A stretch of 64,000 nt of DNA, taken from contig NZ_CP146069.1 of the NCBI RefSeq assembly GCF_037023735.1, positions 1,405,501-1,469,500 on the forward strand, written 5' to 3'. The stretch is from Roseovarius sp. S88 (GTDB taxonomy: Bacteria; Pseudomonadota; Alphaproteobacteria; Rhodobacterales; Rhodobacteraceae). This document shows positions 1 through 64,000 of this stretch, one piece after another. The position numbers and the translations under genes are program-made. Within the stretch, counting starts at the first letter, position 1. The number at the start of each line of letters is the position of its first letter. The notes under the pieces were generated by a model. The model saw nothing but the letters and a program-made list of their open reading frames with translations, made no database searches and was not told the DNA's origin.

Positions 1-1
1 T

Positions 2-643
2 TTCGAGGTGATTGAGGCGGCGCTAGATGATTACATGAGCGACCTCGACAGTTTTGATGCGCGTATTCAGATGCGGTTTTCCTACCCGATGAAAATCAAA
101 TCTCTGCGCTCAGGTCTTGAGGGCTATCAATACTACGATATCGCGCTGGAACTGGTGGAAACCGACGGTGTGCGGCGCAAATTCATGCATCTCGACTATG
201 TCTACTCGTCTACATGCCCGTGCTCGCTTGAACTCAGCGAACACGCGCGGCAAGTGCGCGGGCAGCTTGCAACACCGCATTCACAGCGCTCGGTTGCGCG
301 GATTTCGGTGGAGGTGGCCTGTGACAACTGCGTGTGGTTTGAAGACCTGATCGACAACGCGCGCAGCGCTGTCGAGACCGAAACGCAAGTTATGGTCAAA
401 CGCGAGGATGAACAGGCGTTTGCCGAACTGAACGCGGCCAACCCGATCTTTGTGGAGGACGCGGCGCGGCTCTTCTGCGAGCAGCTTCTCAATGACGCGC
501 GGATCGGGGATTTCCGCGTCATCGCCAGCCATCAAGAAAGCCTGCACAGCCATGACGCTGTCAGCATCCTGACCCATGGCGACACGTTCTCGGCTGAAAG
601 CCTGGACCCCAAGCTGTTCTCAACGCTGATCCATGTCGGATAA
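2..643 (+). CDS. folE2: GTP cyclohydrolase FolE2 (type IB), C-terminal part
   Basis: Partial gene: the reading frame is open from base 2, so the true start lies left of the window and 213 C-terminal residues are present. FolE2 converts GTP to 7,8-dihydroneopterin triphosphate, the first step of folate (and queuosine) synthesis, in the cytoplasm. The sequence shows the family pattern: a YSSTCPCSLE segment carrying the conserved Cys, followed by a PHSQRS stretch with the conserved His, and a C-terminal IASHQESLHSHDA region. FolE2 differs from FolE1 in using metals other than zinc; that is family knowledge, not visible here. A regulator such as Zur could act on its promoter, but the promoter is outside the window. 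Confidence 0.93.
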   Translation, partial: FEVIEAALDDYMSDLDSFDARIQMRFSYPMKIKSLRSGLEGYQYYDIALELVETDGVRRKFMHLDYVYSSTCPCSLELSEHARQVRGQLATPHSQRSVARISVEVACDNCVWFEDLIDNARSAVETETQVMVKREDEQAFAELNAANPIFVEDAARLFCEQLLNDARIGDFRVIASHQESLHSHDAVSILTHGDTFSAESLDPKLFSTLIHVG

Positions 644-689
644 GGTCTGAAAGAGGCTTCTCACTTAGCCGAAAATTTAACCAAAATTA

Positions 690-766
690 CTGCGATGCGG
701 CATAAAATTGCTGCATCGCAACACCTTTCTATAAAAGGGGCTACCCCTCTTTTGCTGCAAGTGCGA
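690..766. promoter_or_regulatory. Three near-matches to the PhaR operator CTGC-N3/4-GCAG
   Basis: Upstream of the phasin-like gene three imperfect copies lie within 77 bp: CTGC-GAT-GCGG at 690, CTGC-ATC-GCAA at 711 and CTGC-AAGT-GCGA at 755. The PhaR repressor of Paracoccus/Rhodobacter PHB granule genes is reported to bind TGC-rich CTGC-N3/4-GCAG sites. Each copy here has one or two mismatches in the second half-site, so this is a suggestion only. Confidence 0.35.
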
Positions 767-832
767 AAGGTGTATGTCCAAGTCGCAGGACAGCGCGACT
801 CCTGTGCGACATACTCGGAAAGGACCCTCGCT

Positions 833-1681
833 GTGGAACAACTTTCAGCACCTATCAAATACTCAATCGCAAGCCTACGCATGGCGGGCTATGTGATGGA
901 AAATAATATCAAAATCGCCCAGTTGGCTGGTAAAGCTGCATTGGATGCACAGCTCTTCTTTGTCGGTCTTCGTATCGGTGATGTGACCCCGACTCAGTCG
1001 GCCAAACCAAAAGCAGCGCCCAAAGCCAAAACAAAGGCGAAGGCCAAGCCTGTTGTTAAGTCCAAGCCAGCAGCTAAGGCAAAACCTGCGGCGAAGGCGA
1101 AACTAGTGGCCATGCCAAAACCAGCGGCCAAGCCAAAGCCGGCAGCCAAAGCTGCGCCCAAGCCTGTTGCCAAGAAAGCAGCGACGAAACCTGCTGCTAA
1201 AGGCAAAACAGCCAAAGCTGTGAAACCGGCTCTCGCCAAAGTGGCCACCAAGCCAACAGCACCAAAACCTGTCGCCAAACCAGCCGTGAAAGCGAAAGCC
1301 GCGACACCATTGGCAACACCAGTGACTGCCGCTGCAAAGCCTGCACCTGAGAAAGCCGTGGCCAAGACTGTTTCTGCCAAGCCTGTTGTCGCCAACACAG
1401 CCGCGCCAAAGGCGGCTCCGAAGCCTCAGGTCAAACCAAAAACCGCTGTCAAACCGGTTGCGAAGGCTCAAAAGTCCAAAACGACAGCAGTTTCTAAGTC
1501 GGCGTCGCCGGTTCCGACATTTAAATCGAAATCTGCAGCCGTGAAACCATCGGCCAAACCTGCTGGCCAACCGCAAAAGACGGTCAGCGCGGTGCCTGCG
1601 ACCGAGCTTAAGCGGCCTCGCAAACCGTCCATGCCGCCGGAGATGCCAGCGCCGCTGAGCCCTGCGGCCAAGGACAGCTAA
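833..1681 (+). CDS. Phasin-like N-terminus with long Lys/Ala/Pro-rich tail
   Basis: About 282 residues from a GTG start at 833, chosen because GGAAAGGA lies 8-15 bases upstream; an in-frame ATG at 695 would add 46 residues of unlikely sequence. The first 65 residues look helical and amphipathic (MENNIKIAQLAGKAALDAQ), as in small granule-coat or phasin-like proteins. The remaining 215 or so residues are low-complexity repeats of KPAAK/KAAPKA type, resembling the tails of histone H1-like and AlgP proteins, so DNA or polyanion binding is possible. The family is not recognised with certainty. The gene ends inside a repeat-like hairpin at 1679 and is followed by a strong terminator. Length and start are uncertain; that the frame is coding is fairly sure. 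Confidence 0.7.
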   Translation: MEQLSAPIKYSIASLRMAGYVMENNIKIAQLAGKAALDAQLFFVGLRIGDVTPTQSAKPKAAPKAKTKAKAKPVVKSKPAAKAKPAAKAKLVAMPKPAAKPKPAAKAAPKPVAKKAATKPAAKGKTAKAVKPALAKVATKPTAPKPVAKPAVKAKAATPLATPVTAAAKPAPEKAVAKTVSAKPVVANTAAPKAAPKPQVKPKTAVKPVAKAQKSKTTAVSKSASPVPTFKSKSAAVKPSAKPAGQPQKTVSAVPATELKRPRKPSMPPEMPAPLSPAAKDS

Positions 1682-1729
1682 AGCGTTTCGCCTTTCGCCG
1701 ACGTATCAAGGGGCAAGGCGAAGGGCTTA
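1679..1729. repeat. Single-hairpin relative of the 116-bp repeat
   Basis: Starts TAAAGCGTTTCGCC, the same first 14 bases as the element at 22056, and returns as GGCGAAGGGCTTA, an imperfect complement. It corresponds to one half (one hairpin) of the longer element. Its TAA is the stop codon of the preceding gene. Confidence 0.5.
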
Positions 1730-1764
1730 GACTCTTTAAGTACTTAGTAATTTTAGTAAAATTT

Positions 1765-1796
1765 CCCGGGTTGCGTCCTGCGCAACCCGGGGTTTT
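1765..1796 (+). terminator. Rho-independent terminator after the phasin-like gene
   Basis: A perfect 11-bp GC-rich stem (CCCGGGTTGCG / CGCAACCCGGG) with a 5-base loop, followed by GTTTTCCCC. It lies 84 bases after the stop codon of the gene at 833. Confidence 0.8.
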
Positions 1797-1879
1797 CCCC
1801 TTGGCAATTCTCATTTGTCGTACACCATCGTATATTGAAGGCAGGGAGGGAACCTGAACTCCAATCACGAGGTTTCCAG

Positions 1880-2086
1880 ATGAACACTGCAATTTCACTT
1901 ATCGCCGAATGGGTTGGCCGCTTGATGGCGCCAATACAAAGCGCTATCGAAACTCAGGCTTTTTCAGCATCGCGTCGCGGCTTGATCGAGAGCCTCGAAG
2001 CCAAATCAGATAAAGAACTATCCGACTTGGGTGTAAAACGAGAAGAGATCGCGCAGCACGTCTTCCGCGATTTGTTTTACGCATAA
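1880..2086 (+). CDS. DUF1127-type small protein
   Basis: 68 residues from the ATG at 1880, preceded by ACGAGG. The C-terminal half (RRGLIESLEAKSDKELSDLG and following) fits the DUF1127 signature of an Arg-rich stretch, then a helix with SDxELxDLG. Such small basic proteins are common in Rhodobacteraceae; some bind RNA or take part in phosphate and carbon stress responses, but the function of this copy is unknown. It stands alone between two terminated genes. A second DUF1127 gene lies at 17837. Confidence 0.72.
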   Translation: MNTAISLIAEWVGRLMAPIQSAIETQAFSASRRGLIESLEAKSDKELSDLGVKREEIAQHVFRDLFYA

Positions 2087-2255
2087 GATCTAAATTCACT
2101 CAGGCAGGCGGCCCTTTTGGCTGCCGCGTAGGTTGCCACGACCATCTTTGTTATCCATCGGTTGCTCAGGTGCGATCTTGCGTATCTCGTGACGAAGATA
2201 GAGTTGCAGAGACCGCCAACTTCACTACGTTTGTGTGCCTATCTGCGTGCGCAAA

Positions 2256-2771
2256 ATGAACCCGATGAAACCTGACCCTTCTCCTGAATTGCACATGGTG
2301 TATGGAAAAGTCGCAGCTGGTAAATCCACGCTGGCCGCCAAGCTCGGAGAATTGCCCAATTCTGTCTTGATCACCGAAGACCAGTGGCTGAACCTATTGT
2401 TTTCGGATCAGATGCAATCACTGGAAGACTATGTGAGCTGCGCAAAAAAGCTGCGCAAGATACTGGCCTCGCATCTGGTCTCATTGTTGAACGCAGGTGT
2501 AACGGTTGTTCTGGATTTTCCCGCCAACACTGAAGAATCCCGTAGATGGATGCGCGACATCCTCGCACAGACTCGAGCGGCGCATACGCTTCACATTCTG
2601 GACGTGCCTGACAACGTTTGCCTTGAAAGGCTTCATCGCCGCAATGCAAGTGGCGCGCATCCCTTTTCCGTCACCGAAGCACAGTTCGAACGTATATGCG
2701 CTCACATGGACATGCCGTCAGAAGATGAAGGATTCAATATTGTCTGGCATCGCGCCGATGACAAAGACTAG
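2256..2771 (+). CDS. Small P-loop kinase / AAA_33-type ATPase
   Basis: 171 residues from the ATG at 2256; a GTG 21 bases upstream is a possible alternative start. A Walker A motif (GKVAAGKST) sits near residue 20, followed by ITEDQW, a VVLDFPANT segment in the Walker-B-like position, and an arginine-rich lid helix (LERLHRRNASGAHPFSV). This order fits the small kinases of the AAA_33/zeta-toxin-like group, many of which phosphorylate small molecules or RNA. The substrate cannot be told from sequence. There is no obvious partner gene; trkH follows after about 80 bases on the same strand. Confidence 0.75.
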   Translation: MNPMKPDPSPELHMVYGKVAAGKSTLAAKLGELPNSVLITEDQWLNLLFSDQMQSLEDYVSCAKKLRKILASHLVSLLNAGVTVVLDFPANTEESRRWMRDILAQTRAAHTLHILDVPDNVCLERLHRRNASGAHPFSVTEAQFERICAHMDMPSEDEGFNIVWHRADDKD

Positions 2772-2854
2772 CCCACCATGAAACCGGTCGCTATCTCCAG
2801 CGGCACAATCGAGACGGCTTGACACCGGGACGGCCCCCGGCCAACTCTGCGCGC

Positions 2855-4303
2855 ATGTTGGACTTTCGCCCTGTCGGATATGTAATTGGCCTGACGGTCA
2901 TGGCGCTGGGTCTGGCGATGATCCTACCGATGCTGGTCGATATCGCCGAAGGGCGCGAGCATTGGATGGTCTTTGCCGAAAGCGCGATCCTGACGGTTCT
3001 GGTGGGTGGACTGGTGGCACTGGCGTGTCGCAATGGCGTGCGCGAAGGGCTGACCATTCAGCAAACATTCCTTTTGACCACTGGGGTTTGGGTCGCCCTG
3101 CCAATCTTCGGCGCTTTGCCGTTTATCCTGGGCGAAACAGATGCGCGGATCGTCGACGCCGTGTTTGAGGCCATGTCTGGGCTCACGACCACTGGCTCCA
3201 CCGTGCTGTCGGGTCTGGAAGATCTGCCCAAAGGCATATTGCTGTGGCGCGGCTTGATGCAATGGCTGGGCGGCATCGGCATCATCGTTGTGGCGATGGT
3301 GTTCCTGCCGGAATTACGCGTTGGCGGCATGCAGATATTCCGCAGCTCCGGCTTTGACACAATGGGAAAAATCCTGCCGCGTGCAACCGAGATTTCTTCC
3401 CGTATTTCAGTTATTTACCTAACCCTGACGTTGCTGTGTGTTACGGGTTACATCATGGCTGGCATGAACCCGTTTGATGCCACCGTACACGCGATGACAA
3501 CCGTTGCCACAGGTGGGTTTGCAAACTACGACGCCTCTTTCGCAGCTTTAGGCGCCTCGGCGGAATATGTCGCAGTGGTTTTCATGATGCTGGCCGCTTT
3601 GCCATTTGTGCGCTTTGTTCAGATCACCGCAGGCACAGCGCGGCCGCTTCTCACTGACCCGCAGATCAGGGGGTTTTTCCTCACAGCGGCCGTGTTTGTT
3701 CTGATCTTGTGCGCCTGGCGCATGCTAGAGGCGGACACCGTCACGGAGCCCACGTTCCGCAAGGTTCTGTTCAACACGGTGTCGATCCTGACAGGTACCG
3801 GCTATGCCAGCGCCGATTACATGCTTTGGGGCTCATTCCCTGTCACGATTCTCTTCTTCATCGGGTTGATCGGCGGTTGCGCCGGTTCGACCTCTTGCTC
3901 CATCAAAGTCTTCCGGTATCAGCTTCTCTTTGCGTCTGTGCGTGCCCAACTGCGCCGCATCTACACCCCGCACGGAATCTTCACGCCGCGCTACAACGGT
4001 CGTGCGATTGAAGACGATGTGCTCAGTTCTGTCATGAGTTTTTTTGTTTTCTTTGTCGCCACGCTGGGCGTCGTTTCGGTGTTGCTTGGTTTTACGGGCC
4101 TGGATTTCACCACGTCGATTTCCGGTGCCAGTGCCGCGCTGGCCAATATCGGCCCGGGTCTGGGTGACACGATTGGCCCTACGGGCAACTTCGCCACCCT
4201 AAATGACACCGCCAAGTGGATCCTGACCGCCGCCATGCTGATCGGGCGGCTCGAACTCTTGGCCGTTTATGCCATTTTCACCCTGTCTTTCTGGAGAGCC
4301 TGA
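2855..4303 (+). CDS. trkH: TrkH-type potassium uptake channel subunit
   Basis: 482 residues from the ATG at 2855, chosen over an upstream TTG because the protein then begins directly at the first membrane helix. Several hydrophobic segments alternate with pore-loop sequences such as MSGLTTTGSTVLSGL and MTTVATGGFANYD, which carry the selectivity-filter Thr/Gly residues of the TrkH/KtrB superfamily. It forms the inner-membrane channel of a Trk K+ uptake system and normally works with cytosolic TrkA, which is not in the window. The stop overlaps the start of the next gene (TGATG), suggesting translational coupling. Confidence 0.9.
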   Translation: MLDFRPVGYVIGLTVMALGLAMILPMLVDIAEGREHWMVFAESAILTVLVGGLVALACRNGVREGLTIQQTFLLTTGVWVALPIFGALPFILGETDARIVDAVFEAMSGLTTTGSTVLSGLEDLPKGILLWRGLMQWLGGIGIIVVAMVFLPELRVGGMQIFRSSGFDTMGKILPRATEISSRISVIYLTLTLLCVTGYIMAGMNPFDATVHAMTTVATGGFANYDASFAALGASAEYVAVVFMMLAALPFVRFVQITAGTARPLLTDPQIRGFFLTAAVFVLILCAWRMLEADTVTEPTFRKVLFNTVSILTGTGYASADYMLWGSFPVTILFFIGLIGGCAGSTSCSIKVFRYQLLFASVRAQLRRIYTPHGIFTPRYNGRAIEDDVLSSVMSFFVFFVATLGVVSVLLGFTGLDFTTSISGASAALANIGPGLGDTIGPTGNFATLNDTAKWILTAAMLIGRLELLAVYAIFTLSFWRA

Positions 4304-5886
4304 TGACGCAACGACCTTTAGGGGCCCAAATCTCCCACATGCTCAAGGCGCGCGGTGTCGACGTCATCTTTGGAATTCCCGGCGTGCACAATGTCGAGAT
4401 GTATCGCGGCATCGAAGAGGCGGGGATCACCCATATCCTCGCGCGCCACGAACAGGGCGCCGGGTTCATGGCCGATGGTTATGCCCGCGCCTCTGGCAAA
4501 CCCGGTGTGGCTTACGTGATAACTGGGCCAGGTCTGACCAACATCATGACGCCGATGGGCCAGGCCTATTCCGACAGCGTGCCGCTTCTGGTGATTTCCT
4601 CTTGTCTTGATGAAACGGCGGCCAAACGCGGGCAGTTGCACCAGATGATTGATCAGGAAGGGGCCGCGGCCTGCGTGTGTGACTGGAGCCATGAGGTCAA
4701 GTCGGCCGAGGCGGCTTATGCGCTGATCGATCGGGCGTTCAATGAGTTTGCGACGGCTCGGCCTAGACCAAAGCACATTCAGGTGCCCATTGCGATTGGC
4801 GGCAGCACGGTTGAGGCCGCTCCAGATCGGCCAGCGACCCCATTGGCCCGCCCAATGGCGCAGCCTGACGATATTCTTGCCACCGCCAAGGCCCTCACAT
4901 CCGCCAAACGTCCTCTGATCCTTTTCGGCGGGGGCGCAAAGGCTGGAGCAGGGGTGGCCACCGAATTGGCCCGGCGCAGCGGGTCAGCCACGATGATGAG
5001 CTATGCAGGGCGCGGTATCGTCGATCCGAGTTACGAGCTTGATCTGGGCGCGTTTCTGGCCCGCCCGGACAGTGCAAAGGCCTTTGCACAAGCTGATCTG
5101 GTCCTTGTGGTCGGCTCGGAATTGGCTGAGGTGGATTTGTGGCGCACCGAACTAGGCCATAAGGGGCAGATGATCCGCGTGGACTTGGATCCAACCGAGC
5201 TGGATCATCCCGCCGCAGAGCGCTCAATTGTTGCAGATGCCGCCGCGTTCGTGGAAAACCTCCTGGATACCCTGCCAGAGACCAGCAAAACCGACTGGAC
5301 CCCCGACGAAATCGCCGCTCACAAATCCCGCTGGCGCGCGGAAACGGACGCGGAACGCCCTGGTATCGTCGCCGTCGCAGACGCCCTGCGCGCCGCCATC
5401 CCCGAAGACACGATGATCTATTCCGACATGACTCAATTTGCCTATGTCGCCAAGGAAGTCTGGCCGATGTCCCGCCCGGGCCACTGGCACCATCCCTTTG
5501 GCTACGGCACGCTGGGCTACGGCATGCCCGCCGCGATTGGCGGTGCCATCGCGCGTCAGGGCAAACCCACTCTGGCCATCTGCGGTGACAGCGGGTTTCA
5601 ATACACGCTGCAGGAACTGGGCACAGCCGTGGAACATGGCCTGCCGCTGCCCATCATCCTATGGGACAACGGCAAGCTGAAAGAGATCGAGGATTGCATG
5701 GTCCGCTCTCAGATTGCCCCCAATGCCGTCATCGCCCGAAACCCGGATTTTGTCGCTTTGGCCAAAGCCTATGGCGCGCATGCAGAATGCCCCAAAACGC
5801 TGGGCGAGATGGCACAGACCGTGCGTAAAGCCTTTGAAGCAGACGGCCCCACGCTCATTCACGTCAAGGCTGGCATCGCAGGCTGA
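4303..5886 (+). CDS. ThDP-dependent 2-oxo acid decarboxylase / acetolactate synthase-like enzyme
   Basis: 527 residues starting at the ATG that overlaps the trkH stop. It has the three-domain layout of ThDP enzymes: an N-terminal PYR domain with FGIPGVHNVE and the activating Glu region (ARHEQGAGFMADGYARA), a central domain, and a C-terminal PP domain with the GDSGF...LWDNGKL metal/ThDP motif (about residues 425-460). It resembles the acetolactate-synthase-like proteins annotated as 5-guanidino-2-oxopentanoate decarboxylase in related bacteria, but no small regulatory subunit (ilvN) follows, so a biosynthetic acetolactate synthase is unlikely. The exact 2-oxo acid substrate is not determinable here. 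Confidence 0.82.
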   Translation: MTQRPLGAQISHMLKARGVDVIFGIPGVHNVEMYRGIEEAGITHILARHEQGAGFMADGYARASGKPGVAYVITGPGLTNIMTPMGQAYSDSVPLLVISSCLDETAAKRGQLHQMIDQEGAAACVCDWSHEVKSAEAAYALIDRAFNEFATARPRPKHIQVPIAIGGSTVEAAPDRPATPLARPMAQPDDILATAKALTSAKRPLILFGGGAKAGAGVATELARRSGSATMMSYAGRGIVDPSYELDLGAFLARPDSAKAFAQADLVLVVGSELAEVDLWRTELGHKGQMIRVDLDPTELDHPAAERSIVADAAAFVENLLDTLPETSKTDWTPDEIAAHKSRWRAETDAERPGIVAVADALRAAIPEDTMIYSDMTQFAYVAKEVWPMSRPGHWHHPFGYGTLGYGMPAAIGGAIARQGKPTLAICGDSGFQYTLQELGTAVEHGLPLPIILWDNGKLKEIEDCMVRSQIAPNAVIARNPDFVALAKAYGAHAECPKTLGEMAQTVRKAFEADGPTLIHVKAGIAG

Positions 5887-5921
5887 CCCGTCTTCTTTCT
5901 TGTTTGAAATACCCCAGGGGT

Positions 5922-5966
5922 CTGGGGGCAGGGCCCCCAGCCGGTCGGATTTTGCGCAGCAAAAAT
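5922..5966. terminator. Two hairpins between convergent genes
   Basis: CTGGGGGC-AGG-GCCCCCAG (5922-5940) is followed by TTTTGC-GCA-GCAAAA (5950-5964). They lie between the convergent ends at 5886 and 5973 and can act as a terminator in both directions. The GGGGGC/GCCCCC hairpin next to ATACCCCAGGGG resembles a dispersed intergenic repeat seen in many Rhodobacteraceae (from memory). Confidence 0.6.
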
Positions 5967-5972
5967 CGAAAA

Positions 5973-7733
5973 TCAGTCCCAGCAACTCACCAAGACAGTC
6001 ATACCCGACGCCCGGTTGGTGAGCGCCTCAAGCCCCACATCCGCCCGATCACGGGACTCCAAAGTGCTCACACCAAGTTGGTCCAGCAGGCCGCGGATCA
6101 CATCGGCTTTGGCGGCAAAGCTGACCCCGTCGGGCAGTTGGCGACCCCCCTGACCCTCGGGCAAGAGCATGCCCAGCACGGCGCCGCCTGCATCGACAAC
6201 CGGCCCGCCAGCATCCCCATCCAGAGCCGTTAGGGCCAGACGCTTAAGATCCTGCTCACCATTGAGCCCCTGCACATCGGCCAGTTGGCCAAAGGTTACG
6301 GTGGGAGCCCCCAACACCCCGCCATAGGAATATCCTGCCACGGCCACATCGGATTTCAGACGCGGTTCATCCTGGCTGAAGGCCGCGATGCCGATGGGGG
6401 CCAGCGTCTCCAATGGGCGCAGCACGGCGATACCGCGCTCTGCATCTTGCACGGCGATCTCAGCCTCAAACCGCTCATCAATGGTAATCCGGCGGCACTC
6501 GGCCACGACTTCAGAGGTGGTCACAACAGTGCCAACGCGATCCACGTAAAACCCGGAGCGCGACAGGCGCGGTTTGCGGATTTCCAGCCCAGAGATCAAA
6601 TCGATGCTCTGCGTGCCGCTGCCACTTGCAGGGTCCAGTACGGCGTCCAACGCGACAAAGCTCTTTTGCATTTCCGCCAAAAGCCGTGTGCGCCGCTCTT
6701 CGTCGCCCGCAGGCCAGATCAGGGAAAAGCCTTTCAGACGCCCCTGATCCAGCGTGACCTCCGTGTGCGAAACGATCTTGGAGCCTTCGCCAATCAGCTT
6801 GAAACTGTTGCTGTTGAGAACGCGCTCGCCGGTTTCGGGCACAATGGCCAGCGTCTGCATGATGTCGTAAAGCCCGGTCAGCGTGGCGCGGTTGCCTTCC
6901 TGGCTGATCAAAAGAACCTGAGCCGCGCCATCACCTGTATAATGCGCAAAAGGCGGCTCGTATTTCTCAAAGGCCACCATGGCCGTGGGCATCTGGATCT
7001 CGATTCCGGCCTTGGCATCGCGCACAAGCGCGAGGTCAAGATCTTCAAGAACCGAATTATATTGCTGCAGCAAAACAGCACGCTGCCGAGTGGTCAGAAC
7101 GCCGGTGACCTCGAAATTATTGGCCTCTTGCCAGAGCGCCATGGAATTGCGCGTACCCCGGCCGAAGGCGGCGTCAATCGCACCGCTGTAGAACCCGGCC
7201 CATTCCAGCGCGATCTGCAACTCGGCCCGTTCTTCGCGGCTCAGCTGAGCCTCGCTGTTGCGGGCCTGCCGCACGGTTTCGTCAGAGGGTTCGGGCAGTT
7301 GCGGCTCCGGGACTGCAGCTTCTTCTGTCGTGTCTGGTGTGGAGTCTGTCTGCACGTTCTCCGTTCCGCGGTTTTGTGGCACCAAGAGCGCCGGGTTGCC
7401 CAAAAGATTGGTTCCAACCGGCCAGAATTGCTGCCGATAGTCCGTCACACGCGCGATGTAGCTGTCACGTGGGATGAGGCGTGCGGCTCGCAAATTGCGC
7501 AAAATCGCTTGTGCGTCGCCAGGGGAATATGGCCCAAGCGCAACAGCGTACCATCCACCGCGCAGCGTAAACCCGTTCACATCCTGCACCCGCGATGCAT
7601 AGCGCCGCACCGCGGCCTCGCCGGCGTTCAGGCTGGGATGGGCTTCGACCTGCACAAACACCTGTTGTTGCGCAGAAGCGGGTGCGACGCTGACAAATAC
7701 CAAAACCACAAGCGATAACAGAAACCGCGTCAT
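5973..7733 (-). CDS. Exported SPOR/peptidoglycan-binding protein with degenerate trypsin-like domain
   Basis: 586 residues from the ATG at 7733, which begins a clear signal peptide ([21 protein letters not shown]). Residues about 25-100 look SPOR-like. A Pro/Glu-rich linker follows, and residues about 165-230 form a peptidoglycan-binding type 1 domain ([20 protein letters not shown]). Residues about 390-550 align by eye with a trypsin/DegP-like domain. However, the three catalytic positions are changed: TTSEVV instead of TxAHVV (Glu408), RGIAVL instead of DxAVL (Gly434), and DAGGP instead of NSGGP (Ala508). It is therefore probably not a protease but a periplasmic cell-wall-binding scaffold. 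It is divergent from glyQ with 169 bases between them. Confidence 0.85.
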
Positions 7734-7902
7734 AACATCCCCTTGCCCAGATACATCGTGCGACTTGAGGCATCTTTTACCAAATCTGAGGCCGGGTGCA
7801 TCCAAAATTTGGGCCTGCGCGGAATTGACCCGCTGCGCGCGCGGCTTAGGGAGTGGCGACAGAGAGTTTGGCCGCAAAGTGAGGCCGATGCAGAGGACTG
7901 AT

Positions 7903-8832
7903 ATGGCCAACGCTCCCAGCAAACCACGCTCGTTTCAGGAGGTCATCCTGCGGCTGCAATCCTATTGGGCCACAAAGGGCTGTGCGGTACTGCAACCCTA
8001 TGACATGGAAGTGGGGGCGGGTACATTTCACCCGGCAACGACATTGCGTTCACTGGGCAGCCAGCCTTGGGCCGCGGCCTATGTGCAGCCTTCGCGCCGT
8101 CCCACCGATGGGCGTTATGGCGAAAACCCCAACCGGTTGCAGCACTACTACCAGTATCAGGTGCTGATCAAACCCAGCCCGCCGGATTTGCAAGAGCTCT
8201 ACCTCGGCAGCCTGGAGGCCATCGGCATCGACATGGCCCTGCATGACATCCGCTTTGTCGAGGATGACTGGGAAAGCCCCACCTTGGGCGCCTGGGGTCT
8301 GGGTTGGGAGGTTTGGTGCGATGGCATGGAAGTCAGCCAGTTCACTTACTTCCAGCAGGTGGGCGGGCACGATTGCCAGCCTGTGTCGGGTGAGCTGACC
8401 TACGGGCTGGAGCGTCTGGCCATGTATGTGCTTGGCGTTGATCACGTGATGGACATGCCCTTCAACGATCCTGATGCGCCCATCGCGCTCACATATGGCG
8501 ATGTCTTCCGTCAGACCGAGCAAGAGTTTTCACGCTGGAACTTCGATGTCGCCAACACCGAGGTGCTGCTGCGTCACTTTGAGGAGGCCGAGGCCGAATG
8601 CGAGGCCATCCTGAGCCAACCTGCCGAAGACCCCAAGACGGGGCACAGGATCATTATGGCGCATCCCGCCTATGACCAATGCATCAAGGCCAGCCATATC
8701 TTCAACCTGCTCGATGCGCGCGGCGTGATCTCTGTGACTGAACGGCAGGCCTATATCGGCCGGGTCCGCGCTCTGGCCAAGCAATGCGCCGACGCCTTTG
8801 TGCAGACCGAAGCCGGCGGGGCGGCGGCCTGA
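7903..8832 (+). CDS. glyQ: Glycyl-tRNA synthetase alpha subunit
   Basis: 309 residues, close to the roughly 300 of other GlyQ proteins. The start at 7903 puts [14 protein letters not shown] near residue 8, as in the family. Class II features are clear, including [20 protein letters not shown], the motif 2 stretch [20 protein letters not shown], and [16 protein letters not shown]. It supplies the catalytic half of the alpha2beta2 enzyme that charges tRNA-Gly. It is followed one base after its stop by a DUF6446 gene and then glyS, apparently one operon. Confidence 0.97.
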
Positions 8833-8833
8833 G

Positions 8834-9358
8834 ATGGGAAAGGTTTTGGGCATCGCCATCTTGCTCTGCGCGCTTATTGCGGGCGCGGCGATGTATTATC
8901 TGCAGGTTTATCATTTCTACGAAGAAGTGACACCAACCGGCACCGATGATGTCCAGTTGACGCGCCTTGCTGAGGCCGCCCCAGAACCCATTCTTTACCA
9001 GGGTTTTCAAGCGATTGACGCCACAAGCTCTCCCATTCGCTACCGCGCTTGTTTTACAACCGAGATGAGCCTCGCCACCCTGACCGAAACCTACCAGATT
9101 TACGAAGACGCCGAGCCGTTGACCGCGCCGGGCTGGTTTGAGTGTTTCGATGCCGAAGTCATCGGCGGCGCGCTGGAGGATGGCAGCGCACTGGCCTTTC
9201 TGGGGCAGGAAAACATCCAATATGGCATCGACCGCGTGGTGGTTGTGACCGACGATGGCCGTGGCTATGCCTGGCAACAGATCAATGCCTGCGGCGAGGT
9301 TGTCTTTGACGGCAATCGCGCGCCCGAAGGCTGCCCCGAACCGCCGCAAGGATACTGA
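8834..9358 (+). CDS. DUF6446-like membrane-anchored protein between glyQ and glyS
   Basis: 174 residues. One N-terminal membrane segment (residues about 4-23) is followed by a soluble domain with Cys residues, probably periplasmic. The gene lies between glyQ and glyS with gaps of one and three bases, so it is cotranscribed and probably translationally coupled. Nothing in it suggests a role in aminoacylation. The pattern glyQ-small membrane protein-glyS is, as far as I recall, characteristic of Rhodobacteraceae, and the family is known only as DUF6446. Function unknown. Confidence 0.85.
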   Translation: MGKVLGIAILLCALIAGAAMYYLQVYHFYEEVTPTGTDDVQLTRLAEAAPEPILYQGFQAIDATSSPIRYRACFTTEMSLATLTETYQIYEDAEPLTAPGWFECFDAEVIGGALEDGSALAFLGQENIQYGIDRVVVVTDDGRGYAWQQINACGEVVFDGNRAPEGCPEPPQGY

Positions 9359-9361
9359 CCG

Positions 9362-11611
9362 ATGCCTGATCTTCTGATCGAACTCTTCTCCGAGGAAATC
9401 CCGGCGCGTATGCAGGCACGGGCGGCGGACGACCTGAAGAAACGTATGACCGACGGGATGGTTGAGGCAGGGTTGACCTATGCCTCGGCCGCAGGGTTTG
9501 CGACACCGCGGCGGCTGACGCTGACGGTTGAGGGGCTGACGGCTGAAAGCCCCACCTTTAGCGAAGAACGCAAAGGCCCGCGCGTCGATGCGCCGGAAAA
9601 GGCGATCGAAGGCTTCCTGCGAGGGGCAGGTCTTACACGCGACGATCTGGAAATCCGCGACGAGAAAAAGGGCCAGGTTTACTTCGCCAAGATCACCAAG
9701 CCGGGTCGTCCTGCTGCGCAAATCATTGCCGAAGTGCTAGAGGATACGATCCGCAATTTCCCATGGACTAAATCCATGCGCTGGGGGGCAGGGTCCTTGC
9801 GCTGGGCGCGGCCTTTGCACAGCATTCTGTGCATTCTGACGGATGATGCGGGCGAGGCGCAGGTGGTGGGTTTGGATGTGGACGGCATCGCCTCGGGCGA
9901 CACCACACGCGGCCATAGGTTCATGGCGCCAGATATATTTTCTGTAACGTCTTTCGAGGATTACACCGCCAAGCTCAAGCGCGCGCATGTGGTGCTGGAC
10001 CCCGAGGAACGCGCCCGCGCCATCTGGCAGGACGCCACCAATCAGGCCTTTGCCGCCGGGCTAGAGGTGGTCGAGGACCCGGGCCTTCTGCGCGAGGTGG
10101 CGGGGCTGGTGGAATGGCCAGTGGTGCTGATGGGCGCGATTGACGCAGAGTTCCTCGACCTGCCGCCCGAGGTGCTGCAGACGTCGATGAAAGAGCATCA
10201 GAAGTTCTTTTCTGTGAAGAACCCCAAGACTGGGCGGATCGAGCGCTTCATCACCGTGGCCAATCGCGAGACGGCGGATCACGGGGCGACCATTCTGGCG
10301 GGCAATCAAAAGGTGCTGTCCGCGCGGCTGTCGGATGCGAAGTTCTTTTGGGAGAATGACCTGCGCGTTGCTAAGGGCGATCAAATGCAACCTTGGCTGG
10401 AGAGCCTGAAATCCGTGACCTTCCACAACAAGCTGGGGTCTCAGGCGGAGCGGATTGAGCGGATTGCCATGCTAGCGCAGGAGTTGGCCGATGTGACCGG
10501 CGTGGATGCTGATGCGGCAGAGCAGGCGGCGCGCGTGGCCAAGGCCGATCTCAGCTCTGAAATGGTCTACGAATTCCCTGAACTTCAAGGGCTTATGGGG
10601 CGGTATTACAGCGAAGCAGCGGGTCTGTCCGCTGAGGTTGCTGCCGCCTGTGAAGAACATTACTCGCCGCTGGGGCCGTCTGATGCCGTGCCGACTGCGC
10701 CTGTGTCGGTCACTGTGGCTTTGGCCGATAAGCTCGATACGTTGGCAGGGTTTTGGTGGGTTAGTGAAAAACCCACCGGGTCGAAGGATCCATTTGCTCT
10801 ACGACGTGCCGCACTTGGAGTAATACGGCTTTTGATCGAAAATGATCTAAGGGCCAGCTTATTGGATATTTTGCTGTATTGTTACAGTCCATATGAATCA
10901 AAGCTGTCCTTCGAAATACAACAGGATTTCCATGAACAGGAAAAGACAGCGGCTTCGTTTCTTGGACTCAGCGCCCCAGAACTTGAAGAACTGCGTAGTG
11001 CAATAATTGAGGAACGTAAACTCAAAGGCACATCCAAACCCTTTTTCGCGCTTAATTTAAACTTCAACGAAATCGTTCATCCTGGCTCTGACCTCCTCGC
11101 CTTCTTCCACGACCGTCTCAAAGTGTTCTTGCGCGACGAAGGCATCCGTCATGACGTGATCGACGCCTGTATCGCGATGGAGGGTAATGATGATCTGGCC
11201 CTTCTGGTGAAACGCGCCCGGGCCTTGCAGGCGGTTCTGTCCACCGAAGACGGTGAAAACCTCGTTCAGGGGTTCAAACGTGCCGACAACCTTCTCACCC
11301 AGGCCGAGGAAAAGGATGGCGTGGAGTATTCCTTTGGCGCGGACCCGAAATTCGCCGAGGACGAAACCGAAAAAGCCCTCTTTGCCGCCCTCGATGCGGC
11401 AGATGCGAAGATCGCCAAAGCCAGCAAAGAAGAAGATTTCACCACTGCCATGGCCGCCATGGCCGATCTGCGCGGGCCGATTGATGCGTTTTTCGAGGCG
11501 GTGCAGATCAACTCGGACAATGAAATTCTGCGCCGCAATCGGTTGAATCTGCTTCATAAAATCCGAGAGATTTGCCTACAAGCCGCAGACCTGCGCAAGC
11601 TTGAGGGCTAG
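9362..11611 (+). CDS. glyS: Glycyl-tRNA synthetase beta subunit, with atypical internal segment
   Basis: 749 residues; GlyS of E. coli has 689. The N-terminus (DLLIELFSEEIPARMQ), the MKEHQKFFSV motif near residue 280 and the C-terminal anticodon-binding region (FHDRLKVFLRDEGIRHDVIDA, then RLNLLHKIREI) are standard. Residues about 476-571 are encoded by visibly AT-richer DNA (10790-11075) than the rest of the gene, and roughly 70 of them look like an insertion between ASLLDIL and DLLAFFHDRL. The frame is intact. The segment may have been acquired from a lower-GC relative by recombination. It is the third gene of the glyQ operon. Confidence 0.96.
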   Translation: MPDLLIELFSEEIPARMQARAADDLKKRMTDGMVEAGLTYASAAGFATPRRLTLTVEGLTAESPTFSEERKGPRVDAPEKAIEGFLRGAGLTRDDLEIRDEKKGQVYFAKITKPGRPAAQIIAEVLEDTIRNFPWTKSMRWGAGSLRWARPLHSILCILTDDAGEAQVVGLDVDGIASGDTTRGHRFMAPDIFSVTSFEDYTAKLKRAHVVLDPEERARAIWQDATNQAFAAGLEVVEDPGLLREVAGLVEWPVVLMGAIDAEFLDLPPEVLQTSMKEHQKFFSVKNPKTGRIERFITVANRETADHGATILAGNQKVLSARLSDAKFFWENDLRVAKGDQMQPWLESLKSVTFHNKLGSQAERIERIAMLAQELADVTGVDADAAEQAARVAKADLSSEMVYEFPELQGLMGRYYSEAAGLSAEVAAACEEHYSPLGPSDAVPTAPVSVTVALADKLDTLAGFWWVSEKPTGSKDPFALRRAALGVIRLLIENDLRASLLDILLYCYSPYESKLSFEIQQDFHEQEKTAASFLGLSAPELEELRSAIIEERKLKGTSKPFFALNLNFNEIVHPGSDLLAFFHDRLKVFLRDEGIRHDVIDACIAMEGNDDLALLVKRARALQAVLSTEDGENLVQGFKRADNLLTQAEEKDGVEYSFGADPKFAEDETEKALFAALDAADAKIAKASKEEDFTTAMAAMADLRGPIDAFFEAVQINSDNEILRRNRLNLLHKIREICLQAADLRKLEG

Positions 11612-11700
11612 GCGGACAGAGACACTCTGTCTATTCCGCCTGACACCTCTTGCCTATTAAATCAGCATAGTTATGCTGCGTGCGAGAAGGAAACGCCGCA

Positions 11701-14241
11701 GTGCAGCAAAACGACCCGAATATCACTCTGATCACGCCGGGTGCGCCCATGGCGGCCAGCACCCATGGCGGACGGGCAAAATGCCTGCAACGCCTTGTGC
11801 GGCTGGAGCTGCCCGTGCCGAGGACCGTGGCGCTGTCTTTTGACGCGGTGAACGCGATTGCGGCGGGCGAAACCCCTGACATGTCAGCCCTTCTTCAGCC
11901 ATTCGGCGACTCGGCGGTGCTGTGTGTGCGGCCCTCATCGGAAGACCCTGATTGGGGCGGGCCGGGCGCAATTCTGAACATCGGCATGAATGACGCGCGC
12001 TATGTCGAGTTGTCTGATCGATTGGGTAAAGCCGCCGCTGCGGATCTTTATCTGCGCTTCGTGCAATCTTATTCGGTTCATGTTGCGCGGGTCGATCCCG
12101 ATCTTTTTGACGACCTTTCGGACGACCCGGTTGAGGCCTTGGGCGAGGCGTTGGCCGCCTATGAAGAAGACATCGAAGAGGCGTTTCCACAAGATACCGG
12201 CGCGCAGCTTCTGGAAGTGCTCAAATCCATGGCACGGGCCTGGCAGGGCACGACAGCACGGCTTTTGCGGCAGGCCAAGGGCGCGCCTGCGGATGCGGGA
12301 CTTGGCCTTGTGGTGCAGGAAATGGCGCTGGGGCTTGGCACGGGCGTGAGCGGTTCAGGTGTGATGCAGTTGGTCAACTCGGACACCGGCGCGCGGCAAT
12401 GCACGGGCCGCTATCTGAGCCAGAGCCAGGGACGTGAGGCGCTCAACCAAGAGAAAGATGCGGTTTTCCTGCAAAAAGATGACCGTGGCCCGTCGCTTCA
12501 GGAGATGGCACCAGAGGCATTTGCCGATCTCAAGACCTACACCAAGCTCATGCGCGAAAAGCTGCGCGAAGAGATGCAGTCGGAGTTCACCATAGAGGAC
12601 GGCAAGGTGTACCTCCTTGATGGCGTGCGCGTCGCGCGCAGTGCACGTGCGGCAGTGTCCATTGCCGTGGCGCTGGCCGAGGATGGCATCATCAGCCGCG
12701 AAGAGGCGCTCATGCGGATCGAGCCGCGCGCCTTGAATGAACTTTTGCACCGCCAGATTGACCCCGAAGCGCCGCGTGATGAGCTGGCGCGCGGCATTGG
12801 CGCAAGCCCTGGCGCTGCCTCTGGCAAGATTGTCTTTACCGCCGCTGATGCGCAGGCCGCTGATGCACAAGGCGAGGCGACAATTCTGGTGCGCCGCGAG
12901 ACCAGCCCAGAAGACATTCGTGGCATGCATGCCGCTGCTGGTGTGCTGACAGAGCGCGGCGGGATCACCAGCCATGCCGCCGTGATTGGCCGCGGTATTG
13001 GTAAACCGTGTGTTGTAGGGGCCAACGACATCACATTCCAGACCAAGCGCAAACGGTTGGTCTTTCCGGACGGTCGGATGCTCAAGGCTGGCGACGTCAT
13101 CACCATCGATGGCAGCAGCGGAGAGGTACTGGCTGGTGAACCCAAGATGCTGGAAGCTGCGCGAGACGACAGCTTCCGGACGCTGATGGAATGGGCCGAC
13201 GCCACCCGCGACATCGAGGTACGCGCAAATGCCGACACGCCTGAAGACGCACTTGTGGCGCAGAATTTCAAGGCGCAAGGCATTGGCCTCTGCCGGACCG
13301 AACATATGTTTGTGGATCCCAGCCGTCTGATCGCCATCCGCGAGATGATTTTTGCGGATTCCAGCGAAGACCGCGCCTCAGCGCTCGAAGTGCTTTTGCC
13401 CATGCAGCGCGCCGATTTCACCGATCTTTTCCGGATCATGCAGGGGCTTCCGGTCTGTATTCGTCTCTTTGATCCGCCGCTTCATGAATACCTGCCCTCA
13501 GACCGAGACGGCATTCGCGAGTTGGCCGAGGCGCTGGATTTGCCCGTGGCAGACGTCACAGAGCGGGTTGAGGCGCTTGATGAATATAACCCCATGCTGG
13601 GCATGCGCGGCGTGCGCCTGGGCATCGCCGTTCCTGAAATCTACGAAATGCAGGCGCGGGCGATTTTTGAGGCCACGGTTGAGGCCAGCCATGACGGTGA
13701 GGCGGTGGTGCCTGAAATCATGATCCCGCTGGTCTCTGCCATGCGCGAGGTTGAACTGGTTAAGAAAAGCGTGGATGCCGTGGCCGCGGCTGTGCGCACC
13801 GAAACGGGCAGCGAGTTCACCTATCGTCTGGGTGTGATGGTGGAGACACCACGCGCGGCGTTGCGTGCCCATGAGATCGCGCAGCACGTTTCATTCCTCA
13901 GCTTTGGAACCAATGACCTCACACAGATGACCTATGGCCTGAGCCGCGATGACGCCGGACGCTTCATGTCGGCCTATGTGCAGCAGGGTGTCTACCCCGA
14001 AGACCCGTTTCACGTGCTGGACGTGGACGGGGTTGGGGAGCTTCTTGAGATTGGGGCCAAACGGGGCAGAGAGGCCGCCCCAGAGTTGACTCTGTCCATT
14101 TGTGGCGAGCACGGCGGCAACCCCGAATCAATCGCATTCTGCCGAAATGCGGGGTTTGACTACGTTTCCTGTTCACCTTTCCGGGTTCCGGTGGCGCGAC
14201 TTGCTGCCGCACAGCTGGCCGTAAAAGACAAGGTTACGTAG
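11701..14241 (+). CDS. ppdK: Pyruvate, phosphate dikinase (PEP-utilising enzyme)
   Basis: 846 residues from a GTG at 11701, chosen because AGAAGGAA lies about 9 bases upstream. The order is an N-terminal nucleotide-binding domain (THGGRAKCLQRLVRLELPVP, then a shortened ATP-grasp region), a swivelling phosphohistidine domain with GGITSHAAVIGRG (His425 as phospho-carrier), and a C-terminal PEP/pyruvate TIM-barrel domain with VETPRAAL, SFGTNDLTQ and SICGEHGGNPESIAF. The enzyme interconverts pyruvate and PEP with ATP and phosphate in the cytoplasm. It is slightly shorter than classical PPDK of about 880 residues, mainly in the first domain, which is usual for the Roseobacter form as I recall. No ppdK regulator is adjacent. 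Confidence 0.88.
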   Translation: MQQNDPNITLITPGAPMAASTHGGRAKCLQRLVRLELPVPRTVALSFDAVNAIAAGETPDMSALLQPFGDSAVLCVRPSSEDPDWGGPGAILNIGMNDARYVELSDRLGKAAAADLYLRFVQSYSVHVARVDPDLFDDLSDDPVEALGEALAAYEEDIEEAFPQDTGAQLLEVLKSMARAWQGTTARLLRQAKGAPADAGLGLVVQEMALGLGTGVSGSGVMQLVNSDTGARQCTGRYLSQSQGREALNQEKDAVFLQKDDRGPSLQEMAPEAFADLKTYTKLMREKLREEMQSEFTIEDGKVYLLDGVRVARSARAAVSIAVALAEDGIISREEALMRIEPRALNELLHRQIDPEAPRDELARGIGASPGAASGKIVFTAADAQAADAQGEATILVRRETSPEDIRGMHAAAGVLTERGGITSHAAVIGRGIGKPCVVGANDITFQTKRKRLVFPDGRMLKAGDVITIDGSSGEVLAGEPKMLEAARDDSFRTLMEWADATRDIEVRANADTPEDALVAQNFKAQGIGLCRTEHMFVDPSRLIAIREMIFADSSEDRASALEVLLPMQRADFTDLFRIMQGLPVCIRLFDPPLHEYLPSDRDGIRELAEALDLPVADVTERVEALDEYNPMLGMRGVRLGIAVPEIYEMQARAIFEATVEASHDGEAVVPEIMIPLVSAMREVELVKKSVDAVAAAVRTETGSEFTYRLGVMVETPRAALRAHEIAQHVSFLSFGTNDLTQMTYGLSRDDAGRFMSAYVQQGVYPEDPFHVLDVDGVGELLEIGAKRGREAAPELTLSICGEHGGNPESIAFCRNAGFDYVSCSPFRVPVARLAAAQLAVKDKVT

Positions 14242-14410
14242 ACAATACGCCGCCAGGCGCCAGATTTGCCAAGATCTGAGGTCAATAGCCTTCCATTTAT
14301 TACTTTGTGGCGGAAATGTGCCGAGGCCGGACTAGACCGAAAGCCTTATTTTTCCTATATGCGCCGTGAATTAAGGCCGAATTGCGGCCTGGAAAGACCT
14401 GGGGGCTAAG

Positions 14411-15019
14411 ATGAAAAAGCTGACGGCGCTTGCGCTGATGGCATTTGGTACGGCTGGATATGCCGAACCGGATGCGGGCCATTTCTCTGCGCACAACCAC
14501 CGTGTGCTGAGCTCAATCCCGAGCTCGATTGTTGTGAACGTGGACGAATTTAGAACTGACATTTCCTACACCAAGGATTGGATCGAGGATCAAACGTTCA
14601 AGGGCGGCGATGCCGAATGGGAATGCCTCGCCGAGGCGATCTATTTCGAGGCGCGCGGTGAAAGCGTAAAAGGTCAGTTCGCCGTGGCCGAAGTGATCCT
14701 GAACCGCGTGGACAGCGCGACTTTTCCGGACACGATCTGTGGTGTCGTAAACCAGGGCACAGGACGCAAGTATCAGTGCCAGTTCACCTATACCTGTGAT
14801 GGCTACAAAGAGGTCATCAATGAGCCCAAGACATACAAGCGTGTTGGCAAGGTGGCGCAGGTCATGATGCAGAACGGCGCACCGCGTGATTTGACGGATG
14901 GGGCGACCCATTACCACACCAAAGCGGTAAATCCGCGCTGGGCGCGGAAATTCCCGCGCACCACGACCATCGGTGTTCATCATTTCTACCGCATGCCAAC
15001 GCGCGTTACGTCGAACTGA
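14411..15019 (+). CDS. SleB-type cell wall hydrolase, exported
   Basis: 202 residues with a short signal peptide (MKKLTALALMAFGTAGYA) and a C-terminal hydrolase_2/SleB domain beginning near WECLAEAIYFEARGES. That segment carries the conserved Glu of the family's lytic-transglycosylase-like active site; VAEVILNRV and CQFTYTCDG follow. It probably cleaves peptidoglycan glycan strands in the periplasm; in non-spore-formers such enzymes serve wall remodelling. It is transcribed alone. Confidence 0.88.
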   Translation: MKKLTALALMAFGTAGYAEPDAGHFSAHNHRVLSSIPSSIVVNVDEFRTDISYTKDWIEDQTFKGGDAEWECLAEAIYFEARGESVKGQFAVAEVILNRVDSATFPDTICGVVNQGTGRKYQCQFTYTCDGYKEVINEPKTYKRVGKVAQVMMQNGAPRDLTDGATHYHTKAVNPRWARKFPRTTTIGVHHFYRMPTRVTSN

Positions 15020-15122
15020 TCCGCCGCTAGAATCCGGTTGACACGAAGCCCGCCACCGTTAAAAGGCAGGCTTCATGACGCATTTCGCGGGGTGTCCATC
15101 GCCCTGCTGCAGGAGAGACAAA

Positions 15123-15290
15123 ATGGCGAAGCCGACCACGATCAAGATCCGCCTGAACTCGACCGCGGATACGGGGCATTTTTATGTCACCAAGAAAAAC
15201 GCACGTACCATGACCGAGAAGATGGTTGTGCGCAAATACGACCCGGTCGCGCGCAAGCATGTTGAATATAAAGAAGGCAAGATCAAGTAA
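15123..15290 (+). CDS. rpmG: 50S ribosomal protein L33
   Basis: 55 residues, typical length. The sequence begins [20 protein letters not shown] and ends [20 protein letters not shown], matching L33 closely. It lacks the zinc-binding Cys pairs (the C- form), so it does not need zinc. GGAGAG precedes the ATG, and a terminator follows within 30 bases, so it is probably monocistronic. Confidence 0.96.
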
Positions 15291-15316
15291 GATCAGCCTT
15301 TGTTGAATTTTGAAAG

Positions 15317-15343
15317 GCCGTGCCCGAAAGGCGCGGCTTTTTT
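15317..15343 (+). terminator. Terminator of rpmG
   Basis: The stem GCCGTGCC / GGCGCGGC (one G-T wobble) with loop CGAAA is followed by TTTTTT. Confidence 0.85.
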
Positions 15344-15471
15344 CGTTGTTTCCGGTATTTCGGATTGTCGCCCTGCCTGCGTTCATTCTTGGTGTTCATG
15401 CAAGTGCATTTGACCGAACTTGGAAGCTGTGAGACATTTTCGACATTAGTTTAGTTTTTTAGGATTTTGAT

Positions 15472-16032
15472 ATGTTCAATTCAGTCACAAAAGCTGCGTG
15501 TTTTGCAGCTGCTTTCGCCCTTGCACCGACAGCACATGCCGCCACAGTCACCTTTGACATCGAAATTGCCGGTGTCACAGGCATGTTTGATGCACCCGAA
15601 GCGGGCGGGTTACTGTCGAGCTTTAACATCACCTTGGGCGGGGTCACGTTTGACACCCTTGGCATGGGTGTCTCCGCTCCAGTCTATAATGCTGTGGACA
15701 ATGACATTCGTGGCAATGGCTCCACAGAAGCTTCCATCCTGAATTCTGTGGCTGGACCGGGCTGTGCGGCCTTGTCCTGCATTCTGTCGCTTGAAGATTC
15801 GGTTGATCCCGGTGTTGTCCCGCCGCTTTATGCGATCTTTCCGCTGGAAGGCGGTATTCCCGGCACAGTCACAAGCGCGGGTGAATACACGATCACAGCT
15901 CCGGCGCCCGTACCGTTGCCGGCTCCATTGGCGTTGTTGCTCGGCGCTGTTCTAAGCCTTTTGGGGCTGCGAAAGGCCAAGAATTGGCGGCGACACTTTG
16001 TGTCTTTCCGGCAAAACCCTGGCTCAGTTTGA
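15472..16032 (+). CDS. Exported protein with VPLPA-CTERM sorting signal
   Basis: 186 residues. A signal peptide (ACFAAAFALAPTAHA) is followed by a beta-rich, Asp/Gly-rich body. Near residues 147-169 there is a sorting tripartite signal: VPLPA, a hydrophobic helix, then the basic RKAK. This is the VPLPA-CTERM type processed by exosortase XrtD in Rhodobacterales, so the protein is probably exported, cut and attached to an extracellular matrix or polysaccharide. The exosortase itself is not in the window. Oddly, about 16 residues (NWRRHFVSFRQNPGSV) extend past the basic cluster, where such proteins usually end. Confidence 0.8.
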   Translation: MFNSVTKAACFAAAFALAPTAHAATVTFDIEIAGVTGMFDAPEAGGLLSSFNITLGGVTFDTLGMGVSAPVYNAVDNDIRGNGSTEASILNSVAGPGCAALSCILSLEDSVDPGVVPPLYAIFPLEGGIPGTVTSAGEYTITAPAPVPLPAPLALLLGAVLSLLGLRKAKNWRRHFVSFRQNPGSV

Positions 16033-16059
16033 TCCAACATCCACGCTACCCCCTAGTGC

Positions 16060-16082
16060 TTTGAAAACAGTTTGTTTTCAAA
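16060..16082. repeat. AT-rich perfect hairpin
   Basis: TTTGAAAAC-AGTTT-GTTTTCAAA, a 9-bp perfect inverted repeat 27 bases after the VPLPA-CTERM gene and about 100 bases before the next gene. It has no T-run directly after it, so it may be a weak terminator or a protein-binding site. Confidence 0.5.
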
Positions 16083-16182
16083 CATTGTAAAATTAGTGGA
16101 AAAATAGCCGGATTCAGCCCGAATTCAGCCAAAGTCTCTGGCGACTGTTCTTCCAAAGACCTGTTGTTTTTGGAAGTGAGTT

Positions 16183-16800
16183 ATGAGTGGGCTGATTAAA
16201 AAGTACGCACCTCAGATTGGGTACATAATATTTCCAAATTTGCGTCGGGAGTTGATTGGGTCTGGTCAGGTCGAAAACAGGTTACCAGGCGAGCCTGTTA
16301 ACCTTCTCGTCAAGGCGCATTACCGCGAAGACCCGGACGCGCTCTTTGCCCGCGCCAGTAGCTTCGCCGATGTGATGCATGTCACGCGACGTATCGCGTC
16401 GTATAAAAATCTGCCCGCCAGTCGCATGGAACAAGGCAAAACCTACACCACCGATATCCGCATACTTAAGCTGTTTCGGTATGCGAACTACAATATCCGG
16501 ATAGACTGTGTGAACCCTGTTGACCGGGTCTTGATCACCAAGGAAGGCAACCGGGATGTCCGCTCGTGGAAACACCGCGTCGACGTCAAACCATCCCGCA
16601 CTGGCTCTGTTTGGACAGACTATCTGGAAATCGACGCGGGACTGCTCACGCCTTTTGTGTGCCTATTCGCACGCTTCATGTATATCCACCGCCATAAACA
16701 GCGCGGTGCTGCAGGCGTGCGTGCCGTTATGGGCGACAAGGCGAGAAAAGTGCATCAGATGACGGTGAACGAGAACCATTGTTTTTCTGCAAGTTCCTGA
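16183..16800 (+). CDS. SRPBCC-like hypothetical protein
   Basis: 205 residues, start ATG at 16183 after GGAAGTGAG. No signal peptide. The middle (VTRRIASYKNLPASRMEQGK, then VLITKEGNRDVRSWKHRVDV) and the region TDYLEIDAGLLTPFVCLFAR followed by YIHRHKQR resemble the strand-strand-helix end of START/SRPBCC ligand-binding proteins, including the final aromatic/Arg-rich helix. This is a by-eye similarity only. It stands between two hairpins and is not linked to neighbours, so no function is proposed. Confidence 0.65.
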   Translation: MSGLIKKYAPQIGYIIFPNLRRELIGSGQVENRLPGEPVNLLVKAHYREDPDALFARASSFADVMHVTRRIASYKNLPASRMEQGKTYTTDIRILKLFRYANYNIRIDCVNPVDRVLITKEGNRDVRSWKHRVDVKPSRTGSVWTDYLEIDAGLLTPFVCLFARFMYIHRHKQRGAAGVRAVMGDKARKVHQMTVNENHCFSASS

Positions 16801-16830
16801 CGCAACATGACACAGGTCGCACAAAGAAAA

Positions 16831-16857
16831 AGGCCGGTCCAATAAGACCGGCCTTTG
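16831..16857. terminator. Bidirectional terminator
   Basis: AGGCCGGTC-CAATAA-GACCGGCCT, a 9-bp perfect stem preceded by AAAAA and followed by TT, between the convergent ends at 16800 and 16879. Confidence 0.85.
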
Positions 16858-16878
16858 AATTTGGCTATCGCAGTTCGC

Positions 16879-17598
16879 TTACTCGCGGTTGCCCAACAGG
16901 TTCAGCAGGAAGATGAACATGTTGATGAAGTCGAGATAGAGGTTCAGCGCGCCCATGATGGCCGCTTTGCCAAGCCATTCGCTGTCGCCACTGTGCGCAT
17001 GAGCGAGATACGTGTTCTTGATCTGCTGTGTGTCGTATGCGGTTAGACCCGCAAAGATCAGCACGCCGATCACCGAGATGGCGAACATCATCGCACTCGA
17101 CAGGATGAAGAGATTCACAATCGAGGCAACGATCAGGCCGATTACACCCATGATCAGAAAGCTGCCCCAGCCGGAAATATCTTTCTTCGTGGTGTAGCCC
17201 CAAAGGGACAGACCCGCGAAAGCAATTGCCGTGATGAGGAAGACCTGTGCAATCGAGAAGTCGGTGAAGATCACGAAGATATAAGAGATCGACACGCCCA
17301 TCACGGCTGCGAAGGTGTAAAAGAAGAGTTGTGCCGCAGCTGCAGACAGCTTGTTGATCATGGCGCTAAAGGCGAAAACCATGATCAACGGTGCGAACAT
17401 CACGATATAGCGGGTGAACCCGGTAAAGAGCGTGTTCATTAGCGCCGCGTTGTTGCCAACCGCCCAGGCCGCCGCAAAGGTCAGCACCATGCCGATCGAC
17501 ATGGTCGCATAGACCTTGTTCATATGGGCGCGTAGACCTTCGTCGATCTCAGCCGTACGCGCGCCAGTTGACGTCCGGATCGTTTCGAATTCAGCCAT
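16879..17598 (-). CDS. Bax inhibitor-1 / YccA family membrane protein
   Basis: 239 residues starting at the ATG at 17598; an upstream in-frame extension is less likely. Seven or so hydrophobic segments follow a soluble N-terminus (TGARTAEIDEGLRAHMNKVY), and the last part includes GLTAYDTQQIK, the conserved Asp-containing motif of BI-1/TMBIM proteins. Family members form pH-sensitive Ca2+ leak channels or, as YccA in E. coli, interact with FtsH. Its role here is unknown. It is transcribed alone. Confidence 0.92.
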   Translation of the reverse strand: MAEFETIRTSTGARTAEIDEGLRAHMNKVYATMSIGMVLTFAAAWAVGNNAALMNTLFTGFTRYIVMFAPLIMVFAFSAMINKLSAAAAQLFFYTFAAVMGVSISYIFVIFTDFSIAQVFLITAIAFAGLSLWGYTTKKDISGWGSFLIMGVIGLIVASIVNLFILSSAMMFAISVIGVLIFAGLTAYDTQQIKNTYLAHAHSGDSEWLGKAAIMGALNLYLDFINMFIFLLNLLGNRE

Positions 17599-17765
17599 TA
17601 AAGCCTCCGATAAGTGTCCCAAACAAAGTCCATCACGGACCTTGGTTCTAATATCGGTAAGGTTGAAGGGCTTTTCAAGCAATTCTGGGGCGAAAAATTG
17701 ACAGAAATACTCTGATAGCGTCTTTTAGAGCGCTTTGCGACGAACCGACGCTGTAACATAGTGCA

Positions 17766-17798
17766 AAACGCGTGAAAAATTCATGATTTCACGCGTTT
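17766..17798. repeat. Perfect 12-bp inverted repeat
   Basis: AAACGCGTGAAA and TTTCACGCGTTT are separated by 9 bases. The repeat lies between two minus-strand genes (starts at 17598 and 18031), in a stretch that also holds AGAGCGCTTTGCGACGAACC. It may be a terminator of the DUF1127 gene or a separate repeat family rich in GCGTTTCG. Confidence 0.6.
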
Positions 17799-17836
17799 CG
17801 CTTTGTTTTGATATCTTGGATCCGACGCTGCATTCT

Positions 17837-18031
17837 TTAGCGCGCCACGTCCCAGATCGGGCGGTTTACTTCAAGTTCCGCTTCTTCGCGCGTCAGACCA
17901 ATGTCGCTTAACGCGCGGTCATCCAGACGCGACAATGCGCGGCGCTCACGGTAGACGGCGAACATATCAGCAAGCGAGGCACGGCGCGCCGTGGCGTTTG
18001 CATGTGTGCGGCGGGTGGATACGGTCAGCAT
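17837..18031 (-). CDS. DUF1127 domain protein
   Basis: 64 residues. The pattern YRERRALSRLDDRALSDIGL followed by TREEAELEV is a textbook DUF1127 signature (Arg-rich helix, then L-D-D-R-x-L-x-D-I-G-L). It is a small cytoplasmic protein. It is divergent from a LysR regulator with 126 bases between starts, a layout suggesting that the regulator controls it. Confidence 0.9.
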   Translation of the reverse strand: MLTVSTRRTHANATARRASLADMFAVYRERRALSRLDDRALSDIGLTREEAELEVNRPIWDVAR

Positions 18032-18157
18032 GGGTATATCCTTTCAATTTTAGTGATACGTTTTCTGGTTGCATCTTTTCTGTTGATATATCTGGCATAG
18101 ACGGTATGATTTTCAAAATGAATGTTTGATACAATTATCATCAAGGATTGTGATGTA

Positions 18158-19030
18158 ATGAGAAATCTGGACATGACCACGCTCCGGTCTTTCATGACCG
18201 TGGCAGAGCAGGGCGGCGTCACACGCGCAGCCCAGGTGCTGAACCTCACGCAATCCGCGGTGTCGATGCAGCTCAAGCGGCTTGAAGAGATGTTGGGCAT
18301 CGAGCTTATGGATCGCTCAAACCGGCGCATTGCGCTCACCGCGTCAGGCGAACAGCTTTTGACCTACGCACGCCGTATTGTGGACCTCAACGATGAAGCC
18401 GTGGGGCGTCTGGCGGATGAGGTGTTCGAAGGCGAACTGACACTCGGTGTGCCGCACGACATCGTCTATCCGGTGATCCCACGCGTGCTGAAAACCTTCA
18501 ACAGCGTCTTTCCCCGCGTGAACGTGGCCTTGAAGTCTTCCAGCACGGTGAAACTGCACGAAGCGCTCAAGCGCGGCGAGGTTGACCTTATCCTGACCAC
18601 CGAAGAACAGCTTTCGCCGGGGGGTGAGACCCTGGCTGAAATGCCGCTCAAATGGGTGGGTGCGATGGGCGGGCAAGCGTGGCGCAAACGCCCCCTGCGC
18701 CTTGGCTTTTGCAAGTTCTGCATTTTCCGACCCATTGTCCTGCGGCGTCTCGATGCCATGGGCATTCCATGGGAGCTGGCCATCGAGTCGGATGAGGACC
18801 GCTCGGTTGAGGCCCTGATCAGCGCTGATCTGGCCGTGGGCGCGCTTTTGGAATCAAGCATTCCGCCGCATCAGGAAGCGATCAATGCGCCTGGACAGTT
18901 GCCCGATTTGGGCATTCAGCGGATCAACATGTATGGCGCGTCCGGTCGGGACGAGATTGCCACCAAACTGGCCGACCTGTTACGGCAGGGCTATTGCGCC
19001 ACGCCGCCTGCGTTGCTGCGCCAAGCCTGA
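18158..19030 (+). CDS. LysR-family transcriptional regulator
   Basis: 290 residues from the ATG at 18158. The N-terminal winged helix-turn-helix (LRSFMTVAEQGGVTRAAQVL, then QSAVSMQLKRLEE) is followed by the effector domain (GELTLGVPHDIVYPVIPRVL). It probably controls the divergent DUF1127 gene and itself. The effector is unknown; the effector-domain sequence gives no clear clue. The next gene, a quinone oxidoreductase, is convergent and ends seven bases away. Confidence 0.93.
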   Translation: MRNLDMTTLRSFMTVAEQGGVTRAAQVLNLTQSAVSMQLKRLEEMLGIELMDRSNRRIALTASGEQLLTYARRIVDLNDEAVGRLADEVFEGELTLGVPHDIVYPVIPRVLKTFNSVFPRVNVALKSSSTVKLHEALKRGEVDLILTTEEQLSPGGETLAEMPLKWVGAMGGQAWRKRPLRLGFCKFCIFRPIVLRRLDAMGIPWELAIESDEDRSVEALISADLAVGALLESSIPPHQEAINAPGQLPDLGIQRINMYGASGRDEIATKLADLLRQGYCATPPALLRQA

Positions 19031-19036
19031 CGCGGA

Positions 19037-20005
19037 TCAATCCTGATCCAACGTGATCACCACCTTGCCGGTTGATTTCCGGCTGCGTAAAAGCTCCAGC
19101 CCTTGCGCGGCCTCGTCCAGCGGCAAGGTATGGCTGATGTGAGGCGTGAGTTTTCCTGCCTCATACCAGGCCAGAAGCTGCGCCAGGCTGTCGGTGATGA
19201 CCTGAGGTTTGAAGGCAAGGTAGCCCCCCCAGTAGAGCCCAAGCACGGAAAGGTTTTTGACCAGAAGGTGATTGGCCGGGATTTGCGGAACATCTCCGCT
19301 TGCAAATCCAATGGCCAAAAGGCGCGCTTCGGGCTTGCAGGCGCGAAAGGCGGCTTTGAACTGATCTCCGCCGACCGGGTCGTAGACGACATCAACACCG
19401 CCCAAAGCGCGACAGGCCTCTCGGATATCTTCCGTTTTGGCGTCAATCAGATGATCGGCCCCGGCGGCCTTGGCCACTTCCAGCTTGTCCGCGCCACGCG
19501 CGCAGGCAATAACTGTGGCCCCCATGAGCTTGCCGATTTCCACCGCCGTGAGGCCCACGCCCCCAGCGGCCCCCAGCACCAAGAGCGTTTCTCCGGCCTG
19601 TAGCTGAGCCTTGTGATCCAGCGCCACGTGGCTGGTGCCATAGGCAATCTGGAACGCGGCAGCATCAGTGAAAGGCATTGTCTCCGGCAATTTGACCGCC
19701 CGATCGGCTGGAAAAGTACCAAACTCTGCCAACCCCCCTTGGCCGCCAAAGACCGCCACTCGGTCCCCAATAGCGAAATCCGTCACATCAGCGCCCAAGG
19801 CTTCAATCGTACCGGCCACTTCCATACCCAGGGTAAAGGGCAGTTCGGGCGTGTCCTGATACTCACCTTTGACCATCAAAAGATCGGCGAAGTTGAGACC
19901 ACACGCCCCGATCCGTACAAGAATTTCATCAGCTTTTGGGGTGGGCGGGTCGCATACAACAAGGGCAGGTGTTGCATTCGAGGCTGAAAGTCGAAAAGCA
20001 CGCAT
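19037..20005 (-). CDS. NADPH:quinone oxidoreductase (zinc-free MDR family)
   Basis: 322 residues from the ATG at 20005. A GroES-like domain (CGLNFADLLMVKGEYQDTP, then GMEVAGTIEALG) is followed by a Rossmann fold with VLGAAGGVGLTAVEIGKLMG near residue 150. The structural and catalytic zinc Cys residues are absent, as in the QOR/zeta-crystallin subfamily. It probably reduces quinones or activated alkenes with NADPH in the cytoplasm. The physiological substrate is unknown. It is monocistronic. Confidence 0.9.
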   Translation of the reverse strand: MRAFRLSASNATPALVVCDPPTPKADEILVRIGACGLNFADLLMVKGEYQDTPELPFTLGMEVAGTIEALGADVTDFAIGDRVAVFGGQGGLAEFGTFPADRAVKLPETMPFTDAAAFQIAYGTSHVALDHKAQLQAGETLLVLGAAGGVGLTAVEIGKLMGATVIACARGADKLEVAKAAGADHLIDAKTEDIREACRALGGVDVVYDPVGGDQFKAAFRACKPEARLLAIGFASGDVPQIPANHLLVKNLSVLGLYWGGYLAFKPQVITDSLAQLLAWYEAGKLTPHISHTLPLDEAAQGLELLRSRKSTGKVVITLDQD

Positions 20006-20307
20006 CCACAACTGTCCTTTATCAGGTCGGGCAAGGTCTTGCCCTTGGTTGGCGAAAATCTGCGGGTGATGCAAGACCGTCTTTGTCGCGCAACTATTGC
20101 GAAATCTCAAACGCCGGGTTATACTCGTCTAGATTGAGAAATGTTAACAAAAAACTCGTTATCGTTTAGCCAAGCATCTTGTCTTTTGACTTATAGGTGG
20201 TAATTTTCCCCTGCGCGGCTGGGATGCGCCGTGCATATTAACTAACAGCGCGTCATTGGCTGCAGTTGGCCGGAATGAGTCGCGCATACATTGTGAAAGG
20301 ATTGCCC
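20006..20307. other. Divergent intergenic region without genes
   Basis: 302 bases between the oxidoreductase start and the XRE regulator start. It is AT-rich around 20130-20200 (ATGTTAACAAAAAACTCG, TTGACTTATAGG), as expected for promoters, and has a weak GC hairpin near 20213-20237. No RNA gene or clear operator was recognised. Confidence 0.5.
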
Positions 20308-20679
20308 ATGCCGCACCCCGTAGATGTGCATGTCGGTAAACGGATACGTCATCGCAGATGGCTTGTCGGGATGACGCAGCAACAGCTTGCTGAAAGTGTC
20401 GGAATTAAGTTCCAGCAGATCCAGAAATATGAAACCGGTGCCAACCGTGTCAGCGCGTCGCGCTTGTGGGACATCGCTGGGTCTATGGATGTGGATGTGA
20501 GTTTCTTTTTCGAAGGTCTTGAACGGGTCTCCGAAGACAAGCAATCGACAGATGCTGCACCATCCGATCTGTTGGGCGACAAAGAAGCACTGGATTTGGT
20601 CCGGTCCTATTACTCGATCCCGGAAAATCAGCGTCGGCGGCTGTTTGATCTTGCCCGCGTGCTGAGCGACGTGGCTTGA
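20308..20679 (+). CDS. XRE-family helix-turn-helix regulator
   Basis: 123 residues, start at 20308 after GAAAGGATT. The HTH_3 domain spans about residues 8-65 (GKRIRHRRWLVGMTQQQLAE, then KFQQIQKYETGANRVSASRL). A C-terminal tail includes LVRSYYSIPENQRRRLFDLA, typical of the short alphaproteobacterial XRE proteins with a C-terminal dimerisation helix. The target is unknown. The next gene begins 56 bases downstream on the same strand, so cotranscription is possible. Confidence 0.9.
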   Translation: MPHPVDVHVGKRIRHRRWLVGMTQQQLAESVGIKFQQIQKYETGANRVSASRLWDIAGSMDVDVSFFFEGLERVSEDKQSTDAAPSDLLGDKEALDLVRSYYSIPENQRRRLFDLARVLSDVA

Positions 20680-20735
20680 GCCAAAGGGCTGTCCGGTTTA
20701 GTCATGCCGCCTAAGGGCGGCATGAGGGCTCTCGG

Positions 20736-21529
20736 ATGGACCAGTCAGATATCGTAGAAACAGCGCACGCGTTGGCAGATGCCGCACGCGGCGCTATTTT
20801 GCCTTGGTTTCGTACCAAGAACCTTCAGGCCGAGAACAAGGCCGACATATCAAAACCGTTTGATCCTGTGACCCGTGCTGACCGCGCTGCCGAAAAGGCA
20901 ATGCGCGAGGTGTTGGCACTTCGTCGGCCTGATGACGCGATATTGGGCGAGGAATTCGGCGCCACCGGTGGGCGCACTGGCCTGACGTGGGTGCTGGACC
21001 CGATTGATGGAACACGTGGATTTTTGACCGGCACGCCGACCTGGGGCGTCCTGATCGCGATCTCGGACGAGAACGGGCCGTTCTACGGCCTTATCGATCA
21101 GCCCTATATCGGCGAGCGTTTCGAAGGGGGCTGGGACGGGCCGAGATGTCAGGGCCTCATGGGCGTAAATCTCTCGCGACCTGCGGCAACCGTCCGCTTG
21201 GTGAGGCCAATCTCTTCACTACCTTTCCTGAAGTTGGCAGTAAGACCGAAGGCGAAGCCTTTCGCGCGGTTGCTGATCGTGTGCAATTCGCACGCTATGG
21301 GATGGATTGCTATGCCTATGCGCTTCTCGCCTCAGGGCAAGTGGATCTGGTGATTGAAGCCGGCCTAAACGCCTATGATATCCAGGCGCCCATCGCGGTG
21401 ATAGAAGCGGCAGGTGGCATTGTCACCGACTGGTGCGGTGGTCCGGCGCATCACGGGGGCCAGGTTGTGGCCGCTGCCGGGCGCATGCAACACAAGGCGG
21501 CTCTGGGCATTCTGTCGGACTTTATTTGA
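20736..21529 (+). pseudogene. hisN: Histidinol-phosphatase-type IMPase, frameshifted
   Basis: Two overlapping frames encode one inositol-monophosphatase-family protein. Residues from 20736 cover the N-terminus and the metal motif (WVLDPIDGTRGFLTGTPTWG), which is the HisN-type pattern. At the run GGGCC (21138-21142) the match moves into another frame that continues as EMSGPHGRKSLATCG and ends with AYDIQAPIAVIEAAGG and a stop at 21529. One missing base explains the break; the original frame otherwise runs out at 21353. The intact protein would have about 264 residues and would dephosphorylate histidinol phosphate or a related substrate. The break lies in a short G-run, so a sequencing error is quite possible. 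The gene was placed by joining both frames. Confidence 0.85.
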
Positions 21530-21605
21530 GTGGCAGTGAGCACAATCTCGCGAGTTGACTAAGCACTGGTGGCGATTGCGTTTCACGTTACATAATGTCA
21601 GCGAC

Positions 21606-22058
21606 ATGAGCCTCCGAATTCTAACCATATTTATTCTCGCGATGACCTTGGTCGCGACACCTCTGACCGCCCAAGAGCTTCGTGACGCCAGTGAATCGGC
21701 CCGCGCTTGGCTTAATGACTATCGCGCGCAAAAAAATACTCCGGCGCTTGGAACGTCACCACCCCTGACAAAGGCTGCCGCCGCCCATGCACGCGACATG
21801 GCGCGCAAAGGGTTCTTCAGCCATAAGGGATCTGATGGAAGCTCGGTGGCAGATCGTGTGCAACGTCAGGGATATGGCTATTGCTTCGTGGCCGAGAATA
21901 TCGCCAAGGGGCAACGTGATCTGGGGGCTGTCTTGCAAAGCTGGGCAGGGTCCAAGGGCCACAGACGGAACATGCTTAGCCGTGAGGCGCGCGAATTCGC
22001 ACTGGTGCGCGGCCCGGGCAATATCTGGGTGATGGTTCTGGGAAGGTCGGGCTGCTAA
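21606..22058 (+). CDS. Exported CAP/SCP-family protein
   Basis: 150 residues from the ATG at 21606, which starts a signal peptide (ILTIFILAMTLVATPLTAQ). The CAP domain shows AAAHARDMARKGFFSHKGSDG, then CFVAENIAKG, and LQSWAGSKGHRRNMLS, which hold the conserved His/Glu cavity residues. These proteins are common in bacteria, and their function is mostly unknown. The TAA stop is formed by the first bases of the repeat element at 22056. It follows the hisN-like pseudogene after about 75 bases. Confidence 0.88.
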   Translation: MSLRILTIFILAMTLVATPLTAQELRDASESARAWLNDYRAQKNTPALGTSPPLTKAAAAHARDMARKGFFSHKGSDGSSVADRVQRQGYGYCFVAENIAKGQRDLGAVLQSWAGSKGHRRNMLSREAREFALVRGPGNIWVMVLGRSGC

Positions 22059-22171
22059 AGCGTTTCGCCTTTAACCTGGGACATCAGCGAAAGGCGAAAC
22101 GCGTGCAACGATTGAGTGTCGCGCGGCGTTTCGCGATCATCTGTTAGTCAGGTTTATCGCGAAACGCTTTA
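22056..22171. repeat. 116-bp double-hairpin repeat, copy A
   Basis: The element begins TAAAGCGTTTCGC and ends GCGAAACGCTTTA, so its ends are complementary. Inside are two hairpins: GCGTTTCGCCTTT (22060) with AAAGGCGAAACGC (22090), and GCGTTTCGCGAT (22126) with ATCGCGAAACGC (22156), joined by a 23-base linker containing GTGCAACGATTGAGTGTCGC. A near-identical copy, inverted, lies at 47775-47890. The architecture matches a REPIN or a MITE. No transposase is nearby. Confidence 0.93.
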
Positions 22172-22431
22172 GGCGGCCTGTCGTTTGTTGTTCTGCGGAA
22201 GGGGCGTGTGTCTCGACCGCCCACACACGTCACACACTCCGTACTCAAAAGGCGGCCGCAACACACAACGGCGGTTCTACGCCGAGTTTGTGGCCGGAAT
22301 TGGGGCAGAACAGGGTTTGCAAAAGACCAATTCACGGCAGGGGGCCACAAAGGTTGACGCGCTTTGCGCATTGCTGTGCGCGGGCGGCTGTGCCAGATCA
22401 GGGTTAGGTTAAATGCCATGGGAGGTGTGAT

Positions 22432-23661
22432 ATGCAGCTTGGAATGAGGCCAGAGGCAGAGCAAAACCTGGCCGCCGTGCGTGCCATGGTGCGTGACGAG
22501 ATCACGCCGCTGAATGCAGAGTATCACACCGAGATTGGGAAGGGCGACCGCTGGGCCTTCACACCCCGGCAGGCGGAAATTCTGGATGGGCTGAAGGCGC
22601 GCGCCAAGGCGGCGGGATTGTGGAATTTCTGGCTGACCGATCATGACCGCGGCATGGACCTGAGCACGGTGGAATACGCCTATTTTGCCGAAGAAATGGG
22701 AAAAACGCCTTTGGGCGCTGAAGTTTTCAACTGCAACGCGCCGGATACCGGGAACATGGAGGTTTTCGTCAAATACGGCACGCCTGATATGAAATCCCGC
22801 TGGCTGGAACCGCTGCTGGAGGGGGAGATCCGATCCGCCTACCTGATGACGGAACCGGATGTGGCCAGCTCAGATGCCACCAACATTGCCATGTCCTGTG
22901 CGCGGGAAGGTGATGACTATGTGCTGAATGGCGAAAAATGGTGGGCCACGGGGGCAGGGGACCCGCGCTGTGCGGTTTACATTGTCATGGTGCGTACGGG
23001 CGGTGAGGATGCGCCCAAGCATCAACGCCATTCGATGATTGTCGTTCCCTCAGACGCGCCCGGCATCGAAAAACTGCGCCCGATGCAGGTCTATGGCGCC
23101 GATGATGCGCCGCATGGGCATATGCATATCCGATTTACCGATGTGCGTGTGCCTGCTGAGAATCTGCTTTTGGGGGAGGGGCGCGGGTTTGAGATTGCCC
23201 AAGGACGACTTGGACCGGGGCGCATCCACCATTGCATGCGCGCCATTGGTCAGGCCGAGGCCGCGCTGGAACTGATGTGTCGCCGGTCTCTGGAGCGGGA
23301 AGCCTTTGGCAAGCCTTTGGCGCAGCTTGGCGCAAATTTCGACATTCTGGCCGAGGCGCGGATGGAAATTGAGCAGGCGCGGCTTTTGTGCCTCAAGGCG
23401 GCCTGGATGATGGATCAGGGCGATGCCCGTGCCGCTGCGCCCTGGATTCATCAGATTAAGGTTGTGGCGCCACGCATGGCCTTGAAGGTCGTTGATGAGG
23501 CGGTGCAGATGTTCGGCGCGCAGGGTATTTCACAAGACACCGAGCTGGCGGCAATGTGGACCCACCTGCGCACGCTGCGGCTGGCGGATGGGCCCGATGC
23601 GGTGCATCGCAGGCAGGTGGCGCGCGCCGAGCTGAGTAAATATTCTCAAGCGAAGTTTTAA
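22432..23661 (+). CDS. Acyl-CoA dehydrogenase (ACAD10/11-like)
   Basis: 409 residues after GGAGGTG. The fold is complete: an N-terminal helical domain, a middle domain with AYLMTEPDVASSDATNIAMS and GEKWWATGAGDP (FAD contacts), and a C-terminal domain with GPGRIHHCMRAIG, REAFGKPLAQLG and the final LRLADGPDAVHRRQVAR. The last motif, with Asp in the catalytic region, is typical of the ACAD10/11-like group found widely in proteobacteria. It oxidises an acyl-CoA of unknown chain type. The gene stands alone with 260 bases upstream, including the repeat at 22056 and one TTTGCAAA octamer at 22316. Confidence 0.92.
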   Translation: MQLGMRPEAEQNLAAVRAMVRDEITPLNAEYHTEIGKGDRWAFTPRQAEILDGLKARAKAAGLWNFWLTDHDRGMDLSTVEYAYFAEEMGKTPLGAEVFNCNAPDTGNMEVFVKYGTPDMKSRWLEPLLEGEIRSAYLMTEPDVASSDATNIAMSCAREGDDYVLNGEKWWATGAGDPRCAVYIVMVRTGGEDAPKHQRHSMIVVPSDAPGIEKLRPMQVYGADDAPHGHMHIRFTDVRVPAENLLLGEGRGFEIAQGRLGPGRIHHCMRAIGQAEAALELMCRRSLEREAFGKPLAQLGANFDILAEARMEIEQARLLCLKAAWMMDQGDARAAAPWIHQIKVVAPRMALKVVDEAVQMFGAQGISQDTELAAMWTHLRTLRLADGPDAVHRRQVARAELSKYSQAKF

Positions 23662-23766
23662 CAATAACTATCTGGTTTTTTGATATTTTTTACAGGAACG
23701 AAGCCGGTTCGCTCGGAGCAACCATAGCCTCTCGACAAAGGCCGTGGACAGGGTCTTAATGCCGTC

Positions 23767-24672
23767 ATGACGTCTGAGCAAAATGCACGGCCCGGGTGGG
23801 GTATCTTCTGGATGGTGGTGACCGGGCTGCAGTTTGTGGGTGTCACTGCGCTGGTCAAACTTTTGGGCACGCGCATTCCGGCCCCTGAGGCGGCGTTTCT
23901 GCGCTATGTGCTTGGGTTGGTGTTTCTTATTCCGATACTGGGCACGCTGAGCCGGGTGCGGCTGGATCGAGGCACTCTGGGGCTTTTCGCCGCGCGCGGC
24001 GTGGCGCATTCCCTAGGCGTCGGGCTTTGGTTTTTTGCCATGGCGCGCATTCCCATCGCGGATGTCACGGCGATGAACTACCTCTCCCCCATCTACGTGA
24101 CGCTGGGGGCCGCGATCTTTCTGGGGGAAAAGCTGGCCTTGCGCCGGGTGCTGGCCATTTTTGTGGCTCTCATAGGTGCGCTGATCATTCTGCGCCCCGG
24201 GTTTCGCGAGGTGGGGCCAGGGCATTTGGCGATGATCTTTACCGCGATTGTTTTTGGGGCGTCCTATCTTCTGGCCAAGATGCTCTCAGAGCGGTGCAGT
24301 CCCGGGCTTGTGGTGGCCATGCTTTCGATAACTGTGACGATTGGATTGGCACCTGTGGCGCTTGCCAATTGGGTGACGCCAACATCTTATGAGCTTTTGG
24401 TGCTGTTCGGAGTGGCCGCACTGGCCACAGGCGGGCACTACACAATGACGCTGGCCTTCCGCGCCGCCCCTTTGGCCATCACACAGCCGGTGTCGTTTCT
24501 GCAACTGGTCTGGGCTGTGGCGCTGGGGCTTGTGGTCTTTGGCGAGCCGTTTGATCCCTGGGTCATCCTCGGCGGTATGGTGATTGTAGGCGCGGTAAGT
24601 TTTATCAGCTGGCGCGAGGCTGTGCTCAAGCGTCGTGCCGTTACACCTGCGGTGACTGAGACAAAAGTGTAG
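23767..24672 (+). CDS. EamA/DMT-family inner-membrane exporter
   Basis: 301 residues with about ten hydrophobic helices arranged as two EamA repeats (first repeat from GWGIFWMVVTGLQF, second from FTAIVFGASYLLAKML). Drug/metabolite transporters of this family export amino acids or other metabolites; the substrate is unknown. The last residues are basic and cytoplasmic. It is followed by a long non-coding stretch. Confidence 0.9.
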   Translation: MTSEQNARPGWGIFWMVVTGLQFVGVTALVKLLGTRIPAPEAAFLRYVLGLVFLIPILGTLSRVRLDRGTLGLFAARGVAHSLGVGLWFFAMARIPIADVTAMNYLSPIYVTLGAAIFLGEKLALRRVLAIFVALIGALIILRPGFREVGPGHLAMIFTAIVFGASYLLAKMLSERCSPGLVVAMLSITVTIGLAPVALANWVTPTSYELLVLFGVAALATGGHYTMTLAFRAAPLAITQPVSFLQLVWAVALGLVVFGEPFDPWVILGGMVIVGAVSFISWREAVLKRRAVTPAVTETKV

Positions 24673-25164
24673 TGAAAAAGTTAACGAAGCTTGTCACCGA
24701 AAAGGACAAGAAGTTCGTCGCGGCTGACAACAGGTTGAGATTCGTAGCTGTTATCGCAAACGTCTGTGTGTCCCACACAATGTGGTGCAACAGCACTCAA
24801 CAACGCTCTCGGAGCAGCGAGGCTCATATTGAGTAAATGAATCATTGTCATCTCCACTCAACCCCACTCAGAGCCCCCGATCCGGTGGTGTTCGTCGATG
24901 TAAGGTCGCGCCAAGCCGGGTTTCGATCAAGGTGTAGTTCCTTCTCGTCAGTTAAGCTTTTGGTTTAAAAGTTATTAAAAACAACGATTTGGCGCGCAGT
25001 GTTCTAATAATGACGTAGCGTCACAAAAGGATGTGCTGAACCAGAGCTTTGTACGCTTTGTCACAAATGAATGGAACATCACGTCATTGTTTCCGGTCTT
25101 GCATCAGTGGCGCGTTTCAAATGTGATTCATTTTTAGGCAAACGTGCTGTAAGCCCCTGAAAAC
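24673..25164. other. Non-coding region between convergent genes
   Basis: About 490 bases between the EamA exporter and the terminator of the solute-binding protein gene. No open frame with gene-like features was seen, and no tRNA cloverleaf. The stretch 24961-25030 is AT-rich and ends in a perfect palindrome TGACG-TAG-CGTCA at 25011-25023; a further ACGTCA half-site lies at 25081. It may hide a small RNA or an orphan regulatory site. Confidence 0.5.
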
Positions 25165-25195
25165 AAAAAACCCCCGAGGACGCGCCTCGGGGGTT
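25165..25195 (-). terminator. Terminator of the solute-binding protein gene
   Basis: On the minus strand AACCCCCGAGG-CGCGT-CCTCGGGGGTT is followed by TTTTGTTTTC. It lies just after the stop at 25218. Confidence 0.92.
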
Positions 25196-25217
25196 CTGGT
25201 GTGTTTGAGATCGCGAC

Positions 25218-26774
25218 TTAGGCGAAGGACCAGCGCTCGGCCCAGCGTTCGCCGTCCATATCCCAGTTCGAGCCCATCGCCTCTGGCGTTTTGAGCTTGT
25301 TGGATGTTGCGAAGACATAGTTTGCAAACATCGGGATGATGACGCCGCCCTGGTTTGAGACGATGTCCTGCATTTCGAAATACATCTCCTGGCGTTTCGC
25401 CGGATCCAGCTCGGCCCGGGCCTCAACCATGAGCGCCTCAAACCGGTCATGGCACCAGAAGCTGTCATTCCAGTCAGCCCCACAGCTATAGGCGGTGGCA
25501 AACATCTGATCCTGAACCGGACGACCCGACCAGTAGACGGCCGAGAAGGGTTTCTTCATCCACACGTCTGACCAGTAGCCATCGTTCGGCTCCCGCACGA
25601 CCTTGAGGTCGATGCCTGCAGCTTTGGCCGAGTTCTGGAACAGAACGCCAGCATCGACCGCACCCGCAAAGGCCGCGTCTGCTGCCGAGAGGCTGACCTC
25701 AAGGCTATCGAGACCGGCTTCCTTGAGATAGAACTTGGCCTTGTCCGGATCATAGGTCTTCTGCTCAAGCTCGGTGTTGTAATAGAGCTGACCTTGACCC
25801 ACGGGGATATCGTTGCCGACAGAGCCATAGCCGAAGAGGATCTTCTCGACCATTTCTTCGCGGTTGATGGCGTATTTCAGGGCCTGACGCACATTGTTGT
25901 CGTCAAACGGCGCCTGGTTGGTGGACATCGCAAAGGTGTAGTGCTGCGTGCCTGCCACCGAATGGATGGCGAGGTTTGCGTTACGCTCCAGAAGGCCTAC
26001 TGTCTTAAGGTCGACCCGGTCAACCACATCGACATCGCCGGACACCAACGCGGTTGTCCGCGCGTTCTGATCCACAAGCGCCAGCATTTCGATGCTGTCA
26101 AAGAACCCAACAGTGTCGCGCCAATGGTTCGGATTGCGCTCCATTGTAATGCTAACACCGAAGTTTTTCTCCTTCAGGATGTAGCTGCCGCAGCCATCGC
26201 CGGATTCCCAATCAATGGTATCGTCTTTTGCCGGGTGGATGGTCAGGTGATAATCCGACAGAATGAAGGGGAAGTCCGCGTTGCCGCCTGACAATTCGAC
26301 AACAACGTTGCCGCCATCGACCTTCATGTTTTCAATCGGTGCGACCAGTGGACCCGCCGCCGAGGTTGAATCCTCGCCCCGGTGGAAGTTCAGCGAGGCG
26401 ACCACGTCTTCGGGCGTCAAAGGTTTGCCCGAGTGGAAGGTCACACCTTCGCGGATCTTGAAGGTCCAGGTCTTGGCGTCTGCGGTGGCTTCCCAGCTTT
26501 CGGCCAGTTCAGGCTGCAACGAGCCATCTGGCGCCACTTCGGTCAGGCGACCATGGATGGCAAAGGCCATGCCAATGGTGAAGCCGTTTTCCCATGTGCC
26601 CGGGTTCAGCGTGTCGGTGGTCTGGCCGTGGCCTTTCCCAACCCGAAGATGCCCACCGCGCTTGGGCGCAGCATAAGCCGCGCCACCCAATGGCAGAGTT
26701 GCTGCCATGGCCGTTGCGGCGGTTGTCTTTAGAAATCCACGGCGGTCAAGCAAGCCGCCTTTGATGATCGACAT
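25218..26774 (-). CDS. Family 5 ABC solute-binding protein, Tat-exported, orphan
   Basis: 518 residues. The N-terminus carries a twin-arginine signal (DRRGFLKTTAATAMAATLP), so it is exported folded by Tat. The body is an SBP_bac_5 (DppA/OppA-like) protein with the family segments LAESWEATADAKTWTFKIRE, VTFHSGKPLTPEDVVASL and DNNVRQALKYAINREEMVEK. Such proteins bind peptides, nickel or other small solutes for an ABC importer. No permease or ATPase gene is adjacent; the gene is divergent from betI-betC-betA with 340 bases between, so a link with choline compounds is possible but unproven. It has a strong terminator of its own, so it is probably monocistronic. Confidence 0.93.
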   Translation of the reverse strand: MSIIKGGLLDRRGFLKTTAATAMAATLPLGGAAYAAPKRGGHLRVGKGHGQTTDTLNPGTWENGFTIGMAFAIHGRLTEVAPDGSLQPELAESWEATADAKTWTFKIREGVTFHSGKPLTPEDVVASLNFHRGEDSTSAAGPLVAPIENMKVDGGNVVVELSGGNADFPFILSDYHLTIHPAKDDTIDWESGDGCGSYILKEKNFGVSITMERNPNHWRDTVGFFDSIEMLALVDQNARTTALVSGDVDVVDRVDLKTVGLLERNANLAIHSVAGTQHYTFAMSTNQAPFDDNNVRQALKYAINREEMVEKILFGYGSVGNDIPVGQGQLYYNTELEQKTYDPDKAKFYLKEAGLDSLEVSLSAADAAFAGAVDAGVLFQNSAKAAGIDLKVVREPNDGYWSDVWMKKPFSAVYWSGRPVQDQMFATAYSCGADWNDSFWCHDRFEALMVEARAELDPAKRQEMYFEMQDIVSNQGGVIIPMFANYVFATSNKLKTPEAMGSNWDMDGERWAERWSFA

Positions 26775-27114
26775 ATTCAGTTCTCCCTGTTTTTTGTCGT
26801 TATAGTTTTGATACGTCTGTGTTGAGTTCTCGTTTGATTTACTCCGTCACATTCCCCGTCTCGTCCAGCACACATTACTGTCCAAGGCTCTTTGAGGCCT
26901 CGGTCCTGCGCTGTGACGACCGTTTTTTCAACGCGTGCACAGGTTAGACGCCCCATCCAATACGATGCAACGGCAAACTCAATGCTGCGGCCATCATCTT
27001 TCCGCGAGTGCCGCATTTCAAGCTTTTGCTGTCGCGGCTTGGAGAAAATCGGTTATTGGTTGACGAGTCAATTAAAAAACAATACCGCGAAAATACAGCT
27101 GCGGGGGAGGTTTG
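26775..27114. other. Divergent promoter region of the SBP and bet genes
   Basis: 340 bases with no supported gene. It must hold the promoters of both the minus-strand binding-protein gene and the plus-strand betI operon. The only clear site is the inverted repeat near 27060. It is AT-rich next to betI (ATTAAAAAACAATACC). Confidence 0.5.
27053..27073. promoter_or_regulatory. Putative BetI operator
   Basis: TTGAC-GA-GTCAA (27060-27071) forms a palindrome extended by imperfect arms (TTATTGG on the left, TTAAAA on the right). It lies about 45 bases before the betI start. Known BetI sites are TTGAACGTTCAA-like, so the fit is partial. Confidence 0.45.
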
Positions 27115-27702
27115 ATGCCGAAGCTAGGGATGGAACCGATTCGACGCTCGGCTTTGGTCGAGGCGACAATCAGTGAGATTGGCGCGCAAGGCTCACTTGA
27201 TGTCACGGTAAGCCAGATTGCCCGCCGGGCGGGCATGTCGAGCGCGCTGGCGCATCATTACTTTGGGTCCAAAGAACAGATTTTCGCAGCCGCCATGCGG
27301 CACATCCTGACGCTCTATGGGGCCGAGGTGCGGGGTGCGATGATCATGGCCAAGACGCCCCGTGACCGCATTGAGGCCATCATACGCGCCAGTTTCGCGC
27401 CTGCGCAGTTCCGCACCGAGATGGTCGCGGCTTGGCTTAATTTTTACGTTCAGGCCCAGAAGTCAGACGAGGCGCGGCGGCTTTTGCATATCTATCAGCA
27501 CCGGCTGCGCTCTAACCTGCATCATGCCTTTCGCCAGCTTGCCCCCAAGGATGCGCGCACGCTCACTCGCGGCCTCGCGGCGATGATCGACGGTTTGTAT
27601 ATCCGGCAGGCGCTGCACAAAGCGCCGCTCTCGGGCGAAGAAGCCATCAAGGTGCTGTTGCATTACATCGACACATCCTTGCCAGCGGACATGCGTCAAT
27701 GA
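27115..27702 (+). CDS. betI: TetR-family choline-sensing repressor BetI
   Basis: 195 residues. The ATG at 27115 is preceded by GGGGGAGG; a TTG one codon earlier is less likely. The N-terminal HTH (SLDVTVSQIARRAGMSSALA, then HHYFGSKEQIFAAAMRHIL) and the C-terminal ligand domain with MVAAWLNFYVQAQ match BetI. BetI represses bet genes and is released by choline. It overlaps betC by four bases (ATGA), and the whole set betI-betC-GST-betA is translationally chained. Confidence 0.9.
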   Translation: MPKLGMEPIRRSALVEATISEIGAQGSLDVTVSQIARRAGMSSALAHHYFGSKEQIFAAAMRHILTLYGAEVRGAMIMAKTPRDRIEAIIRASFAPAQFRTEMVAAWLNFYVQAQKSDEARRLLHIYQHRLRSNLHHAFRQLAPKDARTLTRGLAAMIDGLYIRQALHKAPLSGEEAIKVLLHYIDTSLPADMRQ

Positions 27703-29207
27703 CACAGCCTAACATACTGATTTTCATGGTGGATCAACTCAATGGGACGCTGTTTCCCGATGGGCCCGCCGATTGGCTGCACGCGCCCAACTTGAAAAAA
27801 CTCGCTGCACGGTCCACGCGCTTTCAAAACGCCTACACCGCCAGCCCGCTTTGTGCGCCGGGCCGGGCCAGCTTCATGTCCGGGCTCTTGCCGTCTCGTA
27901 GCCGGGTCTACGATAACGCGGCTGAATTTGCCGCCGATATACCCACCTATGCGCATCATCTGCGTCGAGCAGGTTATCAGACCTGTTTGAGCGGCAAGAT
28001 GCACTTTGTCGGCCCCGATCAGTTGCACGGCTTTGAAGAACGCCTTACCACCGACATCTACCCGGCTGATTTCGGCTGGACGCCGGATTACCGCAAGCCA
28101 GGGGAACGCATCGACTGGTGGTATCACAACATGGGCTCTGTCACCGGTGCAGGCGTGGCCGAGATTTCCAACCAGATGGAATATGACGACGAGGTTGCCT
28201 ACAACGCCACGCGCAAAGTCTATGATCTGGCCCGTGGCAAGGACGTGCGCCCTTGGTGCCTGACCGTCAGCTTCACACACCCGCATGATCCTTATGTGGC
28301 GCGTAAGAAATACTGGGATTTATACGAGGGATGCGCGCATCTGGTGCCCGAAGTTCCGGCGATGGATTATGCGGATCACGACCCGCATGCGCAGCGGATT
28401 TTTGATGCCAATGACTGGCGCAATTTCGACATCACAGAAGATGATATCACCCGCTCACGCCGGGCCTATTTCGCCAATATCTCTTATCTCGACGACAAGA
28501 TCGGTGAGGTGATGGAGGCGCTGGAAACCACAAGACAAGAGGCCGTGATCCTCTTTGTCTCCGATCACGGCGATATGCTGGGGGAACGGGGCCTGTGGTT
28601 CAAAATGTGCTTCTACGAGGGCTCGTCCCGCGTGCCGCTGATGATCTCGGCCCCTGACATGACACCGGGGCTTGTGACTGACCCGGTCAGCACAATTGAT
28701 GTCTGCCCCACGCTTTGCGCGCTGGCCGGTGCGGATATGGACGAAATCGCGCCTTGGACCACCGGTGAGAGCCTGGTTTATTTGGGACAGGGTGGATCCC
28801 GGGACGCACCAGTGGCCATGGAATATGCCGCCGAGGCCTCTTATGCGCCGCTCGTGTCGCTGCGCTATGGCAAGTGGAAATACACCCGCTGCGTGCTCGA
28901 CCCCGATCAGCTCTTTGATCTGGAGGCTGATCCGCATGAGCTGACCAATCTTGCGGACCGTCCCGAGCACGCAGGCACCTTGACGCAGCTGCGCGCCAAA
29001 TCCGAAGACCGCTGGGATCTGCACGCCTTTGACGCTCAAGTCCGCGAAAGCCAGGCGCGCCGCTGGGTCGTCTATGAGGCGCTGCGCCAGGGCGGATACT
29101 ACCCCTGGGACTACCAACCCCTGCAAAAGGCATCGGAGCGCTACATGCGCAACCACATGGACCTCAATATTGTCGAGGAAAATCAAAGATTTCCGAGGGG
29201 CGAGTGA
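27699..29207 (+). CDS. betC: Choline-sulfatase
   Basis: 502 residues. The sulfatase active-site motif C-x-P-x-R appears as SPLCAPGR with Cys52, the residue converted to formylglycine. Metal-binding Asp residues occur at the start (FMVDQLN) and in the VSDHGDMLGERGLWFKM segment near residue 287. The C-terminal part (YYPWDYQPLQKASERYMRNH) is characteristic of BetC. It hydrolyses choline-O-sulfate to choline and sulfate in the cytoplasm, giving both an osmoprotectant precursor and sulfur. It is coupled to betI and to the following GST gene. Confidence 0.95.
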   Translation: MTQPNILIFMVDQLNGTLFPDGPADWLHAPNLKKLAARSTRFQNAYTASPLCAPGRASFMSGLLPSRSRVYDNAAEFAADIPTYAHHLRRAGYQTCLSGKMHFVGPDQLHGFEERLTTDIYPADFGWTPDYRKPGERIDWWYHNMGSVTGAGVAEISNQMEYDDEVAYNATRKVYDLARGKDVRPWCLTVSFTHPHDPYVARKKYWDLYEGCAHLVPEVPAMDYADHDPHAQRIFDANDWRNFDITEDDITRSRRAYFANISYLDDKIGEVMEALETTRQEAVILFVSDHGDMLGERGLWFKMCFYEGSSRVPLMISAPDMTPGLVTDPVSTIDVCPTLCALAGADMDEIAPWTTGESLVYLGQGGSRDAPVAMEYAAEASYAPLVSLRYGKWKYTRCVLDPDQLFDLEADPHELTNLADRPEHAGTLTQLRAKSEDRWDLHAFDAQVRESQARRWVVYEALRQGGYYPWDYQPLQKASERYMRNHMDLNIVEENQRFPRGE

Positions 29208-29854
29208 TGTTGACGATCTATGGGCGCACGACCTCTTCCAACGTGCAACTGGTCATGTGGTTTATCGGGGAACTACAGCTTCCGCATGAGCGGCTGGACT
29301 ACGGGCATGTGTATGGCGGGCTTGATACGCCGGAGTTCGGCGCGTTGAACCCACACCGCAAAATCCCTGTTCTGAAAGATGGCGATCTGGTTGTCTGGGA
29401 GAGTGCGTCGATCCTGCGATACCTTGCGGCGACCTATGATGATGGCGGAGCATTCTGGCCAAAGGATGCGTCTGAGCGTGCCCGTATCGACAAATGGGCC
29501 GAGTGGGGCAAGAACGAGCTGTGCAATAATTTCACCGTGCCGATCTTCTGGTCGCGCGTGCGCACGGCGGCTGCGAACCGGGATGCAGGAAAACTCGCCG
29601 CGGCAATCTCAAATTTTGATGCCTACATGTCGATTCTGGCAACCCAGCTGGGCGATCAGCCTTTTGTCTGCGGTCAGAACCTGACCACAGCAGATATCGT
29701 CATCGGGCATCTTCTGTTCCGGTGGTTCACGATGGACATTCCGCGCGCAGAAAATCCGCGCGTTGAGATGTACTATCAAAGACTTACAGAGCGATCCGCA
29801 TATCGCGAGCATGTCATGGTTTCATACGAGCCATTGAGGGTGGAGGGCGCGTGA
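29207..29854 (+). CDS. Glutathione S-transferase family protein within the bet operon
   Basis: 215 residues. The start ATG overlaps the betC stop (TGATG) and the stop overlaps betA in the same way. The N-terminal thioredoxin-like domain ([17 protein letters not shown], then [19 protein letters not shown] with the cis-Pro and the Glu-Ser glutathione contacts) and the all-helical C-terminal domain ([16 protein letters not shown]) are complete. The catalytic residue is probably the Ser/Asn pair near residue 11. Its position between betC and betA suggests a role in choline or aldehyde metabolism, perhaps detoxification, but its substrate is unknown. Confidence 0.9.
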
Positions 29855-31509
29855 TGGAAGCGGATTATGTCATCGTTGGTGCGGGCAGTGCGGGCTGTGC
29901 CATGGCTTACCGCCTCAGTGAGGCGGGTCGTTCGGTTCTGGTGATTGAGCATGGCGGCACGGATGCTGGCCCGTTCATTCAGATGCCCGGCGCGCTCAGC
30001 TATCCGATGAATATGAGCATGTATGACTGGGGCTACCGCACCGAGCCTGAGCCGCATTTGGGCAACCGGCGTCTGGCCGCCCCACGCGGCAAGGTCATTG
30101 GCGGATCCTCCTCAATCAACGGCATGGTCTATGTGCGTGGCCATGCGCGCGACTTTGATCACTGGCGCGATCAGGGGGCGGATGGCTGGGGCTTTGCCGA
30201 CGTGCTGCCCTATTTCAAGCGCCAGGAAAACTGGACCGACGGCGGCCATGGCGGCGATCCCGATTGGCGTGGGCGTTCGGGGCCATTGCATGTCACACGC
30301 GGCGAGATGGCCAACCCGCTGACGCGGGCCTTCATCGAGGCAGGCGGGCAAGCCGGGTATCAGATCACGTCCGACTATAACGGTCAGCAGCAAGAGGGCT
30401 TTGGCCCCTTCGAGATGACGGTGCATAAGGGCCAGCGCTGGTCTGCGGCCAATGCCTATCTCAAACCCGCGCTGAAGGGCGGCAAATGCGATGTCATGCG
30501 GGGGCTGGCAGGTCGTGTGATCTTTGAGGATGGGCGTGCCACAGGCGTAGAGGTCACCCGCAAAGGCGCACGCGAGGTCATTCATGCCCGCGCCGAAGTG
30601 ATCCTCTCAGCGTCGGCCTTTAACACCCCGAAATTATTGATGCTTTCGGGTATCGGTCCGGGTGCGCACTTGGCCGAGCACGGTATAGACCTGGTCGCAG
30701 ATCGGCCTGGCGTTGGGGCAAACCTGCAAGATCACCTGGAGGTTTACATCCAGATGGCCGCCAGCCAGCCGGTGAGCCTCTATAAATACTGGAACCTGCC
30801 GGGCAAGGCGCTGGTGGGTCTGACCTGGCTTTTGGGCAAAACCGGGCCGGGGGCCTCGAACCAGTTTGAATCCTGCGGATTTATCCGCTCGGACAAAGGC
30901 GTGGATTATCCCGACCTGCAATTCCACTTCCTGCCGATTGCTGTGCGCTATGACGGGCAGGCCGCCGCCGAAGGACATGGGTTTCAAGCGCATGTCGGCC
31001 CGATGCGATCTGAGAGCCGTGGGGCCGTCACACTGCGCTCAAACCGGCCAGAGGACGCGCCGGTCATCAGATTCAATTATATGAGCAAGGAAAGCGACTG
31101 GCGCGATTTCCGCCGGGGCATTCGGCTGACGCGCGAGATTTTTGCACAAGATGCGTTTGCGCCCTTCGCCAAGCATGAAATCCAACCGGGTGCAGCGCTG
31201 CAAACCGATGACGAGATCGACGGCTTCATTCGTGAACACGCCGAAAGCGCTTACCATCCCTGTGGCACCTGTCGCATGGGCCGCGCCGATGATGCTCATG
31301 CGGTTGTCGACCCCGAGGGTCGGGTGATTGGGGTAGACGGCCTGCGCGTCGCTGACAGCTCGGTTTTTCCACGTATTCCAAACGGCAATCTGAATGCGCC
31401 CTCGATCATGGTCGGAGAAAAGATGGCCGACCACGTGCTGGGCCGGCACCTGCCGGCTGACAATGCCGAGCCGTGGATTCATCCCAACTGGAAGACCGCA
31501 CAGCGGTGA
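29854..31509 (+). CDS. betA: Choline dehydrogenase (GMC oxidoreductase)
   Basis: 551 residues. The FAD-binding start [20 protein letters not shown], the GMC signature 1 region ([20 protein letters not shown]) and the C-terminal active-site segment with [12 protein letters not shown] and [15 protein letters not shown] are typical of BetA. It oxidises choline to betaine aldehyde at the membrane. BetB, which finishes the pathway to glycine betaine, is not in the window. It is the last gene of the coupled operon. Confidence 0.95.
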
Positions 31510-31593
31510 GCGTTGGATTGATCCTGATCAATGCAAATTGAAGCCACGTGAGCGACACTTGGCGTGCTGACACTGCACAAGAGGGAGAGCCTG

Positions 31594-31830
31594 ATGTCAC
31601 ACACTCCGCATGAGTTGCACGAGGAATTTCCGGAACACGCTGAACGGATCACCACGCTCAAGGTCTCGGACGCCCATTTTGCCCGGCTGATGGATGAGTA
31701 TCACGAGGTCAACCGCGCTGTGCATAGTGCTGAGACGAACGTGACACCGGTCTCAGAGGTGGTTGAAACAGACATGCGCAAAACCCGCGCCCGGCTCAAG
31801 GATGAGATTTATCAGATGCTTGTGGGGTGA
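31594..31830 (+). CDS. YdcH / DUF465 family small protein
   Basis: 78 residues from the ATG at 31594 after GAGGGAG. The sequence HTPHELHEEFPEHAERITTL, then SDAHFARLMDEYHEVN and RLKDEIYQMLVG are the pattern of DUF465 (YdcH). It is probably a small two-helix coiled protein. No specific function is known. It follows betA by 84 bases and may have its own promoter. Confidence 0.88.
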   Translation: MSHTPHELHEEFPEHAERITTLKVSDAHFARLMDEYHEVNRAVHSAETNVTPVSEVVETDMRKTRARLKDEIYQMLVG

Positions 31831-31889
31831 GTTTTTCTTTAGTTCGACTTATATGCTTGTTCAATTCATGATTGCACGACTGAGCATTT

Positions 31890-32084
31890 ATGTTTGAGTT
31901 CTTTAAACGTTTACCTGCAAGGATTTGGCTGGCATGGCCGATGTTCTTGTTGCTCGCTTACTGGAAGCAAAACCCCGAGACACATTACTTCGATGGAATC
32001 GCGGTTTTGACAGTTCTACTTAGCGTTATGCTGTTGGACTTAAAACACCACGTAAAGCGAACCTACTTTCGAAGCGATGACTGA
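31890..32084 (+). CDS. Small membrane protein, hypothetical
   Basis: 64 residues with two hydrophobic stretches (IWLAWPMFLLLAYW and GIAVLTVLLSVMLLDL) and a basic C-terminus. The upstream sequence is AT-rich and the ribosome site is weak. Its end overlaps the convergent pccR gene by 59 bases, so one of the two annotations may be off. No family is recognised. Confidence 0.5.
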   Translation: MFEFFKRLPARIWLAWPMFLLLAYWKQNPETHYFDGIAVLTVLLSVMLLDLKHHVKRTYFRSDD

Positions 32085-33519
32085 AAATACCATGGTTTGC
32101 GGTTAGTTTTTTTTCGTTTTCACCCCACCTTATACGGCAAAACCCCCGCTCATCGGGTGTCACCTGCAACCGTCGCTCCAGAGGCGGCACCGACCGCTGG
32201 TGGCAGTCCGTGCGTTCGCAAATGCGGCAGGATATCCCGATGGGTTCAAACGCCCGTGCGTTGCCCAGATCCAGATCGTCGGCATAGACCAGCGCATCGG
32301 CATGGCGCACCTCACATCCCAGAGCCACTGCAAACCGCCGCACCGGCGCGCCGAAATGCCCGCCGGATTTGCTCACATCGCGCGCAAGGCTGATATAGCG
32401 CACGCCATCGGGTGTCTCGGCCAGTTGCCGCAGGAAGCGCCCCGGTGTTTCAAACGCCCGGTGCACGTTCCACAGCGCACAGGCCCCGCCGAAGCGGGCA
32501 AATTGCAGTCGCGTGGCGGAATGGCGTTTGGTGATTGTGCCTGCCTGATCCACGCGCACGAAGAAAAACGGCACACCTTTGGCCCCAGGGCGCTGCATGG
32601 TGGAGAGGCGGTGGCAAACCTGTTCAATCGACGCGCCAAACCGCGTGGCCAACACCTCCAGATCATGCCGGTGCGTCTGAGCGGCCTGCAAGAAGGCGCC
32701 ATAGGGCATGAGTGCGGCTCCGGCGAAGTAATTCGCCAGCCCGATTTTGGCGATGGAGCGCGCGGCCTCGGTCTGAAACCGGGCGAGATCGAGCGTGGCC
32801 TCCAGCAACTTATCCTGCGTTATCAGGGCCAGTTGCAGCAAAAGCTGAAAGGTCCGCGTCTCGGGTTCGGCCAAGGTTGAGAGATAGAGTATCCCTTCGG
32901 CGGCATCAAAGCGGCGCAGATGCGGCCCCTCGCTTCCAGCAATTTTGATGCCCAATTCAGCCAGCCGCGCTTCGGCCAGATCGCGGATCTGCCGGGGGTC
33001 GTCCGTGCCCGAGGCAAAATGCTCTGCCGTTCGGTCCACGGCGTCGATATAGTTGTCGCAATAGTGAAAGAAATCGCGCACCTCGTCCCAGGGGCTGGTC
33101 TGAATCCGCGCATCCTCGCGGCCCAAGGCCTCATCAAGGCTGGCCAGCCGTTCATGGGTCTCGCGATATGCGCGGTGCAGTTCGAGAAAGGCGCGCGCCA
33201 GCGCAGGCGCATTGGACGCCGTCAGGCGCAGATCGCTCAAGGGCGGCGTGTCATCGGCAAACACCGGATCAGCCAGCGCCTCGCGCATGTCGCTGACCAA
33301 ACGCTCGGAATCCGCGCTGCTCAACTCGGTGACGTCAAAGCCAAATTCTTGTGCGAGGGCCAGAACCACCGTGGTGCTGATCGGGCGCTTGTTGTTTTCC
33401 ATCTGGTTGAGGTAGGGCAGGGAAACCCCTAATTTTTCGGCGAAATCCTTTTGGGTCAGGGTCAATGTCCGGCGCATCTCGCGCAGTTTGACGCCAGCAT
33501 AGATTTTTTGCGCGCGCAT
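32026..33519 (-). CDS. pccR: ScfR-family regulator of propionyl-CoA carboxylase (PccR-like)
   Basis: 497 residues from the ATG at 33519; a further ATG-like start a few codons upstream is possible. An XRE helix-turn-helix covers residues about 5-65 (LREMRRTLTLTQKDFAEKLG, then SLPYLNQMENNKRPIS), followed by a long IrrE-like/DUF2083 part and a C-terminal Cys cluster (ISCRICERTDCHQRSVPPLE). This is the layout of RamB, PrpC-regulator and PccR proteins that sense short-chain acyl-CoA. In Rhodobacter sphaeroides PccR activates pccB for propionate use and binds TTTGCAAA-type sites. Such octamers lie upstream of this gene and of pccB, 2.7 kb away. The far C-terminus beyond the Cys cluster may be too long. 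Confidence 0.88.
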   Translation of the reverse strand: MRAQKIYAGVKLREMRRTLTLTQKDFAEKLGVSLPYLNQMENNKRPISTTVVLALAQEFGFDVTELSSADSERLVSDMREALADPVFADDTPPLSDLRLTASNAPALARAFLELHRAYRETHERLASLDEALGREDARIQTSPWDEVRDFFHYCDNYIDAVDRTAEHFASGTDDPRQIRDLAEARLAELGIKIAGSEGPHLRRFDAAEGILYLSTLAEPETRTFQLLLQLALITQDKLLEATLDLARFQTEAARSIAKIGLANYFAGAALMPYGAFLQAAQTHRHDLEVLATRFGASIEQVCHRLSTMQRPGAKGVPFFFVRVDQAGTITKRHSATRLQFARFGGACALWNVHRAFETPGRFLRQLAETPDGVRYISLARDVSKSGGHFGAPVRRFAVALGCEVRHADALVYADDLDLGNARAFEPIGISCRICERTDCHQRSVPPLERRLQVTPDERGFCRIRWGENEKKLTANHGIFSHRFESRFALRGVLSPTA

Positions 33520-33531
33520 GACGACCCCCAG

Positions 33532-33560
33532 TTGCAAAGCTGCGAAGGCAATTTTGCAAA
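33532..33560. promoter_or_regulatory. PccR-type octamers upstream of pccR
   Basis: A perfect palindromic TTTGCAAA at 33553-33560 and a second GTTGCAAA at 33531-33538 lie 12-41 bases before the pccR start codon, in the 69-base gap after the YciI-like gene. They fit autoregulation. Confidence 0.55.
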
Positions 33561-33588
33561 CTCTACGCGAAGAGGCAAGCTTTTGATG

Positions 33589-33885
33589 TCAGGGCTTTAC
33601 TGGTGCACCGTCACGGAAAACATGTCGCCATTCCAAAACTGTGTAGGTTTTGCGAAGCCCTGTTGGATAGAAAGGATCGGCACGCACCAACGCTTCAACG
33701 CTTGCCACATCCTCGGTCGCAACGTTCCACATTCCGCCATGCCCGTCTCCATTCGCGGCAAAGAGGGGTCCGGCAGCGGTAATTATGCCAGCATTCGCAG
33801 CTAGAAACGCGAGGTGATCGGCCATATGCGCCTGACGCAGATGCTCTTTTCCATCGGCGTCCTCAAAAAGAACGATAAAGGTCAT
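33589..33885 (-). CDS. YciI-like protein
   Basis: 98 residues from the ATG at 33885. The pattern TFIVLFEDADGKEHLRQAHM, then DHLAFLAANAGIITAAGPLF and VEALVRADPFYPTGLRKTYT fits the YCII-related domain, whose His-Asp pair suggests a small enzyme fold. Function unknown. It is divergent from a LysR gene, with 95 bases between starts, and lies just upstream of pccR on the same strand. Confidence 0.87.
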   Translation of the reverse strand: MTFIVLFEDADGKEHLRQAHMADHLAFLAANAGIITAAGPLFAANGDGHGGMWNVATEDVASVEALVRADPFYPTGLRKTYTVLEWRHVFRDGAPVKP

Positions 33886-33980
33886 CGGGGACTCCTTGTT
33901 TGTCGTATGCATTGTGAAATGCGATATAAGCGCAGCACAGACTGGAAAATTGCCTCCTTTCGGTGCAAAATTGCAGCGCT

Positions 33981-34835
33981 ATGACATGGGATGATCTAAA
34001 ATACATTCTGGCGCTGATGCGCGGCGGCAGCCTTAGCAAAGCAGCGCGCCAGCTCAAGGTCGACAAGACCACGGTGTCGCGGCGGGTGGCTGCGCTGGAG
34101 GAGGCGCTTGGCGCCGTTTTGGTCGAGCGCGGCGGCCATGGTCAAATGCGGCTGACCCGTACGGGCCGCAAGGTGGCGGGTCAGGCAGAAGCCATGGAGG
34201 ATGTGGAGCGTCGCATTCGTGCCGACCTTGGCGCGCAACCCGATGGGCTTGCCGGGCGCGTGCGTCTTTCTACGGTGCCCATTCTGGCGCATCATGTGTT
34301 GCTGCCGCAATTGGGCGAGCTTTGTGATCTCGCGCCGGGTTTGAAGGTCGAACTTCTGGCAGAGGCGCGGGATGCGGATGTGCTGGAGGGAGAGGCCGAT
34401 ATTGCCTTGCGCCTGGCGCGTCCAAGAACTGGTGGGCAGGGGGTTTTGACGCGCAAAATTGGTGTCATGTCTTATGGGTGTTACGCGGCCAGCATGGTAG
34501 GCGGCGATCTGCCTTGGATCGGTTTTGAACCAAACATGCAGCATCTGGAGATTGCACAAGCGATCGAAACTTTGGCCAATGCGCCCGGATCACGGCGTGC
34601 CGGTCTCTCTGTGAACGACGCCGAAGGTCTCTTGCGGGCGGTTCAAGCGGGGCTTGGGATGTCACTTTTACCTCGGATCATTGCAGATGCGGTGCCGGGC
34701 CTTCGCCGCTTGGATGTGGATGAGACCCACATCCCGGAGCGAGAGCTTTGGGTACTGACGCGCCGCGATCAGGCCGGGCTGGACCGGATAAGGGTGGTTC
34801 AATCCTGGTTAGACGGCATATTCAGCGCGGCGTGA
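33981..34835 (+). CDS. LysR-family transcriptional regulator
   Basis: 284 residues from the ATG at 33981. The helix-turn-helix (DDLKYILALMRGGSLSKAAR, then DKTTVSRRVAALEEALGAVL) is followed by a shorter effector domain (GRVRLSTVPILAHHVLLPQL). It probably controls the divergent YciI-like gene. An inverted repeat TGCAA-AA-TTGCA lies at 33964-33975, next to its start. Its last 14 bases overlap the convergent MFS gene. Confidence 0.92.
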   Translation: MTWDDLKYILALMRGGSLSKAARQLKVDKTTVSRRVAALEEALGAVLVERGGHGQMRLTRTGRKVAGQAEAMEDVERRIRADLGAQPDGLAGRVRLSTVPILAHHVLLPQLGELCDLAPGLKVELLAEARDADVLEGEADIALRLARPRTGGQGVLTRKIGVMSYGCYAASMVGGDLPWIGFEPNMQHLEIAQAIETLANAPGSRRAGLSVNDAEGLLRAVQAGLGMSLLPRIIADAVPGLRRLDVDETHIPERELWVLTRRDQAGLDRIRVVQSWLDGIFSAA

Positions 34836-36045
34836 GTGCCAGCCGCTTTTCCCGCCAGATCACGAAGCTGATCGCCACTACACCCGCAGCGGAGGTCGCA
34901 AACATGATCCAGAGCAGAGGGAAGGCCCCTGTATCGGGTGCCAGAAGCGCGCCAGCCAAAGCCGAAAGCGCCGCGCCGCCACCAATCATCAAAGCTCCTG
35001 CCAGCCCGCTGGCGGTCCCGGCAAGATGAGGTCGCACCGACAGGGCGCCCGCCGTGGCGTTGGGGATGGTCATCCCGTTGCCGAGGCCCATGAGAGTCAT
35101 CAGGCCAAAGAAACTAAATGCGCTGCCGATCCCTGCGTAGAAGAGCGTGAGGTTGAGCGCGACCCCGCCCGTGGTGACAAGCGTGCCCCAAAGCACCATG
35201 CGGTTGACGCCCACACGCACCGAAAACCGGCCTGAGGCGAAGTTGCCGAGGAAATAGCCGATGGCGGGTGCCCCGAAGAATAGGCCCAACTCCGAAGGAG
35301 AGAGCCCGAAGACCTTGTCGCCCACATAGGGTGCACCGCCGAGATAGGCAAAGAACGACCCGGAGGTGAGGGCGGAGGCAAGCGCATAGCCCCAGAATCT
35401 TGGGGAGGCGAAAAGAGCAGGATATTCAGTCAGTTGCTCGGCAAAGCTACGGCCCTGCAAGGGCGCGGTCTCTCCCAGATCGGACCAGGCGAGCCATGTG
35501 ACGACAGCCCCCAAGGCAAAGAGTGCCCAGAAGCTTGCCTGCCAGCCAAAAGCCTCGTCAAGCACGCCGCCGATCGCCGGGCCGATCATTGGCACCACGG
35601 CCATGCCCATCGTCACATAGCCGATCATCGAGGCCGCGTGTGCTTCGGGCACCATATCGCGCACCACCGCACGGCTGAGGACCATCGCGGCGACAATCGT
35701 GGCTTGGATCATGCGAAAAGCCAGGAAGACCCAGACATTCGTGGAGAAGATGCAGCCCAGCGTGGCCAAAAGGAAAATCAACAACCCGCCGATGATCACT
35801 GGTCTTCGGCCAAACCGGTCTGAGATCGGACCCAGAATGAGCTGTAGCGTGGCGTTCACGGCAAGATACACCGCGACCGAAAGCTGCATCAGGCGATAGT
35901 CGGTCTCAAAGTAGGCAGTCATGCCCGGCAGCGAGGGCAGGAAGATGTTCAAGGCCAGCGCAGACAGCCCGGCCAGAAGGATCAGCGTGAGAATATGGGG
36001 TGGTGTGGCGCGATCCAAAAACCGCACCGGCGCGCGTGGTTGCAT
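34822..36045 (-). CDS. Bcr/CflA-type MFS exporter
   Basis: 407 residues with about twelve membrane helices. The MFS signature between helices 2 and 3 (GPISDRFGRRPVIIGGLLIF) and the helix-5 motif region with VVRDMVPEAHAASMIGYVTM place it in the Bcr/CflA drug-resistance group (DHA1). It probably exports a drug or metabolite by proton antiport. It is divergent from pccB and shares with it the 200-base region that holds the TTTGCAAA boxes; a regulatory link is possible but has no other support. Confidence 0.9.
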   Translation of the reverse strand: MQPRAPVRFLDRATPPHILTLILLAGLSALALNIFLPSLPGMTAYFETDYRLMQLSVAVYLAVNATLQLILGPISDRFGRRPVIIGGLLIFLLATLGCIFSTNVWVFLAFRMIQATIVAAMVLSRAVVRDMVPEAHAASMIGYVTMGMAVVPMIGPAIGGVLDEAFGWQASFWALFALGAVVTWLAWSDLGETAPLQGRSFAEQLTEYPALFASPRFWGYALASALTSGSFFAYLGGAPYVGDKVFGLSPSELGLFFGAPAIGYFLGNFASGRFSVRVGVNRMVLWGTLVTTGGVALNLTLFYAGIGSAFSFFGLMTLMGLGNGMTIPNATAGALSVRPHLAGTASGLAGALMIGGGAALSALAGALLAPDTGAFPLLWIMFATSAAGVVAISFVIWREKRLALTPR

Positions 36046-36125
36046 GGGTTAGGATTAGGCGGCTCTGCGGGGGATGTCCATTGCATTTGCGACGCTGGAA
36101 AAGACGGGATATGCCAGGGGTGTAA

Positions 36126-36173
36126 TTTGCAGTTTTGCAATTTGTAAAATGGAAGTTTCCTAAAATTTGCAAA
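36126..36173. promoter_or_regulatory. PccR-type octamer cluster upstream of pccB
   Basis: Within 48 bases lie TTTGCAGT (36126), TTTGCAAT (36134), TTTGTAAA (36141) and a perfect TTTGCAAA (36166), the last followed by a further TTTGC at 36174. The cluster is 70-120 bases before the pccB start. It fits the reported PccR operator made of spaced TTTGCAAA octamers. Confidence 0.65.
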
Positions 36174-36244
36174 TTTGCTCAATTCTTCTTTCCTGAGGTG
36201 CTGTGACTCTCTATTATCCGCGCAATTGGTCAAGGGGGCTCCCG

Positions 36245-37777
36245 ATGAAAGATATCCTGCAGGAACTGGAAAATCGCCGCGGTCAGGCGCGGCTTGGTGG
36301 CGGTGAAAAGCGCGTTACGGCACAGCATAGCAAAGGCAAGCTGACCGCACGCGAGCGGATCGAATTGCTGCTGGATGAGGACAGTTTTGAAGAGTTCGAC
36401 ATGTTTGTCACTCATCGCTGCAGTGATTTCGGCATGGAGGCCAACAAACCGCACGGGGATGGCGTTGTCACTGGCTGGGGCACCATCAATGGCCGCCAGG
36501 TCTATGTGTTCTCGCAGGATTTCACCGTTCTGGGGGGCTCTGTCTCCAACACCCATGCGCAGAAAATCTGCAAGATCATGGACATGGCCGTGCAGAACGG
36601 CGCGCCTGTGATCGGCATCAACGACTCAGGCGGCGCGCGCATTCAGGAAGGTGTCGACAGCCTCGCAGGCTACGGCGATGTCTTTCAACGCAACATCGAA
36701 GCGTCAGGCGTGGTCCCGCAGATCAGCGTTATCACCGGCCCTTGTGCGGGTGGGGCGGTCTATTCGCCTGCGATGACCGACTTCATCTTCATGGTACGCG
36801 ACAGCTCTTACATGTTTGTCACCGGCCCCGATGTGGTCAAAACCGTGACCAACGAACAGGTCAGCGCCGAGGAACTGGGAGGGGCCTCGACACATACCAA
36901 GAAATCCTCAGTCGCGGATGGCGCGTTTGAGAATGACGTAGAGGCCATGGCCGAGGTGCGCCGTCTGGTGGATTTCCTGCCGCTCAACAACCGTCAGCCC
37001 GTGCCGGTACGCCCGTTCTTTGACGATGTGGACCGGATGGAAACCTCGCTCGACACGCTGGTGCCCGACAATCCCAACATGCCTTATGACATGAAAGAGC
37101 TGATCACCAAGCTGGCCGATGAAGGGGATTTTTACGAAATTCAGGAGGATTTCGCCAAGAACATCATCACCGGCTTTATCCGGCTAGAGGGGCGGACGGT
37201 GGGCGTTGTGGCCAACCAGCCGATGGTGCTGGCCGGGTGCCTTGATATCGACAGCTCGCGCAAGGGCGCGCGGTTTGTACGGTTCTGCGATTGCTTTGAA
37301 ATTCCAATCTTGACGCTCGTGGATGTGCCGGGGTTCCTGCCGGGCACGTCACAGGAACATGACGGCGTGATCAAGCATGGCGCAAAGCTCCTCTTTGCCT
37401 ATGGCGAGGCGACGGTGCCGAAGGTGACCGTGATCACCCGCAAAGCCTATGGCGGGGCCTATGTGGTGATGTCCTCCAAACATCTGGCGGGCGATATCAA
37501 CTATGCCTGGCCCACGTCAGAGATTGCCGTGATGGGCGCCAAAGGCGCGACCGAGATCATCCACCGCGCCGATCTCAATGACCCTGACAAGATCGCCCAG
37601 CACACTGCCGACTACGAGGCCCGCTTTGCGAACCCGTTTGTGGCCGCCGAGCGGGGTTTCATTGACGAGGTGATCCAGCCCCGCAGCACACGCAAACGGG
37701 TGAGCCGGGCCTTTGCTGCGCTTCGTAACAAGAAGCGCAAACTGCCGTGGAAAAAGCACGACAATATTCCGTTGTGA
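36245..37777 (+). CDS. pccB: Propionyl-CoA carboxylase beta subunit
   Basis: 510 residues from the ATG at 36245 after AAGGGGG. It is a complete carboxyltransferase: the N-terminal half holds [20 protein letters not shown], and the C-terminal half [20 protein letters not shown] and [17 protein letters not shown], the acyl-CoA and carboxybiotin sites. Together with the biotin-bearing PccA it makes (S)-methylmalonyl-CoA from propionyl-CoA, as needed for propionate, odd-chain fatty acid, branched amino-acid and DMSP carbon use. It opens a chain of five overlapping or nearly touching genes reaching 39527. Confidence 0.97.
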
Positions 37778-37778
37778 T

Positions 37779-38294
37779 ATGAAAGAGTACCTCGACTACC
37801 TTAACGCAAGTATTGACCGGTATCGCTACTTGGCATCTGGCAGCGCGCTATTGGTAGCGACGCTGTTGGTAATGGCCCGATTCTCAAATGACGTTCCCCT
37901 GTTGTTCAACTTGGTGGCCGTACTTTCAATTGTCGCTTGTGGATTTTCGATGTTGTGCGGTGCATTTATCGTGGGTCGGTTGCATGTCGTCAAAGTTCAC
38001 ATACTAGACACAATTGCTGCGCGTGCCTGTCGTGCTTCTGGAGACAAAAGAGAACGAGATAAATTCGCGAAACTATACTTCGGTGGAAGCCTTGGAAACG
38101 AAATCACCGATTCAATTCTGGATAAGGTATTCGGCATCAAGAAGTGCGGTCGACTTCTAAAGGAGATGACGATGTTCGATCTTGAGTGCGAGCTTGAGGG
38201 ATGTGAAGCACGCCTAATCGTTTCAAGCGTGGTTGGTGTTGCGTCGTTTTGTTTATTCGCATTGGCTTTTTTGATGACTGGGCTTTTCATATGA
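37779..38294 (+). CDS. Membrane protein of low-GC composition in the pccB operon
   Basis: 171 residues starting one base after the pccB stop. Two hydrophobic segments near the N-terminus (YLASGSALLVATLLVMARFS; FNLVAVLSIVACGFSMLCGA) and one at the end (FCLFALAFLMTGLFI) flank a polar, charged middle part, so a three-helix membrane topology is likely. No family is recognised. Its base composition and codon use are clearly more AT-rich than those of pccB and the cupin gene. It overlaps the next gene by four bases, so it is fully built into the operon despite looking acquired. Confidence 0.75.
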   Translation: MKEYLDYLNASIDRYRYLASGSALLVATLLVMARFSNDVPLLFNLVAVLSIVACGFSMLCGAFIVGRLHVVKVHILDTIAARACRASGDKRERDKFAKLYFGGSLGNEITDSILDKVFGIKKCGRLLKEMTMFDLECELEGCEARLIVSSVVGVASFCLFALAFLMTGLFI

Positions 38295-38692
38295 CCCAGC
38301 TCTACAAAAACCAGGCCTTCACCATTGCCTATGCCGATGATGGCAAATTCGTAGGCGAGGGGCTGCGCGCCTTCTTCGAGTACCGCCAGCTGGGCATCGC
38401 CAAGGCCACGCAAGGCAAGTTTGGGGCGCATGTGATCCGGGCGGTGCCGGGGATGGAAAGCCCGGCGGAGTGGCATTCCCATGAGCTGGAGTTCCAGATG
38501 GTCTATGTCACCAAGGGCTGGGTGGTCTTTGAGTATGAGGGCGAGGGAGAGCATATCCTGCGCGAAGGCTCTTGCGTGCTGCAACCCCCTGGCATCAAAC
38601 ACCGTGAAGTGCGCCATTCCGATGATCTGGAACTGATCGAGATCACCAGCCCGGCGGAGTTTGCCACCAATCCGGAAGATGCGCCTGCATGA
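38291..38692 (+). CDS. Cupin-domain protein
   Basis: 133 residues; its ATG overlaps the previous stop. The cupin motifs are visible: ESPAEWHSHELEFQMVYVTKG (metal-binding His and Glu of motif 1) and GSCVLQPPGIKHREVRHSDD (motif 2). It is a small single-domain cytoplasmic cupin, probably metal-dependent. Cupins next to pccB are, as I recall, frequent in Rhodobacteraceae, but no reaction has been assigned. The stop overlaps the next gene. Confidence 0.9.
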   Translation: MTQLYKNQAFTIAYADDGKFVGEGLRAFFEYRQLGIAKATQGKFGAHVIRAVPGMESPAEWHSHELEFQMVYVTKGWVVFEYEGEGEHILREGSCVLQPPGIKHREVRHSDDLELIEITSPAEFATNPEDAPA

Positions 38693-39117
38693 AACTTGCG
38701 CGTCTCACATATCCCTTGCTGGCCCTCTGGGGCGCTGCGGCCTTGGCGATCACGCCGGAGGATGTGCAGACGCGCATCTCGGACGCCAAGTTCGAGACCG
38801 CAACGACCGTGCTTTTTGAGGCCAAGGATGGGTCCCAGAAACAGCGGGAAGTTTTCCTGTGGGTCTACCAGACGAGGTTGGGGCAGATCCTGAATTCCCG
38901 CGCACCCAATGCGGCGGAAACCGCCGAACTGAAGCGTATTTGCAAGCAGATGCATCGGCTGGCGTCCAAGTCCAAAGTGGGGGCCTTTGACGCCTATGGC
39001 ATCGAGCTTGCCAATGGGCGCGGCGATACCTCGCGCCTGCCAAGCTCAAAGCGGGCGGTGTTCTTTTTCTGGGACGAGGGACGCTGTGCGACACCCAGCA
39101 AAGGCCAAATTCAATGA
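38689..39117 (+). CDS. Exported hypothetical protein in the pccB operon
   Basis: 142 residues. It begins with a signal peptide (RLTYPLLALWGAAALA). The mature part is mixed helix and polar sequence with Cys residues and ends near VFFFWDEGRCATPSKGQIQ. It is periplasmic or secreted; no family is known to me. Its ATG overlaps the cupin stop and its stop overlaps the next start, so the five genes from pccB to 39527 are translationally linked. Confidence 0.78.
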   Translation: MKLARLTYPLLALWGAAALAITPEDVQTRISDAKFETATTVLFEAKDGSQKQREVFLWVYQTRLGQILNSRAPNAAETAELKRICKQMHRLASKSKVGAFDAYGIELANGRGDTSRLPSSKRAVFFFWDEGRCATPSKGQIQ

Positions 39118-39527
39118 CATGCCGGGCGGCATATCTGCGGGCGCTTTTGGCGGCTTGCCTGTTATCGGACCCGGTGTCGAGCGCGATGGCGGCGGAGGAG
39201 GCTCCCATCGCGCTCCCATCGGGGCTTGAGGCGCATTTGCAGGAAACGATTTCGGACCAGCCGGGCAGTGGCCTTGTCTATCGGTTTCGCTTTGTCGCGC
39301 CCGCGTTCACCGGTCAGGAGGATTTCGAGGCACAGACCGCTGATCTTGAGCATCTTTGTAACGATTATGCCCTGCCGCGCATCCCCAAACTGGGCCCGAA
39401 ACCCGACAGGATTGTGATATCCCTGGCCGATCAATCGTCAGAATTCGGACGTTTTGACCCCGATGTGATGCAGATTTTCGAGACGTTTTCGCTGCAAAGC
39501 GGCACCTGTATCTTGGAGCTGTTCTGA
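39114..39527 (+). CDS. Exported protein, DUF6497-like
   Basis: 137 residues with an N-terminal signal (LRALLAACLLSDPVSSAMA). The body contains LVYRFRFVAPAF, then DLEHLCNDYALPRI and DRIVISLADQSSEFG, a pattern that fits DUF6497 proteins of Rhodobacteraceae (from memory, uncertain). It is the last gene of the coupled pccB set. Function unknown. Confidence 0.78.
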   Translation: MTCRAAYLRALLAACLLSDPVSSAMAAEEAPIALPSGLEAHLQETISDQPGSGLVYRFRFVAPAFTGQEDFEAQTADLEHLCNDYALPRIPKLGPKPDRIVISLADQSSEFGRFDPDVMQIFETFSLQSGTCILELF

Positions 39528-39741
39528 TGCAAACACAACATCTTGCGGCTCACTCCTTAGCCATGCCCACGTTTGAGGCTTTCGAGTCACAGGCGTCACG
39601 CTTTGATGCGTATGCATATCAAATGCCACATTGCTCCGGTATGCTGAACGGTGGTTGCAAATATGCAAACCAAACCTCGGAAGACGAGCAGGCGAGGCGC
39701 AAGCCGTGTCGTCTGTTCACGTACAGAGACAGGAGACTAAC

Positions 39742-39882
39742 ATGTCGAACAGTATCAAGGGCCTTTTGGCTCTGGCCCTCGTGGCCTTTGTTGGCGCCTG
39801 CGCCCAGCAAGAAGAAGAATTTGTCGTGGTTGACCCAGAGCCAATCTCGACTGAGCCGGTCCACACCGGTAAATACAAGTAA
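39742..39882 (+). CDS. Very small lipoprotein
   Basis: 46 residues from the ATG at 39742 with AGGAG 7 bases upstream. A signal peptide ends in the lipobox VGAC, giving a mature peptide of about 27 residues that is acidic (QQEEEFVVVDPEP). It is probably anchored in the outer or inner membrane. No family is recognised. It stands alone with its own promoter region (39528-39741). Confidence 0.8.
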   Translation: MSNSIKGLLALALVAFVGACAQQEEEFVVVDPEPISTEPVHTGKYK

Positions 39883-39966
39883 GGTCTTTGACCTTGTGTC
39901 AGGGCGGGCCTTTGGGCCTGTCCTGAGACCGATCCGGCGGGTCCTTCGCACAAGCGGAGGTGGATC

Positions 39967-40326
39967 ATGCTGAAACACCGCGGCTTTCCGGGGCGTCTTC
40001 CGGGCACAGATTTCCAGTTCACCATCCGACGTGCAAACCCCAAGGGCGTGACCCCTTTGGTGGCGCGCGAGCGTTTTCGCGACCGCAGGCCCGCAGACCG
40101 TAGGGCCGATACGGCGTTTGTGCGTGCCTTGTGGGAACATTTCGGCGATCAGCCTTTTGAGCGCGGCAATCTGGATGCCGGCCGACTCAGCTGGCTTTTA
40201 GACCGCGAAGTGCGCCCCGCAGAGGACCCGTTTGACCCCGAAAGCTATGATGCGCTGCTGATTCTGGACGTCGCCATAGCGCGCGCCTCTTTCCCCGAAG
40301 CCTTTGAAGAAGGGGAATTTTCGTGA
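39967..40326 (+). CDS. Hypothetical cytoplasmic protein
   Basis: 119 residues, no signal or membrane segment, rich in Arg, Asp and aromatic residues (LDREVRPAEDPFDPESYDAL). The ATG at 39967 follows GCGGAGGTGG. No family is recognised; the fold looks mostly helical. It is followed by a 376-base non-coding stretch with a terminator at 40521. Confidence 0.65.
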   Translation: MLKHRGFPGRLPGTDFQFTIRRANPKGVTPLVARERFRDRRPADRRADTAFVRALWEHFGDQPFERGNLDAGRLSWLLDREVRPAEDPFDPESYDALLILDVAIARASFPEAFEEGEFS

Positions 40327-40702
40327 GTTTCGCGCAGTTTACCCCCCAAACGAGCATATTTTCGCCGATCGGTTGCGGGAATACGCAAATTACAGCCGAA
40401 AGGAAAGCCCGCCGTCTGGCAGGCTTGGCGCGGGGCAAATTCATCTCCATGTTGAAGCTCATAGGCGTGGCCTTCCCCCAATGGGCCAACACACACCGTC
40501 TATACCGTTACCCTTACCCTAATGGGCGGCTTCGTACTATTTTGTACGGGCCGCCCAATTCTTTTGGGCTTGCGCGGATTACCTCTCAAGGTCGGCAATC
40601 CCTTGCGCAAAAATGCAAAAAGCACATATATATAGTTCAAGCCGGGTCAAAACCGGCGATATATGCGTTGAATAACGGCGCTAAATATAGAGGCACATCG
40701 AC
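40327..40702. other. Non-coding leader of a small lipoprotein gene
   Basis: 376 bases. It holds a terminator-like hairpin (40521-40560), then an AT-rich stretch (CACATATATATAG) and a short hairpin GCCGG-GTCAAAA-CCGGC around 40643-40660, just before the lipoprotein gene. Open frames here overlap the lipoprotein gene in another frame and do not look coding. Confidence 0.5.
40521..40560 (+). terminator. Terminator-like hairpin
   Basis: ATGGGCGGC pairs with GCCGCCCAA and an inner GTAC pairs with GTAC, followed by TTCTTTT. It probably ends the transcript of the gene at 39967. Confidence 0.65.
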
Positions 40703-40912
40703 ATGCAACTTACAAAATCATTCCCGTGCGCGCTCGTGCTGCTTGGCACGCTTGCGGCCTGTGGCGACACAGCCGGTGAACAAGCTCTTATCGGCGGTGC
40801 TGCTGGTGTGGGCACAGCTGCTGTGGTTGGCGGCTCGCTTGTCACTGGCGCTGTTGTCGGCGCTGGCGCCAACGTGGCCTATTGCCAGCTCACAGACGCC
40901 AACTGCAACTGA
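40703..40912 (+). CDS. Small glycine-zipper lipoprotein
   Basis: 69 residues. A signal peptide ends in the lipobox LAAC at Cys20. The mature part is a run of Gly/Ala/Val (IGGAAGVGTAAVVGGSLVTG), a glycine-zipper-like segment, and a tail with two Cys. Outer-membrane attachment is likely. The RBS is AGAGG about 9 bases before the ATG; a strong terminator follows. Confidence 0.82.
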   Translation: MQLTKSFPCALVLLGTLAACGDTAGEQALIGGAAGVGTAAVVGGSLVTGAVVGAGANVAYCQLTDANCN

Positions 40913-40950
40913 TCTGAGCCTGCCTCCTCAGCGAGGCCGGTCATCTTTCG

Positions 40951-40990
40951 AAAAACCGCTTATGCGCCCTGGCGCATGGGCGGTTTTTTC
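40951..40990 (+). terminator. Rho-independent terminator before pccA
   Basis: AAAAACCGC...ATGCGCC pairs with GGCGCAT...GCGGTTTTTT (loop CT), a strong hairpin with a six-base T-run. Confidence 0.92.
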
Positions 40991-41043
40991 TATGCCAAAC
41001 CCTTTGTGCCGTTGGGGGCAAAGGACGAAAAGAGGACTCGTGA

Positions 41044-43089
41044 ATGTTTAAGAAGATCCTGATCGCCAACCGGGGCGAGATTGCCTGCCGTGTGATCAAA
41101 ACAGCGCGCAAGATGGGCATTGCGACCGTTGCCATTTATTCAGATGCCGACCGCAACGCGCTGCACGTGAAAATGGCGGACGAGGCGGTGCATATCGGCC
41201 CGCCCGCGGCGTCAGAGTCCTATATCGTGATCGACAAGGTCATGGCGGCGATCAAGAAATCCGGGGCTGAAGCGGTGCATCCCGGTTACGGCTTTCTCTC
41301 GGAAAACCCCAAATTCGCCGAAGCGCTGGAAGCTGCTGGTGTCGCCTTTATCGGACCACCTAAAACCGCCATTGAGGCGATGGGCGATAAGATTACCTCA
41401 AAGAAAATCGCTCAGGAAGCCAATGTCAGCACGGTTCCAGGCTATATGGGCCTCATTGAGGATGCCGATGAGGCGGTGAAGATTTCCAATGAAATCGGTT
41501 ATCCTGTGATGATCAAGGCCTCCGCGGGCGGTGGCGGCAAGGGCATGCGCATCGCCTGGAGCGATGAGGAGGCACGTGAGGGGTTTCAAAGCTCGAAAAA
41601 CGAGGCGGCGAATTCCTTTGGAGATGACCGCATTTTCATAGAGAAATTCGTCACCCAACCGCGCCACATCGAAATTCAGGTGCTCTGTGACCAGCACGGA
41701 AATGGCGTGTTCCTGCATGAGCGTGAATGCTCAATTCAGCGGCGAAATCAAAAGGTTGTGGAAGAAGCACCAAGCCCGTTTCTCGATGAGAAGACCCGCA
41801 AGGCCATGGGCGAGCAGTCTTTGGCACTGGCCCATGCGGTGGGCTATGCCAGTGCCGGGACGGTGGAATTCATCGTGGATGGCGACAAGAATTTCTACTT
41901 CCTGGAAATGAACACCCGCTTGCAGGTGGAACATCCTGTGACCGAGTTGATCACCGGTGTGGACCTTGTTGAGCAAATGATCCGCGTGGCGGCGGGCGAA
42001 AAGCTCAAGATCAAGCAAAGCGATCTGAAAATCGGTGGCTGGGCGATTGAGAATCGCCTTTATGCCGAAGATCCCTACCGCGGGTTCCTGCCGTCGATTG
42101 GCCGCCTGACCCGGTATCGCCCGCCTGTTGAAGTGGCCGCTGGCCCAATGCTGGAAGCGGACACATGGCATGATGATGCGCCATCAGGCGAAACAGGCGT
42201 GCGCAATGACACCGGCGTCTACGAGGGCGGCGAGATCAGCATGTATTACGATCCGATGATCGCCAAGCTTTGTACTTGGGGTCCAGATCGTGCCTCGGCC
42301 ATTGAAGCGATGCGCGTGGCGCTCGACAGCTTTGAGGTGGAAGGCATCGGGCACAACCTACCCTTCGTGGCGGCCGTGATGGATCATCCGAAATTCATCT
42401 CGGGCGATATGACGACAGCCTTCATTGAAGAGGAATATCCCGAAGGATTTGAAGGGGTAGAGTTGGATGACACCGCCCTGCGCCGGATCGCGGCAAGTGC
42501 GGCGGCCATGCACCGCGTGGCCGAAATTCGGCGCACCCGTGTGTCGGGCCGGATGGACAACCATGAGCGCCATGTGGGCGAGGATTGGGTGGTCTCTCTG
42601 CAAGGACAGGATCATGCGGTAAAGATCGCGGCAGACCGTGATGGATCCACCGTGAGCTTTGAGGATGGCACCAGCCACCGCGTGTCCAGCGACTGGACGC
42701 CGGGGGATCAACTGGCCAAGCTGGATGTGGACGGCGCGCCTTTGGTGCTCAAGGTGGGCAAGGTCTCTGGCGGGTTCCGCATTCGCAACCGCGGCGCGGA
42801 TATCAAGGTGCATGTGCGCACCCCGCGTCAGGCCGAATTGGCCACGTTAATGCCCGAGAAACTCCCGCCTGATACATCGAAAATGCTGCTCTGCCCGATG
42901 CCGGGCCTGATTGTGACTGTGAATGTCGCCGAAGGCGATGAAGTTCAGGAGGGGCAGGCGCTTTGCACGGTTGAGGCGATGAAGATGGAAAATATTCTGC
43001 GCGCCGAGAAGAAGGGCGTCGTGTCAAAGATCAATGCTGGTCCGGGCGATAGCCTGGCTGTGGATGACGTGATTATGGAGTTCGAATAA
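41044..43089 (+). CDS. pccA: Propionyl-CoA carboxylase alpha subunit (biotin-containing)
   Basis: 681 residues. The biotin carboxylase domain occupies about residues 1-450: N-terminus FKKILIANRGEIACRVIKTA, then the ATP-binding Gly-rich loop KASAGGGGKGMRIAW and EMNTRLQVEHPVTELITGVD. A BT linker region follows, and residues about 610-681 form the biotinyl domain, with Lys647 in VEAMKMEN as biotin site. It carboxylates biotin with bicarbonate and ATP and passes CO2 to PccB. It begins 54 bases after a terminator, so it has its own promoter and is not in one transcript with pccB. Confidence 0.97.
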   Translation: MFKKILIANRGEIACRVIKTARKMGIATVAIYSDADRNALHVKMADEAVHIGPPAASESYIVIDKVMAAIKKSGAEAVHPGYGFLSENPKFAEALEAAGVAFIGPPKTAIEAMGDKITSKKIAQEANVSTVPGYMGLIEDADEAVKISNEIGYPVMIKASAGGGGKGMRIAWSDEEAREGFQSSKNEAANSFGDDRIFIEKFVTQPRHIEIQVLCDQHGNGVFLHERECSIQRRNQKVVEEAPSPFLDEKTRKAMGEQSLALAHAVGYASAGTVEFIVDGDKNFYFLEMNTRLQVEHPVTELITGVDLVEQMIRVAAGEKLKIKQSDLKIGGWAIENRLYAEDPYRGFLPSIGRLTRYRPPVEVAAGPMLEADTWHDDAPSGETGVRNDTGVYEGGEISMYYDPMIAKLCTWGPDRASAIEAMRVALDSFEVEGIGHNLPFVAAVMDHPKFISGDMTTAFIEEEYPEGFEGVELDDTALRRIAASAAAMHRVAEIRRTRVSGRMDNHERHVGEDWVVSLQGQDHAVKIAADRDGSTVSFEDGTSHRVSSDWTPGDQLAKLDVDGAPLVLKVGKVSGGFRIRNRGADIKVHVRTPRQAELATLMPEKLPPDTSKMLLCPMPGLIVTVNVAEGDEVQEGQALCTVEAMKMENILRAEKKGVVSKINAGPGDSLAVDDVIMEFE

Positions 43090-43095
43090 CCCCAG

Positions 43096-43611
43096 ATGCC
43101 TTGCGCCGAACGGCATATCTTTCCAGCCCTTTTGGCTGGTGCATCGGTCCTGATGGGCTGTGCACGGGACGATGAAGCCTCCATGCGGGACAGGCTTTCG
43201 GCTTGGTTCACCTTGGGCGACACACTGGCCTTTGCTTCTCAACAGGGCTGCGCGGCTGGGGCGTTTTTGGTCAAGGATGACACGCCTGCATCAGGTCTGC
43301 CTGTGGAACGCGATCTTGGGGCGATGTTGCGTGCCTTGCCGCGTTTTGGCGTGGCCGCTGTGGATGATCCGGCATTGTCACCCGATGAAGCGATGCGCCA
43401 GGCGGCCAATACGGACCGTCCGGTCGGCATGGCCATGCGCCGGGCCGCGTTGGAGGCGCGGGACTGTATGCAAGGGGATTTGGCGGCAGAGTTCCGGCGC
43501 CTTTTGACCCGGTCCGAGGCGGTCTTGGCCTTTCACAGCGAAGAACGCGCCGTCATGATGCTGGATCGGCCCAATCGGGTGCTGGTGGTGGCGATGGGAG
43601 CGGGCGAATGA
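43096..43611 (+). CDS. Hypothetical protein after pccA, lipoprotein-like start
   Basis: 171 residues starting six bases after the pccA stop. The N-terminus has a hydrophobic stretch ending LMGC, which could be a lipobox (Cys22). The rest is Ala/Arg/Asp-rich without recognised domains. The coupling suggests cotranscription with pccA. Its end faces the convergent DUF4174 gene 10 bases away. Function unknown. Confidence 0.7.
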   Translation: MPCAERHIFPALLAGASVLMGCARDDEASMRDRLSAWFTLGDTLAFASQQGCAAGAFLVKDDTPASGLPVERDLGAMLRALPRFGVAAVDDPALSPDEAMRQAANTDRPVGMAMRRAALEARDCMQGDLAAEFRRLLTRSEAVLAFHSEERAVMMLDRPNRVLVVAMGAGE

Positions 43612-43621
43612 TGGCGCGCGC

Positions 43622-44077
43622 TCAGCTTCCGCCGCGACGGTCGCGGATTTCTTGTTGCCGTGTGGGCATTTTATCTATCGCGCGGGTAATCTCGCGCACA
43701 TCCCACGGCAGGGGTTTGCGCAGGAATATCCGCCCATCCTTGCCAATCAGCGCCAGCATAAAGCCGCGCGGATGCAACTTTTCGCGCAAGGCAGACCCGC
43801 TGTCTTTGTTCGGATCTGTCAAGACGATCACATCGCGCTCTCGCAAGTCGTCAAGACCTTGGTTCAGAAATGCCATTTGCTGGATGAATCTCGGATCTTC
43901 CGGGCTATCGGCAAACACAACAAGCGGTCTGTTTTTCCAAACAAATTCACTCAAATCCACGCTATCACCTGGGAAAATGATCTCCGATGGCGTGGTTTTC
44001 GATGTGTCTGCGGCCTCGTCAGCGGATAAGGTTCCTGCTGCAAGTATCAGAAAAGACGTCGTTATCGCTCTTAGCAT
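43622..44077 (-). CDS. DUF4174 family exported protein
   Basis: 151 residues from the ATG at 44077, which begins a signal peptide (LRAITTSFLILAAGTLSA). The domain shows RPLVVFADSPEDPRFIQQMA, then VIVLTDPNKDSGSALREKL and ALIGKDGRIFLRKPLPWDVR, the thioredoxin-like pattern of DUF4174 without the Cys pair. It is probably periplasmic. It sits between pccA and mcm on the opposite strand. Confidence 0.85.
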   Translation of the reverse strand: MLRAITTSFLILAAGTLSADEAADTSKTTPSEIIFPGDSVDLSEFVWKNRPLVVFADSPEDPRFIQQMAFLNQGLDDLRERDVIVLTDPNKDSGSALREKLHPRGFMLALIGKDGRIFLRKPLPWDVREITRAIDKMPTRQQEIRDRRGGS

Positions 44078-44255
44078 GGGGTCTCCTGTCACCAAAAATA
44101 TAGGCGCAGTGAAGAAAAATGCGACGACAGAATGCGTTACAGGTCGAGAAAATTTTAACTTTAAGCCCCCGGTGAGGATTCGCAGCACAAAATGGTGCGA
44201 ATTCAATGCACATAACCCTGGTTCGACAACCACGGTGGGAAAGGGGTGCTTGGTT

Positions 44256-45191
44256 ATGGATATTCAACTTCATTTGGGGGCGCATCGCACCGCCAATACG
44301 AGTTTTCTGCACTATTTGTCGGAAAACAACGACAGCTTGCGCCAATCCGGGCTGGCTGTTTGGGGGCCTAAGCAAACACGCGATGGACTTCTGACCGGTG
44401 TTATTCCCGTAGAGGGGCGTCGAACCCCTGCTGAGCAGCTTGAACGCGCCAAGTCTCGTATTGCGCTCAACCTGGCCGAGGCGGAAGCGTCTGGCGCTCA
44501 TACAGTGCTGGTCACGGATGAAAACATGATCGGCGCAACCCGGCGCAACCTGCGCGACGAACGGCTATACGCGGCGATTGGTGAACGCATGGCGCGTTTT
44601 TTTGAGGCGTTTGACGGCAGGATTTCCTCGGTTTCCCTGTCGATCCGCAGTCAGGACACCTATTGGGCCTCATCGCTGGCGTTTGCTGTGGCGCGAGGCC
44701 ACAGATTGCCTTCGGCGCGAGTGTTGCGCCATCTCAGCCGCTCGACCCGCACGTGGCGCGATGTGATCACCGACCTGGCCTGCGCTTTGCCGGGCATTTC
44801 GATCAATGTGCTGCCCTTTGAGACATTCGCAGGTGTGCCAGAAGCGCGGCTGAAGGCAGTGACCGGTTTGACCGAGGTGCCGCGCCGAGCGTCTCGTGAA
44901 TGGCTCAACCGCAGCCCTGAGCTACGCGTCTTGCGCAAACTCATCAACGATAGAGGGGGTGACAGCAGCTTTTTACCAAATGGTACTGGGCGGTGGCACC
45001 CATTTAACACCGAACAAGTCAGCGCATTGCGCGAGGCCTACGCTGATGACTTCTTCTGGCTGCGCGCCGGAGCGGAAGACTTGGCAACACTGACAGAGAA
45101 AACATGGCCTGAGACAAAGCGGTTTGAGCCGCAGGAGGCCAAGATGACCAGAGGACGACACCATGGGAAAGAACACAGACGCCTGGCGTGA
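44256..45191 (+). CDS. Sulfotransferase-like P-loop protein overlapping mcm
   Basis: 311 residues from the ATG at 44256, after GGAAAGGGG. The start [20 protein letters not shown] is the degenerate P-loop typical of PAPS-binding sulfotransferases (LHxGxHKTxTT). The residues [20 protein letters not shown] and [20 protein letters not shown] also recall this group. The last 29 bases overlap the start of mcm in another frame, so translational coupling is likely, but no biochemical link to propionate is known. The P-loop has Arg-Thr-Ala-Asn where Lys-Thr-Gly-Thr is usual, so activity is uncertain. Confidence 0.72.
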
Positions 45192-47295
45192 GATTGCTGA
45201 AAAAGAGCTGCGCGGACGTCCGCTTGAGGATCTGACGTGGAACACGCTGGAAGGTATTCCGGTCAAGCCACTCTATACCGAGGACGATCTGGGGTCGCTT
45301 GATCATCTGGGCACAATCCCGGGCCAGGCACCTTTCACGCGCGGGGTGAAGGCGACGATGTATGCCGGGCGCCCCTGGACGATCCGGCAATATGCGGGCT
45401 TTTCCACGGCTGAGGAATCCAACGCATTTTACCGCCGTAATCTGGCCGCCGGGCAGCAGGGTGTCTCGGTCGCCTTCGATCTGGCAACCCATCGTGGCTA
45501 TGACAGCGACCATGAACGCGTTGTGGGTGACGTCGGCAAAGCCGGTGTGGCGATTGATAGCGTCGAGGACATGAAAATCCTCTTTGACGGTATCCCGCTT
45601 GATCAGGTCAGCGTTTCGATGACCATGAACGGTGCGGTGATCCCGGTTCTGGCCAGCTTCATTGTGGCCGGAGAAGAGCAGGGTCATTCGCGCAGCGTTC
45701 TTTCGGGCACAATTCAGAATGACATTTTGAAAGAGTTCATGGTGCGCAATACCTACATCTACCCACCGGAACCGTCGATGCGGATCGTCAGCGACATCAT
45801 CGAATACACCGCCAATGAGATGCCCAAGTTCAACTCCATCTCGATCTCCGGCTATCACATGCAAGAGGCCGGCGCGAACCTTGTGCAGGAGTTGGCCTAT
45901 ACCCTGGCTGATGGGCGCGAATATGTGCGCGCTGCCATTGAGGCGGGCATGGATGTTGATAAATTCGCTGGTCGGCTGAGTTTCTTCTTTGCCATCGGCA
46001 TGAACTTCTTCATGGAGGCCGCCAAACTGCGCGCCGCGCGCCTGCTGTGGCACCGCATCATGACCGAGTTCGGGGCCAAGAACGAGCGCTCAAAGATGTT
46101 GCGCACCCATTGCCAGACATCGGGCGTGAGCCTGCAAGAGCAAGACCCCTATAACAACGTCATACGTACCGCCTACGAAGCGATGAGTGCGGTGTTGGGC
46201 GGCACGCAAAGCCTGCACACCAACGCGCTGGATGAGGCGATTGCGCTGCCCACGGACTTCTCGGCGCGGATCGCTCGCAACACCCAACTTGTGCTGCAGG
46301 AAGAGACAGGCGTGACCAATGTCGTCGATCCTCTGGCGGGGTCCTATTACGTCGAAAGCTTGACGGCAGAACTGGCCGAAAAGGCCTGGGCACTCATGGA
46401 TGAGGTCGAAGAAATGGGCGGTATGACCAAGGCCGTGGCCTCTGGCATGCCCAAGCTTCGGATCGAGGAATCTGCTGCCACGAGACAGGCGATGATCGAC
46501 CGGGGCGACGAAGTGATCGTAGGGGTCAACAAGTACCGCAAGGACAAAGAAGACCCGATCGACATTCTCGATATCGACAATTCTGCCGTGCGCGACAGCC
46601 AGATCGCACGTCTGGAGAAAATCCGCGCCGAGCGCGATGAAGCAGCCTGCGAGGCCACGCTGAACGAATTAACGCGGCGGGCAAAAGACGGCGGCAATCT
46701 GCTTGAGGGCGCGGTTGAGGCTGCACGCGCACGGGCATCAGTGGGAGAGATCAGTATGGCTTTGGAAAAGGAATTCGGACGCCACCGCGCCGAGGTGAAA
46801 ACGCTCGCCGGTGTTTATGGTGCGGCGTATGAAGGCGATGAAGGCTTTGCCGCCATTCAGAAGTCGGTGGAGGATTTTGCGGATGCCGAAGGGCGCAGGC
46901 CGCGCATGCTTGTGGTCAAGATGGGCCAGGACGGACATGACCGCGGGGCCAAGGTCATCGCCACGGCCTTTGCCGATATCGGGTTTGACGTTGATGTGGG
47001 GCCGCTTTTCCAGACACCGGATGAGGCGGCACAGGATGCGATTGACAATGATGTCCATGTGATCGGTATTTCAAGCCAGGCCGCTGGCCACAAGACTTTG
47101 GCGCCGCAACTCATTGATGCGCTTAAGGAAAAAGACGCCAGCGATATTATCGTGATCTGTGGCGGGGTGATCCCGCAGCAGGATTACGAGTTCCTGAAAT
47201 CCGCGGGGGTGAAGGCGATTTTTGGGCCGGGCACAAACATCCCTGAGGCGGCGCAGGATATCCTGCGGCTGATCCATGAGGCGCGCGCTGCATGA
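45163..47295 (+). CDS. mcm: Methylmalonyl-CoA mutase
   Basis: 710 residues: a single-chain enzyme with an N-terminal substrate TIM barrel ([20 protein letters not shown], then [20 protein letters not shown]) and a C-terminal B12-binding domain with [11 protein letters not shown], in which His592 is the lower cobalt ligand. It isomerises (R)-methylmalonyl-CoA to succinyl-CoA, completing propionyl-CoA entry to the TCA cycle. The start overlaps the sulfotransferase-like gene and its stop overlaps the MAPEG gene. The epimerase and the mutase chaperone (meaB) are not in the window. Confidence 0.97.
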
Positions 47296-47777
47296 GCCAA
47301 AAACGCGGCATGATCCTTGCCGGAATGGCGACCGGGGCACTCTGGGCCATAGGGCTGCTGTGGATTGGCGCTCAGATCCCCGTGCCGATTGCGATGATCC
47401 AGCCGGTTCTGATGGGCGCGGTCTTCGGCCCCGGTGTGGTGCTGATGCTGATGATTGCAAGGCTGGCGCAGAGGCGTTTTGGGGATGACACCGCCATTGA
47501 CGGACAGAAGCTGACCGGCGGCGCGGCGGTAGATCAGGCCGTGCTGACGAACACATTGGAACAGGTCGTGCTGGCGCTTTGCATCTGGCCGCTGGTTGGC
47601 TTTTTCCTGGGCGCGGGAACGGTTCTGGTGCTGGGGCTGGGGTTTGTCGTGGCGCGACTGTTGTTTTGGGGGGGATATCACCTCTCGCCGCCGCTGCGCG
47701 CCTTTGGCTTTGCCGCAACCTTCTATCCCACACTCTTCGCCGCGGTCTGGGTCATCTTGCGGCTTGTCTCGGGCTAA
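47292..47777 (+). CDS. MAPEG-family membrane protein
   Basis: 161 residues, starting in a four-base overlap with mcm. Four hydrophobic helices are visible, and [20 protein letters not shown] matches the conserved QNTLEQ motif of MAPEG proteins (membrane-associated proteins in eicosanoid and glutathione metabolism). The substrate is unknown. Its TAA stop is formed by the first bases of the repeat at 47775. Confidence 0.85.
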
Positions 47778-47890
47778 AGCGTTTCGCGATAAACTTAACT
47801 CACAAATGATCGCGAAACGCAGCGCGACACCCAATCGTTGCACGTGTTTCGCCTTTCGCTGATGTCTCAGGTTAAAGGCGAAACGCTTTA
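47775..47890. repeat. 116-bp double-hairpin repeat, copy B (inverted)
   Basis: The reverse complement matches copy A at 22056 over its whole length with about ten differences. It begins TAAAGCGTTTCGCGAT and ends AAAGGCGAAACGCTTTA. The two hairpins and the linker containing CCAATCGTTGCACG are kept. Some differences are in loops; one stem change is a C to T in the GCC hairpin. Confidence 0.93.
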
Positions 47891-48006
47891 AACTGGTGCA
47901 GGTTTAGAAAATCTGCTTTGCATTGCTGTGTGTTCTGGCAAACAAGGGACGGATGGCACGCTGGCCGATTGCCTGGAGAATTCCTTGCAAAGAAGAGTGC
48001 TGAGAC

Positions 48007-48618
48007 ATGATAGTTCTGGATCACTTTGCGATTGCCGCTGAAACGCTTGAAAGCGGTCGGGCCTATGCCGAAGGCGCCCTAGGCGTGCCGCTGTTGCCCG
48101 GCGGGCAGCACCCGCATTTCGGAACACACAACCTGCTTTTGGGATTGGAGGACGGGCTTTATCTGGAGGTGATCAGCATTGATCCAGATGCGCCTGCACC
48201 TGAGTATCCCCGCTGGTTTGATCTGGATCGCTTCACCGGTCGAGCGCGGCCAACAAACTGGATTTGCCGGACCGATGATCTGAACGGGTTTGTTGCTGAG
48301 CACCCACAGGCAGGAACACCTGTGCCGCTGGCCCGCGGCGATTTGAGATGGCAGATGTCCGTGCCACCCACCGGAATTCTGCCATATGACAACATGTTCC
48401 CCGCCGTTATCGAATGGGCCAGCGCGGAGACACCAGCGCGCCGTTTGCCGGCATCCGGATGCCGTTTGAAAATGCTTACGATCTCTCATCCTGATGCTGA
48501 CGAATTGCGCCAGACGTTGGCACCGGTGTTCCAAGAGACCCGCGTGCGCTTTGAAACGGCCCCTTTGGGGCTTGTTGCCGAGATGGACACGCCATCAGGT
48601 GTGCGTGTGCTGGAATGA
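48007..48618 (+). CDS. Glyoxalase-like (VOC) protein
   Basis: 203 residues. The first part (IVLDHFAIAAETLESGRAYA, then HFGTHNLLLGLEDGLYLEVI) fits the VOC/glyoxalase_3 beta-alpha-beta modules, with His and Glu in metal-binding positions. The second half repeats the fold more loosely. The enzyme activity is unknown. The next gene starts in a four-base overlap (ATGA). Confidence 0.85.
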   Translation: MIVLDHFAIAAETLESGRAYAEGALGVPLLPGGQHPHFGTHNLLLGLEDGLYLEVISIDPDAPAPEYPRWFDLDRFTGRARPTNWICRTDDLNGFVAEHPQAGTPVPLARGDLRWQMSVPPTGILPYDNMFPAVIEWASAETPARRLPASGCRLKMLTISHPDADELRQTLAPVFQETRVRFETAPLGLVAEMDTPSGVRVLE

Positions 48619-49124
48619 TCCTGCGCGCGGCCACGGATGCAGATGCAGAGGCCGTTGCGCGGATTGTGAACCTCTATATTCGGGAGACCACTGTCAGTTT
48701 CACCGAGATTGAAAAGACGGTGGATCTAGTGGCGCAAGAGATCGCTGTGCGGCAGGCCGAGGGCAGGCCGTTTTTGGTGGCACAAACCGATGAAGGGGTG
48801 GTGGGATACGCCACCTATGATCAGTTCCGCAAAGGCACGGGCTATGGTCGCACGATGGAACATACGGTGATGCTGGCCTCTGATGCGCGAGGGCATGGGG
48901 TGGGCCGGGCTTTGATGGCGGCGTTGGAAGATCATGCTATTGCGCACGGGGTTGGGTCGTTGATGGCCGGTATCAGCGGTGAAAACACAGAGGCCGTCGC
49001 GTTTCACCTTGCCCTCGGTTATAAGGAGGTGGGGCACGTTGCGCAGGTGGGTTTCAAGTTCGGCAGATGGATTGATCTGATTTTGTTACAAAAACGCCTG
49101 TCCCACGGATCAGACAGCCGCTAA
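48615..49124 (+). CDS. GNAT N-acetyltransferase (phosphinothricin/Pat-like)
   Basis: 169 residues. The order ILRAATDADAEAVARIVNLY, then FTEIEKTVDLVAQEI, VMLASDARGHGVGRALMAAL (acetyl-CoA loop) and AFHLALGYKEVGHVAQVGFK matches the phosphinothricin/methionine sulfone acetyltransferase branch of GNAT. It acetylates an amino compound; in most bacteria the natural substrate is not known. It overlaps the VOC gene. Confidence 0.9.
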   Translation: MILRAATDADAEAVARIVNLYIRETTVSFTEIEKTVDLVAQEIAVRQAEGRPFLVAQTDEGVVGYATYDQFRKGTGYGRTMEHTVMLASDARGHGVGRALMAALEDHAIAHGVGSLMAGISGENTEAVAFHLALGYKEVGHVAQVGFKFGRWIDLILLQKRLSHGSDSR

Positions 49125-49134
49125 AGTTGCGCCC

Positions 49135-49812
49135 ATGTCCATCTGGAACCGTATCTCCGAAGCGCTGTCGGCGCTGGCCAAGGGCGAGCCGCTTACGCGG
49201 GTCTTTGACGCGCTGCGCACGCCGCCCGAGCGCAGCGTGGCGTTTGCCATTGCCGTGATCGCGCTTGGGGCCAAGATGGCCAAGGCCGATGGGTTGGTCA
49301 CGCGCGATGAGGTGACAGCCTTTCGCGAAGTCTTTCAGATCGCGCAGGATGATGAGGCCGGTGCGGCAAAGGTGTTCAACCTCGCACGGCAAGATGTTGT
49401 TGGATTTGAGGATTACGCTCAGCGGATCAAGACCATGTTCGGGGCTGAGATGGATACGCTTTTCGACCTGATGGAGGGCCTCTTTCACATCGCCGTGGCC
49501 GATGGGGTCTATCATCCCAACGAAGATGTGTTCCTTGAACGTGTAGCGGAGATTTTCGAGATCCCCGATGCGCAGTTTCAGGTTCTGCGCAGCCGGTTTG
49601 TACCAGATGCAAAGCCCGATCCTTATGCGGTTCTGGGTGTGGATCCAAACGCGCCAATGGACGAAATTCGCAGTCATTACCGTAGTTTGGTGCGTGACAT
49701 GCATCCTGATCGCATGATTGCGCGGGGCGTGCCGCAAGAGGCCATTAAGCTGGCTGAAAAGCGGCTGAGTGATATCAATCACGCCTGGGAGGAGATCAGC
49801 GGAAAGGGCTGA
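49135..49812 (+). CDS. DjlA-like co-chaperone (TerB domain plus J domain)
   Basis: 225 residues. A TerB/DjlA-like helical domain (IAVIALGAKMAKADGLVTRD, then HIAVADGVYHPNEDVFLERV) precedes a C-terminal J domain with DPYAVLGVDPNAPMDEIRSH and the HPD motif in VRDMHPDRMIARG. Unlike E. coli DjlA it has no clear N-terminal membrane helix. It probably delivers clients to DnaK. The nuclease gene starts one base after its stop, so they form an operon. Confidence 0.92.
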   Translation: MSIWNRISEALSALAKGEPLTRVFDALRTPPERSVAFAIAVIALGAKMAKADGLVTRDEVTAFREVFQIAQDDEAGAAKVFNLARQDVVGFEDYAQRIKTMFGAEMDTLFDLMEGLFHIAVADGVYHPNEDVFLERVAEIFEIPDAQFQVLRSRFVPDAKPDPYAVLGVDPNAPMDEIRSHYRSLVRDMHPDRMIARGVPQEAIKLAEKRLSDINHAWEEISGKG

Positions 49813-49813
49813 G

Positions 49814-50851
49814 ATGCGCATCGCCACTTACAATGTGGAATGGTTCAATGCCCTGTTTGATGACAAGGGCAGGATGCTTGACGATCAAGAGCTGTCGGGA
49901 CGCCACGGTGTAAGTCGACATGAGCAGCTTACAGCGCTTGGCATTGTGTTCACCGCATTGGATGCGGATGCGATCATGGTGATTGAGGCTCCGGATACCA
50001 ACAAAAAGCGCGCCACTGAGCCTGCGCTGGAAAACTTTGCTGACAAGATGGGGTTGCGCGCGCGTAAAGCATTGATTGGCTTTGCAAATGCAACGCAGCA
50101 GGAGATTGCGCTTCTCTATGATCCTGATGTGCTGAGCTGTCGGCACGACCCACAAGGCGAAGAGACAGGCAAGCGCGGGTCGCCGGATGCGCCCCGGTTT
50201 GACGGCGTGTTTCGGATTGATCTGGATATTGATGCGACAGAGGACCTGGTGGAATTTTCCAAACCCCCGCTGGAGATTGCGGCCCAGACAAAAGGTGGGT
50301 TTGCATTCCGCATGATCGGCGCGCACCTGAAATCCAAGGCCCCGCATGGCGCGCGCAACCGCGATGAGGCGATGCGCATGGGCATTTCCAACCGGCGCAA
50401 GCAACAGGCGCAGGCGGTGTGGTTGAGACGCCGGGTGGAAGCGCATCTTGAGGCCGGTGAGTCGCTTATCCTGCTTGGAGATCTCAATGACGGACCCGGT
50501 CTGGACGAATATGAGCATCTTTTTGGGCGCTCGTCGGTTGAGGTGATCATGGGCGATGGGAAGCGCACAGAGCTCACGCTCTACGACCCGCATGCCAAGC
50601 GTGCCCTCAGGCGTCGGATCGGGGCGATGAACACCACCGCGCGCTTCTATATTTCCCAGGAAAAACGGTATCTTCAGGCGCTTTTGGACTACATTATGGT
50701 GTCGCCTGATTTGCAGGCCCAAAAACCAAGTTGGCGTATTTGGCATCCCTTTGATGACCCTGATTGCTGGAAGATGCCAGAACTGCGTGACGCGCTCATT
50801 GCGGCCTCCGATCACTTCCCGGTCATCATGGATATTGACCTGACGTCTTAA
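49814..50851 (+). CDS. Endonuclease/exonuclease/phosphatase family protein
   Basis: 345 residues. It begins with the EEP motif IATYNVEWFN and ends with SDHFPVIMDIDL; the middle has ILLGDLNDGPG, which are the metal and phosphate-binding Asn, Asp and His residues of the DNase I/exonuclease III superfamily. No signal peptide. It could be a nuclease or a phosphodiesterase; specificity is unknown. It is linked to the djlA-like gene. Confidence 0.88.
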   Translation: MRIATYNVEWFNALFDDKGRMLDDQELSGRHGVSRHEQLTALGIVFTALDADAIMVIEAPDTNKKRATEPALENFADKMGLRARKALIGFANATQQEIALLYDPDVLSCRHDPQGEETGKRGSPDAPRFDGVFRIDLDIDATEDLVEFSKPPLEIAAQTKGGFAFRMIGAHLKSKAPHGARNRDEAMRMGISNRRKQQAQAVWLRRRVEAHLEAGESLILLGDLNDGPGLDEYEHLFGRSSVEVIMGDGKRTELTLYDPHAKRALRRRIGAMNTTARFYISQEKRYLQALLDYIMVSPDLQAQKPSWRIWHPFDDPDCWKMPELRDALIAASDHFPVIMDIDLTS

Positions 50852-50882
50852 AACTTTCGCCCAAATCGATTATATTAGGGCA

Positions 50883-51236
50883 ATGAAGCATATGATTTAC
50901 CCTGTGGTCTTACTGGGCGCACTTGCGCAACCCGCTCTGGCCGAAGAAGAAGGCCCGTCGCTTATGGAGCGCGGGGCGCAGCTTTTCATCGAAGGGTTCA
51001 TGAGGGAAATGGAACCTGCCTTGAAGGATCTTCATGGCATGGCCGAGGACATGGAGCCAGCTCTCCGCCAGTTCATGACAGAGATTGGCCCCGGTTTCAT
51101 GGATCTGCTCGGGCAGATCGAAGATCTGAGCGCCTATCACGCGCCGGAAATCCTGCCCAATGGCGACATCATCATTCGCAAGAAAACCCCAGCCGAAAAG
51201 GCGGCGGAAGACAGCGATGGGGATATCGAAATTTAA
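50883..51236 (+). CDS. Small exported Met/Glu-rich protein
   Basis: 117 residues with a signal peptide (YPVVLLGALAQPALA). The mature part contains MEPALKDLHGMAEDMEPALR, with MEPAL twice, and amphipathic helices, and ends in an acidic tail. No family is recognised; it may be a periplasmic coiled protein. Its end overlaps the convergent ppx gene by four bases. Confidence 0.78.
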   Translation: MKHMIYPVVLLGALAQPALAEEEGPSLMERGAQLFIEGFMREMEPALKDLHGMAEDMEPALRQFMTEIGPGFMDLLGQIEDLSAYHAPEILPNGDIIIRKKTPAEKAAEDSDGDIEI

Positions 51237-52780
51237 CCTCGGGCGACCCGGACTTTCGTTTCTGCCTCAAGGGTTTCTGCCAGAGAGTTGAAGCGCGCCT
51301 CAGCGACTTCGCCGAACATTGGCTCAGCGGCTTTGGAGAGTTTCAACGTCAGGTGCCGCTTTTTGGGTTTCCACACCAACTCGCCCAATGTCTCGTCCTT
51401 ACGCAGCCAGAACATCGCCGCAAGGCGCATCGCCTTGCCAAGCACCTCGGCTTGATGCTCATCCTGTGCCGTGACCAGCTTGGTCAGGGCCTCAAATCGC
51501 GTGCCTTCGCGCCGGTTGGAGTAGCGATGCATCAAGGCCAGCCCCAGAAACACGCGCTCGGCATGTTTCAGACCACCCAGATTGGCGCGTGTGGCGTTGT
51601 CAAAGCAATCCTCAGCTCGGTAATCGGGATGCGCGCGCCAACTGACGTCATGCAAGAGGCAGGCCGCCTTGATGATCCGAAACTGGTCCTTGGGCACGGA
51701 GCGAAACAGTGGCTGGACAAAGTTGAACACCATGCGACCGTAACCGGGCAGGCGGGCGTCTTTGGCCTCGGCAAACCGGCAGGCTTCAATTAAAGGATCC
51801 CGGTCGCGCAACGCCTGCGGCATTTGCTCATAGAGAAGCCCCTCACGGATGCCATAGCTCGACACGGCGATGTCGCGCGGCTTAAAGGTCTTCACCACCT
51901 GCCGCAGCACGTCGATGGCAATGACAGCAAGGTCCATCCGCGCGGTGGACACACCGGCGCGTTGGCGCAGCTCTTCTTGATCGCATTCGCTGATATAGGC
52001 CGCTGTGGCGCGCACGGATTTCGCGCTCATCCGATATTCGTGCAGCACATGAAGCGGATAGCCGCGTCGTTCCATGTCGATCTTGGCGATCGCGCGCCAG
52101 GACCCACCGACCAGAAACAGGCGGTTTTTCTGCTCGCCCATCTGGTCATACATCGCGGTTAGGGTGTCGCGAATATGGGCGCGACGCGCGCGCTTGCCGC
52201 CTTTGAGGTCTTTGAGTTTCAAGGGACCAAGCGAAGACGTCAGCCGCTCGCCTACCTTACCACCGTTGATCTCGGCCAGTTCCATGGACGACCCGCCAAT
52301 GTCACAAACAAGGCCATAGGACCCGGGCCACCCCAACAGCACGCCTTGCGCAGAGAGCCGGGCTTCTTCTTCACCATCCACGACCCAAAGCTGAATGCCG
52401 GTCTCGCGTTCGACCTCATCGCGAAAGGCCGGGCCGTCCTCGGCTTCGCGAATGGCCGCCGTTGCCACCGCCGTCAAAGGCCCGTCACAGATATTTTCTG
52501 CCAAAAGCTTGAACCGCTTCATGGCGGCCAGCGCGCGTGCACGTCCATCGGGGTTCAAACGCCCTGTCTCCGACAGGCCCGCACCAAGCGCACACATGAT
52601 CTTTTCGTTGTAAAAATAGGCCGGGCTTCGGGCGGCACCGTCAAACACCACCATGCGCACAGAGTTTGATCCCACATCAACGACGCCCACATGGCTGAGC
52701 GCCTTGGCGCGGGGGTCATCGAATAGCGGGCGGCCAAAAGGCCCCCAATCGCTCTGTGCGGCGTCGGTCGTTCCGTCCAT
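51233..52780 (-). CDS. ppx: Exopolyphosphatase (Ppx/GppA family)
   Basis: 515 residues from the ATG at 52780; a TTG at 52834 would extend it by 18 residues. The ASKHA motifs VVDVGSNSVRMVVFDG and YGLVCDIGGSSMELAEINGG are present, followed by a helical HD-like C-terminal region (ACLLHDVSWRAHP). It degrades polyphosphate or pppGpp. It lies 58 bases after ppk on the same strand, so synthesis and breakdown of polyphosphate are coded together. Confidence 0.94.
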   Translation of the reverse strand: MDGTTDAAQSDWGPFGRPLFDDPRAKALSHVGVVDVGSNSVRMVVFDGAARSPAYFYNEKIMCALGAGLSETGRLNPDGRARALAAMKRFKLLAENICDGPLTAVATAAIREAEDGPAFRDEVERETGIQLWVVDGEEEARLSAQGVLLGWPGSYGLVCDIGGSSMELAEINGGKVGERLTSSLGPLKLKDLKGGKRARRAHIRDTLTAMYDQMGEQKNRLFLVGGSWRAIAKIDMERRGYPLHVLHEYRMSAKSVRATAAYISECDQEELRQRAGVSTARMDLAVIAIDVLRQVVKTFKPRDIAVSSYGIREGLLYEQMPQALRDRDPLIEACRFAEAKDARLPGYGRMVFNFVQPLFRSVPKDQFRIIKAACLLHDVSWRAHPDYRAEDCFDNATRANLGGLKHAERVFLGLALMHRYSNRREGTRFEALTKLVTAQDEHQAEVLGKAMRLAAMFWLRKDETLGELVWKPKKRHLTLKLSKAAEPMFGEVAEARFNSLAETLEAETKVRVARG

Positions 52781-52838
52781 GACATCCCCGGTTCTGCTGC
52801 GACGTTTATGCGTCAGCGTACGCAGTTCGGTCAATCAG

Positions 52839-55013
52839 TCAGTCTTCGGTGTGCGTCAGCTGTGGCACATCGGATGCGCCTGCCGATCCGCGTCCCGAAA
52901 GCGATGGGTTTTCCATGAAAAACCGGTGGCAATTGAAGGCAAATTCACCCTCTGGAACGGGCAGGCGCTCGAACCGTCCTTCGGGCGACATGACCCAGCT
53001 TTGCGCCACATCCGCCATATTGGCCGCCATGATCTGGCTGACGATCTGGGCCTTGACGGTTTTGTTGGTGATCTCGATCAGCGTTTCGACCCGGCGGTTG
53101 AGGTTGCGGCTCATCCAGTCAGCAGAGCTGATGAAAACCCGCGCCTTTTTCGACGGTAGTCCGGCACCATTGCCAAAACACACAATGCGCGAATGCTCCA
53201 GAAAGCGGCCAATGATCGATTTCACGCGGATATTGTCGCTCAAACCCTTGATGCCTGGTCTGAGGCCACAAATGCCGCGCACCACAAGGCTGATCTTCAC
53301 TCCGGCCTGACTGGCCTCATAAAGCGTGTCGATCACGTCCTGTTCGATGAGTGAGTTCATTTTGGCCCAGATCATCGCCGGTTTACCCGCCTTGGCGTGC
53401 TCCATTTCCTGACGGATCATATCGATGAGCTTGGGTTTCATGCCTTCTGGAGAAATGGCAAGGTTTTCAAGCATTTCCGGCTGGGCATAACCGGAAAGAA
53501 AGTTGAACACCTTGGTGGCATCGCGCCCAAGCGCCGGATCACAAGTGAAAAAGCTGAGATCGGTGTAAATCTTGGCCGTATCGGGGTGATAATTGCCGGT
53601 GCCGTAATGGGTGTAGGTGACAAGGCTATCACCCTCGCGGCGCACCACGGTCGAGATCTTGGCATGTGTCTTGAGATCCATAAACCCATAGACCACATGC
53701 GCGCCCGCACGTTCCAAACGCCGCGACTGCCGGATGTTGGCGGCCTCATCGAAACGTGCTTTCAACTCGACCAGAGCAGTGACGGATTTGCCATCCTCTG
53801 CCGCCTCGCAAAGCGCTTCAACAATGGGAGATTTTTTGGACGTGCGGTAAAGCGTCTGCTTGATCGCCACGACATCGGGGTCCCGTGCCGCCTGGCTGAG
53901 AAACCGCACAACCATGTCGAAGGTTTCATAGGGGTGATGCAGCAGCATGTCCTTTTGCCGGATCGCCGCGAACATGTCGCCATCATGGTCTTGCACCCGT
54001 TCCGGCACGCGTGGCGTGAAGCTGGGCCAAAGAAGGTCCGGGCGGCTGTCGATCACCAGCTCCTTGAGGTCCGCAAGGCCAATCATGCCTTCGACCTCAA
54101 CCACCTCATAGGGTTTCACATCCAACTCACGCATGATGGTTCGGCGCAGTTCTTCGGGCGCACCAGACGACATCTTGAGGCGGACAACCTCGCCCCGGCG
54201 GCGACGTTTGAGGGCCACCTCAAACTCGCGCACCAGATCTTCGGCCTCTTCCTCGACCTCAAGATCGCTGTCCCGCAGGACGCGGAAATTGCAATGTGCC
54301 TTGTAGGTGTAGCCGGGAAAGAGATGTCCCAGATGCAACAGCAACAACTCTTCCAGCGGCAGGGCGCGATGCGCGCCGTCTTCAGAGGGAAGGGTCACAA
54401 AACGGTCAATCTGCGCGGGGATCGGCAAAAGCGCCTGCAAGGGGCGCTTGTCGGATTTCCGTTCCATCTGAAGGGCCAGCGAATAGCCTAGATTGGGGAT
54501 GAACGGAAAGGGATGTGCCGGATCAATGGCCAGTGGGGAGAGCACCGGAAAAACCTTGGTCAGAAAGGTGTCTTCCAGAAAGCCCTCATCTTCCTTCGAC
54601 AAGCTTCTGCCATCCAAAATGGAGATGTTCTCTGCCTCCATTTCCTTTCGAAGCGTTTGCAGTGTGTCCTGCTGATCCGCCAAAAGCTTGCGCGCATCCT
54701 CGTCGATGAGGATCAGCTGTTCTGCTGGCGTCAGCCCGTCGATGCCCGGTGTGGTGTTGCCTGCATGGGCCAGCTCACGCAGGCCTGCGACGCGCACATT
54801 GTAAAATTCGTCCAGATTGGTGGCGGAAATCGACAGAAACCGCAGACGTTCCAAGAGCGGCACGCGCGGGTTTTTGGCCTCTTCCAAAACGCGCCAGTTA
54901 AAGCCAAGCCAGCTCAGCTCGCGGTTATAAAACCGCCCACGTCCGCTCACATCCAAGCCCTCCGGCGTGACCGGTTCTGGGAAGGGGGATTTCAAAAAAT
55001 CTGCGTTGCTCAT
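52839..55013 (-). CDS. ppk: Polyphosphate kinase 1
   Basis: 724 residues, full-length PPK1. The N-terminal domain ([20 protein letters not shown]) is followed by the two histidines in the catalytic region ([20 protein letters not shown] and [20 protein letters not shown]) and the C-terminal phospholipase-D-like domains. It makes polyphosphate from ATP reversibly. The next minus-strand gene downstream is ppx; hda lies upstream. Confidence 0.96.
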
Positions 55014-55064
55014 CCGGGGCTTATGCTAGGTTTTGGTAACGGGAAGATGACGAGTGTGCCTGTA

Positions 55065-55736
55065 TCAGCCCATCTTGTCCAGAACCTCTTTGGCCAGGGC
55101 GCGGGTGACGGCGCGCCCCTGCGCAAGGGCAGCGGCGTCCAACGCTTCGACCGTAGCCTGCACGGCGGCGCAGGATCGATCAATGCGGCGCACAAGGTAG
55201 GGCAGGACATCGGCGGTGGGCACCACTTGCCTGTCATGGAAAAGCTTGGCCATAAGCGCGGTCAGGAGCACATCATCAGGGGCTTCAAGTGCGACTAGGG
55301 GCGTGCCTTGCAGGCGACTGGCCAAATCGGGCAGGGCGATGGGCCAGAAATTCGGCGCGTTTTGTCCGGTGAAAAGAAGGCTGTGTCCTTCGGCCAGAAC
55401 CAGATTGTGCAGATGGAACAGCGCCTCTTCTGCCTCGGCGTTACCGGCAATCTGGTCAACATCCTCGACCGCAACCGAAGCGCTTGCCAAGCTGGGAATG
55501 TCGGCTGTAGCCACGTCTGCAGCAGCTACGATTTTGGCGCCGGACAGTGTCGCCCAAACATGCACCAAATGCGTCTTGCCCGAGGCCTCGGCGCCAACCA
55601 GCGCCAGTTTGCGCCCCGGCCAGCTCTGCCAGCCTTCAATCATGGCAACTGCGGCAGCATTGGCAGAAGACACGAAAAAGTCTTCCCGCCCGTGGGCTAT
55701 TCTGACGGGCAAATCAAAGCTGAGCTGCTGAGGCAT
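55065..55736 (-). CDS. hda: Hda/DnaA-like replication regulator
   Basis: 223 residues. Residues 4-10, QLSFDLP, match the beta-clamp binding motif of Hda. The AAA+ part has a degenerate P-loop (GAEASGKTHLVHVW) and the DnaA-like segments SVAVEDVDQIAG and SRLQGTPLVALEAP. In alphaproteobacteria HdaA with the clamp promotes ATP hydrolysis on DnaA and so limits initiation. Its ATG overlaps the stop of the upstream AI-2E gene by one base. Confidence 0.92.
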   Translation of the reverse strand: MPQQLSFDLPVRIAHGREDFFVSSANAAAVAMIEGWQSWPGRKLALVGAEASGKTHLVHVWATLSGAKIVAAADVATADIPSLASASVAVEDVDQIAGNAEAEEALFHLHNLVLAEGHSLLFTGQNAPNFWPIALPDLASRLQGTPLVALEAPDDVLLTALMAKLFHDRQVVPTADVLPYLVRRIDRSCAAVQATVEALDAAALAQGRAVTRALAKEVLDKMG

Positions 55737-56815
55737 TAATCCGCGTCCTGCTCCGGCTCTAATCCGCGATAGAGCTTGCTGCCAAGGTATTGCCCGGTCG
55801 CAAAGCGCGCCAGAACACCGATGGCAGCAGCCACAGGCACAGCAACCAGCATGCCCACGAAACCAAAGAGCGCACCAAACACGGACAGCGCAAAGATGAG
55901 CCAGACGGGATGCAATCCTACCGAACTTCCGACCAGTTTGGGGGTGAGGACATTGCCCTCAAGCACCTGACCAATCATGAAAATCCCGGCCACCAGACCG
56001 ATGGATACCCAGTCACCCCAGAATTGGAACAAGGCCAATCCGATGGCCAAGGCCCCGCCCAGCAGAGCGCCGATGTATGGGATGAACGTGATCAGCCCGG
56101 CAAAAGCCCCGACCACGAGGCCAAACTGTAGCCCAACAAGCATGAGCGCCACGGCGTAATACGTGCCCAGCACCAGACAAACGGTGCCCATGCCGCGAAT
56201 GAACGCGGCCAGCGTGTTGTCGATCTCTCCTGCCAGATGGCGAATAACCGGCGCATGGTCGCGGGGCAAAAGGCGATCAATTTCCGCCACCATACGGTCC
56301 CAGTCATAGAGCAGATAGAACGCCACGACTGGCACGATCACCAAGAGCACCACAACATTAATCAGGGATGACACCGAGGAAAGAACGGTTTCGATAAGTT
56401 GCCCACCCCGTTCCTGAATGGTCTCGCCCACGGAAATCAGGGACTGGCGTAGCGTCGAGGTTTCATCGACCAGTTGCGGGAAGCGGTCGGTCAGGAACGC
56501 CTGCAAGTCATTGAAAAGCTGCGGGGCTATGTTGATCAGGTTGGCGGTCTGCTCGACCAGCGTCGGTATCACCAAAAGCGCCATGACCACAAAGATCATC
56601 AAGGCGATCAGCGTGATGATCGTAACCGAAACAGCACGTGAAAACCCCATCTTTTCAAGACGGTCCGCGACTGGATCAAGAAAGTAAGCGATGGCGCCGC
56701 CAAGTACAAAGGGCAAGATTACATCGCCCAGAAACCATAGCAGCAGAAAGAAAAAACTGCTGCGAAGCCCCAGTATTTCAGCTGTGTTGAGACGGGAAGT
56801 GCCATTTGCCCTCAA
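55736..56815 (-). CDS. AI-2E/PerM-family membrane protein
   Basis: 359 residues with about eight hydrophobic segments, including the signature region VGAFAGLITFIPYIGALLGG and the following IGQVLEGNVLTPKLVGSSVG. Members are exporters or Na+/H+-type transporters; the AI-2 export name rests on one E. coli protein. The pair perM-hda is conserved in alphaproteobacteria as I recall. The start is the ATG at 56815. Confidence 0.9.
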   Translation of the reverse strand: MRANGTSRLNTAEILGLRSSFFFLLLWFLGDVILPFVLGGAIAYFLDPVADRLEKMGFSRAVSVTIITLIALMIFVVMALLVIPTLVEQTANLINIAPQLFNDLQAFLTDRFPQLVDETSTLRQSLISVGETIQERGGQLIETVLSSVSSLINVVVLLVIVPVVAFYLLYDWDRMVAEIDRLLPRDHAPVIRHLAGEIDNTLAAFIRGMGTVCLVLGTYYAVALMLVGLQFGLVVGAFAGLITFIPYIGALLGGALAIGLALFQFWGDWVSIGLVAGIFMIGQVLEGNVLTPKLVGSSVGLHPVWLIFALSVFGALFGFVGMLVAVPVAAAIGVLARFATGQYLGSKLYRGLEPEQDAD

Positions 56816-56900
56816 AATGTGTTCGCTTACACATTGCGTATGACGGGCAGGGTTTCAAGAGGCGCTCGCATTGGAACGCCCCTTGAAAAGTCAGTGTGCT

Positions 56901-57416
56901 TTAGTGGCAAGCAGGGCGTGTACCCGGCAGCAGCACTTTGTCTACAACGTGGATCACACCGTTCGACGCCTTGATGTCTGCGATAACAACATTGGCGCTC
57001 TCGCCCGTCCCATCTGCAATGCTCACACCACCCGCATCTTTGGTAATGCACAGACGCTCAGATGCCAGAACCGGCTTGAAGTAGTTCGAACCACCTGGAA
57101 TTTGGCCGGCGGTCAGTTTGCGATCATCAACGTGATAGAGCAACACGTTGGTCAGCTGGTCTTTGTTCTCTGGCTTCAGCAGTGTTTCAACTGTGCCTTC
57201 TGGCAGAGCGGCAAATGCGTCATTGACAGGGGCGTACACAGTGAAGGGGCCTTCACCGGACAGCGTTTCCGCCAGGCCTGCGGCCTGAACCGCGGCCACG
57301 AGCGTGGAAAAACGTTCATCCCCTGCTGCGATCTCGACAATATTGGCGGCTTTTGCGCCAGTTGCCAGTGTAACGGCCGTTGCGGCCATTGCGGCAATCT
57401 TGAAGATCGATTTCAT
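56901..57416 (-). CDS. Fasciclin-domain exported protein
   Basis: 171 residues from the ATG at 57416, which begins a signal peptide (FKIAAMAATAVTLATGAKA). The FAS1 domain has FSTLVAAVQAAGLAETLSGE, then PFTVYAPVNDAFAALPEGTV and NVLLYHVDDRKLTAGQI, ending NGVIHVVDKVLLPG, all in the expected order. It is a secreted adhesion-type domain; bacterial function is mostly unknown. It is divergent from proS, and the region between carries two palindromes. Confidence 0.94.
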   Translation of the reverse strand: MKSIFKIAAMAATAVTLATGAKAANIVEIAAGDERFSTLVAAVQAAGLAETLSGEGPFTVYAPVNDAFAALPEGTVETLLKPENKDQLTNVLLYHVDDRKLTAGQIPGGSNYFKPVLASERLCITKDAGGVSIADGTGESANVVIADIKASNGVIHVVDKVLLPGTRPACH

Positions 57417-57443
57417 TTCTAGTACCTCTTTTTTTGCTAGCAT

Positions 57444-57465
57444 GCTCTGTGCATGTGCATAGAGC
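57444..57465. promoter_or_regulatory. Imperfect 22-bp palindrome
   Basis: The arms GCTCTGTGCAT and GTGCATAGAGC match each other's complement at nine of eleven positions. It lies 28 bases upstream of the fasciclin start, so it may be an operator for that gene. Confidence 0.5.
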
Positions 57466-57471
57466 TACGCG

Positions 57472-57511
57472 GATACGTGCGGATTGGTTCACTTTCCGCA
57501 CGTATCTTTTT
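57472..57511 (+). terminator. Terminator-like hairpin in the proS leader
   Basis: A perfect 12-bp stem GATACGTGCGGA / TCCGCACGTATC with an 11-base loop is followed by TTTTTCTC, as in an intrinsic terminator reading rightward. It lies about 95 bases before the proS start, between divergent genes, so it would act only on transcripts begun to its left. Confidence 0.6.
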
Positions 57512-57605
57512 CTCAGATGCTCCAATTCCCGCCGATCCCGTCTTGTTTCATTTGGACCAAGGTCATAAACGGGACCGAACGCCAGTTTTGAAGATGAGAG
57601 TGCCC

Positions 57606-58997
57606 ATGCGCCTGTCCCGTTATTTCCTGCCTGTGTTGAAGGAAACGCCGTCCGAGGCTCAGATTGCCAGCCACCGCCTGATGCTGCGGGCGGGCATGAT
57701 CAAACAGTCGAGCGCGGGGATTTATTCCTGGCTTCCGCTGGGCTTCAAGGTTTTGCGCAAGCTGGAAAATATCGTCCACGAAGAACAAATGCGCGCGGGA
57801 CATATCCCGATGCTCATGCCCACGTTGCAATCCGCCGATCTGTGGCGCGAAAGCGGGCGCTATGACGATTATGGCGAGGAAATGCTGCGCATCCGCGACC
57901 GGCATGATCGCGATATGCTCTACGGTCCGACCAACGAGGAACTGATCACCGATATCTTCCGCGCCCATGTGGGCAGCTACAAGGACCTGCCGCTAACACT
58001 CTACCATATCCAGTGGAAGTTCCGCGACGAGATCCGGCCGCGTTTTGGCGTCATGCGCGGGCGTGAATTCTTCATGAAGGACGGCTACAATTTCGATTTG
58101 ACCAAAGAAGACGCGCTACATTCATACAACCGCCATTTGGTAAGTTATCTGCGCACCTATGAGCGTATGGGCCTGCAAGCCATTCCGATGCGCGCCGATG
58201 GCGGGCCGATTGGGGGCGACTACACCCACGAGTTCCTCGTTCTGGCCGAAACGGGCGAATCCGAAGTGTTCTATGACAGCGAGATCACCGATCTGCGCTT
58301 TGGAGATCGTGAGATTGATTACGACAGCGTGGAGCAGTGTCAGACGGTTCTGGAGGAATTCACATCGCGCTATGCGCGCACGGACGAAACCCATGACGAG
58401 GCGATCTTCAACGAGGTGCCCGAAGCGCGCCGACGGTCGGCGCGGGGCATCGAAGTTGGGCAAATCTTTTATTTCGGGACAAAATACTCTGAACCTTTGG
58501 GTGCCACGGTCCAAGGCCCGGATGGCAAGCCCGTGCCGGTGCATATGGGCAGCCACGGCATTGGCGTGAGCCGTCTCATTGGTGCGATCATTGAGGCAAG
58601 CCATGACGAGAACGGCATCATCTGGCCTGAAGGTGTCACGCCTTTCCATGCCGGGATCGTCAACCTCAAGCAAGGCGATAACGAGGCCGACGCCGCCTGT
58701 GACGCGCTTTACACCTCGCTGACCGCCTTGGGTCTTGAGCCGCTTTATGATGACCGCGATGAGCGGGCAGGAGGCAAGTTTGCGACCATGGACCTGATCG
58801 GCCTGCCTTGGCGGATCACGGTGGGACCAAGGGGGCTGAAAAACGGCGTTGTCGAGCTGACCAGCCGCAGAACCGGCGAAAGCGAAGAGATGCCGCCAGA
58901 AAAAGCCATTGAAAAGATTGCGGAAATCTACGCGCCGCATCACCGGAGCGTGGCGGTAGAGCCTATGGCACAGCGCAGTTTCCACACCTGGCTTTAA
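57606..58997 (+). CDS. proS: Prolyl-tRNA synthetase (alphaproteobacterial short type)
   Basis: 463 residues from the ATG at 57606. Class II motifs: motif 1 around [20 protein letters not shown], motif 2 [20 protein letters not shown] with the following [20 protein letters not shown], and motif 3 [20 protein letters not shown]. The anticodon domain is at the end. The editing insertion domain of long ProS is missing, typical of this clade. The start was chosen because the protein then begins [18 protein letters not shown] as in relatives. Confidence 0.96.
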
Positions 58998-59042
58998 ATG
59001 CTATACTGTCCTCAATAATAAAAAGAACGAGGCAGGATTAGT

Positions 59043-59549
59043 ATGATGAGAGCACTCGCTTTGGCGGGCGGCATCGCCGCTTGTGCAGGGTTTTCCCAGT
59101 TCCCTGAATACTCGCAACAATATTATCAGCGCTTGTCCGGCGCGGTCGATGAATTGGCCGTGATCGTGGCCGATTTTGACCGGGACGCCACGGCGCTGGG
59201 TCTGGATCGTGGCGCGGCCATACAACAGCTCGAACTTGGCTCAGCCATGGGAGAGGCAAGGGCGCTTTCCATGTCCCGCGTTTTCAAACGCCACGATCGG
59301 TTGAGTGAGGATTTGTCTCAATTGCAGGGGCGCACATCCTTGGAACGCGCATTCACGCCGTGGCGTTTCACCGAGCCGAAGCTGGCGCAGGAAACGCTGG
59401 CGGATTTCCGGCCTGCTGTGCCGTTGACCTTTGAAGGCATCGGGTTCGCCGCAATGGGTCTGGCCGTTGGATACGGGTTGATCAGCATAGTGCTTGGTTT
59501 TCTCGCCAACCTTTTCCGCCGCAAAGACCGCGCACCGCAAGTGAACTGA
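59043..59549 (+). CDS. DUF2937 family membrane protein
   Basis: 168 residues; a second ATG three bases later is an equally good start. The start is followed by AGFSQFPEYSQQYYQRLSGA and VDELAVIVADFDRDATALGL, the pattern of DUF2937. A hydrophobic segment near the C-terminus (GFAAMGLAVGYGLISIVLGF) shows membrane insertion. Function unknown. It is 68 bases upstream of lolC/E and may be cotranscribed. Confidence 0.88.
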   Translation: MMRALALAGGIAACAGFSQFPEYSQQYYQRLSGAVDELAVIVADFDRDATALGLDRGAAIQQLELGSAMGEARALSMSRVFKRHDRLSEDLSQLQGRTSLERAFTPWRFTEPKLAQETLADFRPAVPLTFEGIGFAAMGLAVGYGLISIVLGFLANLFRRKDRAPQVN

Positions 59550-59617
59550 CCGCCTTCCGCTTGACCCCGGCGCGCTTGTTGACCAATGTCCGCGCAAACG
59601 AAAACCTGAGGTCCAGA

Positions 59618-60934
59618 GTGGCAGCCCAACCGGCACCTTTTTCCGCATTTGAATGGATGATCGCCTGGCGATATCTGCGCGCAAAACGCGCCGAGGGCGG
59701 CGTGAGCGTGATGACCTGGATCAGCCTGATTGGCATCACGCTGGCGGTGTTTGCGTTGATCGCAACGCTCTCGGTGCGCTCAGGGTTTCGGGCTGAATTT
59801 GTGGACACGATTCTGGGATCCAACGCGCATGTGACGGTCTACAGCGTCGGCACAATGAACGAGACCACGCGCCAGATTGACCGCTCTATTCCAAACTACG
59901 CCGAGATGGCCGAGCGCGTGCGCGAGGTCGAAGGCGTCACCCGCGTGGCGCCCTTGGTCAAAGGGCAGGTCATGGCAAATTCGCGTGACCTCAATGCAGG
60001 TGTGCAAGTCTTTGGAATTGCTCACGATGATCTGCTGACCTTACCGCGTATTGCCGACCCGGAAACGGGTCTGGGCGATATCGAAGCATTCAATTCAGGC
60101 AAAAATGAAGAAACTGGCTTGGCCCCGATTGCCATCGGATCAGGCGTGGCGCGAACCCTTGGGATTGGGGTGGGCGACAAGATCAAACTGATCAACCCCA
60201 ACGGCGTGAAAACCGCCTTTGGCACCAACCCCCGTATCAACGCCTATGACGTGGTCTATATCTTTTCTGCCGGGCGCTATGATATCGATCAGGTGCGCGT
60301 TTACTTGGCCTTTGAAGAGGCGCAGAGCTTTTTCAACCGCGAAGGCACCGCGGACGAGCTTGAGGTCATGGTCACCGACCCTGAGGCGGTGGATGACATG
60401 AACCTGCCCCTCTTGCGCGCAGCGGGCGACGGATCACAGGTCTGGACATGGCGAGACGCCAGCGGCGGGTTCCTGCGCGCGCTGGAGGTGGAAGACAACG
60501 TGATGTTTGTCATCCTGTCGATCCTCGTGCTTATTGCCGCCATGAACATCACCAGCGGGCTGATCATGCTGGTGAAAAACAAAGGCCGGGATATTGGTAT
60601 TCTGCGCACCATGGGCCTGACCGAAGGGTCTGTTTTGCGTGTCTTTTTCATTTGTGGCGCGATGACAGGTATCCTCGGCACGCTCTTTGGCGTTATTCTT
60701 GGGTGCCTTTTCGCGATTTATATCGACCCGCTCTTCAGCTTCGTGAATTACATCATGGGTGGTGGGGTCTGGGACCCGTCGATCCGGGGGATCTATAACC
60801 TGCCTGCCAAACTGCAATTCTGGGATGTGATGTCGGCCATTGGCCTGTCCCTGGGCCTGAGTTTCATCGTGACCATCTTCCCGGCAAGGCGCGCGGCGCG
60901 GATGAACCCGGTTGAGGCGCTGCGCTATGAGTGA
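59618..60934 (+). CDS. lolC: Lipoprotein-releasing ABC transporter permease LolC/E
   Basis: 438 residues from a GTG at 59618, chosen because GAGG lies 6 bases upstream and the protein then starts [20 protein letters not shown] as in relatives. Four membrane helices (one N-terminal near [20 protein letters not shown], three C-terminal) flank a large periplasmic domain. With LolD it moves lipoproteins from the inner membrane to LolA. One LolC/E-type gene here suggests a homodimeric (LolF-like) permease. Its stop overlaps lolD by eight bases. Confidence 0.93.
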
Positions 60935-61610
60935 CGTCATGCTGCGCCTTGATGGGCTCTCCAAGACCTACAACAGCGGCAAGACCAATGCGGTTACCGT
61001 GCTGCAGGACGCAAAGCTTGACATCAAGGCGGGCGAGATGGTGGCGCTTGTGGCTCCCTCAGGGGCGGGAAAGTCCACGCTTTTGCACATCGCGGGCCTG
61101 CTCGATACGCCCGATACTGGCACGGTTGAGATTGGCGGCGTCAATATGACAGGGCTCAGCGACCGCCGCCGCACCATTGCACGGCGTCAGGATGTGGGCT
61201 TTGTCTATCAGTTTCACCACTTGCTGCCGGAATTTACGGCTGAGGAAAACATCGTCCTGCCGCAACTCGCCAACGGGATTGCCAAGAGCGACGCCGAGGC
61301 GCGTGCGCGCGATCTTCTGGCGCGCGTCGGCATCGCGGACCGCGCCAGCCACCGCCCCTCGGCCATGTCAGGCGGCGAACAACAGCGCGTCGCCTTTTGC
61401 CGCGCTTTGGCCAATGCCCCACGTCTTCTTTTGGCGGATGAGCCAACGGGCAATCTCGATCCGGGCACCTCGGATCAAGTGTTTGCCGCCCTGATGGACC
61501 TTGTGCGCGGCACAGGTCTCGCGGCGCTCATCGCCACACACAACCTTGAGCTGGCCGCGCGCATGGACCGGGTGGTGAAGCTCGACGGTGGTCAGGTGGT
61601 GGCGGCATAG
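60927..61610 (+). CDS. lolD: Lipoprotein-releasing ABC transporter ATPase
   Basis: 227 residues. Walker A (APSGAGKST), Q-loop region ([15 protein letters not shown]), ABC signature ([20 protein letters not shown]) and Walker B ([14 protein letters not shown]) are all intact. It drives the LolC/E permease encoded immediately upstream. The Walker A begins with Ala-Pro where LolD usually has Gly-Pro or Gly-Ser, a minor change. Confidence 0.95.
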
Positions 61611-61631
61611 CTGCCCAAAACAGGGGATAAC

Positions 61632-62609
61632 ATGAAACTGTCTTTGAACGAGATCGAAACCACGTCAAAAGCCGCGCTCTTGCGCCACGGCGCGGCAGAT
61701 TGGGTGGCCACGGAAGTCGCTGCGGCCATTCGCGAAGCCGAAGGTTTGGGCAACAAGATCTGCGGGCTCTACTACCTCGAAAGCTATTGCCAGCAGTTGA
61801 AAACCGGTCGCGTTAAAGGTGATGCCGACCCAGAAGTCACACGCCCCCGGGCTGGAACAGTTCTTGTGGACGCCAAGTATGGCTTTGCGCAAGCCGCCTT
61901 TGCCCGGGCTTTGCCCGAGGCTTTAAAGGCCGTTGAAGAGGCCGGTGTGGCCTCTCTGGCGGTCTGCCACGCCCATACATGCACCTCTCTGGGCTATTTC
62001 ACGGCCCAAATCGCGCGCGCGGGCTTCGTTGCGCTGGGTATGACCAACGCCACACCTGTTGTCGCCCCTCCAGGAGGCAAGCACCGCGTGATTGGCACCA
62101 ACCCGATTTCCTTTGCTGTGCCAGACGGGCAGGGCGGTGTTGCGATGCTCTTTGATCAATCCACCACAACCGTGGCCCTGGGCAAGATCACGATGGCCAA
62201 GGCCGCAGGGCAGTCCATTCCCGAAGGCTGGGCCGTTGATGCCGATGGCCAGCCCACCACAGACCCCGAAGCGGCGCTCAAAGGGTCGCTGGTCAGCATG
62301 GGCGGCTACAAGGGGTGGGGTTTTGGTCTGATGGCTGAATTGCTGGCCTCCGGTATGACCGGAAGCCTTGCAGGCGTGGACATTGGCCCGCTCAAAGCCC
62401 CCGAAGGCGAACCCCATGATATTGGCGACTACTACCTGATTATGGATCCCGCCACATCGGGCGCGTTCTTTGATCGTCTGGCCCAAGTGGAAACGGCTGT
62501 TGCGCGGGACGCAGAAGCGCGGATTCCCGGGCAGGGGCGTCAGGTGGCCGATCCTGTGGATATCGAAGATTCCGTTTGGCAATCAGTGCGGGCACTTGCA
62601 GGTCACTAG
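61632..62609 (+). CDS. Ldh-family (malate/L-lactate dehydrogenase type 2) oxidoreductase
   Basis: 325 residues. The family pattern is visible: AVCHAHTCTSLGYFTAQIAR with the catalytic His, TNATPVVAPPGGKHRVIGTN with the nucleotide-binding region, and GGYKGWGFGLMAELLASGMT. The Ldh_2 family includes malate, sulfolactate, ureidoglycolate and delta-1-piperideine-2-carboxylate reductases, which use NAD(P)H. The substrate cannot be told from sequence. It follows lolD by 21 bases. Confidence 0.88.
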   Translation: MKLSLNEIETTSKAALLRHGAADWVATEVAAAIREAEGLGNKICGLYYLESYCQQLKTGRVKGDADPEVTRPRAGTVLVDAKYGFAQAAFARALPEALKAVEEAGVASLAVCHAHTCTSLGYFTAQIARAGFVALGMTNATPVVAPPGGKHRVIGTNPISFAVPDGQGGVAMLFDQSTTTVALGKITMAKAAGQSIPEGWAVDADGQPTTDPEAALKGSLVSMGGYKGWGFGLMAELLASGMTGSLAGVDIGPLKAPEGEPHDIGDYYLIMDPATSGAFFDRLAQVETAVARDAEARIPGQGRQVADPVDIEDSVWQSVRALAGH

Positions 62610-62617
62610 GCCCTGCG

Positions 62618-62935
62618 TCAGCTGCAGCTTGTAATTGCCTGACGGCGTGCCACCTCTGGGTCCTTGCTTGAACTGCGAATGATGGCGCGGCTTTGCGAGA
62701 CCGAGCACCCATCGATGGTGATCGCACGCCCACGGCGCACCGCAACAAGCACATCATAAAGTTCTGGGTCCGAAAGTTGCGTAAACTTTGAGACACTGAA
62801 CCGGCGTGGAACCAAGTCCGATGGGTTGAACTCCTGCGCTTCTTCCGCCGTGGCGATGGATGCCGGAGCCGCAAGGCTGGTTGTCAAAATCGACAGGATC
62901 ACACCCTTGCGGATGAATGTGTTAAAACGGGTCAT
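62618..62935 (-). CDS. Small exported protein, hypothetical
   Basis: 105 residues from the ATG at 62935, with a signal peptide (VILSILTTSLAAPASIATA). The mature part contains FTQLSDPELYDVLVAVRRGR and two Cys near the end that could form a disulfide. No family is recognised. It is convergent with the Ldh-type gene. Confidence 0.75.
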   Translation of the reverse strand: MTRFNTFIRKGVILSILTTSLAAPASIATAEEAQEFNPSDLVPRRFSVSKFTQLSDPELYDVLVAVRRGRAITIDGCSVSQSRAIIRSSSKDPEVARRQAITSCS

Positions 62936-63013
62936 GTGCTCTGCCTTTTGGATTATGCCCATGATATGGGCGCGATGCTCTCACATGCAATCCACGTTTG
63001 CGAGAGGAAAAAC

Positions 63014-63454
63014 TCAAGCCTGTTGCGTCACGAATACACCCGCGGCCATAAGCCCAATACCCGCCGCACGTGTAAGCGACAAAGGCGAGATCGGATTGCC
63101 GAACAAGCCAAACTGGTCAATCAAAGCCGCAGAGATAAGTTGGCCAAGTAAAACGAAAAAAACTGCATTTCCCACGCCAAACCTTGGCGCGATGAAGGTG
63201 ATGGAAAGCACGTAGAACGCAATCAGCACACCCCCCAAAAGCAGGTGCTTCGGAACCTTGGCGACACCCGAAATAGCCGATGGGCCATGAATCAAAAGCA
63301 CCACCAGTGTGGCCAGAAACGCAACTGTGAAAAGGATCGCCGCCGCCGCGACCGGCGAGCCAAGCCGCACCCCGAGTGCGGCATTCAAAGCGGCCAGAAG
63401 AGGCACGGCAATGCCGGCAAGCAACATGACGGAAGCGTATAATGTGGTCGGCAT
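63014..63454 (-). CDS. DMT-superfamily YdcZ-like (DUF606) membrane protein
   Basis: 146 residues from the ATG at 63454. Five hydrophobic helices are visible (for example LYASVMLLAGIAVPLLAALN, then AAAAILFTVAFLATLVVLLI), with RFGVGNAVFFVLLGQLISAA and FGLFGNPISPLSLTRAAGIG as in the YdcZ/DUF606 group. Such half-size drug/metabolite transporters probably work as dimers. The substrate is unknown. Confidence 0.88.
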   Translation of the reverse strand: MPTTLYASVMLLAGIAVPLLAALNAALGVRLGSPVAAAAILFTVAFLATLVVLLIHGPSAISGVAKVPKHLLLGGVLIAFYVLSITFIAPRFGVGNAVFFVLLGQLISAALIDQFGLFGNPISPLSLTRAAGIGLMAAGVFVTQQA

Positions 63455-63695
63455 GGGAAAGCTCCTTCGCCATTTCATGTGGGGTTTCATCTTCGTTAAA
63501 TCTGATCCAGATCAAAGTGCAAAGATCAAACATGTGCATTTGCTATACCCAACACTTCCCGTGGTGCGGGAGACAGGCCCAGGTAGACGGATTGCGGGAT
63601 CCCGAACCTGGGTCCTCGTCGGGCCAGGAGAGATGTTCATCAGAAAAATTGATTACCTCGGATGCCGCGCTACTTGTGCCCAAAGGAGACGCTGC

Positions 63696-64000
63696 ATGCC
63701 CCGTTGGATGATGCACCTGAGTTTGGTCGTGGCAATCACATTGTCGCTGGCCTTGGCGGCTACAAAACCGGCTCATGCGGATGATGCGGCTCGGCAAGTG
63801 ATTTCGGATCAGCTGACCGCCTTTCAGCAGGACGATTTTGCCACTGCCTTTACCTTTGCCAGCCCGATGATCAAGGGCATGTTTGGCACTTCCGAACGCT
63901 TTGGCGAAATGGTGCGCAATGGGTACCCGATGGTTTGGCGGCCATCGGAAGTAGAATTTCTGGACACACGCGATGTGGGCGGCGCGCTGGTGCAGGACGT
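63696..64000 (+). CDS. DUF4864 exported protein, partial at the right edge
   Basis: The frame is open from the ATG at 63696 to the window end (101 full codons). AAAGGAG lies 7 bases upstream. A signal peptide (LVVAITLSLALAATKPAHA) is followed by AARQVISDQLTAFQQDDFAT and FASPMIKGMFGTSERFGEMV, the start of a DUF4864 domain. The C-terminal part is outside the window. Function unknown. Confidence 0.88.
   Translation, partial: MPRWMMHLSLVVAITLSLALAATKPAHADDAARQVISDQLTAFQQDDFATAFTFASPMIKGMFGTSERFGEMVRNGYPMVWRPSEVEFLDTRDVGGALVQD

Follow-up and report, generated by a model that had tools for sequence, protein, structure and literature searches.

What distinguishes a short intergenic repeat with two hairpins from the miniature elements already described in bacteria? 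The closest plan is that of the CIR, the Caulobacter CcrM-associated intergenic repeats of Chen and Shapiro (2003), as described in PMC2229807 and PMC10969869. In the excerpts of PMC2229807 used here, CIR are about 110 bp long, consist of two arms and a linker, carry GANTC at the loop of one arm, end in TA and are intergenic; the review's table lists them as lacking terminal inverted repeats and as of unknown target duplication, and the same excerpts call for more information on their mobility. A second relevant system is RUP of Streptococcus pneumoniae (107 bp, IS630-Spn1), which in those excerpts is non-coding and has IS630-type ends and a TA target.

The element described here was found in a window of 64,000 nucleotides of Roseovarius sp. 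S88. It resembles CIR in its length of roughly 110 bp, its two inverted-repeat arms and linker, its TA termini, its intergenic position and its alphaproteobacterial hosts, with a loop GANTC in under half of its copies; what sets it apart from CIR as described is that it has terminal repeats and IS630-like ends, targets CTAG and duplicates TA. RUP is similar in ends, target, non-coding nature and size, but it differs in host phylum and sequence, and the present element has two separate hairpins and, in the S88 genome, no co-resident IS630. The excerpts of the RUP literature consulted make no mention of insertion at stop codons. We propose that the element is, very probably, an IS630-derived MITE that inserts at TA and is moved in trans by a transposase of the IS630 group. 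The preliminary description had left the choice between a REPIN and a MITE; the multiple copies, the TA duplication and the IS630-like ends favor the latter, and the former finds neither a Y1/RAYT gene nor a REP tag.

Structure and occurrence of the element

Copy 1 occupies positions 22056..22171 on the plus strand and consists of a 112-bp core with TA at each end, and copy 2 (L005) lies inverted at 47775..47890 on the minus strand. Both begin with TAAAGCG and end with CGCTTTA. The two inverted 116-bp copies match end to end as first reported, at 93% identity over 116-117 bases, although we count about eight differences rather than the "about ten" given earlier. In copy 1 the left hairpin (22060..22102, plus strand) has a 13-bp stem in which 22060-22072 pairs with 22090-22102, and its outer arm resembles the IS630 3' end. 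The linker (22103..22125) has 23 bases, and the right hairpin (22126..22167) has a 12-bp stem, 22126-22137 pairing with 22156-22167, with an outer arm that resembles the IS630 5' end. The complementary ends, the stem lengths, the loops of 17 and 18 bases and the linker all agree with the preliminary description. That description overlooked a single-hairpin derivative at 1679..1728 (minus strand), and also that the first TAA of both full copies closes the upstream open reading frame.

Folding predicts two hairpins for three of the four strands and a single end-to-end stem for the minus strand of copy 1, which for that one strand differs from the earlier two-hairpin picture; a further small helix forms within a loop in three of the four strands. 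Copy 1 has z-scores of −6.3 and −7.6 on its two strands and copy 2 of −6.4 and −4.2, and for each strand none of 200 shuffled sequences was as stable. ERIC (127 bp) and Correia/NEMIS likewise have TA termini, duplicate TA and give hairpin-forming RNA, but, compared by description, they differ in folding: in the excerpts of PMC2229807, repeats apart from CIR form a single end-to-end stem, whereas the present element is two-armed in all but one of the strands folded. The stems also covary. In an alignment of 46 copies, chosen from 122 full copies and spanning 14 genomes, 69 cells have both sides of a pair changed, against 19.7 ± 3.4 after shuffling (0 of 500 shuffles reached this number) and 11-27 in slid controls; the shuffle test is inflated by relatedness, which the slid controls keep, and the sequences tested are also those from which the structure was read. 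Such two-sided changes fall in 15 of the 31 pairs of the two-hairpin structure. The arms can be kept alike by selection or by arm-to-arm conversion, and the covariation is compatible with both.

How widespread is the element? The preliminary description, which knew of two copies, had called for a whole-genome count that included single-hairpin forms and for a search of relatives. The genome (3.64 Mb, 99.5% complete) contains 25 distinct places at E ≤ 0.01, three of them in the window; 15 are near full length (~116 bp, too short to encode a transposase) and ten are partial or single-hairpin. In this count L025 belongs to the copy L006, and each copy's match on the second strand is excluded. Three full-length copies (L006, L010 and L011), in both orientations, lie within 0.75 kb of one another (G000:C1:878957-879710). 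Carriers are found in Roseovarius and in other Rhodobacterales. At least 30 of 84 genomes of the genus match at E ≤ 1e-10, with up to ten candidates scored in each, and none of 24 genomes from other families of the class matches at E ≤ 1e-3. The relative G031 has 11 copies (L032, L047, L068-L076) with a mean identity of 94%, and these are a recent burst. The element is also present on nine plasmid records of Aliiroseovarius and Roseovarius. Among the named genomes, a strict double-hairpin pattern finds at least 41 stretches, 40 of them in Roseovarius, Pelagivirga, Aliiroseovarius, Celeribacter and Brevirhabdus. The remaining stretch, in Paenibacillus camelliae (L234:5202-5279, beginning TAAAGCGTTTCGC), is 63% identical, lies on a contig of 42% G+C, and is likely due to chance or convergence. 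None of 133 copies lies within a called gene.

Target sites and the link to IS630

The flanks of 12 sites of the S88 genome were joined around one TA, and 11 of these constructs were searched against 35 genomes of the genus. The closest of these by flank matches is G008; G075, equally close by element similarity, was outside the flank query. In G008 five of the 11 sites are empty (L004, L005, L011, L012 and L023), three are occupied (L001, in reduced form, L009 and L022), and L006 matched on one side only; for L014 and L018 there was no G008 match among the eight scored of 86 candidates. As read from the alignments, a single TA remains at four of the five empty sites, whereas the filled site has a TA on each side of the element, and the lengths of empty and filled sites fit a 2-bp duplication. 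In the exception, L004, the empty site has TG in place of TA, as part of a TGA stop codon. In the L012 copy, TG has replaced the left TA.

The bases around the duplicated TA reveal a preference. In 81 copies with both ends intact, a count that includes orthologous duplicates, TA is mostly preceded by a pyrimidine and followed by a purine. At 42 sites away from stop codons the target is YTAR in 32, against 0.123 (12%) of background TA (p = 3e-21), and CTAG is favored about 15-fold. IS630 itself reportedly prefers CTAG (Tenzen and Ohtsubo 1991).

The ends of the element point to the same family. Eight IS630s or IS630 fragments of Rhodobacterales have ends that match those of the element at 16-25 of 27 bases, whereas no more than 15 of 27 match in any of 2,615 control sequences that follow a TA in the window; the number of independent cases is small because several of the IS copies are nearly identical to one another. 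In all six IS630s for which both ends were read, the polarity is the same: the 5' end fits the right end of the element better, and the 3' end fits the left. The best match, 25 of 27, is between a Roseobacter litoralis 3'-end fragment, AAGCGTTTCGACATTAACCTGAGACAT, and the left end of the element, AAGCGTTTCGCCTTTAACCTGAGACAT. That fragment (pRLO149_63, L292:1201-1640) overlaps a gene annotated as IS200/IS605 tnpA. The IS630 of G034 and G083 lies between TAs, has ends resembling those of the element, and is identical to an IS630 on plasmids of Roseovarius sp. THAF9, THAF27 and THAF8; plasmid IS630s of Sulfitobacter, Roseivivax and Pseudosulfitobacter have similar ends. The copy on pTHAF9_a of Roseovarius sp. 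THAF9 (NZ_CP045405.1) has 27-bp ends and TA flanks like those of the element, but it is 1,058 bp long with its flanking TAs and encodes a transposase, and the interior of the element is not found in it. Two of these transposases score 137 bits in NCBIfam, above the IS630 cut-off of 100, and are named IS630 family transposase. PF13358 (DDE_3) matches occur in ten of 16 carriers, eight of them over the cut-off, and six of 16 DDE_3 loci have no end-like site at 16 or more of 27 bases. A Mesorhizobium IS630 scores 19 of 27 at both ends, with a polarity that is not clear.

We propose that an IS630 (Tc1/mariner) group DDE transposase would recognize, in trans, both ends of the 112-bp core and excise the element, which would then insert at TA, best within CTAG or YTAR, with TA duplicated. 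The IS630 group as the actual mobilizer is suggested by the ends and the target; its genes may come and go, for example on plasmids. In the S88 genome (G000) a profile search finds no DDE_3 match, the IS630 transposase of G100 has no match at E ≤ 1e-20, and no ISL3-type transposase is present. No IS630 gene was found in G031 despite its 11 copies. Across the 84 genomes, the element occurs in 30, IS630 (in many cases as fragments) in 28, and both in ten, exactly the number expected under independence (30 × 28 / 84). In such carriers the gene has been lost, resides on plasmids or was missed in draft assemblies, or else another transposase acts. Because the source may be transient, a missing transposase weakens the claim about present movement and not the claim about origin. 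G099 (L194:1392-1733) has a short DDE_3 remnant that scores below the Pfam cut-off and has an IS630-like 3' end; 45 bases away there is a full copy of the element.

Relation to CIR-type repeats

Is the element then a CIR? The preliminary description recognized no named family, and there is no Rfam match at the gathering threshold, but the two-arm plan does fit the published description of CIR. That the element is a CIR member by descent, whatever moves CIR, is an alternative that, with CIR compared by description, we consider less likely than not. Published size, arrangement of arms and linker, TA termini and intergenic position all fit, and the same plan recurs in plasmid repeats of Bradyrhizobium, Xanthobacter, Methylobacterium and Asticcacaulis. 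Set against this are the terminal repeats, which are absent from the CIR entry in the excerpted table (PMC2229807), and the sequences of loop and linker, which are unlike those of the plasmid repeats read. GANTC, the CcrM site, does not decide the matter: it occurs in 57 of 122 full copies, 54 times at positions 88-90, with 44 copies expected to have it anywhere after shuffling, and is thus not clearly above chance.

The plasmid repeats were reached through a motif that we take to be that of a rhizobial repeat and that was then found in alphaproteobacterial plasmids. Searched as a strict pattern, it had no match in 115 genomes of the class; a 51-base BLAST query with it matched eight plasmid records. 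Three of the four kinds of repeat have TA followed directly by GAGC at both ends (TA-GAGC) and GATTC near the second loop; the fourth, from Methylobacterium, has no left TA and no GANTC. On pXAUT01 of Xanthobacter autotrophicus (L287:701-703), the stop codon of a gene annotated as a helicase is where a two-armed TA-GAGC repeat begins, and right behind this repeat a second copy starts. A Microvirga IS630 with ends beginning GAGCATC was considered as a link between the TA-GAGC repeats and IS630, and was rejected since its score of 13-14 of 27 against the present element is within the control range. We infer that the plasmid repeats are CIR elements.

A broader reading, which we put forward tentatively and hold to be somewhat less probable than its opposite, is that the two-armed CIR-type repeats of alphaproteobacteria form one class of IS630-driven miniature transposons with ends that, on insertion into TAA or TAG, rebuild a stop codon from either side. 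If so, stop codons would be a regular and nearly harmless docking site, and a paired hairpin would lie directly behind many genes. CIR-type repeats were described in 2003; here is a family on the same plan with a readable target, a duplication, parent-like ends and a single-hairpin derivative. Since these features can be read, the question of CIR-type mobility becomes testable with a named IS630 transposase.

Stop codons, host RNA and single hairpins

In the window, all three copies share a TAA with a reading frame. The gene for a CAP-domain protein (21555..22058, plus strand) ends with the TAA at 22056-22058, which is the first three bases of copy 1, and the gene for a MAPEG-family protein (47292..47777, plus strand) ends with the TAA at 47775-47777, the first three bases of copy 2. 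In the empty G008 orthologue of the latter site, TAA stands at the same place. The TAA of the single hairpin closes an open reading frame at 695-1681 that has no Pfam match and a weak coding score. This placement extends to the family as a whole. A codon table derived from 25 long open reading frames of the window was used to score frames, and 133 copies (25 own, 108 from relatives), less 13 with no recognizable end and with four orthologous duplicates merged, gave 116 sites. Among coding frames that abut an element end, the stop is the element's TAA in 50, against five and zero in the other two frames. At least one shared stop occurs at 48 of the 116 sites (42-47 under stricter thresholds). 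Of 23 S88 copies, 12 have a terminal TAA that doubles as the stop codon of a gene; copy 1 falls just below the score threshold and is outside the 12, though its reading frame is that of the CAP protein. Ten of 13 stop-sharing ends in this genome were scanned against Pfam, and all ten reading frames match at E ≤ 0.001, nine of them above the curated cut-off, with SSB, phosphoribosyltransferase (DBI_PRT) and class-III aminotransferase among the matches. MAPEG is an eleventh such end with a Pfam match, and several matches reach the last residues. Against this pattern, in the public annotation of four distinct plasmid copies from Roseovarius and Aliiroseovarius (six records, two of them repeats), none of the four shares a stop.

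The ends of the element suit such insertions. Because each end reads TA followed by AAGCG, a TAA or TAG stop codon that receives the element reads TAA in frame from either side afterward, and the protein is unchanged. The single hairpin L023 is an example: the gene ends in TAG when the site is empty, as in G008, and in TAA when it is filled. Availability of TA alone was rejected as the cause, since stop codons hold just 5-6% of the non-coding TA sites of the window; weighting by target raises the expected share to about 15%, again for the window only. The observed 12 of 23 exceeds this prediction, which leaves any part played by selection conjectural. We suggest that the preference for YTAR, a motif that includes the TAR stop codons, explains part of the placement and that purifying selection, through selective removal of copies in genes and promoters, probably explains the rest. 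Copies are scarce between divergent genes: one of 25 S88 copies lies there, as do nine of the 101 copies in relatives for which this was determined (seven more were undetermined); the comparison figure is 17 of 100 intergenic YTAR sites in the window. As a consequence, host mRNAs would acquire a double hairpin immediately behind the stop codon. Docking of this kind indicates how an insertion can be rendered almost harmless by target preference combined with end sequence, and how the 3' ends of many mRNAs can be rewritten. In the literature covered, chiefly outside subscription journals, we saw neither the element nor docking of IS630 MITEs at stop codons described, including in excerpts of PMC10969869, PMC3049150, PMC6382973, PMC2817692, PMC3116915, PMC2170065 and PMC3189936; queries with aaagcgtttcgc returned other subjects only, and MITE with Roseovarius returned none.

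Could the host instead maintain the element in 3' untranslated regions as a terminator, mRNA stabilizer or regulatory RNA, selected for its structure and with mobility as mere history? The covarying stems, the strong folding of both strands, the shared stop codons and the small number of copies between divergent genes would all suit such a role. We nevertheless consider it improbable: the element is not conserved at a given gene, since G008 lacks it at five of the 11 queried sites, and 54 of the 84 genomes have no match at E ≤ 1e-10. Neither full copy has a terminator-like match, a weak argument as the scan takes loops of 3-8 and needs five T. The covariation could stem from arm-to-arm conversion, and no known attenuator or RNA gene, which the preliminary description had named as the case that would overturn it, appears among Rfam families at the gathering threshold in the window.

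At one site with the same flanks, the S88 genome has a 50-bp single hairpin (L016) where G008 has a 116-bp double (L029), and two GCGTTTYGC repeats stand at the ends of the part missing from L016. Because this single stands where G008 has a double, singles look like deletion products of doubles. We infer that single hairpins arise by such deletion; they may also move, as L023 is a single whose site is empty in G008. That the element is a REPIN, two inverted REP hairpins moved in single-stranded form by a RAYT (Y1) transposase, is highly improbable: its two inverted hairpins with a linker and its occurrence as doublets and singlets are as in REPINs, but the RAYT gene sought at the suggestion of the preliminary description is absent from the 99.5%-complete genome (no Y1_Tnp, PF01797, match, the same search being positive in five of 14 control genomes), no GTAG/CGTC-like tag was seen by eye beside the hairpins in the 46-copy alignment, and the TA duplication at empty sites, the IS630-like ends and the repeats at the L016 breakpoints all differ from that system. 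Finally, we note 29 bases at 17787-17815 of the window, perhaps a decayed hairpin, whose complementarity to a part of copy 1 is 76% and which include CGCGTTTCGC.
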